Source: Winogradskyella endarachnes
Lineage (GTDB): Bacteria > Bacteroidota > Bacteroidia > Flavobacteriales > Flavobacteriaceae
Assembly (NCBI RefSeq): GCF_009741275.1
Contig: NZ_WOWS01000001.1
Span: 991,796 to 1,055,795, forward strand
Direction of reading: 5' to 3'
DNA length: 64,000 nucleotides
The notes under the pieces are model-generated. The model saw nothing but the letters and a program-made list of their open reading frames with translations. It was not told where the DNA came from and made no database searches. Shown here piece after piece: positions 1-64,000 of the stretch. The translations under genes and the position numbers were made by a program. The stretch's first letter is position 1. Each line of letters opens with the position of its first letter.

Positions 1-408
1 GCTTCTGGCGCAACTTTTATTATGAATGGTGGTAATCATTTAACCGAAGCCACATCTGCTTACCCTTTTGCCATTTTTGGTGGTGCATGGCAACATGCAA
101 TGGATGGCAAAAGCTATCCAACCAAAGGGAATACTATAATTGGTAATGATGTGTGGATTGGACATGATGCTACCATCATGCCTGGTGTAACCATTGGTGA
201 TGGCGCAATAGTAGCCACAAAAGCAGTAGTTACAAAAAACGTAGAACCCTATACTGTTGTTGGCGGTAATCCTGCAAAACCGATTAAAAAACGTTTTTCA
301 GAAGACATCATTTGTAAATTATTAGAACTTAAATGGTGGGATTGGGATATCGAGAAAATCACAAAAAATGTAGACAAACTCACTTCGCATCCCGAGGCGT
401 TGTTATAA
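1..408 (+). CDS. CatB/Vat-like hexapeptide O-acetyltransferase (5' truncated)
   Basis: The frame is open from the first base of the window, so the N-terminus lies outside it; about 135 residues are visible. The isoleucine-rich hexapeptide stretch ([17 protein letters not shown]) is the left-handed beta-helix of the LbetaH acyltransferases. The NGGNH motif near residue 10 holds the catalytic histidine expected of the xenobiotic acetyltransferase (CatB/Vat) subfamily, and the KWWDWDI tail also matches it. Known members move acetyl from acetyl-CoA to hydroxyls of chloramphenicol or streptogramin A, but many chromosomal homologues have unknown substrates, so drug resistance should not be assumed. 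A strong hairpin terminator follows at 428-460. Confidence 0.85.
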
Positions 409-427
409 ATAAACCCTAAGAACTAAT

Positions 428-464
428 AAAAGGCTTAATAGTAAAACTGTTAAGTCTTTTTCTT
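428..464 (+). terminator. Intrinsic terminator after the acetyltransferase
   Basis: A 14-bp stem (428-441 paired with 447-460, two G-T pairs, 5-base loop) is followed by a T-rich tract. It ends the transcript of the acetyltransferase gene just upstream. Confidence 0.8.
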
Positions 465-547
465 TTCATATAAAAATTAAGGATTAGTACTAAATATCAA
501 AAAGGTACCGAATCATAATTCAGAACGATTAGTCTTCACTTCTACTG

Positions 548-555
548 CATCTTTG
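548..555 (+). promoter_or_regulatory. Possible -7 element (CATCTTTG) for the secreted protein gene
   Basis: CATCTTTG differs by one base from the Bacteroidota TAnnTTTG -7 element and lies 49 bases before the ATG at 604. No clear -33 TTTG was found at the expected distance, so the call is tentative. Confidence 0.35.
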
Positions 556-603
556 TACCATCAAAACATCAATCAAAAAACGAACAATTAAATATTTATC
601 AAA

Positions 604-1248
604 ATGAAAAAACTATTAATCATCTGCCTGTCACTTTTTACATTTAACGCTTTTGCACAACAGATCTCAGAATCATCTAACCAAAGTGACAATGAATTAA
701 AATACAGAGTTAGCTTTCCTGCTATTATCTTATCCAATATTGGTGACGGAGGCAAAAGAACTAATACGCAACACATTGAATTACACGTTAAACGTGAGCT
801 TGACGCTAAAAATATCGTTGGTGTAAAATTTGCTACTTGGCGCTTATTTCAACCTATGGGAATTCAATGGTGGGATGGACTTACAGATAAAATAGATACT
901 GAAACCGAATTTTATCCAGGGTATTTACGCGAAACAGGTATAGGTATTTCATATCAACGTATGCTATGGAAAGGGTTATTTGCTTCGGTTGAAGTTTTAC
1001 CATTATACAAAACCTATTTAGATCTTAATGACAAAAAAATAGCCAACGGATTCAAACTCTACAACTCATATCATATTGGTTATCATTTTGCTTTTGGTAA
1101 AAAGAAACAGTTTTTTATAGAGCCGCAATTTCATTGTAATGTTTGGCATTTTGACACCAATACGCCAGATTCATTTAAGCAACTCGACAATAAATGGGAT
1201 TCCTATTTCTTATTTGAACCCAACCTTTATATTGGAATAAAATTTTAA
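604..1248 (+). CDS. Secreted or outer-membrane protein, unknown function
   Basis: The 214-residue protein starts with a clear Sec signal peptide (MKKLLIICLSLFTFNAFAQ, cleavage near residue 19). The rest alternates polar and aromatic residues in short strands (GIGISYQRM, YHIGYHFAFGKKKQFFIEPQFH) and ends in an aromatic residue (IGIKF), as outer-membrane beta-barrels do. I do not recognise the family. It may share a transcript with the serine hydrolase 36 bases downstream. Barrel topology is inferred from residue pattern only. Confidence 0.65.
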   Translation: MKKLLIICLSLFTFNAFAQQISESSNQSDNELKYRVSFPAIILSNIGDGGKRTNTQHIELHVKRELDAKNIVGVKFATWRLFQPMGIQWWDGLTDKIDTETEFYPGYLRETGIGISYQRMLWKGLFASVEVLPLYKTYLDLNDKKIANGFKLYNSYHIGYHFAFGKKKQFFIEPQFHCNVWHFDTNTPDSFKQLDNKWDSYFLFEPNLYIGIKF

Positions 1249-1284
1249 CTTATAAAACCATCTTAAAATTCTAAAACTAACATT

Positions 1285-2409
1285 ATGAAACATCTATTTC
1301 TAGGTTTAATATTTTTAGTTGGATTATCAGCTATTGCTCAGCAAACAACAGAAACAACAATTAAACAACGATTTAAAACCGAATTAGAAAAGGAAAATAT
1401 TAAAAGAGGAATACTACACGTATATTCTGGATCTCTTGGTATTAACATTCAGATTGCGGAAAGTAAAGAAGATTCTATTGCAATAGATCACCCCTTTTAC
1501 ACAGCTAGCATTACCAAGATGTTTACGGCAACAGCAATAGGTATTTTAAAGGATCAGAATAAATTAAATTTTGAAGATAAAATCGCTCAGTACTTACCAG
1601 ATTCACTGATGAACAACCTTCATGTACTTGATGGCAAAAACTATTCTCAAGATTTAACCATTGCACATTTATTACAACACACCTCTGGTTTACCTGATTA
1701 TTTCACAGATGAAACTAATGACGGAAGTCCGAATATCATCAATCAACTATTGATGAATCGCAATAAATTGTGGTCTGCAGAAGCACTGATTCAATTTTCA
1801 AAAGAAAAAATGACACCTCATTTTATTCCTGGTGAAGGTTATCATTACACAGACACAGGGTATGTGCTTTTGGCGTTGATAATTGAAAACGTTAGTGGTT
1901 TATCGTTAAATGAGTTCTTTAGTCAGCATATTTTTCAACCCTTAAAAATGAATAGTTCTTATGTCAACTTAAAGTCATCTTCTATAGAAAACAACCTTCC
2001 AATCGTTAAGTTCTATGCTAGTCAATACGAGTTGTCATCACTTAAAAGCTTAAGTGCTGATTGGGGCGGAGGCGGTTTAGTCTCAACAGCTCAAGATTTA
2101 ATTACGTTTTTAAAAGCTTTTAATAATAATGCCATTGTAAAAAAAGATACACGTTTAGCTATGAAAAATTGGGTAACTGAAACTAAAGGTATGGAATACG
2201 GTTTTGGGATAAGACAAGTTTCTATTGGTGAGTTAACTGATACAGAATCAGATTTACAACTTATTGGTCATTCTGGTGCTACTGCCTCGTTTTTATGGTA
2301 TTGCCCACAATTAGACACATACATTTCTGGTACATTAAATCAGTTAGAAGCTTCAAAAAATGCATTGATTTTGGTTAATTATATACTTGAAACAATAGAA
2401 AATGACTAA
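1285..2409 (+). CDS. Secreted serine hydrolase, class C beta-lactamase-like family
   Basis: 374 residues with a signal peptide ending near residue 19 (GLSAIAQQ). The catalytic SxxK tetrad is S75-I-T-K78, the second motif is Y-T-D in GYHYTDTGY, and the third is HSG in IGHSGATAS. These are the three active-site motifs of the beta-lactamase/transpeptidase fold (PF00144). Members include D-aminopeptidases, esterases and DD-peptidases; substrate cannot be predicted. The enzyme should act in the periplasm or at the cell surface. It is one of three such hydrolases in the window and lies 36 bases after the secreted protein gene. Confidence 0.85.
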   Translation: MKHLFLGLIFLVGLSAIAQQTTETTIKQRFKTELEKENIKRGILHVYSGSLGINIQIAESKEDSIAIDHPFYTASITKMFTATAIGILKDQNKLNFEDKIAQYLPDSLMNNLHVLDGKNYSQDLTIAHLLQHTSGLPDYFTDETNDGSPNIINQLLMNRNKLWSAEALIQFSKEKMTPHFIPGEGYHYTDTGYVLLALIIENVSGLSLNEFFSQHIFQPLKMNSSYVNLKSSSIENNLPIVKFYASQYELSSLKSLSADWGGGGLVSTAQDLITFLKAFNNNAIVKKDTRLAMKNWVTETKGMEYGFGIRQVSIGELTDTESDLQLIGHSGATASFLWYCPQLDTYISGTLNQLEASKNALILVNYILETIEND

Positions 2410-2710
2410 ATATTGTCAAACTTAACATCGTATTATAAAAATTGAACACTATTGCCAACAAAGTATAAAAGTAATAGCGGTTTTGGTGCCAACCTGAATC
2501 GCTATTATAATTTAATTATGTAAATTGTCAAACGGAAGAGCAGTGCATTTTAATCCACTACTACTCTTATACAAACCATTAAACGAATGTTCAAAACCGA
2601 ATTAAAATTAAAATCTTAATTTAACCAACATATTATACCCATTAAAAAAAACAACTACTAAAAGTCATAATCAAAACTTTCATTATCTTTAAGTCTAACT
2701 AAATAAGATT
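2410..2710. other. Intergenic gap, no gene seen
   Basis: About 300 AT-rich bases between the serine hydrolase and the frameshifted VOC gene. It holds an imperfect hairpin near 2470-2511 (taatagcg paired with cgctatta, long loop) with no T-run. It could be an RNA structure or a weak terminator. No open frame with coding character was found. Confidence 0.5.
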
Positions 2711-3081
2711 ATGAAACTAGGCGCATTTTCAGTAAGTCTTGCTGTAAAAGACATAAAGGCATCAAAAACATTTTATGAAACTTTAGGGTTTTCCGTTTTT
2801 GGTGGTGATTTAGAAAAAATTACCTTATTATGAAAAATGGTGAATCATTGATTGGTTTATTTCAAGGTATGTTTAAAAATAATATCCTCACCTTTAATCC
2901 TGGTTGGGACCAAAACGCTAATACTTTAGAAAATTTTGATGATGTTAGAACTATTCAAAAAGCTTTAAAATCTAAAAACATAACATTTGAACATGAAGCT
3001 GATGCCTCGACTTCTGGACCTGCAAGTTTTGCTGTGTTAGATCCAGACGGCAACGCTATTTTAGTTGATCAACACATATAA
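2711..3081 (+). pseudogene. VOC/glyoxalase-family protein, frameshifted
   Basis: The ATG at 2711 opens [15 protein letters not shown] and runs to a TGA at 2831-2833. The next frame continues in register with [15 protein letters not shown] and ends in DPDGNAILVDQH at 3081. Together they make a standard ~123-residue VOC (bleomycin-resistance/glyoxalase superfamily) protein. One A added to the six-A run at 2814-2819 restores the frame and gives the expected [10 protein letters not shown] junction. This is either a sequencing or assembly indel or a true inactivating mutation. The VOC fold is clear; the substrate is unknown. Confidence 0.85.
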
Positions 3082-3085
3082 AGTT

Positions 3086-3412
3086 ATGAATTGGGATGAA
3101 ACCTTAAAATTATATGACGGAATTACAAATGCTTGTCATGGCTTTGAGCGCAAAGGCAAAAAAATGATTTACACCTCTTCTAATGGTTATATGTTTACAT
3201 TACTTAATAAAGCAGGTGAAATTGGTATACGTCTACCAAAAGAAAAAGCGGCTAAATTTATGGAAGAACATAATACTGGGTATTATTATTCTTATGGGGC
3301 AAAAATGAAAGATTATGTCTTGGTACCTGAATCCCTTTATACAGAAAAAGCGTTATTAGTAAATTATTTTGAACAAAGTTTTGATTACGTTAATAGTTTA
3401 CCTTCTAAATAA
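3086..3412 (+). CDS. TfoX/Sxy N-terminal-like protein
   Basis: A 108-residue protein from the ATG at 3086. The frame could begin at a TTG at 3065, but that would overlap the VOC gene's end, so the ATG is preferred. The layout (MIYTSSNGYMFTLLNKAGEIGIRLPKE, then a YGAKMKDYVLVP segment) resembles the TfoX N-terminal domain seen in small stand-alone proteins. These have no proven role outside competence regulation in proteobacteria. It begins 4 bases after the VOC frame, suggesting co-transcription. The family call rests on recollection of the motif order. Confidence 0.6.
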   Translation: MNWDETLKLYDGITNACHGFERKGKKMIYTSSNGYMFTLLNKAGEIGIRLPKEKAAKFMEEHNTGYYYSYGAKMKDYVLVPESLYTEKALLVNYFEQSFDYVNSLPSK

Positions 3413-3584
3413 TTAAAATAGAAAATACCAAATAAGAAAACAGACTAACGTGTAACAAGATAATAATACAATTTGCATTCTATTGTGTCTAACGGCTCTG
3501 TTCATATTACTGATATTTGTGTTCAATTATAAGACACACATTTTTGTAAAAAGTCACGTTTAACCCTTTTAAAAACAATAACTC

Positions 3585-4127
3585 ATGGAAAAAGCCTTAC
3601 AAACAATGATTAATAATATGCCTGCAAAAACAGGTAAATCTTTAGAGCAATGGAAATCTATATTAAAAGAAAAAGCATTTGCTAAACACTCAGAAGGCGT
3701 TAATTTTTTAAAGAAAGAACACGGAGTAACTCATGGTTTCGCCAACACCATTGTAACACTATCTAAAGAAGAAAATCATTCGGAAGACGATTTAGTTGCT
3801 AACCAATATAAAGGCAAAGAAGCTTTGATTCCTATTTATGAAAAACTGCATTCTATAATTGAAGCGTTTGGAGACGATGTAACTATTACACCAAAGAAAA
3901 CAAGTGTTAGCTTTATTAGAAAGCGACAATTTGTTCTTATTAAACCAGCTACTAAAACCCGAATAGATTTAGGATTAAAACTACCTGAAAAACCAACTAC
4001 AGTTAGACTAGGTAATTCTGGTCCATTTGGTACAATGTGCACGCATCGTGTACAAATTACATCGGTTAATGATTTAGATGATGAATTAATTTTATGGATG
4101 AAAGAAGCTTATGAAAAAGCCGAGTAA
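3585..4127 (+). CDS. DUF4287/DUF5655 domain protein
   Basis: 180 residues in two parts. Residues 1-65 (MPAKTGKSLEQWKSILKE ... KKEHGVTHGFANTI) match the DUF4287 pattern. Residues ~85-180 (ALIPIYEKLHSIIEAFGDDVTITPKKT ... RKRQFVLIKPATKTRIDLGLKL) match DUF5655, which resembles nuclease-associated domains but has no assigned activity. No signal peptide or membrane segment, so probably cytoplasmic. It stands alone, with more than 130 bases on each side. Confidence 0.75.
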   Translation: MEKALQTMINNMPAKTGKSLEQWKSILKEKAFAKHSEGVNFLKKEHGVTHGFANTIVTLSKEENHSEDDLVANQYKGKEALIPIYEKLHSIIEAFGDDVTITPKKTSVSFIRKRQFVLIKPATKTRIDLGLKLPEKPTTVRLGNSGPFGTMCTHRVQITSVNDLDDELILWMKEAYEKAE

Positions 4128-4264
4128 TATCACATACTCATGCAGTTAAATATTTAAAAATTAATTGTTCACAAAGTTTTTACACTTTTTTTACATTTTG
4201 TTTTACAATAGCCACCGCATTCCATAATACATTTGAGTATATTCATCTCAAAAAACAACATATT

Positions 4265-5077
4265 ATGAAAAAACGTATTATTATTTCTACAACGGCCTTG
4301 GCAATTCTTGCTATTGTTTTATTTGGTTTTACTAATTTGAAATTGAATGAATCTAAAGAAACAGCAACCACAGAACCAATTGAACCACTCATTGAAAACA
4401 ATGCTTTTTTTGGTCCATATGAGAAACCATTACCTAATTTGTATTATGGCGTTGATACCCGTTTTAAAGCAGTAAAAAAATCTGATATAGATAAAGCAAC
4501 AAGTATTTACGATTTTATTACAAAAGAAGAAAAAGAACAAATTATAGATATAAAATACATCAACCTCATTGTTATTGAAAATAACGAACACTCAAATACA
4601 CAAGAATCAGGAAAAACAGCTGCATTTACTGAAACTCAACTTCAAATTTTAAAGGCTACAGATTACTTTAGTCATTTTACTGTAAAATCAGAATTTAAAG
4701 GTAAAAACCCTAAAACCAGAAACATTGAAGACATGTTTATAAGCCCACATATTACGGTTGTACCCAATCAACAAGCACAATATGTTGCCGGCAAAGAAGC
4801 ATTAGTAAACTATTTTAAAGACCATAGCAGAAGAGCTATGAGTATAATAACAGATAATAAAATTTACCCCATAAAAATAAGTTTCATTATCAACAAAAAA
4901 GGAAAAGTAACAGATGTTAAACACGACGCCATGTCAACTGGCTATCCCGAAATTGATGCAAAATTAATGGAATTAGTAAAAAATATTCCTGGTCAATGGA
5001 TACCTGCACAAAAGGCTAATGGCGAAAAAACAAACCAAGAATTGGTATTTACTTTTGGTCCTGATGATGGTTGTTAA
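4265..5077 (+). CDS. Membrane-anchored protein with TonB C-terminal-like domain
   Basis: 270 residues. A single N-terminal membrane segment (residues ~5-25, IIISTTALAILAIVLFGF) is followed by a low-complexity linker and a periplasmic region. The last ~75 residues (YPIKISFIINKKGKVTDVKHD ... PGQWIPAQKANGEKTNQELVFTF) have the strand-helix-strand pattern of the TonB C-terminal domain in many Bacteroidota proteins. There is no proline-rich spacer and no ExbB/ExbD neighbour, so a real energy-transducing role is uncertain. It converges with rimO, 44 bases between the two stops. Confidence 0.65.
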   Translation: MKKRIIISTTALAILAIVLFGFTNLKLNESKETATTEPIEPLIENNAFFGPYEKPLPNLYYGVDTRFKAVKKSDIDKATSIYDFITKEEKEQIIDIKYINLIVIENNEHSNTQESGKTAAFTETQLQILKATDYFSHFTVKSEFKGKNPKTRNIEDMFISPHITVVPNQQAQYVAGKEALVNYFKDHSRRAMSIITDNKIYPIKISFIINKKGKVTDVKHDAMSTGYPEIDAKLMELVKNIPGQWIPAQKANGEKTNQELVFTFGPDDGC

Positions 5078-5120
5078 TCAAACGTTGCACACCTTTAAAA
5101 CAACTTAAAATTTAATAAAT

Positions 5121-6422
5121 TTATAAGACTTCGCCGTAAAGGTCGAAGTCTTCTGCTTCAATCACTTTTATAGTTGCAAATTCACCTGTTTTCAAATAAG
5201 TTTTAGAGGCATCAATTAAAACTTCATTATCTACATCTGGCGAATCAAATTCTGTTCTACCAACAAAATAATTTCCTTCTTTACGGTCAATCACTACTCT
5301 AAACTCCTGTCCTATTTTAGCTTGATTCAATTCCCAAGAAATCTGAGATTGAATTTCCATAATTTCATTGGCACGTTCAATCTTTACATCTTCTGGTACA
5401 TCATCCTCTAAGTTGTAGGCATGTGTATTTTCTTCGTGAGAATATGTAAAGCATCCTAAACGCTCAAAACGCATTTCTTTTACCCAATCTCTAAGGGTTT
5501 CAAAATCTTCTTGAGTTTCTCCAGGATAACCAACAATTAAAGTGGTTCTAATAGTCATCTCAGGCACTCTAGCTCTAAAATCTTTAAGTAATTTAGTGGT
5601 CTTCTCTTTAGTTGTACCACGACGCATACTTTTTAAGATAGAATCTGATATGTGCTGTAGAGGAATATCTAAATAGTTACAAATTTTTGGCTCGCGCTTC
5701 ATAATATCTAAAACGTCCATTGGAAAACCTGTTGGAAACGCATAATGCAAGCGTATCCACTCAATCCCTTCAACTTTAACTAAGTGTTCTAAAAGTTCAG
5801 CTAAGTTTCGTTTTTTATAGATATCTAAACCATAATAAGTTAAATCTTGAGCGATAAGTATTAATTCTTTAACGCCTGTAGCTGCTAATTTTTCAGCTTC
5901 AGTAACCAAGTTTTCTATTGGTGTACTTTTGTGTTTACCTCTCATAATTGGGATTGCACAAAAACTACAAGGTCTATCACATCCTTCGGCAATTTTAAGA
6001 TAGGCGTAATTTTTTGGTGTTGTAGTTAGACGTTCACCAATAAGCTCGTGTTTATAATCTGCACCAAGGGCTTTTAATAAGCCTGGTAATTCAGTTGTAC
6101 CAAAATACTGATCCACATTAGGAATCTCTTTTTCTAAGTCTGGCTTATAACGCTCACTTAAACAACCCGTTACAAATACCTTATCTACTACGCCATCTTC
6201 TTTCTTTTGCATGTACTCCAAAATGGTGTTCACACTTTCCTCTTTGGCATTATTTATAAATCCACAAGTATTAATAACAACAACGTTACCTTCTTCTTCA
6301 TGGACCACATCTTTACCACTAGCTTTAAGTTGCCCCATTAATACTTCGCTATCGTAAACATTTTTACTACAGCCAAGGGTTACAACATTGATTCTGTTTT
6401 TCTTAAGAGTTTTTGTACGCAT
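5121..6422 (-). CDS. rimO: Ribosomal protein S12 methylthiotransferase RimO
   Basis: 433 residues, normal length. The N-terminal MTTase domain has the three cysteines of the auxiliary 4Fe-4S cluster (C18, C53, C87). The radical-SAM core has CDRPCSFC (C148, C152, C155), and a TRAM domain ends the protein. RimO adds a methylthio group to the S12 aspartate equivalent to E. coli D89. The ATG at 6422 is 20 bases past a TATCTTTG element on the minus strand. A hairpin overlaps the stop codon. Confidence 0.93.
   Translation of the reverse strand: MRTKTLKKNRINVVTLGCSKNVYDSEVLMGQLKASGKDVVHEEEGNVVVINTCGFINNAKEESVNTILEYMQKKEDGVVDKVFVTGCLSERYKPDLEKEIPNVDQYFGTTELPGLLKALGADYKHELIGERLTTTPKNYAYLKIAEGCDRPCSFCAIPIMRGKHKSTPIENLVTEAEKLAATGVKELILIAQDLTYYGLDIYKKRNLAELLEHLVKVEGIEWIRLHYAFPTGFPMDVLDIMKREPKICNYLDIPLQHISDSILKSMRRGTTKEKTTKLLKDFRARVPEMTIRTTLIVGYPGETQEDFETLRDWVKEMRFERLGCFTYSHEENTHAYNLEDDVPEDVKIERANEIMEIQSQISWELNQAKIGQEFRVVIDRKEGNYFVGRTEFDSPDVDNEVLIDASKTYLKTGEFATIKVIEAEDFDLYGEVL
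5125..5152 (-). terminator. Hairpin overlapping the rimO stop
   Basis: aagacttcgcc (5125-5135) pairs with ggtcgaagtctt (5141-5152), one bulged base, 5-base loop. On the minus strand it lies in the last codons of rimO and is followed by an A/T-rich tract. It may terminate rimO transcription while still being translated. Confidence 0.5.
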
Positions 6423-6441
6423 GTTCTATAAAATCAGTTTG

Positions 6442-6449
6442 CAAAGATA
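6442..6449 (-). promoter_or_regulatory. TAnnTTTG -7 element for rimO
   Basis: TATCTTTG on the minus strand matches the Bacteroidota -7 consensus exactly. It places transcription start about 13 bases before the rimO ATG at 6422. Confidence 0.6.
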
Positions 6450-6502
6450 CAACGTTAATTAAACCTTTAGTATATTTAACAGTCATAAATAAATACTTAG
6501 CC

Positions 6503-7582
6503 ATGAAAACTTTACAATTACTCACTTTTTTTATTTGTTTTTGCACCATTTTATCTTGTTCTAGTGATAGTGACACTAATGATGATGACGCACCGCAAAC
6601 AGAGGCTATTTATTTTCCACCTATAAATTCAGATACATGGGAAACAAAAACTATAGAAGAATTAGACTGGAATACAACTGAGCTTCAACCATTACTAGAC
6701 TTTTTAGAAGAAAAAAATACCAAAAGTTTTATGATTTTGCATAAGGGTAAAATTGTAGTAGAAGAATATATGAATGGTCATGATGCTAATTCCACATGGT
6801 ATTGGGCAAGTGCCGGAAAAACTTTAACAACCGCAATTTCTGGTATTGCGGAACAAGAAGGTTTCATAGATATAAATAATAAAGTGTCTGACTATGTTGG
6901 TACAGGTTGGACAAGTGCTCCTGCTGAAAAGGAAGATTTAATTACATGTCAACATCTGTTATCAATGACATCTGGTTTAGATGATGAAGCAGGCGATGAT
7001 ATATCTCCAGAAAATCTACAGTATGTCGCTGACGCTGGCACACGTTGGGCTTACCACAATGTATTTGTGAAAATGCAAGACGTTGTAGAACAAGCAACAA
7101 ATGAAACTTGGGATAACTACTTTACAAATAAACTTAAGGATCCTATTGGGATGAATGGCAGTTGGACCACCTTAGGAAACATTAATGTGTATTGGAGCAA
7201 CACCAGAAGCATGGCAAGATTTGGTTTATTAACCTATGCCAATGGCAGCTGGGAAGACACGCAAATTTTAAATGAAAACTTCGTAGCAGAAGCTACAAAC
7301 ACTTCTCAAGATATCAATTTAGCCTATGGTTATTTATGGTGGCTAAACGGTAAGTCCACATATCATTTACCTCAAAGTCAAGTTGAATTTCCAGGTGAAC
7401 TTATACCAGATGCGCCAGATGATACTTTTGCTGCGTTGGGTTTAAACGACCAAAAAATATATGTTGTACCTAGCAAAGAATTGGTTGTAATAAGAATGGG
7501 ACAAGCGGCAGATAGCGAAAACTTTGCGCTTTCTAGTTTTGATAATGACCTTTGGATAAAAATTAACGCTTTAATAAATTAA
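6503..7582 (+). CDS. Lipoprotein serine hydrolase, beta-lactamase-like family
   Basis: The start is taken as the ATG at 6503, because it opens a lipoprotein signal (MKTLQLLTFFICFCTILSCSS, lipobox LSC); the longer frame from 6413 would run into the rimO start region. About 359 residues. The catalytic SxxK is S-A-G-K in WYWASAGKTLT, with Y-H-N as second motif (RWAYHNVF). The shape is close to the 6-aminohexanoate-dimer hydrolase/esterase group of PF00144. Predicted to be anchored in the outer or inner membrane. Its stop overlaps the stop of the amidase gene by a few bases, tail to tail. Confidence 0.82.
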   Translation: MKTLQLLTFFICFCTILSCSSDSDTNDDDAPQTEAIYFPPINSDTWETKTIEELDWNTTELQPLLDFLEEKNTKSFMILHKGKIVVEEYMNGHDANSTWYWASAGKTLTTAISGIAEQEGFIDINNKVSDYVGTGWTSAPAEKEDLITCQHLLSMTSGLDDEAGDDISPENLQYVADAGTRWAYHNVFVKMQDVVEQATNETWDNYFTNKLKDPIGMNGSWTTLGNINVYWSNTRSMARFGLLTYANGSWEDTQILNENFVAEATNTSQDINLAYGYLWWLNGKSTYHLPQSQVEFPGELIPDAPDDTFAALGLNDQKIYVVPSKELVVIRMGQAADSENFALSSFDNDLWIKINALIN

Positions 7583-9237
7583 TTATAGTCCTTAGGTGCT
7601 ATTCTTAATTGTGAGGCCTCTTCATAAATTGCAGCCCAATCGATAATTACTTTTTCCTGATACGGTTTTGCAATAAACGTGAGTCCTTTAGGCACTCCAT
7701 TTCTATCATAACCCATAGGAATAGTTAAAGCAGGATATTCTGCAACGGCTGCAAATGCGGCATGATAATTATTAATAGATAAATAACCATCTAAATTATG
7801 TGTGCGCATTGGTTTATCAAAAAACAATTGTCCATTTGTTTTTAAGGTATCTTTAATTCTTTCTAAATATTCTAAATCACCACTATCAGCTACAATTCCT
7901 TTTAACAAACTTTGACCATAAGGCATCCTTTTTAAAGAATCTGTTTGGTTAAAATTTATAATTTCATCCACTGATTTTATTTCAATATTAGCACTAGCAT
8001 AGTTTTTTAAATACAGCGGTAAATCATTTTTAATATCTAAATTTAGTAATCTAATAAAATTTGGTAAGCTTACCTTCTCTTCTTCAATTTCAACAATTTC
8101 AGCTCCTTTTTCTTTTAAAACCTTTAATGCTTTAACATATAAAGAATCTTCCTTTAAACGTGTTGGTGCGCCAAATCGTTTTCCTTTTATAAGTTCAGAA
8201 GATGGTGTGTTAAAATAGACATAGGCGTCCTTTTTATTGGTTGATTTGGAGTCTAAACTATCATAACCAGAAATCGCATCTAAGACAATAGCGATATCAC
8301 TAACTGATTTTGCAATAGGACCTGCCGTATCTAATGTTGATGAAATAGGCACTATACCTGCTCTACTCACTAAACCTATTGTTGGTTTTAAACCAACCAC
8401 AGAATTTTGACTAGCTGGAGATAATATTGAACCAGCCGTTTCACTACCAATAGCCGCAACACAAAAATTTGCTGCTACAGCTACAGCACTACCAGAGCTA
8501 GAACCTCCAGTATCAATAACTCTTCTACCATATGGATTTAACGTTTGTCCTCCAATAGCAGAATAGCCACTTGGGCAGTTGTCACAGAAGAAATAAGCCC
8601 ATTCGCTTAAATTTGCTTTTCCTAAAATTAAGGCATCCTTAGTTTTTAATTGACTAACTATAAAAGCATCTTTGGCTATATTGTCTTTTAGAGCAACTGC
8701 ACCAGCTGTAGTTGCCATTGTATTAGCATTTAGATTATCTTTTAATAAAATAGGCATTCCAAAAATGGGATGTTTACTCTTTTTAGTTGAAAAGTCTTTA
8801 TCTTTTTGTTTAGAATCTTCAATAACATTGGGATTAACTGCAATCACAGAGTTTAACGACAATGGGTTTTCTCTATCAAACTTTCTGATTCTGAATAAAT
8901 AGAATTTCGTTAATTCCTCATAAGTAAAAATATTACGGGTTCTGCTCACTTGTAGTTCAGTAATCGTCTGCTCTAATATTACCGGTTTTAAACGGTTGTA
9001 ATCCGCCTCTGTAAAGTCTTCCATTTGCGGATTAAGGACTTTCCACAATTCATCTTTAGTGATATATTTAGAATCTAACACTTTAAAGTCTCTAAAATCT
9101 TTGGTTGAAATAGCACTTAAAACTGAAGAATCATCAATTATTTCTATTCTTTGAATAGGCATCCGTGCTTCAGAAGAATTAGGTTTTTTACACGATATCA
9201 AACAGCACACCATTACTATATAAACACAATTTCTCAT
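7579..9237 (-). CDS. Lipoprotein amidase (amidase signature family)
   Basis: 552 residues with a lipoprotein signal (MVCCLISCKK, acylated cysteine near 16). The amidase signature fold shows the Ser-cisSer-Lys triad: K166 in ILLKDNL, the cis-serine in GGSSSGS (246-248) and the nucleophile S270 in SETAGSILSPA. Such enzymes hydrolyse amides; several periplasmic homologues in this phylum have no known substrate. Residues 20-110 are an N-terminal extension not found in the core family. It faces away from the T9SS gene at 9375, with 137 bases between the starts. Confidence 0.88.
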   Translation of the reverse strand: MRNCVYIVMVCCLISCKKPNSSEARMPIQRIEIIDDSSVLSAISTKDFRDFKVLDSKYITKDELWKVLNPQMEDFTEADYNRLKPVILEQTITELQVSRTRNIFTYEELTKFYLFRIRKFDRENPLSLNSVIAVNPNVIEDSKQKDKDFSTKKSKHPIFGMPILLKDNLNANTMATTAGAVALKDNIAKDAFIVSQLKTKDALILGKANLSEWAYFFCDNCPSGYSAIGGQTLNPYGRRVIDTGGSSSGSAVAVAANFCVAAIGSETAGSILSPASQNSVVGLKPTIGLVSRAGIVPISSTLDTAGPIAKSVSDIAIVLDAISGYDSLDSKSTNKKDAYVYFNTPSSELIKGKRFGAPTRLKEDSLYVKALKVLKEKGAEIVEIEEEKVSLPNFIRLLNLDIKNDLPLYLKNYASANIEIKSVDEIINFNQTDSLKRMPYGQSLLKGIVADSGDLEYLERIKDTLKTNGQLFFDKPMRTHNLDGYLSINNYHAAFAAVAEYPALTIPMGYDRNGVPKGLTFIAKPYQEKVIIDWAAIYEEASQLRIAPKDYN

Positions 9238-9374
9238 TATTCAATTTTTTATAAAAATACAATTTTTATTGTAGGTCTTTTTTCAAAAACTTATCGCAAT
9301 ACACCACAAGTTTTAAATAAAAAACGCATCTAAAAAAAATAGCTTACCCAAAGAATTAATCAAATACGGAAACA

Positions 9375-11558
9375 TTGAACATCAAAACTTATTTACCCAT
9401 TATCATCTTAAGCTTTTTTTATCCAAAAGCATTCGCTCAACTTTGTGAAGGAAATTTAGGAGACCCTTTAGTAGAAATAGATTTTGGTTCGGGCTCAGGA
9501 AGAGGTGATGCCTTAGGCGCTGACATTACAGCTTTTACATATAGTAGTTCTGGGGAATTAGACGAAGGTGAATACACAATTGCCTCCACAACCAGCGGAT
9601 TAAAAGGAACGGCTTGGCACGTAACAACTGACCATACTGGTGACACCAATGGATACATGATGGTTATTAATAGTGCTGTTTTAGCCAATGAAGGTGTCTT
9701 TTACACCAAATCGGTAACTGGTTTGTGCTCTAATACCACGTACGAATTTTCGGCATGGCTTATTAACATAATGAATCCTTCTGCAGGTACAGACGAGTAT
9801 CACCCAGACGTAACCTTTAGAATTAGTGATACCTCTGGCAATATTTTAGGGTCTTATAATACGGGTGACATTGCACAGACTACCTCTGGCAGTTGGTTAC
9901 AATACGGCTTCTATTTTACTTTAGAAAACGACACAGAGGTTGTTATCACTATATTGAATTCTGCACCAAGTGCGCATCCTGGTAATGATATAGCATTAGA
10001 TGATATAGCCTTTAGACCATGTGGACCAACCATTACCAATTCTATTAATGATGAATTAGGTAGCAGTATAACACTTTGTGAAGACGAAATTTCTAATTAT
10101 ACATTTCAGGCTGAAGTATCTTCTGGATATTTAGACCCACAGTTTCAATGGCAATATTCAGATGATTTAGGATTAAACTGGACAGATATTGAAGGGGAAA
10201 CCACCCAAAGTTATTTGTTTACTGACACTAGTAATCCAGGAGAATTTCAATACAGAATTACCGTTGCTAATGGTATTAATATAGGATCTGAATCTTGTAG
10301 AATTGCTTCAGAAATATTTGAAGTTACCATATTAGAAACACCTGAAGCATTAACAGGTTCTTCTCAACAAGAATTCTGCTCCACACAACAAGCTACTGTT
10401 GCAGATATCGAAGTCAGTGGCTCAGCCGTTTGGTATGATGCAGAAACTAACGGAAATTTAATTAGTAACACTACTAACCTTATTGATGGTTTTGTTTATT
10501 ATGGTGCACAAGAAACAGTTAATGGTTGCGAAAGCGAAGAGTTAATTTCGGTGTTAGTCAATATCATTGAACCAACACTTATAGTTAATGATATTATGGT
10601 AATTTTATGCGACACCTACAATGATAATGAAGAAACTATTGATTTTACATTTTATGAATCTGACATAACAGATTGTATAGATTGTTCTTTTAGTTATTTT
10701 GAAAGTTTATCTGGTGCACAAAACTACAATGAAGACAGTTTAATTACTAATCCAGAAAATTATAATACCTATGAAGATTCTAGCATTATTTACGCTAGAA
10801 TAGACTCTTCAGATAATTGTTACCAAATAGCAGAAATCACTATTAATTTAGTAGCAACACCTGAAATAGCCATTTCAGATTATGTTGGAATTTGTGAAAC
10901 TGAAGATTATATTACAATTGATGCAGGTACAGGTTTTTACAGTTATTTATGGTCAACAGGAGAAACTACGCATGCCATAAACGTAACAAATGATATGCTT
11001 GGCGATTACAGTGTTACTGTAACAGAAAATCATTCTACATATATTTGCGAAGCCACAAAAAGCTTTGAAGTTATACAATCTAACGCTGCAATTATATCTT
11101 ATATAGACATTGAAGATTGGACAGACTATAACAATTCTATTACTGTTCATCTTTCTGAATTAAGTTTAGGAGATTATGAGTATTCTATAGACAACATTAA
11201 TTACCAAGATAGTAACAGTTTTACTAATTTAAGTTCTGGAGAATACACAATATATGTAAGAGATAAAAACGGTTGCGATGTAACGGAACAAGTGGTTTAC
11301 CTTTTAAATTACCCTAAGTTTTTTACACCAAATGGAGATGGTACCAATGATACTTGGTATATAAAGAATGCTTTAACCGAACCTAGTTTAACAATTAAAA
11401 TCTTTGATAGGTACGGAAAATTACTTAAAACTTTAGATGCTTACTCAGTTTGGGATGGTACTTATGGCGGACATAAACTACCTACATCAGATTATTGGTT
11501 TGTTGTTACTAGAGCAAATGGTCTTAACTATAGAGGTCATTTTACTTTAAAAAGATAG
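9375..11558 (+). CDS. T9SS type B sorting-domain surface protein
   Basis: 727 residues. No ATG fits the start; TTG at 9375 opens a typical signal peptide (MNIKTYLPIIILSFFYPKAFAQ). Residues ~25-215 look like a lectin-like or choice-of-anchor domain (FEFSAWLIN ... DDIAF). Immunoglobulin-like stretches with cysteine-bearing strands follow. The last ~85 residues (YPKFFTPNGDGTNDTWYIKN ... IFDRYGKLLKTL ... GHFTLKR) are the gliding-motility-associated type B sorting domain, so the protein is exported by the type IX system and displayed or released. The ligand is unknown. Confidence 0.85.
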   Translation: MNIKTYLPIIILSFFYPKAFAQLCEGNLGDPLVEIDFGSGSGRGDALGADITAFTYSSSGELDEGEYTIASTTSGLKGTAWHVTTDHTGDTNGYMMVINSAVLANEGVFYTKSVTGLCSNTTYEFSAWLINIMNPSAGTDEYHPDVTFRISDTSGNILGSYNTGDIAQTTSGSWLQYGFYFTLENDTEVVITILNSAPSAHPGNDIALDDIAFRPCGPTITNSINDELGSSITLCEDEISNYTFQAEVSSGYLDPQFQWQYSDDLGLNWTDIEGETTQSYLFTDTSNPGEFQYRITVANGINIGSESCRIASEIFEVTILETPEALTGSSQQEFCSTQQATVADIEVSGSAVWYDAETNGNLISNTTNLIDGFVYYGAQETVNGCESEELISVLVNIIEPTLIVNDIMVILCDTYNDNEETIDFTFYESDITDCIDCSFSYFESLSGAQNYNEDSLITNPENYNTYEDSSIIYARIDSSDNCYQIAEITINLVATPEIAISDYVGICETEDYITIDAGTGFYSYLWSTGETTHAINVTNDMLGDYSVTVTENHSTYICEATKSFEVIQSNAAIISYIDIEDWTDYNNSITVHLSELSLGDYEYSIDNINYQDSNSFTNLSSGEYTIYVRDKNGCDVTEQVVYLLNYPKFFTPNGDGTNDTWYIKNALTEPSLTIKIFDRYGKLLKTLDAYSVWDGTYGGHKLPTSDYWFVVTRANGLNYRGHFTLKR

Positions 11559-11565
11559 AATAGTT

Positions 11566-11925
11566 TTAATTATTATAAGGGCTGAAGCCTATAATGAATT
11601 TATAAATTTGTTCTTGAAAAATATAAAATAAAAGAGCTAAACCAAATAAGAGATATACCATTTTGAAATTATATTTCTTTTTTCTTAAAACCTGAATACA
11701 TAAAAAAAGTAGTACCAAAAAAAATGGCACAACAAAATATGAAGGAAAAGCAGCGTAATTATGTAAGAACTTTGGTAACAGAGGGTTTCTTGGTTCACGA
11801 AAAAGCAATGTTAACTTGTCAGTGTATTTTATAAACATCAAAGCCGAATACAACAGTGTAACTATTGTTATCGGCTTTAAAACTTTAGTGCTTTTAAAAT
11901 TGTAAGATTTATTCAAAATTATCAA
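11566..11925 (-). CDS. Small membrane protein, unknown
   Basis: 119 residues with three probable membrane helices (about 18-33, 62-80 and 90-110) and a short charged loop rich in proline. No domain is recognised. It converges with the T9SS gene, 7 bases between stops, and lies upstream of ftsY on the same strand, 63 bases beyond the ftsY stop. It probably has its own transcript or reads in from ftsY. Confidence 0.55.
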   Translation of the reverse strand: MIILNKSYNFKSTKVLKPITIVTLLYSALMFIKYTDKLTLLFREPRNPLLPKFLHNYAAFPSYFVVPFFLVLLFLCIQVLRKKKYNFKMVYLLFGLALLFYIFQEQIYKFIIGFSPYNN

Positions 11926-11987
11926 TAAAACAAATACTACAATTTTTAAAATATTACGTTAAGATTTCTACTTTCGTAGGAAGTATA

Positions 11988-12962
11988 CTACTTGAAGAAT
12001 GAATCTACAAATTCATATTTATTAAAGACTTGTAAATCTTCGATACCTTCACCAACACCAATATATTTTACAGGTATTTGAAATTGATCACTAATACCAA
12101 TAACTACACCTCCTTTTGCAGTACCATCAAGTTTGGTTACTGCCAAAGATGTCACTTCTGTGGCTGCTGTAAATTGCTTAGCTTGTTCAAAGGCATTTTG
12201 CCCAGTAGAACCATCTAATACCAATAACACATCATGAGGTGCATCTCCAACAACTTTTTGCATTACTCGCTTAACTTTAGTTAACTCATTCATTAAGTTA
12301 ATCTTATTATGTAAACGGCCAGCGGTATCTATAATAATAACATCTGCATCTTGTTTTACACCAGATTGCAACGCATCAAAAGCAACCGAAGCAGGGTCAG
12401 AACCCATTTCTTGTCTTATCATTGGTACCTCTACTCTATCTGCCCAAACTTGTAATTGATCTATAGCCGCTGCTCTAAAGGTATCAGCAGCTCCCAGAAC
12501 CACTTTAAGTCCTTTTTTCTTAAACTGATAGGCTAATTTCCCAATTGTAGTTGTTTTACCAACACCATTAACACCAACAACCATAAGCACATATGGTGTT
12601 TTAGTTCCATCGGCTTGTTTTGGTAACTCAGGAACTACGTAGTCTGTTTCCTCTCCAGATTTAGTTTCCGAGAGTAAAGCTGCAATTTCTTCACGAAGAA
12701 TTCTATTTAATTCTGATGTGCCTAAATATTTATCTCTAGCAACACGCTCTTCAATTCTTGTTATAACTTTTAATGTGGTATTAACACCAACATCACTGGT
12801 GACCAAGATTTCTTCAAGATTATCTAAAACATCATCATCTACTTTAGATTTTCCGGCAACAGCTTTATTTAATTTGCTAAAAAAAGAGGATTTAGATTTC
12901 TCTAAACCTTTATCTAGGGTTTCTTTCTTTTCTGAAGAGAATATTTTTTTAAAAAAACTCAT
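11988..12962 (-). CDS. ftsY: Signal recognition particle receptor FtsY
   Basis: 324 residues: N-domain helices (1-110), then the G-domain with P-loop GVNGVGKTT (130-138), DTAGR near 212 and TKLDGTAKGG near 275. FtsY docks SRP-ribosome complexes at the inner membrane for co-translational insertion. The long acidic A-domain of E. coli FtsY is absent, as is usual in this phylum. Gene order rpmB-rpmG-DUF4295-ftsY is conserved in Bacteroidota; here a terminator hairpin at 13099-13124 separates it from the ribosomal genes. Confidence 0.95.
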   Translation of the reverse strand: MSFFKKIFSSEKKETLDKGLEKSKSSFFSKLNKAVAGKSKVDDDVLDNLEEILVTSDVGVNTTLKVITRIEERVARDKYLGTSELNRILREEIAALLSETKSGEETDYVVPELPKQADGTKTPYVLMVVGVNGVGKTTTIGKLAYQFKKKGLKVVLGAADTFRAAAIDQLQVWADRVEVPMIRQEMGSDPASVAFDALQSGVKQDADVIIIDTAGRLHNKINLMNELTKVKRVMQKVVGDAPHDVLLVLDGSTGQNAFEQAKQFTAATEVTSLAVTKLDGTAKGGVVIGISDQFQIPVKYIGVGEGIEDLQVFNKYEFVDSFFK

Positions 12963-13098
12963 CTATTTAGTTTAAAGGTCAAAAGCTAAAATAACTTTAT
13001 ATGACTCGGTTAAGGATACTGTCAATACCTAAAACAACAACCTTGCCTTTAATATTTTACTGCTAAGTTGTCATAATTCCTCAAATATAGACATAAAA

Positions 13099-13124
13099 AA
13101 ACTGCTTTCATAAGAAAGCAGTTT
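13099..13124 (-). terminator. Intrinsic terminator between DUF4295 and ftsY
   Basis: Perfect 11-bp stem (aaactgctttc, 13099-13109; gaaagcagttt, 13114-13124) with a 4-base loop. On the minus strand it is followed by T-residues. It ends the rpmB-rpmG-DUF4295 transcript before ftsY. Confidence 0.8.
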
Positions 13125-13147
13125 AGTAAATCTATAAATAATAAAGA

Positions 13148-13300
13148 TTATTTCTTGTTTAAAAAGTCATTGACAAATTCTGGTGCCATTACTGATTCTA
13201 CAAACATGTAAGCTCCAGTTTTTGGTGATTTTACCATTTTTATCGCTTTTGTCAAACGCTTTGATCCTGTCTGTAAAGACGCTACTGATTTCTTTGCCAT
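13148..13300 (-). CDS. DUF4295 small basic protein
   Basis: 50 residues, starting MAKKSVASLQTGSKRLTKA and ending FVNDFLNKK. This is the DUF4295 family, small lysine-rich proteins encoded just after rpmG in Bacteroidota and probably ribosome-associated. The ATG at 13300 lies 7 bases from the rpmG stop, so the two are co-transcribed. The family function is not established. Confidence 0.9.
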   Translation of the reverse strand: MAKKSVASLQTGSKRLTKAIKMVKSPKTGAYMFVESVMAPEFVNDFLNKK

Positions 13301-13307
13301 GGTTTTC

Positions 13308-13490
13308 TTATTTTATCTCTTTATGAACTGTCATACGCTTAAGGATAGGATTAAATTTCTTAATCTCCATACGTTCTGGCGTATTTTTCTTATTCTTTGT
13401 TGTAATATATCTTGATGTTCCTGGTTGACCAGAAGTTTTGTGCTCTGTGCACTCTAAGATAACTTGTATTCTATTTCCTTTCTTTGCCAT
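13308..13490 (-). CDS. rpmG: 50S ribosomal protein L33
   Basis: 60 residues, the usual length. The sequence [18 protein letters not shown] ... [22 protein letters not shown] is diagnostic. Only one cysteine is present, so this is the zinc-free (C-minus) paralogue. It lies 27 bases after rpmB and 7 bases before the DUF4295 gene. Confidence 0.96.
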
Positions 13491-13517
13491 AGTAAATTGA
13501 CTTAAGCGTCTACGCTA

Positions 13518-13754
13518 TTATTTGTAAAATCCTTTTGCTCTAGCTTCTTTTAACATTGCATCGATACCAATTTTATTGATAGTTTTTAATGCAGATGTAG
13601 AAACTTTTAATGTTACCCACTTATCTTCTTCAGGAATATAAAAACGTTTTTTAATCAAGTTTGCTCCAAACTTGCGTTTTGTTTTATTCATAGCATGAGA
13701 AACATTGTTTCCTACCATTGCTTTTTTCCCTGTAAGTTCACAAACTCTTGACAT
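13518..13754 (-). CDS. rpmB: 50S ribosomal protein L28
   Basis: 78 residues starting MSRVCELTGKKAMVGNNVSH, the L28 signature. It lacks the zinc-binding cysteine set. It is first in the rpmB-rpmG-DUF4295 operon. The 175-base leader toward cinA carries a TAAATTTG -7-like element at 13883-13890 and a TCCG-TATT-CGGA hairpin at 13857-13868, which could be part of ribosomal autoregulation. Confidence 0.96.
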   Translation of the reverse strand: MSRVCELTGKKAMVGNNVSHAMNKTKRKFGANLIKKRFYIPEEDKWVTLKVSTSALKTINKIGIDAMLKEARAKGFYK

Positions 13755-13882
13755 TGTTTTCTTTCTTTAGGTGTATTATTAATTCTCTGTATACTCTTTT
13801 AAACGCTTCGTTTTTAAGCAAATCCCTATTAACAGTAGTCTTTAGAGTATAACATCCGAATACGGACATTTTTAACAGGGTG

Positions 13883-13890
13883 CAAATTTA
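13883..13890 (-). promoter_or_regulatory. Possible -7 element for the rpmB operon
   Basis: TAAATTTG on the minus strand fits TAnnTTTG. It would start a ~120-base leader ahead of rpmB at 13754. No clear -33 element was seen. Confidence 0.45.
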
Positions 13891-13929
13891 ATAAAACTTT
13901 GAGGTTTAGCAAAAATATTTCTACTTTTT

Positions 13930-15168
13930 TTAAATTTCTTTAAATAACATCTCAAAAGCCTTACTTGTTGCTCTTCCAATTACCTTTTCTCTAAGAGTAC
14001 CAAAGTTAAAAACGTCTGAAAACACTTTATCTTTTGTGGCAATTGCTATCCAAACCGTACCTACTTCTGCATCTGAATCCCCTTTTTCGGGTCCTGCATT
14101 GCCTGTAGTACTTATTGCGTAATCTGTGTTATATAATTTTTGTACACCTTTTGCCATTGCCTCTGCAACTTCTTTACTTACTACAGAATGTTTGTTAATC
14201 ATCTCTTGTGACACACCTAAAACATCCACTTTAGTTTCTGTTGCATAAGTAACAACGCTACCTTTAAAATAACGAGAGGCACCTGCATTTTCTGTAAAAG
14301 ACGATGCAATTTTTCCCCCTGTACAACTTTCTGCTACGGATAAGGTTTTCCCTAATTGGGCTAATCTTTCTCCTAATATGGCTTCTATAGATTTATCTTC
14401 TTCAAACCCAACAAAAATATCTTCAATTTGTGGTAGAAGTAAATCTACTTGTTTTTGAATTTCTTCTTCAAGTTTCTTTCTATCCTGAGATTTACCTGAC
14501 AGGCGTAACCGTACTCTTCCTAAGCTTGGTAAATAGGCTAATTTTATAAAACTAGGTAATGCTTCTTCCCATTTAAAAATATCTTCTGCAAGGGCACTCT
14601 CCCCTTTTCCATAGGTTAATATAGTTTTGTGTAAAATGTATGGAAAGTGAAATTGCTGTCTTAATTTAGGAATAACTTGATCTGTTATTAAAGCTTTCAT
14701 CTCATAAGGCACACCTGGAAGTGACACAAACACTTTTCCATTTTTTTCTAACCACATACCAGGAGCTGTACCATTATGGTTCATTAATACACTTGCTTTA
14801 GAAGGCACCAAGGCTTGTTGTTTATTAACATCTAAAAGTGGTGCAGAACTCCATTTAGAAAAAATTTGTTCTACATTGGCTAATACAGATTTATCCTCCA
14901 CTAAGGTATCATTGAAGTATTCGCAAATGGTGTGTTTTGTAATATCATCTTTAGTTGGTCCTAATCCACCTGTTATAATAATGATATCGGCATTGGCTTC
15001 TGCTTCTTTTAAAGCTTGAAGAATATGTGATTTGTCATCTTGAATAGATGTAATCTGATAAACTGAAATCCCAAATTTATTGAACTCCTTGCCTATAAAT
15101 GCAGAATTTGTATCCACAATTTGGCCAATAAGAATTTCATCGCCAATAGTTATTATTTCTGCTTGCAT
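13930..15168 (-). CDS. cinA: CinA-family protein (MoaB-like + nicotinamide-nucleotide amidase domain)
   Basis: 412 residues, full length. The N-terminal half (AEIITIGDEILIGQIVDTNSA; GGLGPTKDDIT) is the MoaB/MogA-like COG1058 domain. The C-terminal ~160 residues (SVAESCTGGKIASSFTENAGASRYFKGSVVTY) are the CinA amidohydrolase domain that deamidates nicotinamide mononucleotide in NAD salvage. The ATG at 15168 abuts the Hpt stop as TAAATG, so translation is probably coupled to Hpt and FAH upstream. Confidence 0.92.
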   Translation of the reverse strand: MQAEIITIGDEILIGQIVDTNSAFIGKEFNKFGISVYQITSIQDDKSHILQALKEAEANADIIIITGGLGPTKDDITKHTICEYFNDTLVEDKSVLANVEQIFSKWSSAPLLDVNKQQALVPSKASVLMNHNGTAPGMWLEKNGKVFVSLPGVPYEMKALITDQVIPKLRQQFHFPYILHKTILTYGKGESALAEDIFKWEEALPSFIKLAYLPSLGRVRLRLSGKSQDRKKLEEEIQKQVDLLLPQIEDIFVGFEEDKSIEAILGERLAQLGKTLSVAESCTGGKIASSFTENAGASRYFKGSVVTYATETKVDVLGVSQEMINKHSVVSKEVAEAMAKGVQKLYNTDYAISTTGNAGPEKGDSDAEVGTVWIAIATKDKVFSDVFNFGTLREKVIGRATSKAFEMLFKEI

Positions 15169-15510
15169 TTAGAGTCCGAAATCGGCTTTAATTTCTTCAA
15201 CCGCATTCTCTACTGCAGTTAATACAATTTGAAGTTGTTGATCTACGTTTTTATCAGTTTGCTCAAATTTTCCCCAATCCTGTACTTCAATAAGTGTATC
15301 TAAAACACCTAACTCAAACAAATCTACTGTTGGTTTCATTTTATGAGCTGCCTGGTATACATCTTTGTAGTTTTTTGCCGGTACACCTATTTTAAGACGC
15401 TCTGCATCCTCTGGCACCTCTTCTAAAAAAGCTGAGGCAATAGCTAAGACAAAATCTTCGTCATTATCTGCCATTTCTCTAACTCTATCTAATTTGTAAT
15501 GTTTTGACAT
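15169..15510 (-). CDS. Stand-alone Hpt phosphotransfer protein
   Basis: 113 residues of all-helical pattern with the phosphorylatable histidine H56 in AAHKMKPTVDLF, the Hpt signature. Such proteins pass phosphate from a hybrid histidine kinase to a receiver. No kinase or receiver gene lies within the window. It is sandwiched between FAH and cinA with no spacing (TAAATG on both sides), an unusual place for a signalling protein. Confidence 0.85.
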   Translation of the reverse strand: MSKHYKLDRVREMADNDEDFVLAIASAFLEEVPEDAERLKIGVPAKNYKDVYQAAHKMKPTVDLFELGVLDTLIEVQDWGKFEQTDKNVDQQLQIVLTAVENAVEEIKADFGL

Positions 15511-16122
15511 TTATTTAATTTTTATTGAAAACATTTCCTCGTCTTCAAGATATCCTATTAATCGATCTTCTGCAAATACCTTACCAACTCCTGCTGGCGT
15601 GCCTGTAAAGATAATATCTCCAATTTTTAAAGTGAAATATTTTGAGACATATTCTATAATTTCATCAATTTTCCAAAGCATGAGTTCAGTATTTCCATTC
15701 TGAACGATCTCTTCATTCTTTTTTAAACTAAAATTGATGTTATTAATATTTTTAAAGTAAGTCTTATCTATCCATTTACCCACAATAGCTGCACCATCAA
15801 AAGCCTTAGCTTTTTCCCAAGGTAAGCCTTTTTCTTTTAATTGAGCCTGAAGGTCTCTCGCTGTAAAATCTATACCTAAACCAATTTGATCAAAATACTT
15901 ATGTGCAAACTTCTTATCTATATATTTACCTACTTTGTTAATCTTTACTAATACCTCAACTTCATAATGCACCTCATCTGAAAAATCTGGAATAAAAAAG
16001 GGCTGTTTTTTTAATAATATAGACGTATCTGGTTTTAAAAAAATAACAGGATCCGTTGGCTTTTCGTTTTCTAATTCTTTTATGTGGTCTGTGTAATTAC
16101 GACCTATACAGATTAATTTCAT
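15511..16122 (-). CDS. Fumarylacetoacetate hydrolase-family protein
   Basis: 203 residues covering the FAH C-terminal catalytic fold. The metal-binding acidic residues are in HYEVEVLVKI, with GRNY near the start, GIDFTARDLQ, and GTPAGVG near the end. The short form is typical of acylpyruvate or oxaloacetate tautomerase/decarboxylase-type enzymes; the substrate is not predictable. It starts the FAH-Hpt-cinA set. A REP-like palindrome arm lies directly upstream (16128-16153). Confidence 0.88.
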   Translation of the reverse strand: MKLICIGRNYTDHIKELENEKPTDPVIFLKPDTSILLKKQPFFIPDFSDEVHYEVEVLVKINKVGKYIDKKFAHKYFDQIGLGIDFTARDLQAQLKEKGLPWEKAKAFDGAAIVGKWIDKTYFKNINNINFSLKKNEEIVQNGNTELMLWKIDEIIEYVSKYFTLKIGDIIFTGTPAGVGKVFAEDRLIGYLEDEEMFSIKIK

Positions 16123-16127
16123 ATTTC

Positions 16128-16153
16128 TGTCATTCCTGAGACCCCAGGAATCT
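16128..16153. repeat. REP-like palindromic repeat arm
   Basis: Contains gtcattcctg ... caggaatc, matching arms at 37679-37704 and 37732-37757 and near htpG (30061-30090). It forms a small internal hairpin (attcctg paired with caggaat). It lies between the FAH and exonuclease genes. Confidence 0.6.
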
Positions 16154-16212
16154 TATCTATTATACATTCTTACTTCAAATTTAATTCGGCATCGAGTACG
16201 AAATGAAAAAAA

Positions 16213-16989
16213 TTAGCTCAATTTGTTATTAAACTGACTCAATTTTATTGCCGTTAAAACCTTTTTAGTATATAATGGAAAATCTGCATTTAACAGCCAA
16301 CCAAAATAACCTGGTTCTTTTTCTAAAACTTCTAACACACGTTTTCCCTTATGCTTACCAAATGAGAAGCACTCTTCTCCTTCTTTATTATATATTAAAA
16401 AACCTGCAAAATCTGCGAATTTCTTTCTAGAACTGAATTCGGCTAAAAACTTAGTGTTATTTTCTAATTCGTCGTAACGATCTAATTGAGCTTTTAAAAC
16501 TTCATACGTTGCTTTAGTATCTGCTTCTGCACTATGTGCATCATCTAAATTTTTATTACAATAAAACTTATAAGCAGCAACTAAAGTACGTTGTTCCATT
16601 TTATGAAAAATAGTTTGAACATCTACAGATTGGGTGTTTTTCATATCAAAATCCACACCTGCTCGTAACAATTCTTCTGCTAATAATGGAATATCGAAAC
16701 GATTAGAATTAAATCCGCCTAAATCAGAATCTTTAATCATATTATAGATTTCTTTAGATAGTGCTTTAAACGTAGGTTTATCTGCAACATCTGCATCTGA
16801 AATTCCATGAATTGCCGTCACCTCTGCTGGAATTGGCATTTCAGGATTTACAATCCATGTTTTAGCCTCTTCTTTTCCGTTTGGAAAAACTTTTAAGATT
16901 GATATTTCTACAATTCGGTCTTTTGAGATATTTATTCCAGTGGTTTCTAAATCGAAGAAACAAATAGGTTTTGAGAGATTCAGTTGCAT
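16213..16989 (-). CDS. DnaQ-like 3'-5' exonuclease
   Basis: 258 residues. The DEDDh exonuclease motifs are present: DLETTG (D13, E15), HGIS with the Exo II region, and HSAEADTKATYEV with the Exo III histidine and aspartate. A C-terminal ~80 residues (FSFGKHKGKRVLEVLEKEPGYFGWLL) form the short extra domain often fused to epsilon-like exonucleases in this phylum. The likely role is proofreading or DNA repair. TACCTTTG on the minus strand at 17006-17013 gives a 16-base leader before the ATG at 16989. Confidence 0.88.
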   Translation of the reverse strand: MQLNLSKPICFFDLETTGINISKDRIVEISILKVFPNGKEEAKTWIVNPEMPIPAEVTAIHGISDADVADKPTFKALSKEIYNMIKDSDLGGFNSNRFDIPLLAEELLRAGVDFDMKNTQSVDVQTIFHKMEQRTLVAAYKFYCNKNLDDAHSAEADTKATYEVLKAQLDRYDELENNTKFLAEFSSRKKFADFAGFLIYNKEGEECFSFGKHKGKRVLEVLEKEPGYFGWLLNADFPLYTKKVLTAIKLSQFNNKLS

Positions 16990-17005
16990 TGTTTGTAATT
17001 TTTAA

Positions 17006-17013
17006 CAAAGGTA
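17006..17013 (-). promoter_or_regulatory. TAnnTTTG -7 element for the exonuclease gene
   Basis: TACCTTTG on the minus strand, exact consensus, 17 bases before the exonuclease start at 16989. Confidence 0.65.
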
Positions 17014-17078
17014 TGGAGATTAAAATAATTGCGTTAATTTTTTGTCTTATTTGAGTTTAAAAAATAAATGAGCGAAAT

Positions 17079-17086
17079 TAGCTTTG
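17079..17086 (+). promoter_or_regulatory. TAnnTTTG -7 element for the OYE gene
   Basis: TAGCTTTG fits the consensus. Because it spans the TTG at 17084, translation cannot start there, which supports the ATG at 17108. Confidence 0.6.
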
Positions 17087-17107
17087 CAAATAGATTTAGA
17101 ACACCTT

Positions 17108-18196
17108 ATGAAAAACAATCCTTCAGACCAGATAACATTTAGTTGCGGTACAAAAATGAAAAATCGTTTTATGTTAGCTCCTTTAACAAATAGACAAAGT
17201 TTTGAGAATGGTAAATTATCTGATGAAGAATTTCATTGGCTTACTATGCGAGCTAAAGGACAATTTGGAATGGTTATGACTTGCGCCTCGCATGTACAAC
17301 AAATTGGCAAAGGGTTTCCTGGCCAGCTAGGTATATTCTCTGACGATTTAATTGAAGGGCACAAAAAACTGACAAAAGCTATTAAAGCCGAAGGGAGCTT
17401 GGCCGTCATACAATTACATCATGCTGGTATGCGCTCGCCAAAAGAGGTGATTAAACAGAAAGGTGTATGTCCTTCTGATAATGACAAACATAATGCTAGA
17501 GCGTTAACATTAGATGAAATTGTACAACTAAAAGAAGACTTTATCAATGCAGCTATAAGAGCTAAAAAATGCGGCTATAATGGTGTTGAAGTACATGGAG
17601 CACATGGGTATATTTTAACTCAATTTTTGAGTTCGGATTTTAATAAAAGAACAGATAGCTATGGTGGCTCACTTGAAAATCGTTCGCGATTATTATTTGA
17701 AATTATTTACGAAATCAGAAAACAATGTGGCAATGACTTTTTACTAGGTGTAAGATTATCTCCTGAGAAATTTGGGATGAAATTATCTGAAATAAAAATT
17801 ATATCACAACAGCTTATAGATGCTAAGCAAATTGACTTTTTAGATATTTCACTTTGGGATTGCTTTAAATTACCAGAAGAATACCCAGAAAGCAAATTAA
17901 ATTTATTAGAGCATATTTTACAACTCGATTTTAAAACTGTAAAATTAACTGTTGCTGGCAACATAAGAACTGCAGTAGATGTGCAAACAGTGTTAGATTT
18001 AGGTGTTGACTTTGTTACTATTGGTCGCTCTGGAATTTTACATCATGATTTTCCAACGCGTGTTATGGACGATCCTTACTTTACGCCTGTTAAAAATCCT
18101 GTAAGTGTAGATTATTTAAAACAAGAAGGTTTAAGTCACACCTTTATTACTTACATGCGTCGATGGGAAGGTTTTGTAGAAGATGAAAAACTTTGA
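17108..18196 (+). CDS. NADH:flavin oxidoreductase (Old Yellow Enzyme family)
   Basis: The ATG at 17108 is chosen over a TTG at 17084 that falls in the promoter. About 362 residues. The TIM-barrel OYE family is shown by HGAHGYILTQFLS, the DSYGGSLENRSR motif and GVRLSPE. These enzymes bind FMN and use NAD(P)H to reduce activated C=C bonds such as enones. Substrate unknown. It stands alone and ends at a bidirectional terminator (18234-18263). Confidence 0.88.
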   Translation: MKNNPSDQITFSCGTKMKNRFMLAPLTNRQSFENGKLSDEEFHWLTMRAKGQFGMVMTCASHVQQIGKGFPGQLGIFSDDLIEGHKKLTKAIKAEGSLAVIQLHHAGMRSPKEVIKQKGVCPSDNDKHNARALTLDEIVQLKEDFINAAIRAKKCGYNGVEVHGAHGYILTQFLSSDFNKRTDSYGGSLENRSRLLFEIIYEIRKQCGNDFLLGVRLSPEKFGMKLSEIKIISQQLIDAKQIDFLDISLWDCFKLPEEYPESKLNLLEHILQLDFKTVKLTVAGNIRTAVDVQTVLDLGVDFVTIGRSGILHHDFPTRVMDDPYFTPVKNPVSVDYLKQEGLSHTFITYMRRWEGFVEDEKL

Positions 18197-18233
18197 AAAC
18201 ATCATAAATTTGAAACACTAACATATTATATAT

Positions 18234-18263
18234 AAAAAGCACAGTTTAAATACTGTGCTTTTT
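18234..18263. terminator. Bidirectional terminator
   Basis: A perfect 12-bp stem (18234-18245 with 18252-18263) and a 6-base loop, A-run on the left, T-run on the right. It separates the converging OYE and E2 genes. Confidence 0.88.
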
Positions 18264-18310
18264 ATATTCTAAATTAAAAATTTTATTTTACTACTATATA
18301 GAAATATTAA

Positions 18311-19729
18311 TTAAATCTCACGATTATAATCCCAAGCTTCTAAGTAATCTTTTACAGCCTTTACAAACTGTCCGCCAAGGGCACCATTAACCACCCTATG
18401 ATCATATGAGTGCGATAAATACATTTTGTAACGAATACCAATATAGTCTCCTTCTGGTCCTTCAATAACGGCGGGCATTTTTCTAATAGCACCTAATGCC
18501 AATATTCCAACCTGAGGTTGATTAATAATTGGTGTACCCATTATACTACCAAACGTACCAACGTTAGTTACAGTATATGTTCCTCCTTGAATATCATCTG
18601 GATTTAATTTATTTTCTCTTGCTCTAGTTGCTAAATCGTTTACACGTTTTACCATACCAAATAAATTTAACTGATCTGCATTTTTAATGACAGGTACAAT
18701 TAAATTACCGTCTGGTAAAGCTGCAGCCATACCAACATTTATAGCTTTCTTTTTAATGACTTTATCGCCTTGAACTGAAATGTTCATCATTGGAAATTCT
18801 TTTAACGCCTTAGTTACAGCTTCCATAAAGATTGGTGTAAAGGTTAGGTTTTCACCTTCGCGTTTTATAAAATCATTTTTAACTTTCTTTCTCCAATTCC
18901 AAATTGTGGTAACATCAGCTTCTATAAATGATTGTACATGTGCAGAAGTTTGCACAGAATCTACCATGTATTTAGAAATGAGTTTCCCCATTCTAGTCAT
19001 TTCAATAATCTCATCACCATCTGAAATAGCAATTGGGTTTTCTTTTGGCTTCTCTGTAGATGTTTCTGCTTTTGATTTTTCTGCAACAGGAGCTGGTTTA
19101 GCTTTTGGCACCTCCAAACCATTGCTTTGAGCATCAGGAGTGCTAGGAGCTTTTGTTACTGGCTCAGCTACTGGAGTTGCTGCAGGTTTTGGAGCAACTG
19201 GTCCTGAACTACGTGACTCTAAATACGCTTTTATATCATTTTTAGTAACACGGTTATCTTTTCCGGTTCCTGCAATTGCATCTAATTCTGATTGTGAAAT
19301 ACCCTCTTTTTTAGCTATGTTTTTTACTAAAGGCGAGTAAAAACGACCTTCTGTAGACACCACTGGTTCAGTTGTAGATTTTGCTGCCACAATAGTTTGT
19401 GCAACCTCAGCAACAGCTTTAGGCGTTTCTGGCTCTATAATTGGTTCTGGTGCTGCTTCTGGTGCTTTTACCTCTACATTATCACCACCTTCTGTTTCTA
19501 TAATTGCTAAGATTTGTCCTACTTGTACAACATCATCAACATTAAATAATTTTTCTACTAAGACACCATCAACTTCACTTGGAACTTCACTATCTACTTT
19601 GTCTGTAGCAATCTCTAAAACAGCTTCATCAGCTTCAATCGTATCTCCTACTTCTTTAAGCCATGAGGTTATAGTTGCTTCTGCAACACTTTCTCCCATT
19701 TTAGGTAACTTAAGCTCGAACTTTGACAT
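18311..19729 (-). CDS. 2-oxoacid dehydrogenase E2 (dihydrolipoyl acyltransferase)
   Basis: 472 residues. One lipoyl domain (1-80, lipoylated lysine K44 in ATDKVDSE), an Ala/Pro/Lys-rich linker, an E3-binding domain (~133-175, SPLVKNIAKKEGIS) and the acyltransferase core with SYDHRVVNGALGG near the end. The single lipoyl domain and MGESVAEAT opening resemble branched-chain or other non-pyruvate E2s of Flavobacteriaceae. E1 and E3 are not nearby. A TAATTTTG element lies upstream at 19767-19774. Confidence 0.9.
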   Translation of the reverse strand: MSKFELKLPKMGESVAEATITSWLKEVGDTIEADEAVLEIATDKVDSEVPSEVDGVLVEKLFNVDDVVQVGQILAIIETEGGDNVEVKAPEAAPEPIIEPETPKAVAEVAQTIVAAKSTTEPVVSTEGRFYSPLVKNIAKKEGISQSELDAIAGTGKDNRVTKNDIKAYLESRSSGPVAPKPAATPVAEPVTKAPSTPDAQSNGLEVPKAKPAPVAEKSKAETSTEKPKENPIAISDGDEIIEMTRMGKLISKYMVDSVQTSAHVQSFIEADVTTIWNWRKKVKNDFIKREGENLTFTPIFMEAVTKALKEFPMMNISVQGDKVIKKKAINVGMAAALPDGNLIVPVIKNADQLNLFGMVKRVNDLATRARENKLNPDDIQGGTYTVTNVGTFGSIMGTPIINQPQVGILALGAIRKMPAVIEGPEGDYIGIRYKMYLSHSYDHRVVNGALGGQFVKAVKDYLEAWDYNREI

Positions 19730-19766
19730 ATATTTAATTTGAAGGTCTTTATTTTGTAATTGTTTG

Positions 19767-19774
19767 CAAAATTA
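19767..19774 (-). promoter_or_regulatory. TAnnTTTG -7 element for E2
   Basis: TAATTTTG on the minus strand, consensus match, 38 bases before the E2 start at 19729. Confidence 0.5.
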
Positions 19775-19818
19775 ATAAAAAAATAGACGAATCACTGATT
19801 TTTATTCATTTTTACATC

Positions 19819-20919
19819 CTAGAAATGTAACACTTCACCTCTATTTGTAGCACTATCACTTCCGAGGATAAATTTACTGCTTTTTGGCAGAAATCTAAAA
19901 ACAATATTTTCTTGTTTAGACATTGCCTTCATATCGCAAATTATATCACTGATTTTCAGAATATTAAAATCGTATATTACCATACTATGATGTTCTGCTT
20001 TATTTTGAATAGTTGTCTTAAAATGAACAGGTTTTGGCAATTGAACTTCTAAGGATTCTTCAATACCGTTAGTATATACTATTGTTCTTTTTGAAGCTAT
20101 TTCAACTTTTTGGGGCATTTTATTTAAGAATTGGGCTAATTTAATTCCAAACCAAACCACAATATTAAATAGTATATTTTGTTTAAAATGTTTTTTGTAA
20201 AAAATCTGCATTGCACCATAAAAGCGTTTTGCATATGTTGCGTCTTTTAATGTACTCTCTCCTTTAAAGTGAATAACTGTAGTTTCTCCGAAATAGTAAT
20301 TATGGTATCCAGCTTTTAGTACTTTATAAGATAATTCTATATCTTCTCCGTACATAAAATAAGATTCATCAAAACCTGAAACAGCTGTATAAACCTCTTT
20401 TTTCAACCACATAAAAGCACCAACAAGAATATCTACTTTTCTAATACTACCTATACCAATATCATTTGCATAATAATCGTTAGTCTTACCAAGCACTTTT
20501 TTTAATGACACTTTTGGTGTTGGAATATTTCGTTTGCTCTCTGGTAAAAATCTACCTCTACCATCAATAAGCTGACAACCAACAATACCAAGATTAGTCT
20601 TAGATTTTGAAAAATTAAGGAGTTTAGTAAACGTGTCTTCTGCTACAACAGTATCTGGATTAAGAATACACAAATATTCTCCCTTTGCCTCTGCAACCGC
20701 AATGTTATTCCCTTTTGAAAATCCTGAATTTTCTCTGTTCTCAATTAATTTAACAAAAGGAAATAATTGCTTAACCATGGAGCAACTATCATCCGAAGAA
20801 TTATTATCAATTACAATAATTTCCGCATCAATATTTGCTACAGCATCTTCTACACTTTTTAAACATAATTCTAAAAAGTAGCGTACATTGTAATTTAATA
20901 TAACAACAGATAGCTTCAA
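19819..20919 (-). CDS. GT2-family glycosyltransferase
   Basis: 366 residues. A GT-A fold: SVVILNYN, VIDNNSSDDS, ILNPDTV with the DXD-like site, and GFDESYFMYGEDIELSYK. It is likely a dTDP-rhamnosyl- or related sugar-transferring enzyme of the WcaA type that acts at the inner membrane in surface polysaccharide assembly. The C-terminal ~110 residues are not recognised. It follows recR by 6 bases on the same strand and may be co-transcribed with it. Confidence 0.85.
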   Translation of the reverse strand: MKLSVVILNYNVRYFLELCLKSVEDAVANIDAEIIVIDNNSSDDSCSMVKQLFPFVKLIENRENSGFSKGNNIAVAEAKGEYLCILNPDTVVAEDTFTKLLNFSKSKTNLGIVGCQLIDGRGRFLPESKRNIPTPKVSLKKVLGKTNDYYANDIGIGSIRKVDILVGAFMWLKKEVYTAVSGFDESYFMYGEDIELSYKVLKAGYHNYYFGETTVIHFKGESTLKDATYAKRFYGAMQIFYKKHFKQNILFNIVVWFGIKLAQFLNKMPQKVEIASKRTIVYTNGIEESLEVQLPKPVHFKTTIQNKAEHHSMVIYDFNILKISDIICDMKAMSKQENIVFRFLPKSSKFILGSDSATNRGEVLHF

Positions 20920-20925
20920 AACAAT

Positions 20926-21543
20926 TTATGATTTTAATGAAGCTTCAAAAGGAACTCTATCTATAATACTGCGACCTAAGGTAATTTCGTCTGTATATTC
21001 TAGTTCGTTACCTGCAGCAACACCTCTAGCTATGGTGGATGTTGAGACATCATAGCCTTGTATTTGCCTAAAAATATAGAAATTTGTAGTGTCGCCTTCC
21101 ATCGTTGGACTCATTGCAAATATCAACTCTTTTACCTTTCCAGATTTTACTTTTTCTACTAAAGACGTAATATTTAAATCTTGTGGTCCAATACCATCCA
21201 TGGGTGATATTTTACCACCTAAAACATGATACAACCCTTTAAAAGAACTTGTGTTCTCTACAGCCATAACATCTCTAATATCTTCAACTACACAAATGAG
21301 TTCTCTGTTTCTATTTGGATTTTCGCAAATCTCACAAAGCACTTTATCGCTAATATTATGACAAGATTTACAAAAATTAATTTCGGATCTAACCTTGGTG
21401 AGAGAATTTGCTAATTGAAACGTTTGGTTTTCTGGTTGTCTTAATAAATGTAGTACCAAACGTAAGGCTGTACGTTTACCAATACCAGGTAATTGTGCCA
21501 TTTCATTTACTGCGTTTTCTAAGAGTTTTGATGAAAATTCCAT
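20926..21543 (-). CDS. recR: Recombination protein RecR
   Basis: The ATG at 21543 is chosen because TACCTTTG on the minus strand sits only 5 bases before it; the TTG at 21573 would lie upstream of that promoter. About 205 residues, normal for RecR: helix-hairpin-helix ([12 protein letters not shown]), C4 zinc site ([16 protein letters not shown]), Toprim domain ([15 protein letters not shown]). It works with RecF/RecO in gap repair. Confidence 0.93.
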
Positions 21544-21548
21544 AGTTG

Positions 21549-21556
21549 CAAAGGTA
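21549..21556 (-). promoter_or_regulatory. TAnnTTTG -7 element for recR, almost at the start codon
   Basis: TACCTTTG on the minus strand, 5 bases before the ATG. The mRNA would begin at or near the ATG, suggesting a leaderless recR transcript. Confidence 0.6.
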
Positions 21557-21572
21557 TTGATTTTTGAGTACA

Positions 21573-21612
21573 AAAAAGCCCAATCGTAAGGGCATTACAA
21601 TTGGACTTTTAC
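21573..21612 (-). terminator. Imperfect terminator after the BNR protein
   Basis: aaaag-ccaat ... attgg-cttttt with mismatches at the stem base. It lies 15 bases past the stop of the T9SS cargo at 21627 and ahead of recR on the minus strand. Confidence 0.5.
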
Positions 21613-21626
21613 AATACGCTACATTA

Positions 21627-24164
21627 CTAATTTATGATAAGTTTTTTTATTAATTCACCCTTAGAACTATTTAATTTCACAAAATAAATACCAGATGCAA
21701 ATGATGAAGAATCAATCTTATAAGTACTTGAAAGGTCTTTGTTTTTTGAATAAAAAACCAACTTACCTAAAGCGTTAAAAACTCTAACGGTTACAGGTTC
21801 TGATATCTTCCATTTTAAATTCACTTGATGTGTTGCTGGATTTGGATACATCTTAAATTCGTCTATTTTAAATTCACTATCAGTTAAAGATTCATTATAA
21901 AGACTAGATCTCCACAACCCTCTTCCGTACGTTGCCGCATATATTTTGTTATCTGCTGCATTAATTTCCAACTCATTTATTCTAACATTTGGTAATCCAT
22001 TATTAAACAAAGACCAAGTATTACCTAAAGTATTATCGGTATAATACACACCATAATTCATTCCTAAATACAAACCATCTTCTCCATTATTTTGCCATGC
22101 TAAAGCCTGAGCTGAGAAATTAGGCAAATCCCAACCAATCCCTGTAAAAGTGACACCGTTATCGGTGCTTACATAAACTTTTTCACTATTAGTAGTTGCG
22201 ATGGCTATTTTATTAGCATCTGTGGGATGTACCGCAATACTATTAATTTGTGCACCTCCCAAATTTAACGATGATTGCGTCCATGAAATACCGGCATTAA
22301 GCGTGTACCAAAGTACACCATTAATAGCTAAGTAAATCTTATTATTATCTGTTGGTGCTATTTTTAAATGATCTATATTATTAGAAAACGATTGAGATAT
22401 GGATTCCCAATTAAAACCACCATCTATAGATTTATAAACCTCATCAAACGCACAATAAATTGTATTAGGAGTTATTGGGTCTTGTTCAAAAGGCACAATC
22501 CAATTCCAAGTATAGTCTCCTCCTTTATTATCTGGTTGTGTTAAATATGAAATAGAATTAGACAGCGCACTATAAGAGTAATTTAATAATGTTCCAAACT
22601 GTGCAGTACCATAAAAAATGTTAGAATTATTTTTATCTACAAATCCTTCCATACCATCTGCGCCAAACCAATCTATCCAATTACCATCTGGTAACAATGC
22701 CGACGATCCATTGTCTTGAGAACCACCTGTAACAACAACAGGATTTGTTTGGCTTACACCTATTTTATAAAACTGTCTAATACCCATACCTACTGTTAAA
22801 TCTGTATAGTAATTACTATCAACCGTTGTAGGGTTATCCGCTTTATAAATTCCTCCATCGGTACCAACAAAAAGTTTGGTTTCTGCTCCAGAACCCACAA
22901 ATTCTAAAATATCTACATCTGCATGGCAATACCCTATATTTAAATTACTCGCTCCATTTGGCGTCCATTGAGATGTTATATTAAAAGAAATACCTCCATC
23001 TGTAGAGCGCCACGTGTTAATACCTGCTATATGCACATCATTGGCGTCATTAGGATTAACGGCAATATCCATATCTCTTGGTGCTTGCCCTAAATCATCA
23101 CTTCCATTAGTATCATAACCAAAATAATTTGCCGTATGCGTTAATTTTGTAAAACTACTTCCACTATCTATTGATTTATAGAGGGCCCCAAAAACACCAC
23201 TATTGGCTTCTAGAACATAAACCACTGATGCATCGTTTGGAGAAACAGCAATCATTTTTGGACCATAACTAAATTCATCTGGAGCAACGCCAGAGATTTT
23301 AACAAAACTCACACCATTATTAGAAGACCTATAAAATTCATCACCAGAAGCATACACTATACTGGGATCACCTGGTTTAAAATCTACATCATATCCACCA
23401 CTAACACCAGCAAAATAAATGGAACTCCAATTTAGTCCACCGTCTGTTGATTTATAAATACCATTACCTTGAGAAGTACAATACATTATCTGAGCATCTG
23501 TTGGGTGAATTAATATTTTATTTACAGAACCACCCGAAACATTACTATGGAGAGACCATGTAGAACCGCCATCTGAAGATTTAAATATAGAACCATTTGT
23601 AGAACCCCAAAAATAGTAATTACTATTATTAGGATCTATTGCCAAAGATCGCACATCTATATTCGCTAAATTATCTGTTAAAACCGTCCATGTTGCTCCT
23701 CCATCTAAACTTTTCCAAACACCACCAGTCTCACTGCCAGCTATAATATGATCTAAATTGGTATGATCTATAGAAATCGAAGTTATTCTTCCAACACCAG
23801 GATTATATCCAGAGGTAGCATTCCAATATGTAGGCCCCATTTCTTCCCAAGTACCAACTAAAGTCTTGGCCGTAAAACCTTCGCTGTTCCGATCAGCATT
23901 TAAATTATTTAATTCATTATAATAAAATTCTGAAGACTTTAGTTTACCTGTTTCATCCATAGCACGCTCAGCAAAATACTGCCAACGTCTAAAAGGTTTA
24001 TAACCAGTTCCGCGTTCTCTACCAACGGAATCAAAATGATTTTCAGCTACCAAAACAATTTCTTCAATGGTATGAGAACCTTCTGCGATTAATTGTTTAA
24101 AATCTTGCGCGCTAAGACCTAAACAAATAAATAAAAACACAAATTGGAAAGCATATTTTTTCAT
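21627..24164 (-). CDS. BNR/sortilin-type beta-propeller with T9SS type A domain
   Basis: The ATG at 24164 is preferred to an upstream TTG, since it opens the signal peptide MKKYAFQFVFLFICLGLSAQ. About 845 residues. Repeated blocks of the type 'VWKSLDGGATW', 'IYKSTDGGLNW', 'VYVSTDNGVTF' and 'DPNNSN' form a beta-propeller of the BNR/sortilin class (VPS10-like). The end (FKMYPNPATHQVNLKW ... LIKKLIIN) is a type A T9SS sorting domain. Such proteins are surface or secreted; the ligand is unknown. Confidence 0.87.
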   Translation of the reverse strand: MKKYAFQFVFLFICLGLSAQDFKQLIAEGSHTIEEIVLVAENHFDSVGRERGTGYKPFRRWQYFAERAMDETGKLKSSEFYYNELNNLNADRNSEGFTAKTLVGTWEEMGPTYWNATSGYNPGVGRITSISIDHTNLDHIIAGSETGGVWKSLDGGATWTVLTDNLANIDVRSLAIDPNNSNYYFWGSTNGSIFKSSDGGSTWSLHSNVSGGSVNKILIHPTDAQIMYCTSQGNGIYKSTDGGLNWSSIYFAGVSGGYDVDFKPGDPSIVYASGDEFYRSSNNGVSFVKISGVAPDEFSYGPKMIAVSPNDASVVYVLEANSGVFGALYKSIDSGSSFTKLTHTANYFGYDTNGSDDLGQAPRDMDIAVNPNDANDVHIAGINTWRSTDGGISFNITSQWTPNGASNLNIGYCHADVDILEFVGSGAETKLFVGTDGGIYKADNPTTVDSNYYTDLTVGMGIRQFYKIGVSQTNPVVVTGGSQDNGSSALLPDGNWIDWFGADGMEGFVDKNNSNIFYGTAQFGTLLNYSYSALSNSISYLTQPDNKGGDYTWNWIVPFEQDPITPNTIYCAFDEVYKSIDGGFNWESISQSFSNNIDHLKIAPTDNNKIYLAINGVLWYTLNAGISWTQSSLNLGGAQINSIAVHPTDANKIAIATTNSEKVYVSTDNGVTFTGIGWDLPNFSAQALAWQNNGEDGLYLGMNYGVYYTDNTLGNTWSLFNNGLPNVRINELEINAADNKIYAATYGRGLWRSSLYNESLTDSEFKIDEFKMYPNPATHQVNLKWKISEPVTVRVFNALGKLVFYSKNKDLSSTYKIDSSSFASGIYFVKLNSSKGELIKKLIIN

Positions 24165-24244
24165 AAAAAAAATCTTTTTTAAAGCATTCTTTTTTTTCAA
24201 ATGTACTACTTTTCAAAAATATTGATGAAAACGAAGCTTTTAAC

Positions 24245-25690
24245 ATGACACCAACTTCCATACTAATTCTTATTGCAAGTTACTTTTTACTACTTGTTAT
24301 CATTTCCTATTTTACAGGCAGAGAAGATAGTAATGCTGCTTTTTTTAAAGCTAACAAATCTGCACCTTGGTACTTAGTAGCCTTTGGTATGATTGGTGCA
24401 TCGCTCTCTGGAGTTACATTTATTTCGGTTCCTGGTGCTGTAGAAGCTAGGCAGTTTGGCTACCTTCAAGTTGTGTTTGGATACTTTTTTGGTTACCTCA
24501 TTATTGCTTATGTTTTATTACCGCTTTATTATAGATTAAATCTCACCTCTATTTACACGTATCTAAAAGACCGTTTTGGAATTATTAGTTATAAAACAGG
24601 ATCTATTGCGTTTCTTATTTCTAGAACTGTTGGTGCTGCTTTTCGTTTATTTTTAGTTGCCAAAGTTTTACAATTATTAGTCTTTGACCTTTTTAATATT
24701 CCATTTGCCATTACAGTAATAATTACTATTGCTTTAATTTGGCTTTATACATTTAAAGGCGGAATAAAGACCATTATTTTTACAGATACGCTTCAAACTT
24801 TATTTATGCTGATATCTGTAGTTGTAGCTATCATATTTTTAGCTTCTGCATTAGATTTAAATAGTATTAGCGATGTTATCACCTATACAAAAGACAGTAA
24901 ATTAAGTAAAGTATTCTTTTTTGAAGATGGTAACAACGAACAATATTTCTGGAAAAGCTTTTTATCTGGAATCTTCATCACCATTACTATGACAGGTTTA
25001 GACCAAGATATGATGCAAAAAAACTTAACTTGCCGTAACTTAAAAGATGCACAAAAAAACATGATTACCTTTAGTGTGGTCTTAATTTTTGTAAATATAC
25101 TTTTCTTGGTTCTAGGTTTAATGCTAACGCAATACGCAGAAAACAAAGGGTTAACAGCTTCTAAAGACGATTTGTTCCCAACCATAGCAATGCTTCCAGA
25201 AATTGGCATTGTAACTTCAGCATTTTTCTTGCTAGGTTTAATTGCTGCAGCATATTCTAGTGCAGATTCTGCATTAACATCCTTAACAACATCATTCTGT
25301 TTTGATATTTTAGATATTGATAACAAACCTGAAACTCAAAAAAAACATCTTAGAAAACGCGTTCATATTGGCTTTAGTATATTATTAGTTATAGTAATTG
25401 TTTTGTTTGATTTAATATTTAAAGATGTTTCCGTAATATGGGAATTATTTAAAGCTGCGGGTTACACTTACGGCCCACTATTAGGTTTATTTGCTTTTGG
25501 ACTTATTACTAAATCAAAAATTAAAGACAAGTTTGTATGGATTATTGCTATTGTAGCTCCAATATTGTCTTACACTCTAAACTTATATTCTAAAGAGTTA
25601 TTCAATGGTTACGAAATTGGTTTTGAAATACTGATGATTAACGGACTTTTAATGTTCCTTGGACTCCTTGTTATAAGAAAGAAATCTTAA
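24245..25690 (+). CDS. Sodium:solute symporter (SSS family)
   Basis: 481 residues, about 13 membrane helices. Family features: MTPTSILILIASY opening, MIGASLSGVTFISVPG and GLIAAAYSSADSALTSLTT, where SSS members place Na+ ligands. The substrate (sugar, amino acid, vitamin or ion) is not predictable. It runs towards the CoA-binding gene and overlaps its stop by 4 bases, tail to tail. Confidence 0.88.
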   Translation: MTPTSILILIASYFLLLVIISYFTGREDSNAAFFKANKSAPWYLVAFGMIGASLSGVTFISVPGAVEARQFGYLQVVFGYFFGYLIIAYVLLPLYYRLNLTSIYTYLKDRFGIISYKTGSIAFLISRTVGAAFRLFLVAKVLQLLVFDLFNIPFAITVIITIALIWLYTFKGGIKTIIFTDTLQTLFMLISVVVAIIFLASALDLNSISDVITYTKDSKLSKVFFFEDGNNEQYFWKSFLSGIFITITMTGLDQDMMQKNLTCRNLKDAQKNMITFSVVLIFVNILFLVLGLMLTQYAENKGLTASKDDLFPTIAMLPEIGIVTSAFFLLGLIAAAYSSADSALTSLTTSFCFDILDIDNKPETQKKHLRKRVHIGFSILLVIVIVLFDLIFKDVSVIWELFKAAGYTYGPLLGLFAFGLITKSKIKDKFVWIIAIVAPILSYTLNLYSKELFNGYEIGFEILMINGLLMFLGLLVIRKKS

Positions 25691-26049
25691 TATTGATTAG
25701 TACCCAAAAGTACTAAAGTACAGGCTACTTCAAACTCAATATTGTTATCTCTTAGCAATTGGTAAAACTCAGGGTTTTCAGTGCCTGGATTAAATATTAC
25801 ACGCCTAGGGTTTAAGCTAATGATATAATTATAATAATCTTGTTGTCTTTTTGGGTTTAGGTAAAGTGTTACAGAATCAATAGTATCATAATCAATTAAT
25901 TCCGTATCAATCGTTACGTCTTCAACCCTACCTGATTTTAAACCAAAGGCTTTTACAGGATGATTAAAAGTTCTAAGTCTTTTTATAGCAATGTTTGAAT
26001 AACGCTCTTCTTTTAGAGATGCGCCAATAACAAGTGTTTTTTTCTTCAT
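25687..26049 (-). CDS. CoA-binding-domain protein
   Basis: 120 residues forming a single Rossmann-like CoA_binding domain (KTLVIGASLKEERYSNIAI ... RVIFNPGTENPEFYQLLRDNNIEFEVACTLVLL). Homologues resemble the CoA-binding part of succinyl-CoA synthetase alpha. No partner is near. It diverges from the TonB-dependent receptor gene, 104 bases away. Confidence 0.85.
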   Translation of the reverse strand: MKKKTLVIGASLKEERYSNIAIKRLRTFNHPVKAFGLKSGRVEDVTIDTELIDYDTIDSVTLYLNPKRQQDYYNYIISLNPRRVIFNPGTENPEFYQLLRDNNIEFEVACTLVLLGTNQY

Positions 26050-26082
26050 AATGTTAAAAAGATGTTAACGTAAATAATTTAA

Positions 26083-26107
26083 GTAACATACGTTAAAGTT
26101 AGTCGTC
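26083..26107 (+). promoter_or_regulatory. Putative ECF promoter (GTAAC-N16-CGTC)
   Basis: GTAAC at 26083-26087, 16-base spacer, CGTCTTAA from 26104. The order, spacing and bases match the site at 32091-32115 and are close to the twin sites at 43905-43990. It lies 47 bases before the TonB-dependent receptor ATG. Confidence 0.5.
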
Positions 26108-26153
26108 TTAACAGTATTAAACTATCAAATCAATCAAAAAAAATCAATCAAAA

Positions 26154-28601
26154 ATGAAATCAGTTATGCTTTTCTGTGCATTAATATTATCTTTTACTGC
26201 ACTAGCCCAACCCAATTCTAACAAAGACATTAAAAACGGTTCTGTTTATGGACGCGTTATCGATGCACAATTAAATGAACCCTTACCTTATGTAAACATT
26301 GTTATTAAGGATGCTGCTAAAAAAATAATTACAGGCGGAATTACTAATGATGATGGTACTTTTGAAATTAAAAATATACCAGAAGGAACGATTACAGTTT
26401 CTATTCAGTTTGTAGGATTTAAAACTATAGATAAAAGTGTAACCTTGGGAAAAGGAAATTATAAAGTAAATCTAGGCGACCTAAAACTAGAGGAAGAATC
26501 TACAGGTTTAGATGAAGTTACCATTGTTGCAGATGTATCTACCATACAACAGAAAGTAGACCGAAAAGTCATTACTGTTGGTAAAGATTTGCAAACCGCA
26601 GGCGCAACTGCTAGTGAGCTAATGAATAATTTACCATCTGTAAGTATAGATCAGCAAACGGGCTCTATTAGTTTGCGTGGTAACCAAAATGTTAGAGTTA
26701 TGGTTGATGGAAAATTATCTAATATTCCGGCAGAGCAATTACTAAAACAAATACCTTCTAATACTATAAAAAGTGTTGAATTAATCACCAATCCATCAGC
26801 AAAATATAATCCTGAAGGGATGAGTGGTATTATTAATATTGTACTACATAAAAATACAAAAATTGGTTTTAATGGAAATCTTTCAGTAGGTTTAGCACAC
26901 GATATTGAACCTAAATTTAACAGCTCTATCGATGCTAATTATAGAAATGGTAAATTAAATATTTATGGGTCTTATGGCAATAACATTAGCAGAAATGCCA
27001 ACTATGGTTACATTAATAGAACCGAACAAGAAATAAATCAAAATTTTGATATTTTAAATGATAACAAATCGCATTTATTTAAAATAGGATTAGATTATTA
27101 CTTAAATGACAAAAACTCCATATCTGTATTTACTAACCAAAATATCTTTGATGGAGAAACAGATGTAAATTCATATATCAACTATTTATTAGATGAGTCT
27201 CTTAATGAATCGCAGTACTTATTTGGGATAAACAAAAACGATTCGCAACAATACAACTTTAATTATAAGCACAATTTTAACAAAGAAGGCCATAATATAG
27301 AATTAGAAGTAGACCATAATATATATGAAGGATATGTTGATAATAGCAATTTATTTTTTAATTCTCAACGACCAAATTTTATTGAAGATACAGACACAGA
27401 TAGAAATAGTACAACATTTAATTTAGACTATGTTAATCCTTTATCTGAATCTGTAAAATTAGAATTAGGGTTACAAGCACGTCTGTTTGATACTAGTATT
27501 TTCTATGAGTCTGACGCTAGAGAGCAAAACGAAAATGGAACCTATATACCAACAACTACAAATTTCGATTATACTAGAAACATATATTCTGCGTACGCTA
27601 CGTATGGTAAAAAGTTAGAAAAATGGAGTTATCAATTAGGAATAAGGGCAGAAACGGTAAATGTAAATTCTGATGCCTTTAAACAAGACTTAGATAGCAA
27701 TGAAGAACTAAATATACCCTTTGAAAATGATTATTTTGAATTGTATCCGTCCGCATTTGTAACCTATTCACCTTCTGAGAAAAACTCTTATCAATTTAGT
27801 TATAGCAGAAGAATTGATCGACCAGGTATTGGACAAGTAAATCCTTTACCAAACTGGAGCACGCCTTTAATATCAGAATTTGGAAACCAAGAATTACGTC
27901 CACAGTTTACCAATTCTATTGAAACAAATTATACAAGACAACTTGAAAAAGGAAGTATTACTGTAGGTGTTTTTTATAGAATAATTGAAGATGAAATTCA
28001 ACAAGCTATTTTAATAGATCGTACAGACATTAACCGAGTAATTTTTACCAATTTAAACTTTGACAACACCTCAGCTTATGGTATTGAATTTTCTTCTAAC
28101 TACAGACCAACAAAATGGTGGAGTGTAAATGCAAGTTTTGACTTATATTCTCAAACGCAAAAGAGCTTAGCCGAGTCTTTTGATACTAATAATGATATTG
28201 TTTTAAATACAGTTGAAGTAGACAATGTAGCATGGAGCGCAAGAGCTTTTAATAACTTTAAAGTGAGTAAAAGTCTAAGTTTTTCTGCCTTTGGCATGTA
28301 CCGTTCTAAAAATAAAAACATTCAATTTGAAACTAACGACATGCTAATGGTAAACCTTGGTATGCGTTATAGTTTTCTTGAGAATAACAGAGCTAGCTTT
28401 AGCCTAAGCTATAATGACATCTTTGATACTATGTATGCACAGTTTGATGGCGAAAGACCTTATGCACAACAAGGACAATTTAATTGGGAGAGCCAACAAA
28501 TATCAACCAGTTTATCTTACCGTTTTGGAGGCGGAAACTACAGAGCAAAATCTCGTAAACGACGAGATAACGATGTTAAAGAAGGTGGTGGAATGTTCTA
28601 A
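26154..28601 (+). CDS. TonB-dependent receptor with carboxypeptidase-like N-domain
   Basis: 815 residues: signal peptide (MKSVMLFCALILSFTALAQ), a carboxypeptidase-regulatory-like domain (~28-115), a plug region (MNNLPSVSIDQQTGSISLRGNQNVRVMVDGK) and a beta-barrel of the outer-membrane barrel family 3. The tail is rich in Arg/Gly (RYRAKSRKRRDND). It imports large substrates with energy from TonB. No SusD partner follows, so the substrate is unlikely to be a polysaccharide of the usual kind. An ECF-like promoter precedes it and a strong terminator follows. Confidence 0.87.
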   Translation: MKSVMLFCALILSFTALAQPNSNKDIKNGSVYGRVIDAQLNEPLPYVNIVIKDAAKKIITGGITNDDGTFEIKNIPEGTITVSIQFVGFKTIDKSVTLGKGNYKVNLGDLKLEEESTGLDEVTIVADVSTIQQKVDRKVITVGKDLQTAGATASELMNNLPSVSIDQQTGSISLRGNQNVRVMVDGKLSNIPAEQLLKQIPSNTIKSVELITNPSAKYNPEGMSGIINIVLHKNTKIGFNGNLSVGLAHDIEPKFNSSIDANYRNGKLNIYGSYGNNISRNANYGYINRTEQEINQNFDILNDNKSHLFKIGLDYYLNDKNSISVFTNQNIFDGETDVNSYINYLLDESLNESQYLFGINKNDSQQYNFNYKHNFNKEGHNIELEVDHNIYEGYVDNSNLFFNSQRPNFIEDTDTDRNSTTFNLDYVNPLSESVKLELGLQARLFDTSIFYESDAREQNENGTYIPTTTNFDYTRNIYSAYATYGKKLEKWSYQLGIRAETVNVNSDAFKQDLDSNEELNIPFENDYFELYPSAFVTYSPSEKNSYQFSYSRRIDRPGIGQVNPLPNWSTPLISEFGNQELRPQFTNSIETNYTRQLEKGSITVGVFYRIIEDEIQQAILIDRTDINRVIFTNLNFDNTSAYGIEFSSNYRPTKWWSVNASFDLYSQTQKSLAESFDTNNDIVLNTVEVDNVAWSARAFNNFKVSKSLSFSAFGMYRSKNKNIQFETNDMLMVNLGMRYSFLENNRASFSLSYNDIFDTMYAQFDGERPYAQQGQFNWESQQISTSLSYRFGGGNYRAKSRKRRDNDVKEGGGMF

Positions 28602-28668
28602 AAAAAATATTTAATAGTTATATCTATAGTTGATGGTTAGTGTTAGTGTATTAACTATTAAGTAAAGA

Positions 28669-28696
28669 AAACCCGAAACTTCCGTTTCGGGTTTTT
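28669..28696 (+). terminator. Intrinsic terminator after the TonB-dependent receptor
   Basis: Perfect 11-bp stem (28669-28679 with 28684-28694), 4-base loop, T-run. Ends the receptor transcript. Confidence 0.88.
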
Positions 28697-28830
28697 GTTA
28701 AATACACGTTAAATATAGATTGCTATGAAATAAAACTGAAATTTTAGCGTCTATATAGTAGTAGGTTTTAATCATAGTATTATAAATTTTGGGAATTTAT
28801 ATATGATTAGTTAAATTTGGTTAATAGTTG

Positions 28831-28864
28831 AAAAGCCCAAACAGAAGTTCTGTTTGGGCTTTTT
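28831..28864 (-). terminator. Intrinsic terminator after fabH
   Basis: A stem of more than 11 bp (28831-28845 with 28849-28863), tight loop, A-run on the left, so it acts as a terminator on the minus strand for fabH. The ~130 bases between this and 28696 hold no gene. Confidence 0.85.
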
Positions 28865-28888
28865 GTTGTTTAATTATATCTAATTTTA

Positions 28889-29899
28889 CTACCACTTCAT
28901 AATAACACTTCCCCAAGTAAACCCACTACCAAAAGCAGCTAGTACAACAGTATCGCCTTCTTTTATTTTACCCTCTTCCCAAGCTTCGGTTAACGCAATT
29001 GGAATTGATGCTGCTGTAGTATTACCGTATTTTTGTATGTTATTAAATACCTGGTCATTGCCAAGCTTAAATTTCTTCTGTATAAATTGAGCAATACGCA
29101 AATTGGCCTGATGCGGAATTAGCATATCAATATCATCAACTTTTAATTGGTTTTTAATTAAACCTTCCATAATAACTTCACTAAAACGAACTACAGCATT
29201 TTTAAATACAAATTGTCCATTCATGTGAGGAAAATAACTTTCATCTTTTGAGTCATTATCTGCTAAAATATCAGTTACCCAACGTTTTCCCATGCCTGGT
29301 GCAACTAAAACCAACTCTTCTGCATGTTCGCCTTGCGAGTGCAAATGTGTAGATAAAACACCTTTAGTAGTATCTTCTTCTCTGGTTAAAACGGCAGCTC
29401 CTGCACCATCTCCAAAAATTACAGAAACACCACGTCCTCTAGTTGTTTTATCCAATCCGTGAGAGTGTAATTCACTACCAATTACAAGAATATTCTTATA
29501 CATGCCTGTTTTTATAAAATTGTCTGCCACAGACATGGCATATACAAAACCAGAACATTGATTACGTACATCTAATGCACCAACTGTTTTAATATCTAAA
29601 GCATGCTGAACCTGTACTCCTGGACCAGGAAAATACATATCTGGACTCAATGTTGCAAACACTATAAAATCAATATCATCTTTATCTAAACCAGAACGTT
29701 CAATGGCAATTTTTGCTGCCTTTACACCCATGGTTGCCGTTGTATCTCCATCACCTTTTACAGCCCAACGACGTTCTTTAATTCCGGTACGTTCTTGTAT
29801 CCACGCATCATTTGTGTCCATTATTTTAGACAAATCGTCATTAGTTACAACATTATCAGGAACATACTTTCCTAAGCCAATTATTTTTGAATTATACAT
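28889..29899 (-). CDS. fabH: 3-oxoacyl-ACP synthase III (KAS III)
   Basis: 336 residues, standard length. Cys-His-Asn triad: C115 (RNQCSGF), H263 (IPHQANLR), N293 (YGNTTAAS). It condenses acetyl-CoA or a branched acyl-CoA primer with malonyl-ACP to start fatty-acid synthesis; Flavobacteria usually use iso and anteiso primers. The gene is alone, facing htpG, with 200 bases between the starts. Confidence 0.9.
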   Translation of the reverse strand: MYNSKIIGLGKYVPDNVVTNDDLSKIMDTNDAWIQERTGIKERRWAVKGDGDTTATMGVKAAKIAIERSGLDKDDIDFIVFATLSPDMYFPGPGVQVQHALDIKTVGALDVRNQCSGFVYAMSVADNFIKTGMYKNILVIGSELHSHGLDKTTRGRGVSVIFGDGAGAAVLTREEDTTKGVLSTHLHSQGEHAEELVLVAPGMGKRWVTDILADNDSKDESYFPHMNGQFVFKNAVVRFSEVIMEGLIKNQLKVDDIDMLIPHQANLRIAQFIQKKFKLGNDQVFNNIQKYGNTTAASIPIALTEAWEEGKIKEGDTVVLAAFGSGFTWGSVIMKW

Positions 29900-30060
29900 A
29901 GTTATTATTTAGTTCTGCAATTTAATATTTAAGAGACGATTTATTTTTATTAGATTTTATATTCGTTATGCACGCATAGTACTTGTGTCAGTTTGTCACC
30001 TTTTATGTCTTGGTATTTTATTTGACAAGTAGTAAAACGTAATTAAAACAATTATTAATT

Positions 30061-30090
30061 AGATTTCTGCCCGCGCAGGAATGACAAAAA
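30061..30090. repeat. REP-like palindrome arm in the htpG leader
   Basis: ttctgcccgcgcaggaatgac matches the right arm at 37732-37757. It ends 10 bases before the htpG start, within the 5' untranslated region. Confidence 0.6.
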
Positions 30091-30100
30091 CTACATAAAA

Positions 30101-32011
30101 ATGACAAAAGGAAGTATTAATGTATCGGTAGAGAATATCTTTCCGCTTATTAAAAAATTCTTATACAGCGATCACGAAATATTTTTACGTGAGCTAATTA
30201 GTAATGGTACAGATGCCACCTTAAAATTAAAACACCTTACAGGTATTGGTGAATCTAAATCTGAATACGGAAATCCACAGATTGAAATAAAAATTGACAA
30301 AGAAGGAAAAAAACTTCACGTTATTGACCAAGGATTAGGGATGTCTGCAGAAGAAGTAGAAAAATACATAAACCAAGTTGCCTTTTCTGGTGCTGAAGAA
30401 TTTTTAGATAAGTATAAAGATTCTGCACAAGACTCTGGTATCATTGGTCACTTTGGTTTAGGGTTTTACTCTGCCTTTATGGTTGCAGAAAAAGTAGAAA
30501 TAATTACAAAATCTCATACTGGTGCTCCTGCAGCACATTGGACGTGTGATGGTTCTCCAGAATTTACATTAGAAGAAGCAGACAAAGAAAGTAGAGGTAC
30601 AGAAATTATTCTTCATATAGCTGATGACTCAACAGAATTCTTAGAGGAATCTAGAATACGAGAATTATTAAATAAGTATAATAAGTTTATGCCTATTCCT
30701 ATTAAATTTGGAACTAAGGAAATAAACGACCCAGACTTTACTCCAAAAACAACTAAAGACAAAGATGGTAAAGAAACTACGGAACCGCATAAAAAAATTA
30801 CCGTAGACGATATTATTAATAACCCAAATCCTGCTTGGACAAAACAACCTTCAGAATTAAAAGATGAAGATTACAGTAGCTTTTACAGAGAGTTATACCC
30901 AATGCAATTTGAAGAACCTCTTTTCAATATTCATTTAAATGTAGATTATCCTTTTAATCTTACCGGAATACTATATTTCCCTAAGATGACAAACGATATG
31001 AATATTCAAAAAGATAAAATTCAACTCTACCAAAACCAAGTATATGTAACAGATAACGTAGAAGGTATTGTACCAGAATTCTTAACCATGTTAAGAGGTG
31101 TAATTGATTCTCCAGATATTCCATTAAACGTATCGCGTTCTTACTTACAAGCTGATGGTGCTGTAAAGAAAATATCATCTTATATTACACGTAAGGTTGC
31201 TGATAAATTAAAATCTTTATTTAACGCTAATCGCGAAGATTTTGAAGCAAAATGGGACGACATTAAAATTGTAATTGAATACGGAATGCTTTCTGAAGAA
31301 AAATTCTTTGAAAAAGCTGATGCCTTTGCATTGTACCCAACAGTAGATGGTAAGTATTATACTTACGATGAGCTTTACAATAAAATTAAAGCAAACCAAA
31401 CAGATAAAGACGACAAATTAGTAATTCTTTATGCATCTAATAAAGACCAACAACACTCATACATTGAGGCTGCCAAAGCTAAAGGCTATGAAGTGTTGTT
31501 ATTAGATTCTCCTATTGTATCGCATTTAATACAAAAATTAGAAACTACTAAAGAAAATGTTTCTTTTGCAAGAGTAGATGGTGACCATATTGACAATTTA
31601 ATTAAAAAAGAAGATACTACTATTTCTAAATTAACAGAAGAGCAAAAAACACAATTAGATACGCTTTTAAAAGAAGTGATTCCTTCTGAAAAATTCTCTA
31701 TACAATTAGAAGCTATGGATAGCGATGCTTCTCCTTTTATTATTACGCAACCAGAGTTTATGCGTAGAATGAAAGAAATGCAAGCAACAGGTGGTGGCGG
31801 AATGAACATGTTTGGTAGCATGCCAGAAATCCATAACTTAATTGTAAATACAAACTCTGAATTAGTTGGTGAAATTTTAAGTACTAAAACTAAAAAGAAA
31901 CAAGAACGACTAATTAATCAGAGCTTAGATTTAGCACGTTTATCTCAAGGCCTATTAAAAGGTGAAGAGCTAACTAACTTTATTAAGCGTAGCTACGATA
32001 TGATTAAATAA
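30101..32011 (+). CDS. htpG: Molecular chaperone HtpG (Hsp90)
   Basis: 636 residues, normal size. The N-terminal GHKL ATPase domain carries SNGTDATLKLKHL, DQGLGM and GHFGLGFYSAFMV. The middle domain carries FPKMTNDM and NVSRSYLQAD. The C-terminal dimerisation domain follows. It folds and stabilises client proteins under stress. A terminator hairpin (32054-32088) follows, separating it from the serine hydrolase at 32124. Confidence 0.95.
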   Translation: MTKGSINVSVENIFPLIKKFLYSDHEIFLRELISNGTDATLKLKHLTGIGESKSEYGNPQIEIKIDKEGKKLHVIDQGLGMSAEEVEKYINQVAFSGAEEFLDKYKDSAQDSGIIGHFGLGFYSAFMVAEKVEIITKSHTGAPAAHWTCDGSPEFTLEEADKESRGTEIILHIADDSTEFLEESRIRELLNKYNKFMPIPIKFGTKEINDPDFTPKTTKDKDGKETTEPHKKITVDDIINNPNPAWTKQPSELKDEDYSSFYRELYPMQFEEPLFNIHLNVDYPFNLTGILYFPKMTNDMNIQKDKIQLYQNQVYVTDNVEGIVPEFLTMLRGVIDSPDIPLNVSRSYLQADGAVKKISSYITRKVADKLKSLFNANREDFEAKWDDIKIVIEYGMLSEEKFFEKADAFALYPTVDGKYYTYDELYNKIKANQTDKDDKLVILYASNKDQQHSYIEAAKAKGYEVLLLDSPIVSHLIQKLETTKENVSFARVDGDHIDNLIKKEDTTISKLTEEQKTQLDTLLKEVIPSEKFSIQLEAMDSDASPFIITQPEFMRRMKEMQATGGGGMNMFGSMPEIHNLIVNTNSELVGEILSTKTKKKQERLINQSLDLARLSQGLLKGEELTNFIKRSYDMIK

Positions 32012-32053
32012 ATTACAGATGACTTAGCTGTAAAAAGCCAAGCGTCTCAACTT

Positions 32054-32090
32054 AAAAAGCCACTTTGTTAGTTCAAAGCGGCTTTTTTTT
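32054..32090 (+). terminator. Intrinsic terminator after htpG
   Basis: aaaaagccactttg pairs with caaagcggcttttt (one mismatch), 6-base loop, long T-run. Confidence 0.88.
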
Positions 32091-32115
32091 GTAACGTATT
32101 GGTTTTAAAGTCGTC
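32091..32115 (+). promoter_or_regulatory. Putative ECF promoter (GTAAC-N16-CGTC)
   Basis: GTAAC at 32091-32095, 16-base spacer, CGTCTTAA from 32112. Same layout as at 26083. It begins at the end of the htpG terminator's T-run and is 8 bases before the ATG at 32124 (29 before the alternative ATG at 32145). Confidence 0.5.
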
Positions 32116-32123
32116 TTAATAAT

Positions 32124-33800
32124 ATGAATCAATCTTCAAGCAAAATGAAAACCAATCACACCTTATTGTTCATCTTATTAAGTGGCTTATTTATTTCAAC
32201 CTTAAAAGCACAAGATCTAAAACCACAATTTGATGATATTGTAGCGCAATTCTACAATGATGCTAATGCTCCAGGTGCTACCATTTTAGTAGCCAAGGAT
32301 GGCAAACCAATTTATAGAAAAGCCGTAGGAAAATCTAGTTTAGAACTTAACGTAGATATGCAACCAGAAAATGTATTTATGCTCGCATCTATATCTAAAC
32401 AATTTACAGCAGTCGCTATTTTAATGCTTCAAGAACAAGGAAAATTAAATTTAGACGATCCTATAACAAAGTTTCTTCCAGATTATCCTACTCAGGGTAA
32501 AACCATAACCGTACATCATTTACTCAATCATACCTCTGGCATAAAAAGTTATACAAGTATTGGCAACCTTTACGAAGTAGCAAGAAAAGACTTTACTCTA
32601 GACCAACTTATAGATTATTTTAAAAATGAACCAATGGATTTTAATCCTGGTGAAGACTATAAATACAATAACTCTGGCTACGTTTTACTTGGTAAAATAA
32701 TAGAAGTTATCAGTAAAGACACTTATGAGAATTTCATTGAAAACGAAATTTTTAAACCATTAAACATGTTAGCCTCTCGCTACGGAAATAACAGAGAACT
32801 TGTAAAAAACAGAGTAGAAGCTTATGAACAAGACGAGAGTGGTTTTGTAAACGCTAGCTATCTTAGCATGACTGTACCACATGCTGCTGGTGCACTTATA
32901 TCTACAGTAGACGATATGCTAAAATGGCAAAATGCTCTAACCAATAATACTCTTATTAAAGCGTCTACTTTACAAAAAGCTATTAACGGGTCTCAACTAA
33001 ATAATGGCGAACACATTTTCTATGGCTACGGTCTGGGAGAAACAACCCTAAAAGGCTCTAAAGGTTATGCCCACAGTGGCGGCATTTTTGGCACCTCAAC
33101 TAACGGAATTTACCTTATTGAAGAAGACGTCTACGTAATTGGCCTTAGCAACTGTAGTTGTAACGATATTGGTGCTGTTACAGAAAAATTAGCTGCAATT
33201 GCCATAGGAAAACCATTTCCTACAATGAAAGATGTTATAGAATTACCTGAAGCTAAAATGGCACAATGGGTTGGTGCTTATGAGTTTGAAGATGGTGCTA
33301 TTAGACATATCTTTTTAAAAGATGGCAAATTAAATAGCATGAAAGAATCTGAAACTAATACACCTTTTGAGATATATCCATTATCTGAAAATCGTTTTAT
33401 GTTTGAAGACAGTGGCATTGAATACAAATTTTCTAAAACCGATGATGGAAAGCGTCAGGCTATTTTTATAGCTAGTACTGAAAATATCGGGAAAGCGATA
33501 GATAAATCAATGCCACTACCTAGAAAAGAAATTACGTTGCCTCATAATACTTTAAAAGACTATATAGGTGTTTATGAACTTGCTCCTAATTTCAACGTTA
33601 CTATAACTGTAAATAAGAATCAAATTTTTGCTCAAGCCACTGGCCAAGGTCAATTTGAAATCTATGCAGAAAACAACACTGACTTTTTTGCTAAAGTTGC
33701 TGCCATAAAAATGACTTTTAATAAAGACGCCCTCGGCAATGTAGATAGTTTTACAATTTACCAAGGCGGTGAAGAAAATATTGCAAAAAAAATTGAATAA
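32124..33800 (+). CDS. Secreted serine hydrolase with C-terminal extension
   Basis: 558 residues from 32124; the ATG at 32145 (MKTNHTLLFILLSGLFISTLKAQ) is also credible and gives a cleaner signal peptide. Active-site motifs of the PF00144 family: S89-I-S-K92, Y-N-N in DYKYNNSGY and HSG in YAHSGGIFG. The last ~190 residues are an added beta-rich region (DUF3471-like, two copies) after the hydrolase domain. The ECF-like promoter just upstream favours 32145 as the start, because it leaves room for a leader. Confidence 0.83.
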   Translation: MNQSSSKMKTNHTLLFILLSGLFISTLKAQDLKPQFDDIVAQFYNDANAPGATILVAKDGKPIYRKAVGKSSLELNVDMQPENVFMLASISKQFTAVAILMLQEQGKLNLDDPITKFLPDYPTQGKTITVHHLLNHTSGIKSYTSIGNLYEVARKDFTLDQLIDYFKNEPMDFNPGEDYKYNNSGYVLLGKIIEVISKDTYENFIENEIFKPLNMLASRYGNNRELVKNRVEAYEQDESGFVNASYLSMTVPHAAGALISTVDDMLKWQNALTNNTLIKASTLQKAINGSQLNNGEHIFYGYGLGETTLKGSKGYAHSGGIFGTSTNGIYLIEEDVYVIGLSNCSCNDIGAVTEKLAAIAIGKPFPTMKDVIELPEAKMAQWVGAYEFEDGAIRHIFLKDGKLNSMKESETNTPFEIYPLSENRFMFEDSGIEYKFSKTDDGKRQAIFIASTENIGKAIDKSMPLPRKEITLPHNTLKDYIGVYELAPNFNVTITVNKNQIFAQATGQGQFEIYAENNTDFFAKVAAIKMTFNKDALGNVDSFTIYQGGEENIAKKIE

Positions 33801-33919
33801 TATTATGTTCTATCACAATTATAGAATTAGCGGTTTAACCGTTTAATACTATAATCTGTCGATTATAATACACTCATTGCAAATGTTTTATATAACTTAA
33901 CAGAAAGTTATATTTATAC

Positions 33920-34501
33920 GTGAGCTCCGATAGTTCTATAATAAAAGAAATTTTTAAAGGTATTGATTTCAGTCCTAGTGAAATTGAGCTCATCAACTCT
34001 GTGTTTCATAAAAAAGACGTAGAGAAAGGGACCATCCTCATTAATTACGGAGAAATTGTCAACCATCAATATTTTATATCTAATGGCTGCTTACGATCTT
34101 ATTACATAGATAGATTAGGTAAAGAACATACCATTCAATTTGGTATAAAAGATTGGTGGATTAGTGATTTTACATCATTCTTCTCTAACGAAAAGGCCAT
34201 TTTAACTATTGAAGCAATACAGAACTCTACCGTTTATGTTATTTCTAAAGCAGACAAAGAAAAACTATATAACAGCATCCCTAAAATTGATAAATTTTTC
34301 AGAATAAAATTAGAAAAATCATTCGCTGCATTTCAAAAACGAATTCTGGCCAATTTAGCATTACCTGCCAAAGAGCGTTATTTGTATTTTATAGAATCTT
34401 ACCCTTCTATTGAAAAAAATATTAAAAATTACCATATCGCTTCCTATTTAGGTATTACCACAGAAAGTTTAAGTAGAATAAGAAAAGAATTATCTAATTA
34501 A
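33920..34501 (+). CDS. Crp/Fnr-family transcriptional regulator
   Basis: 193 residues from a GTG at 33920. The N-terminal cyclic-nucleotide-binding fold (GTILINYGEIVNHQYFISNGCLRSYYI) is followed by the helix bundle and a short helix-turn-helix (YHIASYLGITTESLSRIRKEL). It resembles the many Flavobacterial Crp-like regulators that lack the cAMP ligand residues, so the ligand is unknown. The nearest partner is unclear; a terminator follows at 34599. Confidence 0.82.
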   Translation: MSSDSSIIKEIFKGIDFSPSEIELINSVFHKKDVEKGTILINYGEIVNHQYFISNGCLRSYYIDRLGKEHTIQFGIKDWWISDFTSFFSNEKAILTIEAIQNSTVYVISKADKEKLYNSIPKIDKFFRIKLEKSFAAFQKRILANLALPAKERYLYFIESYPSIEKNIKNYHIASYLGITTESLSRIRKELSN

Positions 34502-34598
34502 TTTCTTAACATACATCAATTTTATAACTAGTTAATAGTTATAGATTTGTAGTCCTAACTAATAAATATCCATTTATTTTCCCCTAGGATTAATAGCT

Positions 34599-34630
34599 AA
34601 AAAGCGCAAGTTCTATAACTTGCGCTTTTT
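34599..34630 (+). terminator. Intrinsic terminator after the Crp-like gene
   Basis: Perfect 14-bp stem (34599-34612 with 34617-34630), 4-base loop, followed by T-residues. Confidence 0.9.
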
Positions 34631-34645
34631 TATTTAAATTAGCCT

Positions 34646-35197
34646 ATGCAAGAAATTAAAATACTACTATTTATTGTTGGTTCCTTTTTTGGTTTTAACC
34701 AAGGCCAAATAATTTCAGAAAAAACAACTGTAACCATAAATCCTTCAGAAAAAAACATTTTTATACTACAAGAAAATTTGGTTTCTATCATTCAGCAAGA
34801 AAGTGATAGTCTCAGTGTAACTTCAGAATTACTAGAAATAAGTAAGACAGACGCAAAATGGGAATCAGAATTTAATGAGTATTCTAAAAAAAGTATAGAA
34901 TTCTATACTTCAGAAGACACTAAAACCCTTAATGCAAAATTAGCACTCACCTACGCAACCATTGAAGATTTAGTTGCTTTTGGTATTAACGTTAATGCGG
35001 AAGGAGAATTCTCAATGACCAATTTTCCAAAATTTCAAATAGAAACCACTGATGGAATTTTAAATGATCGCTATTGGAATTTTAAAACAGATCAACCATT
35101 TACCTTTACTTTAGAACCCCTTACAAGTTTACCAGAAAAATATAAGACCTCAGTAAAAAGTTTATATCCTGTTTGGAAAACTATTAATCAACAATAA
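34646..35197 (+). CDS. Secreted protein, unknown
   Basis: 183 residues with a hydrophobic N-terminus (residues 4-20, a signal peptide or anchor). The rest is mixed alpha/beta with no recognised domain. The TAA stop overlaps the ATG of the MOSC gene (TAATG), so the two are translationally coupled. It leads an operon with MOSC and methyltransferase genes, but its job is not clear from this. Confidence 0.6.
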   Translation: MQEIKILLFIVGSFFGFNQGQIISEKTTVTINPSEKNIFILQENLVSIIQQESDSLSVTSELLEISKTDAKWESEFNEYSKKSIEFYTSEDTKTLNAKLALTYATIEDLVAFGINVNAEGEFSMTNFPKFQIETTDGILNDRYWNFKTDQPFTFTLEPLTSLPEKYKTSVKSLYPVWKTINQQ

Positions 35198-35832
35198 TGA
35201 AAGTCATTTCAACCAATATTGCACAACCCACAACTTTTATTTGGAATGATAAAGAAGTAACTACTGGCATTTATAAAAAACCAACTCAAGAGGGAATTTA
35301 CTTAGGCAAGACTGATGTTAAAGGTGATACAGTTTCTGATAGAAAAGTACATGGTGGCGTGTTTAAAGCTTGCTATCTCTTTTCTGCAGACCAATATCCT
35401 TACTGGCAAAACTTGTATCCGCATTTAGATTGGAGTTTTGGCATGCTTGGCGAAAATCTCACGGTTAATGGGTTAGATGAAAAACAACTTACCATTGGAA
35501 GTATTTATAAATTAGGTAATGCTTTAGTCCAAATTACTCAACCTAGAGAACCTTGTTTTAAATTTGCTTATAAGTTTGGTTCTAATGCCGTTTTAAAACA
35601 ATTTGTTGACCATGGTTTTTCTGGTACTTATGTAAAAGTTTTAGAAGAAGGTGAAGTAAAAATTAACGATACATTTCAATTAGTAGAACAGCAACCAAAT
35701 GGTGTTTCTATTTTTCAGTTATTTAAATTATTATATGCAGAGAATAAGAATCGAGACCATATTAGTTTATTACTAAATAATGATGCTTTACCTGAAAATC
35801 TTAAAAAGCGTTTAAAGTTTTTTTTGAAATAA
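35197..35832 (+). CDS. MOSC-domain protein (YiiM-like)
   Basis: 211 residues. The MOSC fold is shown by DRKVHGG, the cysteine loop ITQPREPCFKFAYKFG and a C-terminal tail. MOSC domains bind molybdenum cofactor or sulfur, and YiiM-type members help reduce N-hydroxylated compounds. No moco-using partner lies next to it. Ten bases separate it from the methyltransferase. Confidence 0.85.
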   Translation: MKVISTNIAQPTTFIWNDKEVTTGIYKKPTQEGIYLGKTDVKGDTVSDRKVHGGVFKACYLFSADQYPYWQNLYPHLDWSFGMLGENLTVNGLDEKQLTIGSIYKLGNALVQITQPREPCFKFAYKFGSNAVLKQFVDHGFSGTYVKVLEEGEVKINDTFQLVEQQPNGVSIFQLFKLLYAENKNRDHISLLLNNDALPENLKKRLKFFLK

Positions 35833-35842
35833 TAAGAAAATT

Positions 35843-36637
35843 ATGAATTCTAGCATATACAACAAAATAGGAATCAATTACAACCAAACACGTAAAGCGG
35901 ATCCTTATTTAACCGAACAATTTCTTAAACACCTCAACCCTAAAAAAGACAGTTTGTATTTAGATGTAGGGTGCGGAACAGGTAATTACACCGATGCGTT
36001 GCAACAAAAAGGATTTCAATTTATGGGTATCGATCCATCTATAGAAATGCTAAAACAAGCACACGCTACTAACCGAAATATAGAATGGAATTTTGCTGCT
36101 GCCGAAAAAACAAACTTAGATTATCAAAGCATCGATGGCATTATAGCAACATTAACCATACATCATTGGCCAAATATTACAAGAGCTTTTTCAGAATTTA
36201 ATTATATTTTAAAACCCAACGGAAAAATTGTAATCTTTACTTCCACGCCTCAGCAGATGAAAGGCTATTGGCTGAATCATTATTTTCCTAAAATGCTACA
36301 AGATTCCATTATACAAATGCCATCGATGGAAGTAATTGAAAATGCTATGCAACTTTCAGGATTAAAAATCTCAAAAACCGAACTCTATAACATAAAACCA
36401 GATTTAAAAGACCAATTTCTATATTGTGGTAAGCATAATCCCGAATTATATTTTGACGCAAGTATTAGAAATGGAATTTCATCTTTTAGTGCATTAGCTA
36501 ACAAAGATGAAGTTAAACTAGGCTTACAAATGTTAAGAAATGATATAGACAACGGAAAAATTAACGATATCATTAAATCTTACGAGAACAACCTCGGTGA
36601 TTACCTCTATATTATTGCCGAGAAAACAAACGTTTAA
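35843..36637 (+). CDS. Class I SAM-dependent methyltransferase
   Basis: 264 residues. SAM-binding motif I LDVGCGTGNYTDAL, the acidic residue GIDPS, and GIIATLTIHHWP (motif post-I/II). It belongs to the Methyltransf_11 type. The substrate is unknown. It follows MOSC closely in the same operon. Confidence 0.83.
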   Translation: MNSSIYNKIGINYNQTRKADPYLTEQFLKHLNPKKDSLYLDVGCGTGNYTDALQQKGFQFMGIDPSIEMLKQAHATNRNIEWNFAAAEKTNLDYQSIDGIIATLTIHHWPNITRAFSEFNYILKPNGKIVIFTSTPQQMKGYWLNHYFPKMLQDSIIQMPSMEVIENAMQLSGLKISKTELYNIKPDLKDQFLYCGKHNPELYFDASIRNGISSFSALANKDEVKLGLQMLRNDIDNGKINDIIKSYENNLGDYLYIIAEKTNV

Positions 36638-36653
36638 CCAAATGCTTTTAGCT

Positions 36654-36661
36654 TACCTTTG
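36654..36661 (+). promoter_or_regulatory. TAnnTTTG -7 element for rlmF
   Basis: TACCTTTG, exact consensus, 21 bases before the rlmF TTG start. It lies inside the gap after the methyltransferase. Confidence 0.6.
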
Positions 36662-36682
36662 CAACTCTAAACAATAGAAACT

Positions 36683-37639
36683 TTGCAAAAAAAGAAACAG
36701 CATCCAAAAGTAAAATCTGAGCTTCATCCTAGAAGTCAACATAGAGAACGCTATAATTTCAAAAAACTCATTAAAAGTTCACCAGAATTAGCGGCGTATG
36801 TTGCACCTAATAAATATGGTGATGAATCTATAGATTTTTTTAATCCTGCAGCTGTAAAAGCCTTGAATAAAGCGTTATTAATTCATCATTACAAATTACA
36901 ATATTGGGATATTCCGCAGCATTATTTGTGTCCTCCAATTCCTGGAAGAGCAGATTACATTCATAATATTGCCGATTTATTAAAAGGCAATACTTCTAAA
37001 ATCCCAACAGGTAACCACATAAAAGGTTTAGATATTGGTGTTGGTGCCAATTGTATTTACCCAATTATTGGTCAGCATGAATATGGTTGGTCTTTTATTG
37101 GCAGTGATACAGACGAGAAAGCTATTACCTCAGCAAAAGAGATTGAGCAACGTAATAAAAACTTAAAATCTAATTTAGAAATTAGACGACAAGAAAAATC
37201 GAATGACTTCTTTTACAATATTTTAAAGCCTGAAGAAAAAGTAGATTTCACCATTTGTAATCCGCCATTCCATGCCTCATTAGACGATGCTCAAAAAGCA
37301 AGTTTAAAAAAATTAAAAAACCTAAAAGGAAAACGACCAAGCAAAGCACTTTTAAATTTTGGAGGTCAACAGAACGAACTTTGGACCAAAGGAGGCGAAG
37401 CACGTTTTGTAAAAGATATGATTTACGAAAGCAAACATTTTGGTAAACAATGCTATTGGTTTACGAGTTTAATTTCTAAAGAAACAACCTTAAAACCCAC
37501 TTATAAAATTTTACAAAAAGTAAATGCAACTGATGTAAAAACCATTGAAATGGGACAAGGCAACAAAATAAGCCGATTTATAGCTTGGACGTTTTTAACA
37601 GAAAAAGAACAAAAGGATTGGGTTGCTGAGCGTTGGTAA
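36683..37639 (+). CDS. rlmF: 23S rRNA (adenine1618-N6)-methyltransferase RlmF
   Basis: 318 residues from a TTG start, the only one near the promoter. The protein carries LHPRSQHRERYNFKKLI at its start, the SAM motif LDIGVGANCIYP and the catalytic NPPF in FTICNPPFHAS, all as expected for RlmF. It methylates A1618 of 23S rRNA. Confidence 0.93.
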   Translation: MQKKKQHPKVKSELHPRSQHRERYNFKKLIKSSPELAAYVAPNKYGDESIDFFNPAAVKALNKALLIHHYKLQYWDIPQHYLCPPIPGRADYIHNIADLLKGNTSKIPTGNHIKGLDIGVGANCIYPIIGQHEYGWSFIGSDTDEKAITSAKEIEQRNKNLKSNLEIRRQEKSNDFFYNILKPEEKVDFTICNPPFHASLDDAQKASLKKLKNLKGKRPSKALLNFGGQQNELWTKGGEARFVKDMIYESKHFGKQCYWFTSLISKETTLKPTYKILQKVNATDVKTIEMGQGNKISRFIAWTFLTEKEQKDWVAERW

Positions 37640-37650
37640 AACATTTCATT

Positions 37651-37658
37651 TACCTTTG
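37651..37658 (+). promoter_or_regulatory. TAnnTTTG -7 element
   Basis: TACCTTTG upstream of the REP-like palindrome and the helicase gene (ATG at 37775). Confidence 0.5.
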
Positions 37659-37678
37659 TGCTATGTTTACCACATCTT

Positions 37679-37757
37679 ATTTGTCATTCCTACGAAATCA
37701 GGAATCTACAAATTTAACCTACAAAGTGGTTTTCTGCCTTCGCAGGAAAGACAAATT
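37679..37757. repeat. REP-like inverted repeat
   Basis: Left arm 37679-37704 and right arm 37732-37757 match at about 21 of 26 positions when one is reverse-complemented, around a 27-base loop. The core gtcattcct ... cagga is shared with 16128-16153 and 30061-30090. It sits between the -7 element and the helicase ATG, so the helicase leader may fold through it. Confidence 0.7.
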
Positions 37758-37774
37758 TAACAAACACAAAACAC

Positions 37775-39010
37775 ATGTCATTTAAAGACTTACATTTAAT
37801 AAAGCCATTGCAAAAAGCTGTTGAAACTTCTGGTTATACAGAACCTACTTTAGTGCAACAACGTTCTATTCCGTTAATTTTAAATAAAAAAGACGTTACT
37901 GTTTCTGCTCAAACCGGAACAGGTAAAACGGCTGCCTTTGCACTTCCTATTCTTCAGCAATTGTACGATAAACAAGATGCGCCAAAACGAGGAAAAAAAA
38001 TCAGAGCACTGATAATTAGTCCTACTCGAGAATTAGCGGTTCAAATTCAGCAAAACTTTAAAACCTACGCACAATTTACTAATTTGCGTTCTTTAGTTGT
38101 TTTTGGTGGTACATCTATAGAACCACAGATTGATGTTTTAAAAAAAGGGGTTGATATTTTAGTAGCAACACCTGGTCGCCTACTCGATTTACACAAGCAA
38201 GATTACATTAACCTAGATTATATTGAAACCTTTGTGCTAGATGAAGCCGATTTAATGCTAGCCATGGGTTTTATAGATGATGTAAAGAAAATTGACAGAC
38301 TTTGCCCTGAAAACAAGCAAACCTTATTATTCTCTGCTACTATTCCATTTAAAATTGAAGAATTAGCAAAAACCATACTTAAAAACCCAGAACGTATAGA
38401 TGTTACTCCAACACGCTCTGTTGCAAAAGATGTAAGTCAGGTATTGTATTATGTACCAAAACGTAACAAAATTGAATTGTGTTTGCACTTAATGCGCAAC
38501 ACTATAAAAGGGAACGTTTTAATATTTAGACGTACTAAATTTGGTGTCAATAAGCTTGAAAAAACCTTGCTTAAAAACGGTTATACAGTAGATTCTATAC
38601 ATGGCGATAAAAACCAGAGTGATAGACAAACAGCACTAAATAAATTTAAAAACGGTTACGTTAAAGTATTAATCGCAACAGATGTTGCAGCACGTGGTAT
38701 TGACATTAACGAACTAGATAACGTGTTTAATTTTGATATGCCAAACGTAGCCGAAACTTACGTCCATAGAATTGGTAGAACTGGCAGAGCTGGTAACATT
38801 GGTAAAGCCTACGCAATGTGCTCTGCAGATGAGAAAAGCTATGTAAAAATCATAGAAAATGCCATAAACGTACAAATACCTGTTGAGACAGAACATCCTT
38901 ATCCATTAGACCCAAAGGCCAACCCTATAGTGCATAAAAAGAAAGGAAGCAAGTATAAAAAAGGAAGAAAAAGTGAGGCTTCTAAGAAGAAGAAAAAGCG
39001 TTGGTATTAA
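37775..39010 (+). CDS. DEAD-box RNA helicase (RhlE-like)
   Basis: 411 residues. Motif I AQTGTGKT (45-52), PTRELAVQ, DEAD at 156-159, SAT at 187-189, and HRIGRTGRAG near 330. The last ~35 residues are a lysine/arginine-rich tail for RNA binding. The likely role is ribosome assembly or mRNA turnover. A strong terminator (39047-39077) follows. Confidence 0.92.
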   Translation: MSFKDLHLIKPLQKAVETSGYTEPTLVQQRSIPLILNKKDVTVSAQTGTGKTAAFALPILQQLYDKQDAPKRGKKIRALIISPTRELAVQIQQNFKTYAQFTNLRSLVVFGGTSIEPQIDVLKKGVDILVATPGRLLDLHKQDYINLDYIETFVLDEADLMLAMGFIDDVKKIDRLCPENKQTLLFSATIPFKIEELAKTILKNPERIDVTPTRSVAKDVSQVLYYVPKRNKIELCLHLMRNTIKGNVLIFRRTKFGVNKLEKTLLKNGYTVDSIHGDKNQSDRQTALNKFKNGYVKVLIATDVAARGIDINELDNVFNFDMPNVAETYVHRIGRTGRAGNIGKAYAMCSADEKSYVKIIENAINVQIPVETEHPYPLDPKANPIVHKKKGSKYKKGRKSEASKKKKKRWY

Positions 39011-39046
39011 AAAAAGATACTAAATATTAAAGCCAAGAACAAAGAC

Positions 39047-39078
39047 AAAAAGCACTTAGTTTATCTAAGTGCTTTTTT
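39047..39078 (+). terminator. Intrinsic terminator after the helicase
   Basis: 13-bp stem (39047-39059 with 39065-39077), 5-base loop, long T-run. Confidence 0.88.
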
Positions 39079-39146
39079 TTAGATAAAATTTGAGGAATGA
39101 CATAGTCTGTAAAACCTCTGACTTGTAGTTATAAATCTACTCATTT

Positions 39147-39225
39147 GTCAATCTGAACTTGTTTCAGATTCTATGTACAGTGCACAGAATTTTCAATTTA
39201 GATTCTGAAATTAGTTCAGGATTAC
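39147..39225. repeat. Degenerate palindromic repeat
   Basis: Left arm 39147-39172 and right arm 39200-39225 match at 20 of 26 positions as an inverted pair (core tctgaact ... tttcaga). The gap 39011-39266 has no gene. This differs in sequence from the gtcattcct repeats. Confidence 0.55.
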
Positions 39226-39266
39226 AGCTCTTAAAAAGTTTTAATTATTATTCTGAAAAAATAATA

Positions 39267-40424
39267 TTACTCATTAATTTCAATAAAGTCTTTTCCAAAC
39301 CTAATTATACCATGAACCGAGTTTAATTGAATTTTATTTATGTTAGATGCCTTACCAATTACGAACATTTTAGATAATTCATTTTTTCGATTTGGTTCAA
39401 TCTCAAAGTTTGTTTTATCATAGATGTGCAATGTATCTGTACCATAAGTTTCTATATAATAGCTTGACTTTTCAGGATAAAACAGATTGATTTCAGAGTA
39501 TTCAGTATCCATTTGAAAATATTTAAAACCTTCTGAAAAATTATTTAACCAATATTTTCCATTAAAATCTACAATTTTCACCTCTCTACCTACTTCTCCT
39601 ATAATTATGGTCGTAAATTCACTATCTATATTAAGATGATCTACACTTGCAATTTTTAAGTCACTGACATGATTAAACTTATACGCACCACCTTTTAAAT
39701 CATTACTTCTAAATTTTCCATTAGCAATATCAAAGTTGTTTAAAGGATTGGTTAAACTCATAAATTGTAAATTAGTATTCCTTGCATTCACATTAACTAA
39801 TCCGGTTAAATCTAACTTAAAAGTCATGTGAGAATCAAAAGATCGGATTCTTAGATTAATATCAGCAGGTATTTTTATAATAAAATTAGTTTTTAAAGTC
39901 TTTACATTTTTAGAATCTATTCTTTGTGCTCTTCCTTCACCATCTAATCCTCTTAAATCTTTAAGATACTCTTTTAAAGTTTCTACTTTAGTATCATCAT
40001 TCATTCCATAAAAATACTTTTTAGGTTTCCTCCATCGTATTTCTGAAGTTTCTTTAAAAGTCATGTAATCACCCTCAAAAGTAATACCATGTAAACTTTC
40101 AATACTGTAAACTACATCAGACAAAGGGGTTTCACTAAAGGTTTCAAACAATAATTTTGAATCGACAATTTTTGCAATCGTGTTAATCCCTTCCAATTGT
40201 TCTTCAATTGCTTTCTTAGAGTAATTATCAAACTCGATAGTATAATTAAAATGGATTTTATTGTCTAAAGACTCTTCAATTTTGACGTATACACCATCAA
40301 GATTCAAATCTAATGTAGTAATAGAATTTGCATCAAAGCTTTTGTTAAAAATATTGTGCTGTTGTGCATTAAGTTGCAATAATGTGATGAGCATCAATGC
40401 CAATAATTTAAATAGTGTTTTCAT
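39267..40424 (-). CDS. Secreted beta-rich protein, third gene of a sigma locus
   Basis: 385 residues with a signal peptide (MKTLFKLLALMLITLLQLNAQ). The rest is rich in short strands (VNARNTNLQFM, HLNIDSEFTTIIIG, YSEINLFYPEK), resembling the DUF4097-type repeating beta fold of putative adhesins. The gene start overlaps the anti-sigma-like gene by 17 bases. Gene order sigma, membrane partner, secreted beta-protein suggests the last is the controlled output or a sensor. The domain call is tentative. Confidence 0.65.
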   Translation of the reverse strand: MKTLFKLLALMLITLLQLNAQQHNIFNKSFDANSITTLDLNLDGVYVKIEESLDNKIHFNYTIEFDNYSKKAIEEQLEGINTIAKIVDSKLLFETFSETPLSDVVYSIESLHGITFEGDYMTFKETSEIRWRKPKKYFYGMNDDTKVETLKEYLKDLRGLDGEGRAQRIDSKNVKTLKTNFIIKIPADINLRIRSFDSHMTFKLDLTGLVNVNARNTNLQFMSLTNPLNNFDIANGKFRSNDLKGGAYKFNHVSDLKIASVDHLNIDSEFTTIIIGEVGREVKIVDFNGKYWLNNFSEGFKYFQMDTEYSEINLFYPEKSSYYIETYGTDTLHIYDKTNFEIEPNRKNELSKMFVIGKASNINKIQLNSVHGIIRFGKDFIEINE

Positions 40425-40926
40425 GTTGTTCGTTATTTTGATTTAATATTTTGATGTGTTTTTGTATGTCTTTTAATATTTGAAGTCGCGTTTGAAGGTT
40501 GTCTACTAAAGCTTCAATAACTAAAATATTATTACTATCGTTTTTAAATTGTACTGAAATCTCTTGATAGTCACTATCTAACTCATCTAGCTTTTTTCTG
40601 AAGCGTTTTACCAATTTTTCATCTTCGGTTAAGGCTATAAAATTTTGCCATTCGGTTTCAATATTGGCTAAATATTCGGCTTCAATACTTTCTACTTGCG
40701 CAATTATTGCTTCAGGCTTATTTGTATCTATATCTGTATTAAAAACATTAAAACCAACGGTTAATGCAATAAGCAAAATTGCTGCTACACTTAACCAAAC
40801 AAATGGTTTTCGTTTTGGCTTAGATTGCTTTTTCAGTTGCGTCATAAACTCAGCTCTATGATTATCAGGAAGCTGTTTTAAATTGTCGTCCTCATCATTA
40901 AATAAGTATCTAATATCTCGCTTCAT
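40408..40926 (-). CDS. Anti-sigma-like membrane protein
   Basis: 172 residues. A cytoplasmic N-terminal stretch (1-45) is followed by one membrane helix near 45-65 (PFVWLSVAAILLIALTVGF) and a helical periplasmic part with heptad-like LQ/LE repeats. Size, topology and location (overlaps the sigma stop by 17 bases) are those of ECF anti-sigma factors, though no zinc HxxxCxxC motif is visible. It would hold the sigma encoded at 40910-41458. Confidence 0.7.
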   Translation of the reverse strand: MKRDIRYLFNDEDDNLKQLPDNHRAEFMTQLKKQSKPKRKPFVWLSVAAILLIALTVGFNVFNTDIDTNKPEAIIAQVESIEAEYLANIETEWQNFIALTEDEKLVKRFRKKLDELDSDYQEISVQFKNDSNNILVIEALVDNLQTRLQILKDIQKHIKILNQNNEQHENTI

Positions 40927-41458
40927 TGTATTTGTGTTTTAATAACTCTTGTAGTTTTAGTTTACCTCGTCTCAGATGTGTTCTCGATGTTTTTATAGGA
41001 ATCTCAAGAATCTCTGAAATCTCCTCATGGTCGTAACCTTCTAGCAGATATAGTTTTACTACTATTTTATGTTTTTCGTTAAGTTGCTTAATGGCATTTA
41101 ATATCTCTTGTTTTGAAATTGAACTATCAAATTGCCAATCATCTTCGTTTGTTATTCTTAGTTCTGAAACTTCAATAGCATCAAATTGTAATTGATTTTT
41201 CTTAAGAACATCTAAACATTGATTGATAATTATCCGTTTTAACCAAGCACCAAACGTAGCTTTGGGATGATACTGTTCAATATTTCTAAAAGCTTTTAAA
41301 AACCCTTCTTGCATTGCATCTTTGGCATCTTCATCATTATTAAGATATCTGCAAGCAATAGTAAACATTGCTTGTGCATAACAATCATAAACTTGCATTT
41401 GCGCAACTTCATTTCCTTTTTTGCAAAGCTTTATAAGTTTAGTATCTATTTGATGCAT
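40910..41458 (-). CDS. ECF-type RNA polymerase sigma factor
   Basis: 182 residues. Region 2: YAQAMFTIACRYLNNDEDAKDAMQEGFLKAFRNIEQY. Region 4: KLYLLEGYDHEEISEILEIPIKTSRTHLRRGKLKL. Complete from the ATG at 41458. It leads a three-gene locus with an anti-sigma-like protein and a secreted protein. Upstream on the minus strand a GAAAC-N16-CGTT site (41488-41512) may be its own promoter. Confidence 0.88.
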   Translation of the reverse strand: MHQIDTKLIKLCKKGNEVAQMQVYDCYAQAMFTIACRYLNNDEDAKDAMQEGFLKAFRNIEQYHPKATFGAWLKRIIINQCLDVLKKNQLQFDAIEVSELRITNEDDWQFDSSISKQEILNAIKQLNEKHKIVVKLYLLEGYDHEEISEILEIPIKTSRTHLRRGKLKLQELLKHKYNEARY

Positions 41459-41487
41459 TGTATTGATTAGCCGTTTCTATTATTAAA

Positions 41488-41512
41488 AACGATAGAATTT
41501 ATAAAAGGTTTC
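41488..41512 (-). promoter_or_regulatory. Possible ECF promoter (GAAAC-N16-CGTT)
   Basis: On the minus strand, GAAAC (41512-41508), a 16-base spacer and CGTT (41491-41488) lie 30 bases before the sigma ATG at 41458. Spacing resembles the GTAAC-N16-CGTC sites but bases differ. Confidence 0.4.
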
Positions 41513-41587
41513 AAAATATTAATTAAAAGATTGAATTTAGCTGAATATGTTTAATTTTAAACACATTATCAACCGACCAATTATAAC

Positions 41588-42922
41588 ATGAGTGACAATT
41601 ACAATAAACCAGCGTTTAAAAAACTCCTCGAAAAATTACAAGAAGAAAGCTGGCAACTAGAATTATTAATCTCTGGTTTTGCCATTTTTGGTTTGTTTAC
41701 GGCTTATAATTCTATTAAAATTGCAAGTATTGAAGCCTCTGTAAATGGTGTTGTGCATGAAAATATTATTACACAAGTAGCATTGTTTTCTTGTGTTATT
41801 TTGCTAGTTAACCTACTCTTACATGTCTTATTACGAGGTTTATGGATTGGAGCTTTAGGATTGCGATATGTTTCTGGTGATATTGATTATGACTACCTTA
41901 AATACAGCCCAAAATTCACAAAATATTTAAAGAAAAGAGTTGGGTCTTTTGATAGATACATTGGGCGATTAGAGAATTACTGTAGTATTATGTTTGCGGT
42001 TTCGTTCTTACTTATATTCTATGTTTTAGCTTTAACATTTTCTCTAATCGCAATTGTTTTAACAGCGGAATATATAATTGAAAACGAGAGTTTCCCAGAA
42101 TGGTTAAGACTTACACTTGGTGTGCCAATTATGCTTTTTATCTGTTTTGGTATGCTATTAACGTTTTTTGACTTTGCTACGCAAGGTTTATTAAAAAAGA
42201 ATAAATGGATATCTAAATTTTACTTTCCATTTTATTGGGTATTTAGCTTTATAACTTTAAGCTTTTTGTACCGACCAATTGTATATAATTTTTTAGACAA
42301 TAAATTTGGAAAACGATTAAGTTTTGTGCTCTTCCCAATGTTTATTATTGTTAGTCTTTTTTCTTCTGTAGATTATAATTTCTCAAACTATTTTAGCGAA
42401 CAATCTAAATCTAATGCCTATACTACAAGTGATAATAATTATGAAGATTTAGTAAAAGAAGACAATGAACTTTTTATTGATGATGCTGCTATACAATCTA
42501 AAATTATTACAGGTAATTTTGTAAAAGTATTTATTAGATTTACTGAATCTATAGAAGATAATATTTTCAGTTTCAACAAAAACTTAAAACCAGAAAAGGA
42601 CAAACGAGGCATGATTACCGATTTTAGCAAAGGTTATAATAGTGCAAAATTTGATTCTAAAAACCAGAGACAAAAATTCGATAGTTTAAAGAGAGACTAT
42701 CTTAAAACATTCAATAAATTATACACTATTGAAATTGACACACTACAATTTACGTCAGATTTTGTTATTAATAAAAACACTTTAGGTTTTGAAACCTACT
42801 TACCTACAGAATCTTTAAGTAAAGGGAAACACTTACTTACTATTAAATATAATACCTTAAAAAAGCAAGACACTGTAAAACGAGACCTGTTATCTATACT
42901 TTTTTGGTATTACCCAGATTAA
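41588..42922 (+). CDS. Polytopic membrane protein, unknown
   Basis: 444 residues with roughly six membrane helices in residues 20-265 and a soluble C-terminal part of ~180 residues that ends in a beta-rich segment. I recognise no domain. It diverges from the first sigma locus (129 bases between starts) and its stop overlaps that of the anti-sigma-like gene at 42919 by 4 bases. Its place between two sigma loci is suggestive but not proof of a link. Confidence 0.55.
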   Translation: MSDNYNKPAFKKLLEKLQEESWQLELLISGFAIFGLFTAYNSIKIASIEASVNGVVHENIITQVALFSCVILLVNLLLHVLLRGLWIGALGLRYVSGDIDYDYLKYSPKFTKYLKKRVGSFDRYIGRLENYCSIMFAVSFLLIFYVLALTFSLIAIVLTAEYIIENESFPEWLRLTLGVPIMLFICFGMLLTFFDFATQGLLKKNKWISKFYFPFYWVFSFITLSFLYRPIVYNFLDNKFGKRLSFVLFPMFIIVSLFSSVDYNFSNYFSEQSKSNAYTTSDNNYEDLVKEDNELFIDDAAIQSKIITGNFVKVFIRFTESIEDNIFSFNKNLKPEKDKRGMITDFSKGYNSAKFDSKNQRQKFDSLKRDYLKTFNKLYTIEIDTLQFTSDFVINKNTLGFETYLPTESLSKGKHLLTIKYNTLKKQDTVKRDLLSILFWYYPD

Positions 42923-43323
42923 AATGTTATGCGGTTTTTAAAATAATATTTTACCAAAGGGACTTGTATACTTACCATTAGTGCCAATAACACAAAAGCA
43001 TACATTAAAGTTGACGATAAATGACTAGATACATTTTCAAAAAGATTTAAAGACACTTTTGGTAATTCTAAACGGTCTATCCAACTTGCCGTTGTTTCGG
43101 TATTTCCAATAATAACATAACCAATTAAGGCTATAAAACTTCCTAAAATTAAAATCCACACTGATTTTGAAATTAAAGGTTTATAAACCGTTGCATTAGA
43201 AGTAGAAGTAACTTCAATCTGAGACAAAACATTTGCTGTGAAATCTAACGAAGGTTGTTCTAAACCAGCTTCAGACATAATATTATTTATAAATTGCTCT
43301 ATTTTTTTGTTATCCTCTCTCAT
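42919..43323 (-). CDS. Small membrane protein, probable anti-sigma partner
   Basis: 134 residues, two membrane helices (about 48-68 and 108-126) with a cytoplasmic N-terminal stretch of ~45 residues (EQFINNIMSEAGLEQPSLDFT). Position after the sigma gene, with a 14-base overlap, suggests an anti-sigma role. No HxxxCxxC or other motif confirms it. Confidence 0.6.
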   Translation of the reverse strand: MREDNKKIEQFINNIMSEAGLEQPSLDFTANVLSQIEVTSTSNATVYKPLISKSVWILILGSFIALIGYVIIGNTETTASWIDRLELPKVSLNLFENVSSHLSSTLMYAFVLLALMVSIQVPLVKYYFKNRITF

Positions 43324-43892
43324 GTTTCAATCTGTTTTCTGGTTTCAAATATTGTTCTAATATAACTGCCAATTTCTTTCGTGCTCTAAAAAGCTTCACT
43401 TTTATTGTATTCGCTTCAATATTAATAATACTAGATATTTCATCTAAAGATAATTCTTCAAAATAAAATAGCGTTAATAATGCGCTGCTATCTTGTGGTA
43501 ACATATTAACACACCTTTTAATTAAAGCGTGTCTTTCTTCCATTATTATATGGTCTAACGCATTGTCTATAGTATCTAATTTGTTCATGGTAAATTCATC
43601 TATAGCAACATCATTTATATACTTTTTATTCTTTTTTATACGGTCTAGACAAGTATTATAGGTCACTCTGTAAATCCAGGTAGAAAATTTAGAATCACCT
43701 TTAAAATTATTTAATGACTTAAACACTTTTACAAATGTATCTTGTGCCACCTCTTCTGCTTCTTCTCTGTGTTTTAACATTCTTAAAGCTAACGTAAACA
43801 AATTCCTTATAGCAATCTACAAGTTGTGCATATGCTTTGGTATTGCCATTATTTATAGCGTTGATTAGTATTTGGTCGTCGTTGGTGGTCAT
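43310..43892 (-). pseudogene. ECF sigma factor with N-terminal frameshift
   Basis: The ATG at 43892 opens MTTNDDQILINAINNGNTKAY, then reaches LVDCYKEF and leaves the frame. From ~43801 the other frame continues with FTLALRMLKHREEAEEVAQDTFVKVFKSL (region 2) and later DEISSIINIEANTIKVKLFRARKKL (region 4). Read together they make a complete ECF sigma of ~190 residues. Two bases missing, or one extra, in the T-rich stretch at 43793-43806 would explain it. The shorter frame alone lacks part of region 2. Twin ECF promoters lie upstream; the gene would be a pseudogene unless the shift is an error or is bypassed. Confidence 0.85.
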
Positions 43893-43904
43893 TATATTAG
43901 TATA

Positions 43905-43930
43905 GACGACAAAACATTATTTAAGGTTAC
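43905..43930 (-). promoter_or_regulatory. Putative ECF promoter for the sigma gene (GTAACC-N16-CGTC)
   Basis: On the minus strand GTAACC (43930-43925), 16-base spacer, CGTC (43908-43905), then TATA. It is 13 bases before the sigma ATG at 43892, so the leader would be very short. It mirrors the plus-strand site at 43965-43990. Confidence 0.6.
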
Positions 43931-43971
43931 ACTTAGTTAAATATTTATTTTTTTTACCAAAAGTGTAACCT
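43924..43971. repeat. Inverted repeat between divergent genes
   Basis: Perfect 11-bp arms aggttacactt (43924-43934) and aagtgtaacct (43961-43971) with a 26-base centre. Each arm supplies the -35-like GTAACC of one divergent promoter. Confidence 0.8.
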
Positions 43972-43990
43972 AAGTTTAATTAGTATCGTC
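43965..43990 (+). promoter_or_regulatory. Putative ECF promoter for DUF6249 (GTAACC-N16-CGTC)
   Basis: GTAACC (43965-43970), 16-base spacer, CGTCATAA from 43987. Same bases and spacing as the minus-strand site, 48 bases before the ATG at 44039. Confidence 0.6.
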
Positions 43991-44038
43991 ATAAGCTATG
44001 AAACAAATAAAATTAATCAATTAAAAAAATCGAACATT

Positions 44039-44383
44039 ATGAATGAAGAAATATTAATCCCTTTAAGTTTATTCTTATCTATTTTTGGAATTGTATATCT
44101 ATACTTTTCTACCCGAAACAAAGAACGTTTAGCGCTTATAGAAAAAGGTGCTGATGCCAGTATTTTTAACATTGGCAAACGAACTGGCTCCTCTTGGAAA
44201 GTGGTTGTATTAAATTTAGCTTTTCTATTAATGGGAATTGGTTTGGGTGTATTTATTGCTAATATTTTAGATACCTACACTGGTTTAGGTGATGCCGTTT
44301 ATCCTTCTTTAATATTCTTTATGGCAGGTGTTGGCTTGTATATAGGATTTACACAAACTAAAAAACATGTTGGTAAAGCGTAA
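44039..44383 (+). CDS. DUF6249 membrane protein
   Basis: 114 residues, three membrane helices (about 5-22, 54-75, 86-105) and a short charged loop RNKERLALIEKGAD. This matches the DUF6249 family, common next to ECF sigma genes in Bacteroidota. It diverges from the sigma gene and shares a mirrored promoter with it, so it is probably a sigma target. Its biochemical role is unknown. Confidence 0.75.
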   Translation: MNEEILIPLSLFLSIFGIVYLYFSTRNKERLALIEKGADASIFNIGKRTGSSWKVVVLNLAFLLMGIGLGVFIANILDTYTGLGDAVYPSLIFFMAGVGLYIGFTQTKKHVGKA

Positions 44384-44403
44384 CTCTTGTAATTATTATA
44401 ATT

Positions 44404-44433
44404 TAAAAGCGTCTCATAATTGAGACGTTTTTT
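44404..44433 (+). terminator. Intrinsic terminator after DUF6249
   Basis: cgtctca paired with tgagacg, flanked by A/T runs, with one bulge. Confidence 0.75.
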
Positions 44434-44477
44434 TATGCCTATAAATGATGTATCTTTAAAATCTATAAATCTAAAAC

Positions 44478-45455
44478 ATGTACAAATTTCTATTTACGCT
44501 GCTATGTATTGGGCAATTATCTTTTGCTCAAATCACTATAAAAGACAGTATTTCAAATTATCCTGTAAGCTATGCAACGATATCTTTTGGCAATGGTAAC
44601 GGTATTTTTGCCGATGATGAAGGGGTATTTGTTTTTACTGAAAAGTTATATCCAGATATAGATTCGCTATTTATATCTGCAATTGGTTTTAAAAATTTAA
44701 ATATTTCAACTAAAAACTTATCTACCGAAATAATAATGAAAGCACAATCGCATCAGCTAGATGAAGTAATGCTTAATTTTAAAAAGGATAGAAAATTTAA
44801 AGAAGAAAAACTAAAACCTTTTTTAGATGATGATTATTATAATTGCTGGTTACCAACTATAGAATCTGAAATTGCCGTTTATTTCCCTAAAACAACAAGC
44901 CAAGACCAAAAATTAAAAACCGTATTCTTTCCTATCGCTTTAGAGTCTAAAGACTGGGAAAAACGAAATAAAAAAAATAGTGACAAAAAGAAATTCTCAA
45001 CCTTATTTAAAGTTCAATTTTATAAAAATAACGATGGTATGCCAGGTGAGGTATTAACCTACGAAACTATTGTATTTAAAGCTACTGAAAAAGATGGCGA
45101 TTCTTATGAACTAGATGTAGATAATTTTGATATTTATGTACCAGATAATGGTTTTTTTATATCTCTACAAGTATTAGGATATACTAATAAAATGGGGAAA
45201 TTATTACCTAATAAAAAATACAAGGAGATTGTTTCTAAAAATGGAGGTGTTGTTAAAATACCAACAAATTTTAGACCACTTCTACCCTTTACCAATGAAA
45301 TTGAATCTAAAAATACATATATAAAACGTGTATTCATTAATGGTAATAATTGGGTAAAATTTGACAAAGGAAATGGTCTGCAGTCTAGTCTTATTAAAAG
45401 AGATTTATATAATTATGGCATTGGCATAACCTTTAAAACTTATAAGGATGAATGA
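44478..45455 (+). CDS. Secreted carboxypeptidase-like-domain protein
   Basis: 325 residues with a signal peptide (MYKFLFTLLCIGQLSFAQ). Residues 20-90 (ITIKDSISNYPVSYATISFGNGNGIFADDEGVF) form the carboxypeptidase-regulatory-like (CarboxypepD_reg) beta domain; the rest is unknown, beta-rich. The 3' end overlaps the DoxX gene by 8 bases. Typical of Bacteroidota envelope proteins. Confidence 0.7.
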   Translation: MYKFLFTLLCIGQLSFAQITIKDSISNYPVSYATISFGNGNGIFADDEGVFVFTEKLYPDIDSLFISAIGFKNLNISTKNLSTEIIMKAQSHQLDEVMLNFKKDRKFKEEKLKPFLDDDYYNCWLPTIESEIAVYFPKTTSQDQKLKTVFFPIALESKDWEKRNKKNSDKKKFSTLFKVQFYKNNDGMPGEVLTYETIVFKATEKDGDSYELDVDNFDIYVPDNGFFISLQVLGYTNKMGKLLPNKKYKEIVSKNGGVVKIPTNFRPLLPFTNEIESKNTYIKRVFINGNNWVKFDKGNGLQSSLIKRDLYNYGIGITFKTYKDE

Positions 45456-45801
45456 GCCATTAGGTCTATACGTAATGGCTGCAATGTATATTTTAGCTGG
45501 TGCAATGCATTTTTTTAAACCAAAAATGTATATGCGTATTATGCCAAGATATCTGCCTAACCATAAAACTTTAGTGTATTTAAGTGGTATTGCAGAAATC
45601 AGTTTTGGTATAGGTTTATGTATACCAACACTCAAGGCAGTTTCAATTTATGGAATAATTGTAATGTTGGCCGTATTTCTATTAGTTCATTTTTATATGC
45701 TGTCTAGCAAAAAAGCTTCTGCAGGAATCCCTAAATGGATACTAATATTACGATTACCACTACAGCTTTTCTTAATGTATTGGGCATATATGTATCTCTA
45801 A
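45448..45801 (+). CDS. DoxX-like membrane protein
   Basis: 117 residues, four membrane helices, with AAMYILAGAMHFFKPKMY near the start, the DoxX-like signature. Members are thought to take part in respiratory or redox functions; not proven here. It overlaps the preceding gene by 8 bases. Confidence 0.78.
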   Translation: MNEPLGLYVMAAMYILAGAMHFFKPKMYMRIMPRYLPNHKTLVYLSGIAEISFGIGLCIPTLKAVSIYGIIVMLAVFLLVHFYMLSSKKASAGIPKWILILRLPLQLFLMYWAYMYL

Positions 45802-45815
45802 AATTTAATTCACAG

Positions 45816-46334
45816 ATGAATATTACAAAACATTGCCAATTATGCGATCATCAAGTAGTAGATTTTAAAACAGGAACACTTTGTGGGCTTACCAATAGAA
45901 AACCTGATTTTATTAATAAATGTGTTAAAGCAAAATTAGATTCTAAATTAAGACCTAAAATTGAAGCAACAAATGTTGAATATAAAGGTATCTTAAAGAC
46001 ACAAACTCTGGTCTATATTAATTTTGTAGTCTTTTTAATTATTGGTCTCGCTGTTATTTTGGCTGGCTACTTTTTGGCGCAGTATTTATTAAAATTTAGA
46101 GTAATTGGCACAGTTCCTTTTATAATTTCAGCTGTAGGGTTAATGGGAGTTTTACCTTTAGCAATTGGACCCTTGAATCAATTTAGAAACGATTTAAAAT
46201 TAGCTAAAGCTAAAAAAGACGATGTAGATAATTTTTTAAAAATCTACAATATTAAATATGATATAGACTTGGTATACGGCAAAAAATATCATGGTGAACA
46301 AAACGTAAACGTAGATATAAATATTTATAAATAA
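45816..46334 (+). CDS. Membrane protein with cysteine-rich N-terminus
   Basis: The ATG at 45816 gives 172 residues (a longer frame from 45735 would overlap DoxX). The N-terminus reads CQLCDHQVVDFKTGTLCGLTNRKPDF, with four cysteines that could bind zinc or form a cluster. Two membrane helices (about 70-90 and 105-130) and a cytoplasmic tail follow. No family is recognised. It lies 14 bases after DoxX, in the same direction. Confidence 0.6.
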   Translation: MNITKHCQLCDHQVVDFKTGTLCGLTNRKPDFINKCVKAKLDSKLRPKIEATNVEYKGILKTQTLVYINFVVFLIIGLAVILAGYFLAQYLLKFRVIGTVPFIISAVGLMGVLPLAIGPLNQFRNDLKLAKAKKDDVDNFLKIYNIKYDIDLVYGKKYHGEQNVNVDINIYK

Positions 46335-46361
46335 ACTTCACAATTCCTAATTTCAGCACTA

Positions 46362-47537
46362 TTGAAAACAATACAGAGCTCATCAAAATGGGTATTAGCC
46401 ATAATAATCTTTTCTCAGTTTTGTTGCACATCATTATGGTTTGCAGGTAATTCTATAATAGATGATTTAATTGGTCATTTTAATTTAAGTGAGGCGTCTT
46501 TAGGAGATATAAGTTCTTCTGTTCAATTTGGTTTTATAGTAGGCACCTTTATTTTTGCAATGCTTACCATAAGTGATCGTTTTTCACCATCTAAAGTATT
46601 TTTTGTCTGTGCTATTTTAGGAGCTAGTTTTAATCTTGGCATGCTGTATTCTGCAAATACCATTTATACTTTAATTACATTTAGGTTTCTCACTGGATTT
46701 TGTTTGGCAGGTATTTATCCTGTTGGAATGAAAATTGCGGCTGACCATTTTAAAAAAGGACTTGGTAAATCGCTTAGTTTTTTAATAGCTGCTTTAGTTT
46801 TAGGTACTGCATTTCCTTATTTAATAAAATCGTTTAATTTAAATTTTAAATGGGAATTGGTTATTTGGGTTACTACTTCACTAGCCTTAATAGGTGGTTT
46901 TCTCATTCTGCTATTTGTGCCAAATGGACCATATCAAAAATTAGCTCAAAAATTTGAGCTTTCAAAAGTACTCAACGTTTTTAAAGAGCAATCATTTAGG
47001 TCTGCTGCTTTTGGCTATTTTGGACATATGTGGGAACTCTACGCGTTTTGGACCTTTGTACCAGTGCTTCTAATTACACATACAAAACTTCATAACATTA
47101 GCTTAAACATTGCTTTATTTGCTTTTATAATTATTGCGTCTGGCACCATATCTTGTATTATTGGAGGTTTCCTTTCAAAATCTTATGGTATACGTAAAAC
47201 GGCAATGTTATCTATAAGTATTTCTGGTTTGTGCTGTTTGCTTTCGCCTTTATTTATTAAGATAAATTCAAGCTTTATTTTTATAATATTTCTTATAATT
47301 TGGGGAATGGCTGTTATAGCAGATTCACCATTATTTTCTACGTTGGTAGCCCAAAATTGCGATGCTAGTTCTAAAGGTACAGCATTAACCATTGTAAATT
47401 GTATTGGATATTCAGTTACAATTATTAGTATTCAGGTTTTAAATATTTTGTTAAGCCAAGATGGTTATAGACAATTTGCATTTATGATTTTAGCTGTAGG
47501 TCCAATATTAGGTTTAATAAACTTAAAGAAGTCTTAG
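46362..47537 (+). CDS. MFS transporter
   Basis: 391 residues, 12 membrane helices in two halves; WFAGNSIIDDLI and RFLTGFCLAGIYPVGMKIAADH are typical of the CynX/NimT-like or related major facilitator group. The start is a TTG at 46362; no better start was found. The substrate is unknown. It lies 27 bases after the cysteine-rich membrane protein and may be co-transcribed. Confidence 0.85.
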   Translation: MKTIQSSSKWVLAIIIFSQFCCTSLWFAGNSIIDDLIGHFNLSEASLGDISSSVQFGFIVGTFIFAMLTISDRFSPSKVFFVCAILGASFNLGMLYSANTIYTLITFRFLTGFCLAGIYPVGMKIAADHFKKGLGKSLSFLIAALVLGTAFPYLIKSFNLNFKWELVIWVTTSLALIGGFLILLFVPNGPYQKLAQKFELSKVLNVFKEQSFRSAAFGYFGHMWELYAFWTFVPVLLITHTKLHNISLNIALFAFIIIASGTISCIIGGFLSKSYGIRKTAMLSISISGLCCLLSPLFIKINSSFIFIIFLIIWGMAVIADSPLFSTLVAQNCDASSKGTALTIVNCIGYSVTIISIQVLNILLSQDGYRQFAFMILAVGPILGLINLKKS

Positions 47538-47538
47538 T

Positions 47539-48219
47539 TTATTCAATTTCAAAATCAAAATAAGTTTTTGGGTATGGTTCCCAACGTAAGGTAAAGTGCC
47601 ACCATTCTTTTGGGTAATTTCTAAAGTTATGTTTTATCATAACAGATTGTAATAACTCACGGTTTTTACGTTGTTCTTCTGTTAAATCCTCATCTGCAAC
47701 CCAAGATTCTTCTCCAAAAAAATCAAAAGGACTTCCCATATCTAAAGGCTCACCTGTTTCTCCATCTGCAATGGTTAAATCTAGAGTACTACCTCTACTG
47801 TGACCAGAACGCGAAGCAATGTAACCCGATTTAAATAGGTTTCGTTTATCTACTTCAGGATAAAATTGTTGCTTCTTAATCGTATCATTTAAGTCTTTTG
47901 CCCAACGGATAAAATGATTTACAGCACGTTGTGGTCTATAGCCATCATAAACTTTTAAACATAAATTTTGTTGTTGCAACTCATCTTGCACAAGTTTCAG
48001 TTTTTCAGCTGCTGGTTTTGTTAAAATTAACCGGTTTACTTTATAACCATCAATAGTATCACCAACAAAATTATTCGATGAAAAATATCGCAATTCTACA
48101 TCTATATCTGGTATAATGGTATCTACATAAACAAAACCTTCTGGTAAGGCTTTCTTTACTTGAAAACCCACCAAAATAAAAAGTAAACTAATTACGTAAA
48201 AGAGTGCTTTACATTTCAT
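47539..48219 (-). CDS. M15-family D-Ala-D-Ala dipeptidase (DdpX/VanX-like)
   Basis: 226 residues with an N-terminal membrane or signal segment (CKALFYVISLLFILVGFQV). Zinc site residues in SGHSRGSTLDLT (H140, D147) and near the end in EWWHF (H). It should cleave D-Ala-D-Ala or related peptides from cell-wall turnover. The VanX name does not imply vancomycin resistance: no VanA or VanH neighbours are present. A terminator-like hairpin lies 160 bases upstream. Confidence 0.85.
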   Translation of the reverse strand: MKCKALFYVISLLFILVGFQVKKALPEGFVYVDTIIPDIDVELRYFSSNNFVGDTIDGYKVNRLILTKPAAEKLKLVQDELQQQNLCLKVYDGYRPQRAVNHFIRWAKDLNDTIKKQQFYPEVDKRNLFKSGYIASRSGHSRGSTLDLTIADGETGEPLDMGSPFDFFGEESWVADEDLTEEQRKNRELLQSVMIKHNFRNYPKEWWHFTLRWEPYPKTYFDFEIE

Positions 48220-48371
48220 ATGGAAATACTAAATTAAAGAAAAAATAGAATTTTGAACCCAATTTTATAAAATCAAAACAAAAGATCAATTTAAATTGTG
48301 AATGAGCTTGAAGATTACCATACTAAAAATTCATAAATGTTAGTAAAATTAAATAAACAGAAAGTATACAA

Positions 48372-48461
48372 AAACAAAAAACCGAGATCCCTCAATCTCG
48401 GTTTTCGTTTATTTGCTTTTTACTATGCTGGTAGATTTAGGGTCTCTAATTATACACAACA
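48372..48461 (-). ncRNA. Candidate small RNA or attenuator leader (minus strand)
   Basis: On the minus strand a TTAATATTTG element (48476-48467) would start a transcript near 48460 that runs through a relatively complex block to a hairpin (stem aaaccgagat paired with atctcggttt, loop tgaggg) at 48404-48379, followed by a T-run. This gives a ~90-base RNA. It could also be an attenuator in the leader of the dipeptidase gene. No family is recognised. Confidence 0.4.
48379..48404 (-). terminator. Terminator-like hairpin in a divergent gap
   Basis: Perfect 10-bp stem (48379-48388 with 48395-48404) and 6-base loop, T-run on the minus-strand side. Confidence 0.75.
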
Positions 48462-48744
48462 CACGGCAAATATTAATTAATTAATCCATTGAACTAAAAA
48501 CTTTTTTTTTAGTACATGTCAAAGATATAATTCATTTTTATCCTACAAGCTAAAAAACATATTTTATCGATAAAATACACTAAATTTTAACATATTTAGA
48601 CAAAAAACATATATTAACGATTAAATACCAATATAAAACCACAGAAATCAGGTAAAAAAAATCATAAAAATGGAATAAAATTTGCTTAATAATTTACAAC
48701 TAAAACACAATTAAATTAACTTTATCACACAAAAAAATTACAAA

Positions 48745-49671
48745 ATGAAAAAGTATTTAGTTTTATTATTATGTTTTATTGGTTGTATAAGCTACAGTCA
48801 GAATACAACTTTTACAGAAACAGAATTATCTATAACCAAATGGATAAATGGTACCTTATTATTGCCTAAATCAGTAGACAAACCCAATTTAGCCATAATT
48901 ATTGCTGGTTCTGGGCCAACAAATAGAAATGGAAATCAAAATTTTTTAAAAAATAATTCATTAAAAAAACTAGCAGAACAACTTACCAATAAAGATATCG
49001 CAACCTTTAGATATGATAAACGTATAGTAAAACAAATACTAACCAACCGTGTAGATCCAAATATAATGTTTGATGATTTTGTAAACGATGCTTCGGCTGT
49101 TATAGATTTTTTTAAAGAAAAAGATACATATGGTAAGATTTATGTAATTGGTCATAGCCAAGGAAGTTTAGTTGGTATGTTAGCAGGGAAAGACAAAGCT
49201 GATGGTTTTATTTCATTAGCTGGTGCTGGTAATAATATAGGTGATGTTATAATAGAACAAGTGGAAAAAACAGCATCTATGTATACCGAAGACACCAAAC
49301 GCGTTGTTGCAAGTTTAAAAGAGGGTAAAACAACAACCGATTATCCTGCAGCTTTAGGAGCCGTATTTAATGTAGACACCCAACCTTTCATGATAAATTG
49401 GATGTCTTATAACCCAACTGAAGTTATCCAAACATTAGAAATGCCTATTCTAATTATTAATGGAACTAAAGATTTACAAGTAACGGAAAAGGAAGCTAAA
49501 CTTTTAAAAGAAGCTAATGATAAAGCTGAGTTAGTTATTATTGAAAACATGAATCATGTACTTTTTGAAATAGACGGTGATGATTTAGAAAACTCAAAAT
49601 CTTATAATGAGTCCTTTAGAGAAATTTCTCCTCAACTGATAACATCCATTTCAGCATTTATTAAATCGTAA
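48745..49671 (+). CDS. Secreted alpha/beta hydrolase
   Basis: 308 residues with a signal peptide (MKKYLVLLLCFIGCISYSQ). Oxyanion motif GSGPTNRNG near residue 52, nucleophile elbow GHSQGS, an acid in GTKDLQ and a histidine in NMNHVLF. It fits the serine hydrolase/dienelactone-like class of alpha/beta hydrolases. Substrate unknown. It begins 340 bases to the right of the terminator-like hairpin at 48379. Confidence 0.83.
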   Translation: MKKYLVLLLCFIGCISYSQNTTFTETELSITKWINGTLLLPKSVDKPNLAIIIAGSGPTNRNGNQNFLKNNSLKKLAEQLTNKDIATFRYDKRIVKQILTNRVDPNIMFDDFVNDASAVIDFFKEKDTYGKIYVIGHSQGSLVGMLAGKDKADGFISLAGAGNNIGDVIIEQVEKTASMYTEDTKRVVASLKEGKTTTDYPAALGAVFNVDTQPFMINWMSYNPTEVIQTLEMPILIINGTKDLQVTEKEAKLLKEANDKAELVIIENMNHVLFEIDGDDLENSKSYNESFREISPQLITSISAFIKS

Positions 49672-50017
49672 GAATTAATTAGCACTCAAATATCTAAGCA
49701 TTTCAACAACGAGATGCTTTTTTTATGTCCAAAAATATTACAAATGAAAAAGCATCCCAACCACGAGATGCCTTTTCTTAACTAACCAACCAAATGTAAT
49801 GTTACGATTTTGTAGTAATGTTACTCAGGGTAACTATCGTATTAATCATTACACTTAGTATAACACAAATGGCGTGCCAAAGTTTATTTTTAAGGTATTT
49901 ATTAAAAAGCTGTAACAAAATAATTGGTTTGCATACTAACTTAATAAATTATATCTTTATGATATTATTTTAATATCATATTGATTAATAATAATTAACC
50001 AATTAAATTTACAAATC
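49672..50017. other. 346-base gap with tandem hairpins and repeats
   Basis: Contains a terminator (49696-49722), a second similar hairpin (49747-49776), two copies of gtaatgttac (49796-49805, 49815-49824), and a perfect 9-bp inverted repeat (tatgatatt, 49958-49966; aatatcata, 49972-49980) ahead of the SPFH operon. No coding frame. Confidence 0.65.
49696..49722 (+). terminator. Intrinsic terminator after the hydrolase
   Basis: aagcatttc (49696-49704) pairs with gagatgctt; a 6-base loop and T-run follow. A second hairpin with a similar loop (aaccac) lies at about 49747-49776. Confidence 0.7.
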
Positions 50018-50878
50018 ATGAAAGAAGAAAAAATCATCGTTCCGGCAAATGGCTATTTAATGTTGTTTTTATTTTTAATCCTATTCTTTGGTAGTATAGC
50101 CCTTATTTTTATTACAAAAACAGGTTGGTCGATTTTTGGCATCTTAGCAGCACTAATATTAGCCTTTGGTTTTTTAATGGTACAACCAAATGGTTCACGT
50201 GTTTTACTGTTATTCGGAAAATATGTTGGTACTGTAAAAAAGAACGGCTTCTATTGGGTAAATCCTTTTTACTCAAAAAAGAAGATATCATTAAGAGCAA
50301 GTAATTTTGATAGCGAACGTTTAAAAGTGAATGATAAATTAGGAAATCCAATAATGATTAGCACAATATTAGTCTGGAAAGTTCACAATACCTATAAAGC
50401 CGCTTTTGATGTAGATAATTATGAAAACTTTGTACGCGTACAAACAGATGCCGCTGTTAGAAAACTAGCCAGTATGTATCCTTATGATAATTTTGCAGAT
50501 GAAGGTGTAGATGAAGATATAACTCTACGATCTAGTGTTAACGAAGTAAGTACTGCCTTAGAAAAAGAAATAGACGAACGTTTATCTATCGCTGGTATAG
50601 AAGTATTAGAAGCTAGAATAGGCTATTTAGCCTACGCACAAGAAATTGCAAATGCCATGTTAAAGCGCCAACAAGCCACAGCTATTGTAGCAGCAAGACA
50701 TAAAATTGTTGAAGGTGCCGTAAGTATGGTAGAAATGGCTATAGATGAACTTAATAAAAAACAAGTTGTTGATTTAGATGAAGAGCGTAAAGCTGCCATG
50801 GTAAGTAACCTTATGGTAGTACTTTGTGGCGATAAGGATGCTTCACCAGTTTTAAACACAGGAACCTTAAATCATTAA
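50018..50878 (+). CDS. SPFH/band-7 domain protein
   Basis: 286 residues. Two membrane helices at the N-terminus (about 12-32, 36-54), then the SPFH domain (VLLLFGKYVGTVKKNGFYWVNPF ... LKVNDKLGNPIMISTILVWKV) and a coiled-coil-like tail. SPFH proteins scaffold membrane complexes, often with proteases or in membrane domains. First gene of a four-gene run with a DUF4177-like protein, a membrane protein and an Arc-like protein. Confidence 0.87.
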   Translation: MKEEKIIVPANGYLMLFLFLILFFGSIALIFITKTGWSIFGILAALILAFGFLMVQPNGSRVLLLFGKYVGTVKKNGFYWVNPFYSKKKISLRASNFDSERLKVNDKLGNPIMISTILVWKVHNTYKAAFDVDNYENFVRVQTDAAVRKLASMYPYDNFADEGVDEDITLRSSVNEVSTALEKEIDERLSIAGIEVLEARIGYLAYAQEIANAMLKRQQATAIVAARHKIVEGAVSMVEMAIDELNKKQVVDLDEERKAAMVSNLMVVLCGDKDASPVLNTGTLNH

Positions 50879-50881
50879 AAT

Positions 50882-51040
50882 ATGAAAGAGTACAAAGTAA
50901 TTCAACCAAAATTAGGATTTAAAAATAGAATTCAGAAATATGAAGACCTTTTAAATCAATATGCAAGAGAAGGTTGGGAAGTGAAACATATAGGACAAAA
51001 TTCACCTTTAATTATATTTGAACGCGACAAAAACAGATAA
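50882..51040 (+). CDS. DUF4177-like small protein
   Basis: 52 residues (MKEYKVIQPKLGFKNRIQ ... EGWEVKHIGQN). The pattern, a short strand, a helix and LLNQYAREGWE, resembles DUF4177. It begins 3 bases after the SPFH stop, and its TAA overlaps the next ATG (TAATG), so the run is translationally coupled. Confidence 0.7.
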   Translation: MKEYKVIQPKLGFKNRIQKYEDLLNQYAREGWEVKHIGQNSPLIIFERDKNR

Positions 51041-51540
51041 TGAAAATTTTTAAAGAAGAACAACGATTTAATCAATTATGGTTAATTATACTAATTTTAT
51101 TTAGCGCCATAGTGCCAATTAGTATTTATATAAAAGAATACATTGAAAGTCCTGAAAGCTTTACATATATAGAAGTAATTGGTTTCATATTTCTTATTCT
51201 TTTAGGCTCTAGTATTATCTTTGTATTTAAACTTACAACTCGTATTGACGAAACTGGGATTCATTATAAGTTTTTTCCTTTTCACTGGAGTTTTAAGGTT
51301 ATTAAATGGAAAGACATCCAAAACGTCTATGTAAGATCTTATGACGCATTAGGTGAGTACGGTGGTTGGGGATTAAAGGGAGGCGCATTTTGGAACAAAT
51401 CTAAAGGTAAAGCAATAAACGTCTCTGGAGATATTGGAATTCAACTGATATTAAAAAACAAGAAAAAGCTTTTAATAGGTACACAAAAACAAAATGATGT
51501 TAAAAATGTATTAGCCTCTTATAACAATAAAATTAATTAA
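51040..51540 (+). CDS. Membrane protein with PH-like cytoplasmic part
   Basis: 166 residues: two membrane helices (about 14-30, 45-65), then a soluble domain (TRIDETGIHYKFFPFHWSFKVIKWKDIQNVYVRSYD) that resembles the PH-like fold of bacterial small membrane proteins. Third gene of the SPFH run. Function unknown. Confidence 0.65.
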   Translation: MKIFKEEQRFNQLWLIILILFSAIVPISIYIKEYIESPESFTYIEVIGFIFLILLGSSIIFVFKLTTRIDETGIHYKFFPFHWSFKVIKWKDIQNVYVRSYDALGEYGGWGLKGGAFWNKSKGKAINVSGDIGIQLILKNKKKLLIGTQKQNDVKNVLASYNNKIN

Positions 51541-51547
51541 TGTAATA

Positions 51548-51727
51548 ATGTCTAAAAAGAAAGCCTTTGCATTACGAATGAATGAAGATATGCTGAAAGC
51601 CATTGAAAAATGGGCTTCAGACGAATTTCGTAGTACCAATGGCCAAATAGAATGGATGCTTATGCAATATCTAAAAGCGCATAATCGGCAACCTAAACAA
51701 AAGGATAATGATAAAGACAAAAAGTGA
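51548..51727 (+). CDS. Arc-like DNA-binding small protein
   Basis: 59 residues: MSKKKAFALRMNEDMLKAIEKWASDEFRSTNGQIEWMLMQYLKAH, the ribbon-helix-helix pattern of Arc. The lysine-rich tail may aid binding. It is the fourth gene of the SPFH run, 7 bases after the membrane protein, so it may regulate the operon or accompany it. A terminator overlaps its stop. Confidence 0.78.
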   Translation: MSKKKAFALRMNEDMLKAIEKWASDEFRSTNGQIEWMLMQYLKAHNRQPKQKDNDKDKK

Positions 51728-51748
51728 TCGGAAATGGTCGCTTTTTTT
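51719..51748 (+). terminator. Intrinsic terminator after the SPFH operon
   Basis: agtgatc with ggtcgct (G-T pairs allowed), a 6-base loop and a run of Ts; it spans the Arc-like stop codon. Confidence 0.75.
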
Positions 51749-51793
51749 CGTTTTTAATTTTTGTATTTTGCGGACATTAAAATAAAATTATCT

Positions 51794-53104
51794 ATGGATA
51801 CTACTCCAATTTTTACTGACGATACTATTGTATTTGGCCTCTTAATGTTAGCCTTAGGATTTGTTTTTATTACAGAATCTATTAAAACTGGGTTTTGGTC
51901 TAAATTTTATAAAATAGTTCCAGGATTATTTATGGCTTACATGGTTCCGGCAGTTTTAACAACCACTGGTCTTATATCTCCAGACTGGACAACTGTTTCT
52001 GAAACTGGCGAAATAACAGAACATAGTTCTAACCTTTATTATGTATCTAGTAGATATTTATTACCAGCAGCCTTGGTTTTAATGACACTTAGTATAGATT
52101 TAAAAGCTGTTTTTAATCTCGGTTGGAAAGCTTTAGTAATGTTTTTTGCAGGAACTGTAGGTATTATAATTGGTGGCCCTATTGCCATATTATTAATTGC
52201 TAGTGTTTCTCCAGAAACTGTTGGAGGTGTTGGACCAGATGCTGTTTGGAGAGGACTTTCTACGCTAGCTGGTAGTTGGATTGGAGGTGGTGCTAACCAA
52301 ACCGCTATGTTAGAAATTTATGGTTACAACCAAGCCAAGTATGGAGGAATGGTATTTGTAGATATCGTTGTGGCTAACATATGGATGGCTATAATACTAA
52401 TTGGTATTGGAAAAAGAAATAGAATAAATAAGTGGCTAAATGCAGATACATCTTCAATTGAAGAATTAAAAAACAAAATGTCAACGTTTTCAGAAAAAGT
52501 TAAACGTAACCCTTCGCTAACAGATATTATGATTATTTGTGCCATAGCTTTTGGTACTGTTAGTATTGCACATTTAAGTGCTAATTTTTTAGCCCCTTCT
52601 TTTGAAAATATTGTTAACAATATAGAATCGCCTACTACAAAAAATATTTTCACCTTTTTAGGTTCAAAGTTCTTTTGGATGATAAGCGTAGCTACCTTAA
52701 TTGCTATTCTATTATCATATACAAAAGCTAAAAATTACGAAGGCGCTGGTGCTAGTAAGTTTGGAAGTGTTTTTATCTATATTTTAGTAGCTAGTATAGG
52801 AATGAAAATGGATTTAACCATGATTTTTGATAATGTTGGCCTAATTGCAATTGGTATTGTTTGGATGACAATACATGCCCTACTTTTAATGCTTATTGCA
52901 AAATTAATTAAAGCACCATACTTTTTCTTAGCCGTAGGTAGCCAAGCAAATGTTGGTGGTGCTGCTTCTGCTCCAATTGTAGCATCAGCTTTTCACCCTT
53001 CTCTAGCTACAGTTGGTGTATTACTTGCTGTATTTGGTTATGCTGTTGGAACAATTGCTGCAATTGGTTGTACAATTTTAATGGAATTAGCCGCAATTAG
53101 TTAA
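51794..53104 (+). CDS. DUF819-family transporter-like protein
   Basis: The ATG at 51794 gives 436 residues; the longer frame from 51761 is less likely. About 12 membrane helices with glycine-rich repeats (LAGSWIGGGANQTAM, GSQANVGGAASAPIVASAF). This is the DUF819 (YjcL-like) family, thought to be a transporter. The substrate is unknown. It lies next to the lipoprotein gene at 53156. Confidence 0.83.
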   Translation: MDTTPIFTDDTIVFGLLMLALGFVFITESIKTGFWSKFYKIVPGLFMAYMVPAVLTTTGLISPDWTTVSETGEITEHSSNLYYVSSRYLLPAALVLMTLSIDLKAVFNLGWKALVMFFAGTVGIIIGGPIAILLIASVSPETVGGVGPDAVWRGLSTLAGSWIGGGANQTAMLEIYGYNQAKYGGMVFVDIVVANIWMAIILIGIGKRNRINKWLNADTSSIEELKNKMSTFSEKVKRNPSLTDIMIICAIAFGTVSIAHLSANFLAPSFENIVNNIESPTTKNIFTFLGSKFFWMISVATLIAILLSYTKAKNYEGAGASKFGSVFIYILVASIGMKMDLTMIFDNVGLIAIGIVWMTIHALLLMLIAKLIKAPYFFLAVGSQANVGGAASAPIVASAFHPSLATVGVLLAVFGYAVGTIAAIGCTILMELAAIS

Positions 53105-53155
53105 CCATATTTAAACTATTATTAAGATATTTACAGACTAAATTTATAACAACAA

Positions 53156-53863
53156 ATGACAAAATTAAACAAAGCCATAAGTCTCATTATTTTATCTGTT
53201 TTGGCCATCTCTTGTGGTAAAGAAAGCGATGCTAACTTTACTTTAAGAGGTAGTGTTAAAGGGTTAAAAAAAGGCGTGGTTTATCTTCAAAAAGATGGTG
53301 ACTCTAGTATCGTAGATTTAGATTCTATGACAATTAACGGTCAGAATGAATTTATGCTTCATACTAATATTGAAGAACCAATAATTCTTTATTTAAAAAT
53401 GTTTAAAAACGATGGTGCAGAACATTACATTCCGTTTTTTGCAGATAAAGGGGTTACAGAAATTAATACGACGTTAAAGAACTTTAATTATGATTCTGAA
53501 ATAAAAGGGTCTAAACAACAAGAATTATTAGATGATTATTTAAAGATTATTACTAAATATAATAATCAAAATTTAGATTTTATTGAGCAAAAGTTTTTAG
53601 CTCTTAAAGCACAAGATAGTATTGCAGCAGATTCTTTATCAAATTTAGCAAACACCATAGTTAAACGAAAGTATGCGTATACAATTCAATTTGCAATAAA
53701 CAATAGAGATAGTGAAATTTCGCCATACTTAGCGTTATTTGAAGCTAGGAAAGCCAATCCTATTTTTATAGATTCTATTTACAACAACCTTACGCCTAGA
53801 ATTAAAAATTCCTTTTATGGAAAAAAATTAGCTGAAGTTGTAGCGAGCCATAAGACAGAATAA
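53156..53863 (+). CDS. DUF4369 lipoprotein
   Basis: 235 residues with a lipoprotein signal (LSVLAISCGKE, lipobox AISC). Residues 27-115 (FTLRGSVKGLKKGVVYLQKDGD) are a DUF4369 beta domain, often the N-terminal part of thioredoxin-type redox proteins in Bacteroidota; the thioredoxin part is absent here. Probably periplasmic. A terminator follows at 53888. Confidence 0.78.
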   Translation: MTKLNKAISLIILSVLAISCGKESDANFTLRGSVKGLKKGVVYLQKDGDSSIVDLDSMTINGQNEFMLHTNIEEPIILYLKMFKNDGAEHYIPFFADKGVTEINTTLKNFNYDSEIKGSKQQELLDDYLKIITKYNNQNLDFIEQKFLALKAQDSIAADSLSNLANTIVKRKYAYTIQFAINNRDSEISPYLALFEARKANPIFIDSIYNNLTPRIKNSFYGKKLAEVVASHKTE

Positions 53864-53887
53864 TAGTTTTAAAACTAACTGTAATAT

Positions 53888-53919
53888 AAAAATCCAATCA
53901 AATAATGATTGGATTTTTT
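53888..53919 (+). terminator. Intrinsic terminator after the DUF4369 lipoprotein
   Basis: aaaaatccaatca (53888-53900) pairs with tgattggattttt, 5-6 base loop. Confidence 0.85.
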
Positions 53920-54021
53920 GTTTTAATAAATCTTGTAAGCTATTTATTGAATTGTTAATCATAGCCTTAAAAACGCTCCTTTGCCGTAACTCTCATATGC
54001 CTTCAATTTTTATATTAAATA

Positions 54022-55434
54022 TTAATTTTTTATAAATTTACCTGTGTAGTTATTGCCATTTAAATCTGTCAACTGAACGATATACATGCCAGAACTCAGT
54101 TTATTAGTATAAATCATTGAACCACTAAATTGAACTGCAATTTTCTGACCAGTCAATGTAAAAACATTCGCCGATTGAAATTCAAAACCTTCCACATAAA
54201 CATTTTCTGATGTTATTCTTGGATATATTTTTATGTCTTTGTCTTCAATACTGTCGCCTATTGATAAACTAGAATCTACTTGCCAAGTAATATCATCTAA
54301 ATAAATAAAAGAAGGTGTATCTTCTATTCTTGGGTGCTTAAACCCTATATAACTATTGGTTCCTGTATAACCGGTAAAATCAACATTATACTCTACATAA
54401 TTACCATCTGCTGAGTAATCATTAGATAATTCAACAGTTTCTAAAGCGGTGAATGTAGATGCATCATTAGGATCAGAAAGTGTACCTACTATAATATCAT
54501 CGTTTTCTGAAAATGCATAAAAACTTAAGGAATGTGTACCCAATGACAGATTAGAAATTTCTGGTGAAACTAATATTATGGATTCGTCGGTAGTATCATT
54601 AGCATTTTCTAGAGAAAATATAACTAATGCATTAGAAGCTGAATTAGCATACAAACTTTGGCTACTAATCTCTGCATCATCATTAACTGCAGTTGTTCCA
54701 ATTAAAGAAACCCAACAATCAGGTAGGTTTGGTTCTATTACGCTACTAAAATCTTCATCCAAATCTGCTACAGGATCACATGAATTTGCTGCTGTAGTTT
54801 CTATTACTTGAAAATTATCAATAGATAAATCTACATCACTATATGTTCCATCTCCTGCGTTATATCCATTTGTTCCTTCATCTATCCAAAATGCCAACTG
54901 AATTACACTGCCATTATAAGCAGCGGGAATTTCAATAATTATTGTTTCGCCTGCATCATCCAATACTGTAGTATCATCATATACAGCAATGGAAGTCCAA
55001 ACTTCTGTTGCTCCTTGCTTTTTAATTAACAAATGTAATTCATCATCAGCAGCTAACGGTTGAAAAGTTGTTCCTAAATGCCCTGCAAATGCCATATCCC
55101 AACTAACAGAATAACTTCCTGTAGATGACGCAGGTGTTATGTCTAAATATGGCGAAATTAACCAGTCTTTCTTTCCTGCCCATCTTACACGTGTTTTCAC
55201 TGCACCTGTTGTGCCATTGTTATTAAAGCCATCTACTGCCCAACCTCCAGTTCCAAAAACAGATGGTCCATCTGTAATTGTAGCATAATCTGCTTCATCC
55301 CAACAAGATGGTAAGAAACTTGAAAAATTTGTTGAGTAAGGCACTGTTTCTATATTGCCACATGCATCGTATTCTTGACCATAAATTGCAATACTTGCAA
55401 GTAAAGCTAAGCTTAATTGTAAATTTTTTTTCAT
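54022..55434 (-). CDS. T9SS type A cargo with choice-of-anchor J domains
   Basis: 470 residues. Signal peptide (MKKNLQLSLALLASIAIYGQ). Two cysteine-starting domains (CGNIETVPYSTNFSSFLPSCW and CDPVADLDEDFSSVIEPNLPDCW) of the choice-of-anchor J/MAM-like kind occupy ~20-390. The end (IKIYPRITSENVYVEGF ... SGMYIVQLTDLNGNNYTGKFIKN) is a type A sorting domain, with the usual YPNP replaced by YPRI. Export by T9SS is likely; the change may lower efficiency. Confidence 0.82.
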   Translation of the reverse strand: MKKNLQLSLALLASIAIYGQEYDACGNIETVPYSTNFSSFLPSCWDEADYATITDGPSVFGTGGWAVDGFNNNGTTGAVKTRVRWAGKKDWLISPYLDITPASSTGSYSVSWDMAFAGHLGTTFQPLAADDELHLLIKKQGATEVWTSIAVYDDTTVLDDAGETIIIEIPAAYNGSVIQLAFWIDEGTNGYNAGDGTYSDVDLSIDNFQVIETTAANSCDPVADLDEDFSSVIEPNLPDCWVSLIGTTAVNDDAEISSQSLYANSASNALVIFSLENANDTTDESIILVSPEISNLSLGTHSLSFYAFSENDDIIVGTLSDPNDASTFTALETVELSNDYSADGNYVEYNVDFTGYTGTNSYIGFKHPRIEDTPSFIYLDDITWQVDSSLSIGDSIEDKDIKIYPRITSENVYVEGFEFQSANVFTLTGQKIAVQFSGSMIYTNKLSSGMYIVQLTDLNGNNYTGKFIKN

Positions 55435-55590
55435 ATAATTTTGAATTTAAATAATAAAATCAAAATATACTTAAATTAATGTACTTGTAAGAATTAATTT
55501 TCAATTTTAGAACTAAAATTTTAGAATTCAACTAATTAATAAGTGAATAATTGAAATAAAAATTAAAGTTTGAGCTAATATATATACATA

Positions 55591-55623
55591 AAAAAAGCTT
55601 CAACCCTATGATTGAAGCTTCTT
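55591..55623 (-). terminator. Terminator after tRNA-Thr
   Basis: ttgaagcttc paired with gaagcttcaa, 8-base loop, T-run on the minus-strand side (55597-55591). Confidence 0.82.
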
Positions 55624-55629
55624 ATTAAG

Positions 55630-55703
55630 AGCCGATGGAGGGACTCGAACCCACGACCTGCTGATTACAAATCAGCTGCTCTAGCCAGCTGAGCTACATC
55701 GGC
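55630..55703 (-). tRNA. tRNA-Thr (anticodon TGT)
   Basis: The 74-base minus-strand sequence folds as a complete cloverleaf: acceptor GCCGATG with CATCGGC, D arm GCTC...GAGC, anticodon loop TTTGTAA in stem GCTGA/TCAGC, and T arm GTGGGTTCGAGTCCC. Anticodon TGT decodes ACA/ACN as threonine. CCA is not encoded. It follows the 98-residue-frame gene downstream of manA and is followed by a terminator. Confidence 0.96.
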
Positions 55704-55775
55704 AAAAAACAAGCTTATTAATCTCTCAATAAGCGAGCGCAAATTTAAAATAGATTTTTAAATTTGCAAATCAAT

Positions 55776-56045
55776 TTATTTTAAATTATTGATTTTTTCT
55801 ATAAGTCCTTTTCCTTTTGCTTCAAGATCATTCACAATAGCTTTAAAGTGAGCTTTCTTATCTTCTACTGCTCTGTTATTAACACGTGCAATTAATTCAT
55901 CAAAAGTCGTAATAGCTTCATCAATGATTGCTTCACTTTCTTTTGTTGGTTTTTCAGAATTAGTTAATTCCCATACGTAAACCGCTTCAATAATATCTCC
56001 TAAAACGTAGTTTATATCTTTTTTTAAATCTCTTTTATTTGCCAT
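55776..56045 (-). CDS. Small helical protein, unknown
   Basis: 89 residues from the ATG at 56045; a longer frame from 56072 is less likely. It is highly charged and helical (KRDLKKDINYVLGDIIEAVYVWE, ITTFDELIARVNNR), with no signal peptide. No domain is recognised. It lies 83 bases downstream of manA and 73 upstream of tRNA-Thr. Confidence 0.6.
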   Translation of the reverse strand: MANKRDLKKDINYVLGDIIEAVYVWELTNSEKPTKESEAIIDEAITTFDELIARVNNRAVEDKKAHFKAIVNDLEAKGKGLIEKINNLK

Positions 56046-56128
56046 AATAATTTTATTTTTTAATAACCGCAAAAGTACTAAATCCTTTTAGTTATTTAAT
56101 ACTGTATAACAGTCTTTATTTTGAAGTT

Positions 56129-57100
56129 TTAAACGTACACTTCTAAGAGTTTACCATAATTTGTTTTTAATGTATAGTCCTTAATCTGTGCAGGAATTAA
56201 AATAGTTTCGCCTTTAGATATGATATCTTTTGAAGTATTTGTTATAACTTCAACTTTACCATCAACGCACATGTAAATTAAAAACGAATCGTGCGTATTC
56301 TGTTTTTTTATTTCATCATCTAATTCTAGAAAATTAGTAGTAAAAAATGGGCAACTCACCATTGTATTTGAAGCATTTTTTTGAGTATCATAATCTACTC
56401 TAAAATCGTTCTTCATATTAAAATTAAAAGCATCAATTGCGATATCATTGTGTAATTCGCGCTCATTACCATTATCATCCACTCTATCCCAATCGTAAAC
56501 ACGGTAAGTTACATCACTAGTTTGCTGAATTTCCGCTAATAAAACACCTGCTCCAATTGCATGTACTCGCCCTGCTTCAATAAAATAAGTATCACCTTCT
56601 TTTACTTTATCAAAATTCAATATTTTGGTAAGCGTTTTATCTTGGAGATGTTTTAGGTAAGTTTCCTTATCCATATTTTGGTTAAAGCCTACAATTAGAT
56701 TAGCATCTTTATCTGCTTGCATTACATACCACATTTCTGTTTTGCCAAAAGAATTATGACGCTCTTTTGCCAACTTATCATCTGGGTGCAACTGAATGCT
56801 TAAATCTTGCTTTGCATCTATAAATTTAATTAGCAGAGGAAATTCATTACCAAATCGCTCATAATTTTTAGCTCCTAACATATCTGCTTTAAAATTTTCA
56901 ACTAAATCTTGAAGTGACTGGCCTTTTAATTCACCATTAGATACAATAGAAACGTCTTCTGGCACCGTACTAATTTCCCAACTTTCTCCTAAAGTTTTAG
57001 AATCTGATGGTTTATTAAAATTTTTATTTAACTTTTCTCCACCCCAAATTTTATCTTTTAAAATGGGTTGAAACTTCAAAGGGTGCAATGCGTTTTTCAT
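56129..57100 (-). CDS. manA: Type I mannose-6-phosphate isomerase
   Basis: 323 residues, normal for the short bacterial form. Zinc-site motifs QLHPDD, HNSFGKTEMWYV and GAGVLLAEIQQTSDVTYRVYDWDR. It interconverts fructose-6-P and mannose-6-P to feed GDP-mannose and surface sugars. It lies 4 bases after queD. Confidence 0.9.
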   Translation of the reverse strand: MKNALHPLKFQPILKDKIWGGEKLNKNFNKPSDSKTLGESWEISTVPEDVSIVSNGELKGQSLQDLVENFKADMLGAKNYERFGNEFPLLIKFIDAKQDLSIQLHPDDKLAKERHNSFGKTEMWYVMQADKDANLIVGFNQNMDKETYLKHLQDKTLTKILNFDKVKEGDTYFIEAGRVHAIGAGVLLAEIQQTSDVTYRVYDWDRVDDNGNERELHNDIAIDAFNFNMKNDFRVDYDTQKNASNTMVSCPFFTTNFLELDDEIKKQNTHDSFLIYMCVDGKVEVITNTSKDIISKGETILIPAQIKDYTLKTNYGKLLEVYV

Positions 57101-57104
57101 AATA

Positions 57105-57515
57105 TTAATTTCCTGAGTAAGTTACAAAATTTCGAGGTGTTTCATACAATGTAATTTCAAGATGAAACTTTGCATCTAATTTAGGTTTAATTCTATTATA
57201 AATAACAACCGCTATATTTTCTGCTGTTGGGTTTAATTCTTTGAACTCTTCAACTTCTACATTTAAATTTTTGTGATCAAATGCATCTTCTACTTCAGCT
57301 TTAATAATATCTTTTAAAATTTTTACATCTATTACATAGCCTGTTTCCGGATCTATTTCTCCAGTTACACTCGCTATCAATTCATAATTATGACCATGAA
57401 AATTGGGGTTATTGCACAAACCAAAAACAGATTCATTCTTCTCAAAACTCCAATCTTTTCTATATAATCGGTGAGCTGCGTTAAAATGTGCCTTTCTATG
57501 TACAGTTACCTTCAT
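57105..57515 (-). CDS. queD: 6-carboxytetrahydropterin synthase QueD / PTPS family
   Basis: 136 residues. Zinc site: H in FNAAHRL, HGHNYE; catalytic cysteine in GLCNNPNFHGH. It converts dihydroneopterin triphosphate for queuosine (QueD) or 6-pyruvoyltetrahydropterin. The name is by family; other queuosine genes are not in the window. Its ATG overlaps the idi stop (TAATG). Confidence 0.85.
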   Translation of the reverse strand: MKVTVHRKAHFNAAHRLYRKDWSFEKNESVFGLCNNPNFHGHNYELIASVTGEIDPETGYVIDVKILKDIIKAEVEDAFDHKNLNVEVEEFKELNPTAENIAVVIYNRIKPKLDAKFHLEITLYETPRNFVTYSGN

Positions 57516-58039
57516 TATTTCTTAATATTTATGAATTCATAAAATTTTTCAAAAATTATTTTAAACCAAGCTGTGTATATATCTGGGTTTTCATTGATAT
57601 CTTTCTTTACATCTTCAAGCTTCATCCATTTCCAAGCCATGACTTCTTCTTCATTAATGTTTGGAGCTTCATTAAAATGACCTACCATAACGTGATCATA
57701 CTCATGCTCTGTTAAACCATTATCAAAAGGTGCCTTATATATAAAAGATGTCTTTTCTTCTAATTCTGTAACAAATCCCATCTCCTCCTCTAATCGTCTC
57801 TTACCAGCGCTTAAATTAGTTTCTCCATCGCGTTGATGGCTACAACAAGTGTTTGTCCATAACTCTGGAGAATGATACTTATGTGCGGCACGTTGTTGTA
57901 GCATTAATTCATTGTTATCATTAAATACAAAAACTGAAAAGGCACGATGTAAAAGTGCTTTTTCATGTGCTTCCATTTTTGGCATTAAACCAATTTGATT
58001 ATCGTTTTCATCCACTAGGATGACTTTTTCTTCTGTCAT
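57515..58039 (-). CDS. idi: Isopentenyl-diphosphate delta-isomerase type 1
   Basis: 174 residues. Nudix fold with active-site NTCCSHQ (cysteine) and RRLEEEMGF (glutamates). It interconverts IPP and DMAPP for isoprenoid and menaquinone synthesis. It heads the idi-queD-manA run. A TAATTTTG element lies at 58044-58051 on the minus strand. Confidence 0.92.
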   Translation of the reverse strand: MTEEKVILVDENDNQIGLMPKMEAHEKALLHRAFSVFVFNDNNELMLQQRAAHKYHSPELWTNTCCSHQRDGETNLSAGKRRLEEEMGFVTELEEKTSFIYKAPFDNGLTEHEYDHVMVGHFNEAPNINEEEVMAWKWMKLEDVKKDINENPDIYTAWFKIIFEKFYEFINIKK

Positions 58040-58043
58040 ATTA

Positions 58044-58051
58044 CAAAATTA
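58044..58051 (-). promoter_or_regulatory. TAnnTTTG -7 element for idi
   Basis: TAATTTTG on the minus strand, 4 bases before the idi start at 58039; a nearly leaderless transcript is implied. Confidence 0.45.
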
Positions 58052-58089
58052 ACTCCTAATTGATTAATAAAAGTAAAGGATTTCATAAA

Positions 58090-58119
58090 AATAGCCGTTT
58101 AAAAATTTAAACGGCTATT
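58090..58119 (-). terminator. Intrinsic terminator after the OmpA gene
   Basis: aatagccgttt paired with aaacggctatt, short loop, T-run on the minus-strand side. It ends the adhesin-sprF-OmpA transcript before idi. Confidence 0.83.
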
Positions 58120-58143
58120 AAAGTCTATTTTTGAATGATTTAT

Positions 58144-60138
58144 TTAATCTTCACTCTCTACTTTATCATCGCAAGTTTTACCATCTATACTAGTAATAAT
58201 AAACTCACTACGTCTATTAAGCTGGTGTTCTGCTTCTGAACACTCAGATTCATTACTTGGTTCGCAACCACAATCATTAACCAAACGAGACTCTCCATAA
58301 CCTTTAGCTGTTAATCGTTCAGCGGCAATTCCTTTCTCTATTAAATATGCTCTTGTAGACTTTGCTCTACGGTCTGATAATTGTTCGTTATAAGAAGCTG
58401 GACCTCTACAATCTGTATGACTACGAATATCTATATGCATTGTAGGGTACTTGTTTAGTACGGCTAATACTTTTTGAATTTCAATTTCTGCATCATATCT
58501 TATATTAGACTTATCAAAATCGAAATAAATAATTGGAATATCTAATACTTTGGCTAAATCGTCACACGGTTCAATTTGTTGTTCATCTTTTTCAATACGC
58601 AATTCCATTAACAACTCTTGGTTTCTATTAGGTGTTGTAAACCGTTGCTCATCTGAAGTATATTTATCTTTTTGAACTCGAATTAGGTATTCTTTTTCTG
58701 GGTCTACGTCAAATTTAAAATATCCATCTTCACCAACTACTTGTCTATCTAATTCTTTTCCGTTTTCATCTAATAATATAACGGTAGCACCAGGTATAAT
58801 CTCTTCTGTATCTATATCTTTAATTTCTCCCTCTACAATTAATTTAATTTCTGGGAATTTAAAAGTATAAATATCATCACTACCCTTACCACCCTCTCTG
58901 TTAGAACTAAAATATACACGCTTAGTTACTAAGTTTTCATAGTAACCAAAATCATCATAAGGACTATTTATTGGCTCACTAACATTTTCTATAGGAAAAT
59001 TTCGATTAGCGCTATTTAGTACTTTTTGGTCAGCACCTTTTGAAACAAACACATCTAAACCACCTAAACCTGGAAAACCGGTTGAAGAAAAGTATAAATC
59101 ACCATCTGAATTTATAAAAGGAAAAGACTCTTGTCCTTCTGTGTTTATTGAACTACCTAAATTTTCAGGTTCTCCTAAGGTACCATCTTCATTAACATCT
59201 ACAACAAAAATATCAGATTGACCAAGTGTTCCTGGCATATCTGATGCAAAGTATAATTTTGTACCTGTTAAGTTAAGAGCAGGATGAGCAACACTATAGT
59301 CTATACTATTAAAGTGTATTTTATGTATACTTCCCCAAATACTGTCTTCACTCAAAGTAGCTCTATATAGCTGTAGCCTATTAATACCTACAGCATCTTC
59401 CTTGTATTTTGATCTAAAAAAGTTATTTCGTGTAAAGAACATGTATTTTCCATTAGGTGAAAATATAGCACTTGACTCATGAAATTTTGTGTTTACATTT
59501 TCTCCAAAACTCTTAGGCTCTTCAAAGGTATCATCTTCATTTTTCTCAGCTTTATATAAATCTAGGTAAGGCTCTTCGTTCCATTTATATAATCGTCCGC
59601 CTCCTCTTGCTGAAGCAAAAACAATTCCGTTTTCATGTTCCGTTGTTCCAAAATCAGAGAAAGGTGTATTGATATCTAAATTTACCAGTTCTATGTCGTC
59701 TCTACTCATTTCCTCAATTGCAGATTTATAATCTACTTTAGATAAAAATGCTTTTCCTCTTGTATCATCTGGCTTAAGTGAATTGAATTTCTCCATCCAT
59801 TTATCCGAATTTTCGTAGTCTTTTATTCCTTTTAAAGCTAATGCATATCTAAAATAATATTCTGGGTCTATTACTTCATTTAATTGCATTAACTCACCGT
59901 ACCACTTCGCCGCTTCCTCCATTTTATTTTGAAAATAAAACGAATTGGCTAATTTTTGAAATAAATCTGCAGACTTATAACCATTATTAGCAACCTCTAA
60001 TAAAACTTCACTTGTTTTAACATAGGCGAAATTTCTATAATCATTTTTAACGCTTTGAATTTTTCCTCTCTGAGAAAAAGCATTTGAGGATATTACAATT
60101 ACAAAAGCTAATAATAGATATTTTGATAGTGTTTTCAT
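58144..60138 (-). CDS. OmpA-family protein with PD40-like repeats
   Basis: The ATG at 60138 is chosen because it opens a signal peptide (MKTLSKYLLLAFVIVISSNAFSQ). About 664 residues: TPR-like helices (~20-120), beta-propeller-like PD40 repeats (IFSPNGKYMFFTR, LYFASDMPGT, DLYFSSTGFPG, VYFSSNREGG), a carboxypeptidase-like domain (~430-520) and a C-terminal OmpA peptidoglycan-binding domain (YFDFDKSNIRYD ... IRSHTDCRG ... LSDRRAKSTRAYL). Common downstream of SprF and surface adhesins. The overlap with the sprF-like stop is 11 bases if the longer frame is used, which also argues for this start. Confidence 0.85.
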   Translation of the reverse strand: MKTLSKYLLLAFVIVISSNAFSQRGKIQSVKNDYRNFAYVKTSEVLLEVANNGYKSADLFQKLANSFYFQNKMEEAAKWYGELMQLNEVIDPEYYFRYALALKGIKDYENSDKWMEKFNSLKPDDTRGKAFLSKVDYKSAIEEMSRDDIELVNLDINTPFSDFGTTEHENGIVFASARGGGRLYKWNEEPYLDLYKAEKNEDDTFEEPKSFGENVNTKFHESSAIFSPNGKYMFFTRNNFFRSKYKEDAVGINRLQLYRATLSEDSIWGSIHKIHFNSIDYSVAHPALNLTGTKLYFASDMPGTLGQSDIFVVDVNEDGTLGEPENLGSSINTEGQESFPFINSDGDLYFSSTGFPGLGGLDVFVSKGADQKVLNSANRNFPIENVSEPINSPYDDFGYYENLVTKRVYFSSNREGGKGSDDIYTFKFPEIKLIVEGEIKDIDTEEIIPGATVILLDENGKELDRQVVGEDGYFKFDVDPEKEYLIRVQKDKYTSDEQRFTTPNRNQELLMELRIEKDEQQIEPCDDLAKVLDIPIIYFDFDKSNIRYDAEIEIQKVLAVLNKYPTMHIDIRSHTDCRGPASYNEQLSDRRAKSTRAYLIEKGIAAERLTAKGYGESRLVNDCGCEPSNESECSEAEHQLNRRSEFIITSIDGKTCDDKVESED

Positions 60139-60148
60139 AGTAATTTTT

Positions 60149-61078
60149 TTAGAAGAAACGTGGAGATAAAATTCTACCAACTCTTTTAACTTCAAATCTT
60201 AGGGTTACTTCGTGGGTTCCGCTATTATAATTATTTAAACCAGTAGAGGTCATATCGTAACTATATCCAACAAACATTCCAGGTGTTACTTGAATACCTG
60301 CTAATGCACTAACTGAATCGTCCCAACGCCAAGCTAAACCAAAAGTAAGCTTCTTTTGATACCAAAAATTAGCCGATACATCTGCTATTAATGGCGCCCC
60401 AGAAACACCTTTTAACATAAGCGCTGGTTTTAATTCTGTTGATTCGCTAATATTAAATACGTATCCACCGATGAAATAAAAGTGCATACGTTCTGTGGCA
60501 ACAGATTCTTCATAATCATCATAGTGTTCTGTCTGTATAAAATTAGGAACTGCCAAGCCTAAATACCATTTACGAGTATGCAAATATAAACCTGCACCAA
60601 TCATAGGTGAAATTAGATTTATATTTTCACCAAAATTATTGGGATCCGTATTTTGAAAACGCCCCTTACTCCAATCTGTATCCAAAATATGTAAACCTCC
60701 CTTTGCTCCAAAAGATAATTTTAAATCATTTGCATTTAATGGAATAGTATAAGAAAAACTTGCATCTATAAACGATTCAGTAGCTGGACCTAAAGCATCT
60801 TTTACAATATTTAAACCCAATCCTACACGCTCGTTTCTTAATGGCGAATGAATACTTAAGGATTGCGTCTGTGGCGCCCCATCAATACCAACCCATTGAG
60901 ATCTATGTAAACCTACAACACTTAGAGTTTCTCTCTGTCCAGCATACGCAGGATTAACACTCAAAGTGTTATACATATAATGCGTGTATTGTGGGTCTTG
61001 CTGTCCAAAACTAATAGTACTGATTAGTGTAAATACTAAAACTATTAATCCCTTTATTAGTGATGATTTATGTATCAT
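60149..61078 (-). CDS. PorP/SprF-family T9SS outer-membrane protein
   Basis: 309 residues with a signal peptide (GLIVLVFTLISTISFGQ) and the PorP/SprF pattern (QDPQYTHYMYNTLSVNPAYAGQRETLSVVGLHRSQWVG). These barrels help export or anchor a particular T9SS cargo. Gene order adhesin-sprF-OmpA supports a role for the large protein just upstream (27 bases). Confidence 0.88.
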   Translation of the reverse strand: MIHKSSLIKGLIVLVFTLISTISFGQQDPQYTHYMYNTLSVNPAYAGQRETLSVVGLHRSQWVGIDGAPQTQSLSIHSPLRNERVGLGLNIVKDALGPATESFIDASFSYTIPLNANDLKLSFGAKGGLHILDTDWSKGRFQNTDPNNFGENINLISPMIGAGLYLHTRKWYLGLAVPNFIQTEHYDDYEESVATERMHFYFIGGYVFNISESTELKPALMLKGVSGAPLIADVSANFWYQKKLTFGLAWRWDDSVSALAGIQVTPGMFVGYSYDMTSTGLNNYNSGTHEVTLRFEVKRVGRILSPRFF

Positions 61079-61105
61079 TTTAATTATTTTATAATTCAGT
61101 ATTAA

Positions 61106-64000
61106 TTAGTTATTTCTATTAATATATAACCATCCAACTCTTGGATCAGAACCATCACCTAGGTCTAGTACATAATAATATGTACCTACTGGTAAATCAT
61201 CTGATTGGTTAATAACGGCTCTTCCGTTAGAAGTACCTTTCCAATCATTTAAATATCCCTTAGCAGAGTAGACTATATTCCCCCATCTATTATAAACCTC
61301 TAGTTTATTATCAGGGAAACGTTCTATACAATCAATTACAAACGTTTCATTAACACCATCTCCATCTGGAGAGAATTCATTATAAATTGTTAAACAGATT
61401 GGATCTACAGAAGCATCGTCCTCATTATTACTAGGGTCTTCATCGGTCCCACCAGAAGCACTATCGATGTATGCAATATTTAGATAGTCTCCAAATCCTA
61501 ATACTTCAACAGTAATTTGTAAAATTTCAACTTGATCAGGATTTAATTGTGAAATTGTCCACTCTCCGTCAAAATCTGAATACACACCTGCGGTTGTAAT
61601 TGCAGAAACAAACACATAACCATCAGGAATTTGTTCATCTATTACTATGTCAGTTGCTGTTACATTACCAATGTTTGCTACTTCAATAGTAAATGTTACC
61701 AAATCACCAATTACAGGTCTTAACTCATCAACAGTTTTAGTGATTTCTAAATCGAACATTGTATTTAGAATAACTACTGTTGGATCATCTGGTTCACCGT
61801 CACCATTGTCATCTTCATCTGAACTATCTGTTGGGTCATCACTAGTATCTATAATATCATCTGATGGATCCGTAGGGTCACCACCAATTAATTCACCACG
61901 AACAGATGCAGAGTTAGTTACAGTACCAATATCTAAATCAGCTTGAGTAATCGTATATGTCGCAGTATACGTTGTACTATCTATTTCACCTGGTAACAAT
62001 TCAGTTATAGGACCACCTACCAAGTTTAAGCCTGGTAAGTTATCTTCAATAACAATATTAGTTAACGTAAGATTCCCTGTATTTTCTACAATAAAGATGT
62101 AATTAATAACATCATCTAATCCTCCTATAATACCATCTCCATTTGTATCTTCTAATGGCTCAATCGTTTTAATTAAACTAATTTCTGGATCTGCAGTTAT
62201 TGTAATTACTGTAGGGTCATTTTCAGTGTTTCCATCAGAATCATCACCATCATCACTTACATCACTGACAGTTACATCGTTTGGACTATCTCCACTAGCT
62301 ACTACACTATTTTGGAATCCACCTGCTTCAATAGCATTTTGCTCTATAATATACGTTGCTGTATATGTAGCTGTTTCGCCAACTAATAATACTCCTTCTA
62401 AACTACCTTGAGAAGACGGACTTTCAAAAATTGGTCCCGAAACGAATACTAGTGGATTACCATCTAAGTCAGTGAATGTATCAACAATCATAACATTATC
62501 AAGTGTTACATTACCTGTATTTGTAACAGTAATTGTATATGTAATTTCATCATCTAGACTTGCTCCTACAGGTGAAATATCATTTGTAATACTAAATGTT
62601 TTTACCACTTCAATGTCTGGGGTACCAAGTAAAATTGTATCTGTTGGATCATCATCACTTGTTGCATCCGTTGGGTCATCACTAGTGTCACTAATAGAAC
62701 TACCATTTGGATCCGTACCGTTTGCAGTTGCTTGGTTTGTTACTACACCTGCATCAATATCCTCTTGCGTAATTATATAACTTGCTGTATAAACTATGGT
62801 GCCTACACCAACAATCATATCTTCTAAATCATTTTCAAGGTCTTCATCAGAGCCACCACTTACATACATCGGTACTGGTAAAGTTCCAGTTCCTGTAAAG
62901 TTTGTAGCGCTTTCATTCACACTAACATCATAAATTGTTACATTTCCAACATTAGTCACCGTATAAGTATAAGTAATCTCATCACCTACACTTAGAACAT
63001 TATCATCTCCTAAATCTAGAGAACTTGTTTTAATAATACTCAATTCAGGGTTTTGATTAATTGTTACAATTGTTGGGTCATTAGTTGGATCAGTATCAGC
63101 ATCTGGACCATCACTCGTCTCATCTCCATTATCACTAGTATCACTTACATCGTCTGTACCACTTGGACTATCACCTGTCGCTGTTGCACTATTCTCTACA
63201 AAGCCAGCATCAATATCATCTTGATCTATAATATATGTAGCTGTCGCAATACCTATTTCACCTGGCAATAAAGATGACGGCGATATAGTTAAACCAGTTG
63301 TTCCTGTTAATGCATCATCAATTGTAATATTAGTAATAGTAACATCACCAGTGTTCTGTACACTAAAAGTATATGTTAATTCATCACCTAAACTCGCACC
63401 TGTTGGAGCAATATCAGTGGATATTACTGCAGTTTTTGTCAATGTTAACTCTGGACTCTGAACAATCTCTGTATCGGTTGGATCATCATCACTAGTTGTA
63501 TCCGATGGATCATCACTATCATCACTTACTGGATCGCCATTTGGAGCGGTTCCGTCTGCTGTGGCTTGATTCGTTACAACTCCTGCATCGATATCGTCTT
63601 GGGTAATTGCATAGGTTGCCGTGTAAACTATCGTTCCGTTGCCTACTGCCATATCTTCTAAATCGCCATCTCCATCTTCATCTGTGCCTCCACTTACATA
63701 TACTGGACTTGGTAAGGTACCGGTTCCTGTAAAGTTTGCTGCACTCTCATTCACACTCACATCAAATACGGTGACATCTCCTGTGTTGGTTACTGTATAA
63801 GTATAGGTAATAACATCTCCTACACTCACTACTCCGTCTGAGCCTAAGTCTAAACTACTTGTTTTGGTAATACTTAACTCTGGACTCTGAACAATCTCTG
63901 TATCGGTTGGATCATCATCACTAGTTGTATCCGATGGATCATCACTATCATCACTTACTGGATCGCCATTTGGAGCGGTTCCGTCTGCTGTGGCTTGATT
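61106..64000 (-). CDS. Large repeat adhesin with T9SS type B domain (5' end outside)
   Basis: At least 964 residues; the N-terminus is beyond the window. It is built of about seven repeats of ~125-145 residues, each of the DUF11/DUF7507 type: a start like [11 protein letters not shown] or [11 protein letters not shown], a core such as [19 protein letters not shown], and an acidic Ser/Asp/Thr linker ([15 protein letters not shown]). Two repeat kinds, 'SSLDLG' and 'ISTDIAPTG', alternate before more diverged copies. The end ([18 protein letters not shown] ... [10 protein letters not shown]) is a T9SS type B sorting domain. The protein is probably a surface adhesin exported with the SprF protein. 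Confidence 0.87.
63445..63571. repeat. Exact direct repeat, copy 1
   Basis: 127 bases identical to 63874-64000, 429 bases (143 codons) apart, inside the adhesin gene. The left edge is sharp (g against c one base further). The right end of copy 2 is the window edge. Confidence 0.95.
63874..64000. repeat. Exact direct repeat, copy 2 (may extend past the window)
   Basis: Identical to 63445-63571 over all 127 visible bases. It codes for the acidic Ser/Asp/Thr linker between two adhesin repeats. Confidence 0.95.

Follow-up and report, generated by a model that had tools for sequence, protein, structure and literature searches.

AAC and CGT promoter boxes, together with autoregulation, are described as hallmarks of the ECF sigma factors in the accessible text of an account of that group (PMC8103513). 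In Sinorhizobium meliloti, the most highly expressed targets of RpoE7 (ECF16) lie divergent from its operon, and the available portion of that study presents a sigma factor that appears to drive itself and its divergent neighbours (PMC6180224). The SM6 promoters of Flavobacterium psychrophilum include one ECF/anti-sigma operon, according to the sections of the report that could be consulted (PMC9723704). Because ECF autoregulation and the divergent Sinorhizobium targets are described in these portions of the literature, the kind of device that we propose below is already known. The pairing of a sigma factor with DUF6249, and the spread of this pair, were not found by text searches of the literature (supplements lie outside their reach), and a text search for DUF6249 gave an unrelated plant study as its sole match.

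We have examined such a pair in a stretch of 64 kb, which is referred to here, at its full length, as the window. Like the autoregulated ECF (group IV) sigma factors, the one encoded at this locus has regions 2 and 4 only, an AAC-type -35 and a CGT-type -10 element, and its own operon as a predicted target; it differs from them in having very few other motif matches in the scanned genomes, and in the fixed, short distance between -10 box and ATG. RpoE7, as far as the accessible text of that study goes, differs in that four other genes and another phylum are concerned, and in that its targets were shown by overexpression, whereas ours are inferred from sequence (PMC6180224). The SM6 set, in the consulted sections, differs by including type IX secretion genes (PMC9723704). 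We consider it highly probable, from the sequence comparisons described below, that the 2 GTAACC-N16-CGTC sites of the window are distinct promoters recognized by one ECF sigma factor, from which its own operon and the DUF6249 gene would be driven. The features of the locus are as follows.

42919-43323, minus strand: candidate anti-sigma gene with two hydrophobic stretches (role suggested by position)
43310-43892, minus strand: ECF sigma-factor gene, frame broken near 43800-43815 and open over 43310-43801 (open reading frames and domain search)
43905-43930, minus strand: predicted ECF promoter of the sigma/anti-sigma operon, GTAACC-N16-CGTC (exact match, conserved)
43924-43934, no strand: left arm of an 11-bp inverted repeat, containing the sigma-side -35 box (exact complement of 43961-43971)
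43935-43960, no strand: A+T-rich segment separating the arms, a possible shared upstream element (sequence and related loci)
43961-43971, no strand: right arm of the inverted repeat, containing the DUF6249-side -35 box (exact complement of 43924-43934)
43965-43990, plus strand: predicted ECF promoter of the DUF6249 gene, GTAACC-N16-CGTC (exact match, conserved)
44039-44383, plus strand: DUF6249 gene, 114 amino acids, three hydrophobic stretches (Pfam score and hydropathy)

The minus-strand gene encodes sigma-70 region 2 at residues 3-60 and region 4 at residues 93-144 of the open piece, with no other sigma region and a linker of less than 50 residues, which is the make-up of an ECF (group IV) factor. 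At the family level its product scored 98.4 bits against NCBIfam TIGR02937 (cut-off 42.9); the best NCBIfam match, a SigW-like entry, lay below its own cut-off. The gene had been described initially as frameshifted, and this is correct: the frame that begins with the ATG at 43892 departs from sigma sequence after about 30 codons, and the remainder lies in a different frame (43310-43801), the interruption being near 43800-43815 on the minus strand. Among the 39 in-genus sigma matches other than that of the window, 34 are free of stops over the matched stretch and 5 contain a single TGA; the break in the window genome could be genuine or could come from mis-assembly. The gene that follows overlaps the sigma gene by 14 bases and is, by its position, a candidate for an anti-sigma factor; Pfam and NCBIfam searches gave no family match for its product. 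The plus-strand gene was assigned to DUF6249 (PF19762) at 53.5 bits, the Pfam cut-off being 33, and a structure prediction returned a four-helix model with a pTM of 0.47, which we judged too weak to use. Another ECF sigma gene, likewise followed by a further gene (40408-41458, minus strand), lies 2 kb away and has no GTAACC-N16-CGTC in front of it.

The left arm of the inverted repeat, AGGTTACACTT (43924-43934), has its exact reverse complement in the right arm, AAGTGTAACCT (43961-43971); all 11 bp pair, and the bases that flank the arms do not pair on either side. The initial annotation was thus accurate in reporting a perfect 11-bp repeat that holds GTAACC on both strands, and equally in placing CGTC 16 bases downstream in either case; a scan of both strands of the window for GTAACC-N{15,17}-CGTC gave exactly 2 matches, both with a spacer of 16. 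Its assignment of an AAC-type -35 and a CGT-type -10 to recognition by ECF sigma factors agrees with the accessible text of PMC8103513. We also considered that the arrangement arose by chance, as single matches to the motif do exist elsewhere in the genome. Matches are expected only 0.05 times per window, however, and 0/100 shuffled sequences gave two; together with the conservation across relatives, these figures rule chance out, and we give it practically no credence.

The initial annotation had proposed comparison of the motif across homologous loci, its absence there being the outcome that would tell against the promoters; we found the motif present. Within the genus, which the closest named relatives indicate to be Winogradskyella, we searched 119 genomes, including the window's own, with a threshold for the sigma factor of E<=1e-30. 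DUF6249 was found in 43 and the sigma factor in 42, all of them among the 43; both sites were present at 40/41 genus loci with DUF6249, and wherever both genes were present in the genus (40 loci), so were the 2 sites, each with a spacer of 16. The exception among the 43, G025 (L049), retains a DUF6249 remnant broken by stops, and has neither sigma gene nor site, which is a joint loss of the circuit. Two further loci lay outside the genus: G073 has both sites, its -10 boxes being GGTC and TGTC, and G072 has the DUF6249-side site, with GTAACT-N16-CGTC on the sigma side.

Similar results were obtained at greater distances. In a named set, the best 80 of at least 429 confirmed loci, a divergent sigma gene was present at 79/80; all 79 carry GTAACC-N16-NGTC on both sides, both -10 boxes being CGTC at 60, and the remaining locus (L122) has one DUF6249-side site and no sigma gene within the fetched stretch. 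DUF6249 occurs in 207/397 Flavobacteriaceae genomes (153/237 genera). Our family sample, 110 loci from the top of the Flavobacteriaceae DUF6249 list, had a divergent sigma gene at 101 loci, and both sites at 99 of these 101 further loci, the misses being L239 and L264. When the loci with a divergent sigma gene were pooled and de-duplicated, both sites were found at 183/186; the 3 misses (L050, L239 and L264) have at most one site of the form searched for, L050 being the G072 locus with the differing sigma-side -35 box. Both spacers are 16 at 178 of the 183 loci that have both sites; AAC at -35, CGT at -10 and a rigid spacer are what is expected of ECF-type promoters. At the level of the class, DUF6249 was found in 52/295 genomes. 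Thirty class loci were fetched, and the 28 from outside the family comprised 22 with a divergent sigma gene, 5 with a same-strand sigma gene and 1 with none. Both sites were counted from the listing at 17/22 under a relaxed pattern (last -35 base free, -10 box NGTC or CATC, spacer 16 or 17); among the other 5, L319 is without a sigma-side site, L330 has CGAC, and in 3 the sigma-side stretch lay outside the scan.

Alignment of the 178 loci with both spacers of 16 gave a common core on both sides, TGTAACC-N16-CGTC followed by NTA; the spacer shows weak conservation on the sigma side, and a run of A is retained on the DUF6249 side. At these loci the arms match each other over as few as 6 and as many as 18 bp, most often over 8, and only TGTAACC is near constant; the inverted repeat is therefore a by-product of two copies of one -35 box. 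The distance from -35 box to -35 box in the pooled loci varies from 18 to 328 bases, mostly 26-37, and the centre between the boxes averages 86% A+T (160 loci), which could be an upstream element that serves both promoters.

Loci at which the 2 genes have become parted provided further information. No divergent sigma gene was found at 9/110 family loci, and 4 of these 9 retain one DUF6249-side site. The 4 genomes in question (G319, G483, G249 and G136) each have a relative of the sigma factor elsewhere, at 35-49% identity: on another contig in G319 and G483, about 68 kb away in G249, and adjoining on the same strand in G136. In G319, G249 and G483, the relocated sigma gene is preceded by its own GTAACC-N16-CGTC. 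G250, G300 and G301 have DUF6249 with no sigma match at E<=1e-25 and no site; since two of these three genomes are 84% and 95% complete, a sigma gene could have been missed in this set. With G025, the site is absent from all 4 genomes that have DUF6249 and no detected sigma gene. Extra copies of DUF6249 in G330 and G441 also have no site, although these genomes have the sigma factor. The parted and the sigma-less loci thus indicate that each promoter is its own unit, whose occurrence follows that of its gene and of the sigma factor. They also bear on the possibility that the inverted repeat is an operator for a dimeric repressor or activator, the CGTC boxes being incidental. The exact 11-bp repeat of the window is what such an operator would look like; yet both boxes keep their spacing of 16 in 178/183 loci while the distance between arms runs from 18 to 328 bases, and at parted loci a single site is kept by each gene. 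We regard a dyad operator as very improbable, the spread of arm distances and the parted loci having ruled it out.

We compared the -10 boxes of the 2 promoters, which on the preferred reading are recognized by one sigma factor. Departures from CGTC occur on both sides at 13/183 loci, on the sigma side alone at 20 and on the DUF6249 side alone at 6. Mirrored change is more frequent than expected by Fisher's test (p 2.9e-7 over 183 loci, kinship ignored); a tree-aware comparison had 5 usable pairs, of which on average 1.6 were for mirrored change and none against, a result that is not significant and too small to decide. CATC was found on both sides in 6/6 loci having CATC, in four related Flavobacteriaceae genera and at one locus each in two other families, where it should be noted that our script recognized a one-sided CATC only after a G. 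In solved structures, the sigma specificity loop holds the flipped -10 base, according to the accessible text of PMC6411747. In the four related genera, the loci with CATC boxes have an altered loop in region 2, and NGTC is found in three relatives whose loop has the usual FKG start. Because CATC stands beside the usual loop in L325, and CGTC beside an altered one in L311 and L314, we dropped the idea that loop and CATC covary as a rule; L316 yielded no loop for this comparison. When columns of the sigma factor were ranked by their mutual information with the -10 type, those outside the loop came highest, and the measure was set aside; the residue seven positions past the conserved W was related no more than loosely to the first base of the -10 box. 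One genome, G462, has two sigma/DUF6249 pairs with CATC and CGTC as -10 boxes (L172 and L289), which are possibly insulated paralogues.

Further matches to the motif are scarce in the scanned genomes. The relative whose DUF6249 is most similar, G003, has no copies of the motif in its 3.9 Mb other than the 2 twin sites, and in five genus genomes together 10 of 19 matches are twins. The strict form, TGTAACC-N16-CGTC, gave 120 matches in the 40 genus genomes that have the sigma factor (about 2 twin sites plus 1.0 each) and 17 in 28 genus genomes that do not (0.61 each), and a reversed-pattern control gave 1.78 and 1.36 matches per genome, respectively. There is thus no sign of a large regulon, the 1.0 extra strict matches per genome being set against 0.61 without sigma factor and against the reversed control; the scan points to a very small one, with the reservation that weaker sites would escape a pattern of this kind. 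We inspected 18 extra matches, 15 from relatives chosen by eye and 3 from the window genome. The window genome has four further N16 matches, of which the 3 inspected all lie inside open frames (one of 66 codons) and the fourth is at C1:444863. Among the 15 from relatives, 8 lie inside open frames and 7 do not, and 6 of these 7 are 23-91 bases before a same-strand frame.

Shortly upstream of a gene for a CPBP-like intramembrane protease, GTAAC[C/A]-N15/16-CGTC was seen in 5/5 genus genomes (L064, L067, L082, L083 and L085); the NCBIfam matches behind this identity are below cut-off. In one of these genomes, G002, the spacer at the CPBP-like gene is 15, and the studied sigma factor gave no match at E<=1e-30; another sigma factor may therefore read such sites. 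This observation enters into a more serious alternative, namely, that the twin sites are ECF promoters read mainly by another ECF sigma factor, the neighbouring one being one of several users or none. Also consistent with it are the 2 intact sites beside a broken sigma gene in the window genome, and the suggestion, in the consulted sections of the F. psychrophilum study, that ECF regulons overlap (PMC9723704). The sites are missing, on the other hand, from all 4 genomes in which the sigma gene was not found and are kept where it has moved away, and the -10 changes to CATC are mirrored. In the aggregate, we consider reading by another factor unlikely, and favour the neighbouring sigma factor as the user of both promoters.

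On that assignment, the circuit would operate as follows. A signal would free the sigma factor from the candidate anti-sigma protein; the sigma factor would bind RNA polymerase, with region 4 reading TGTAACC and region 2 reading CGTC; and the sigma factor and the DUF6249 protein would rise in level together by positive feedback, DUF6249 being the presumed main output. The initial annotation had the sigma factor driving its own gene and the DUF6249 gene from symmetrical promoters. The 2 promoter sites have stood, being conserved and tracking the sigma gene even when parted from it; their symmetry is dispensable, the sites being separate, and because the sigma gene of this genome is broken or mis-assembled, it is no more than a putative driver of both promoters here. 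The assignment would tie DUF6249, which is common in Flavobacteriaceae, to one regulator, and the parted, lost and duplicated pairs would serve as natural experiments on joint change of a sigma factor and its promoters.

The -10 box on the sigma side ends 9-11 bases ahead of the first in-frame ATG in 163/183 loci, and 12 bases ahead in the window. With so short a distance, the sigma mRNA would be nearly leaderless: if transcription starts 5-9 bases past the -10 box, as was assumed initially, the leader would amount to a few bases. Leaderless mRNAs make up 5.5% in F. psychrophilum, according to the available part of that report (PMC9723704). We offer tentatively, as a possibility about which we are somewhat doubtful, a class-wide, self-contained circuit in which the only conserved targets of the sigma factor would be its own operon and a single predicted membrane protein, DUF6249, the latter as a working part of the circuit rather than one of many stress genes, and in which a near-leaderless sigma mRNA would be kept by a fixed distance of about 10 bases between promoter and start. 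On the opposite side of the locus, an eight-codon open frame (43998-44024, plus strand) lies in the predicted leader of the DUF6249 gene and is, by eye, absent from some relatives.
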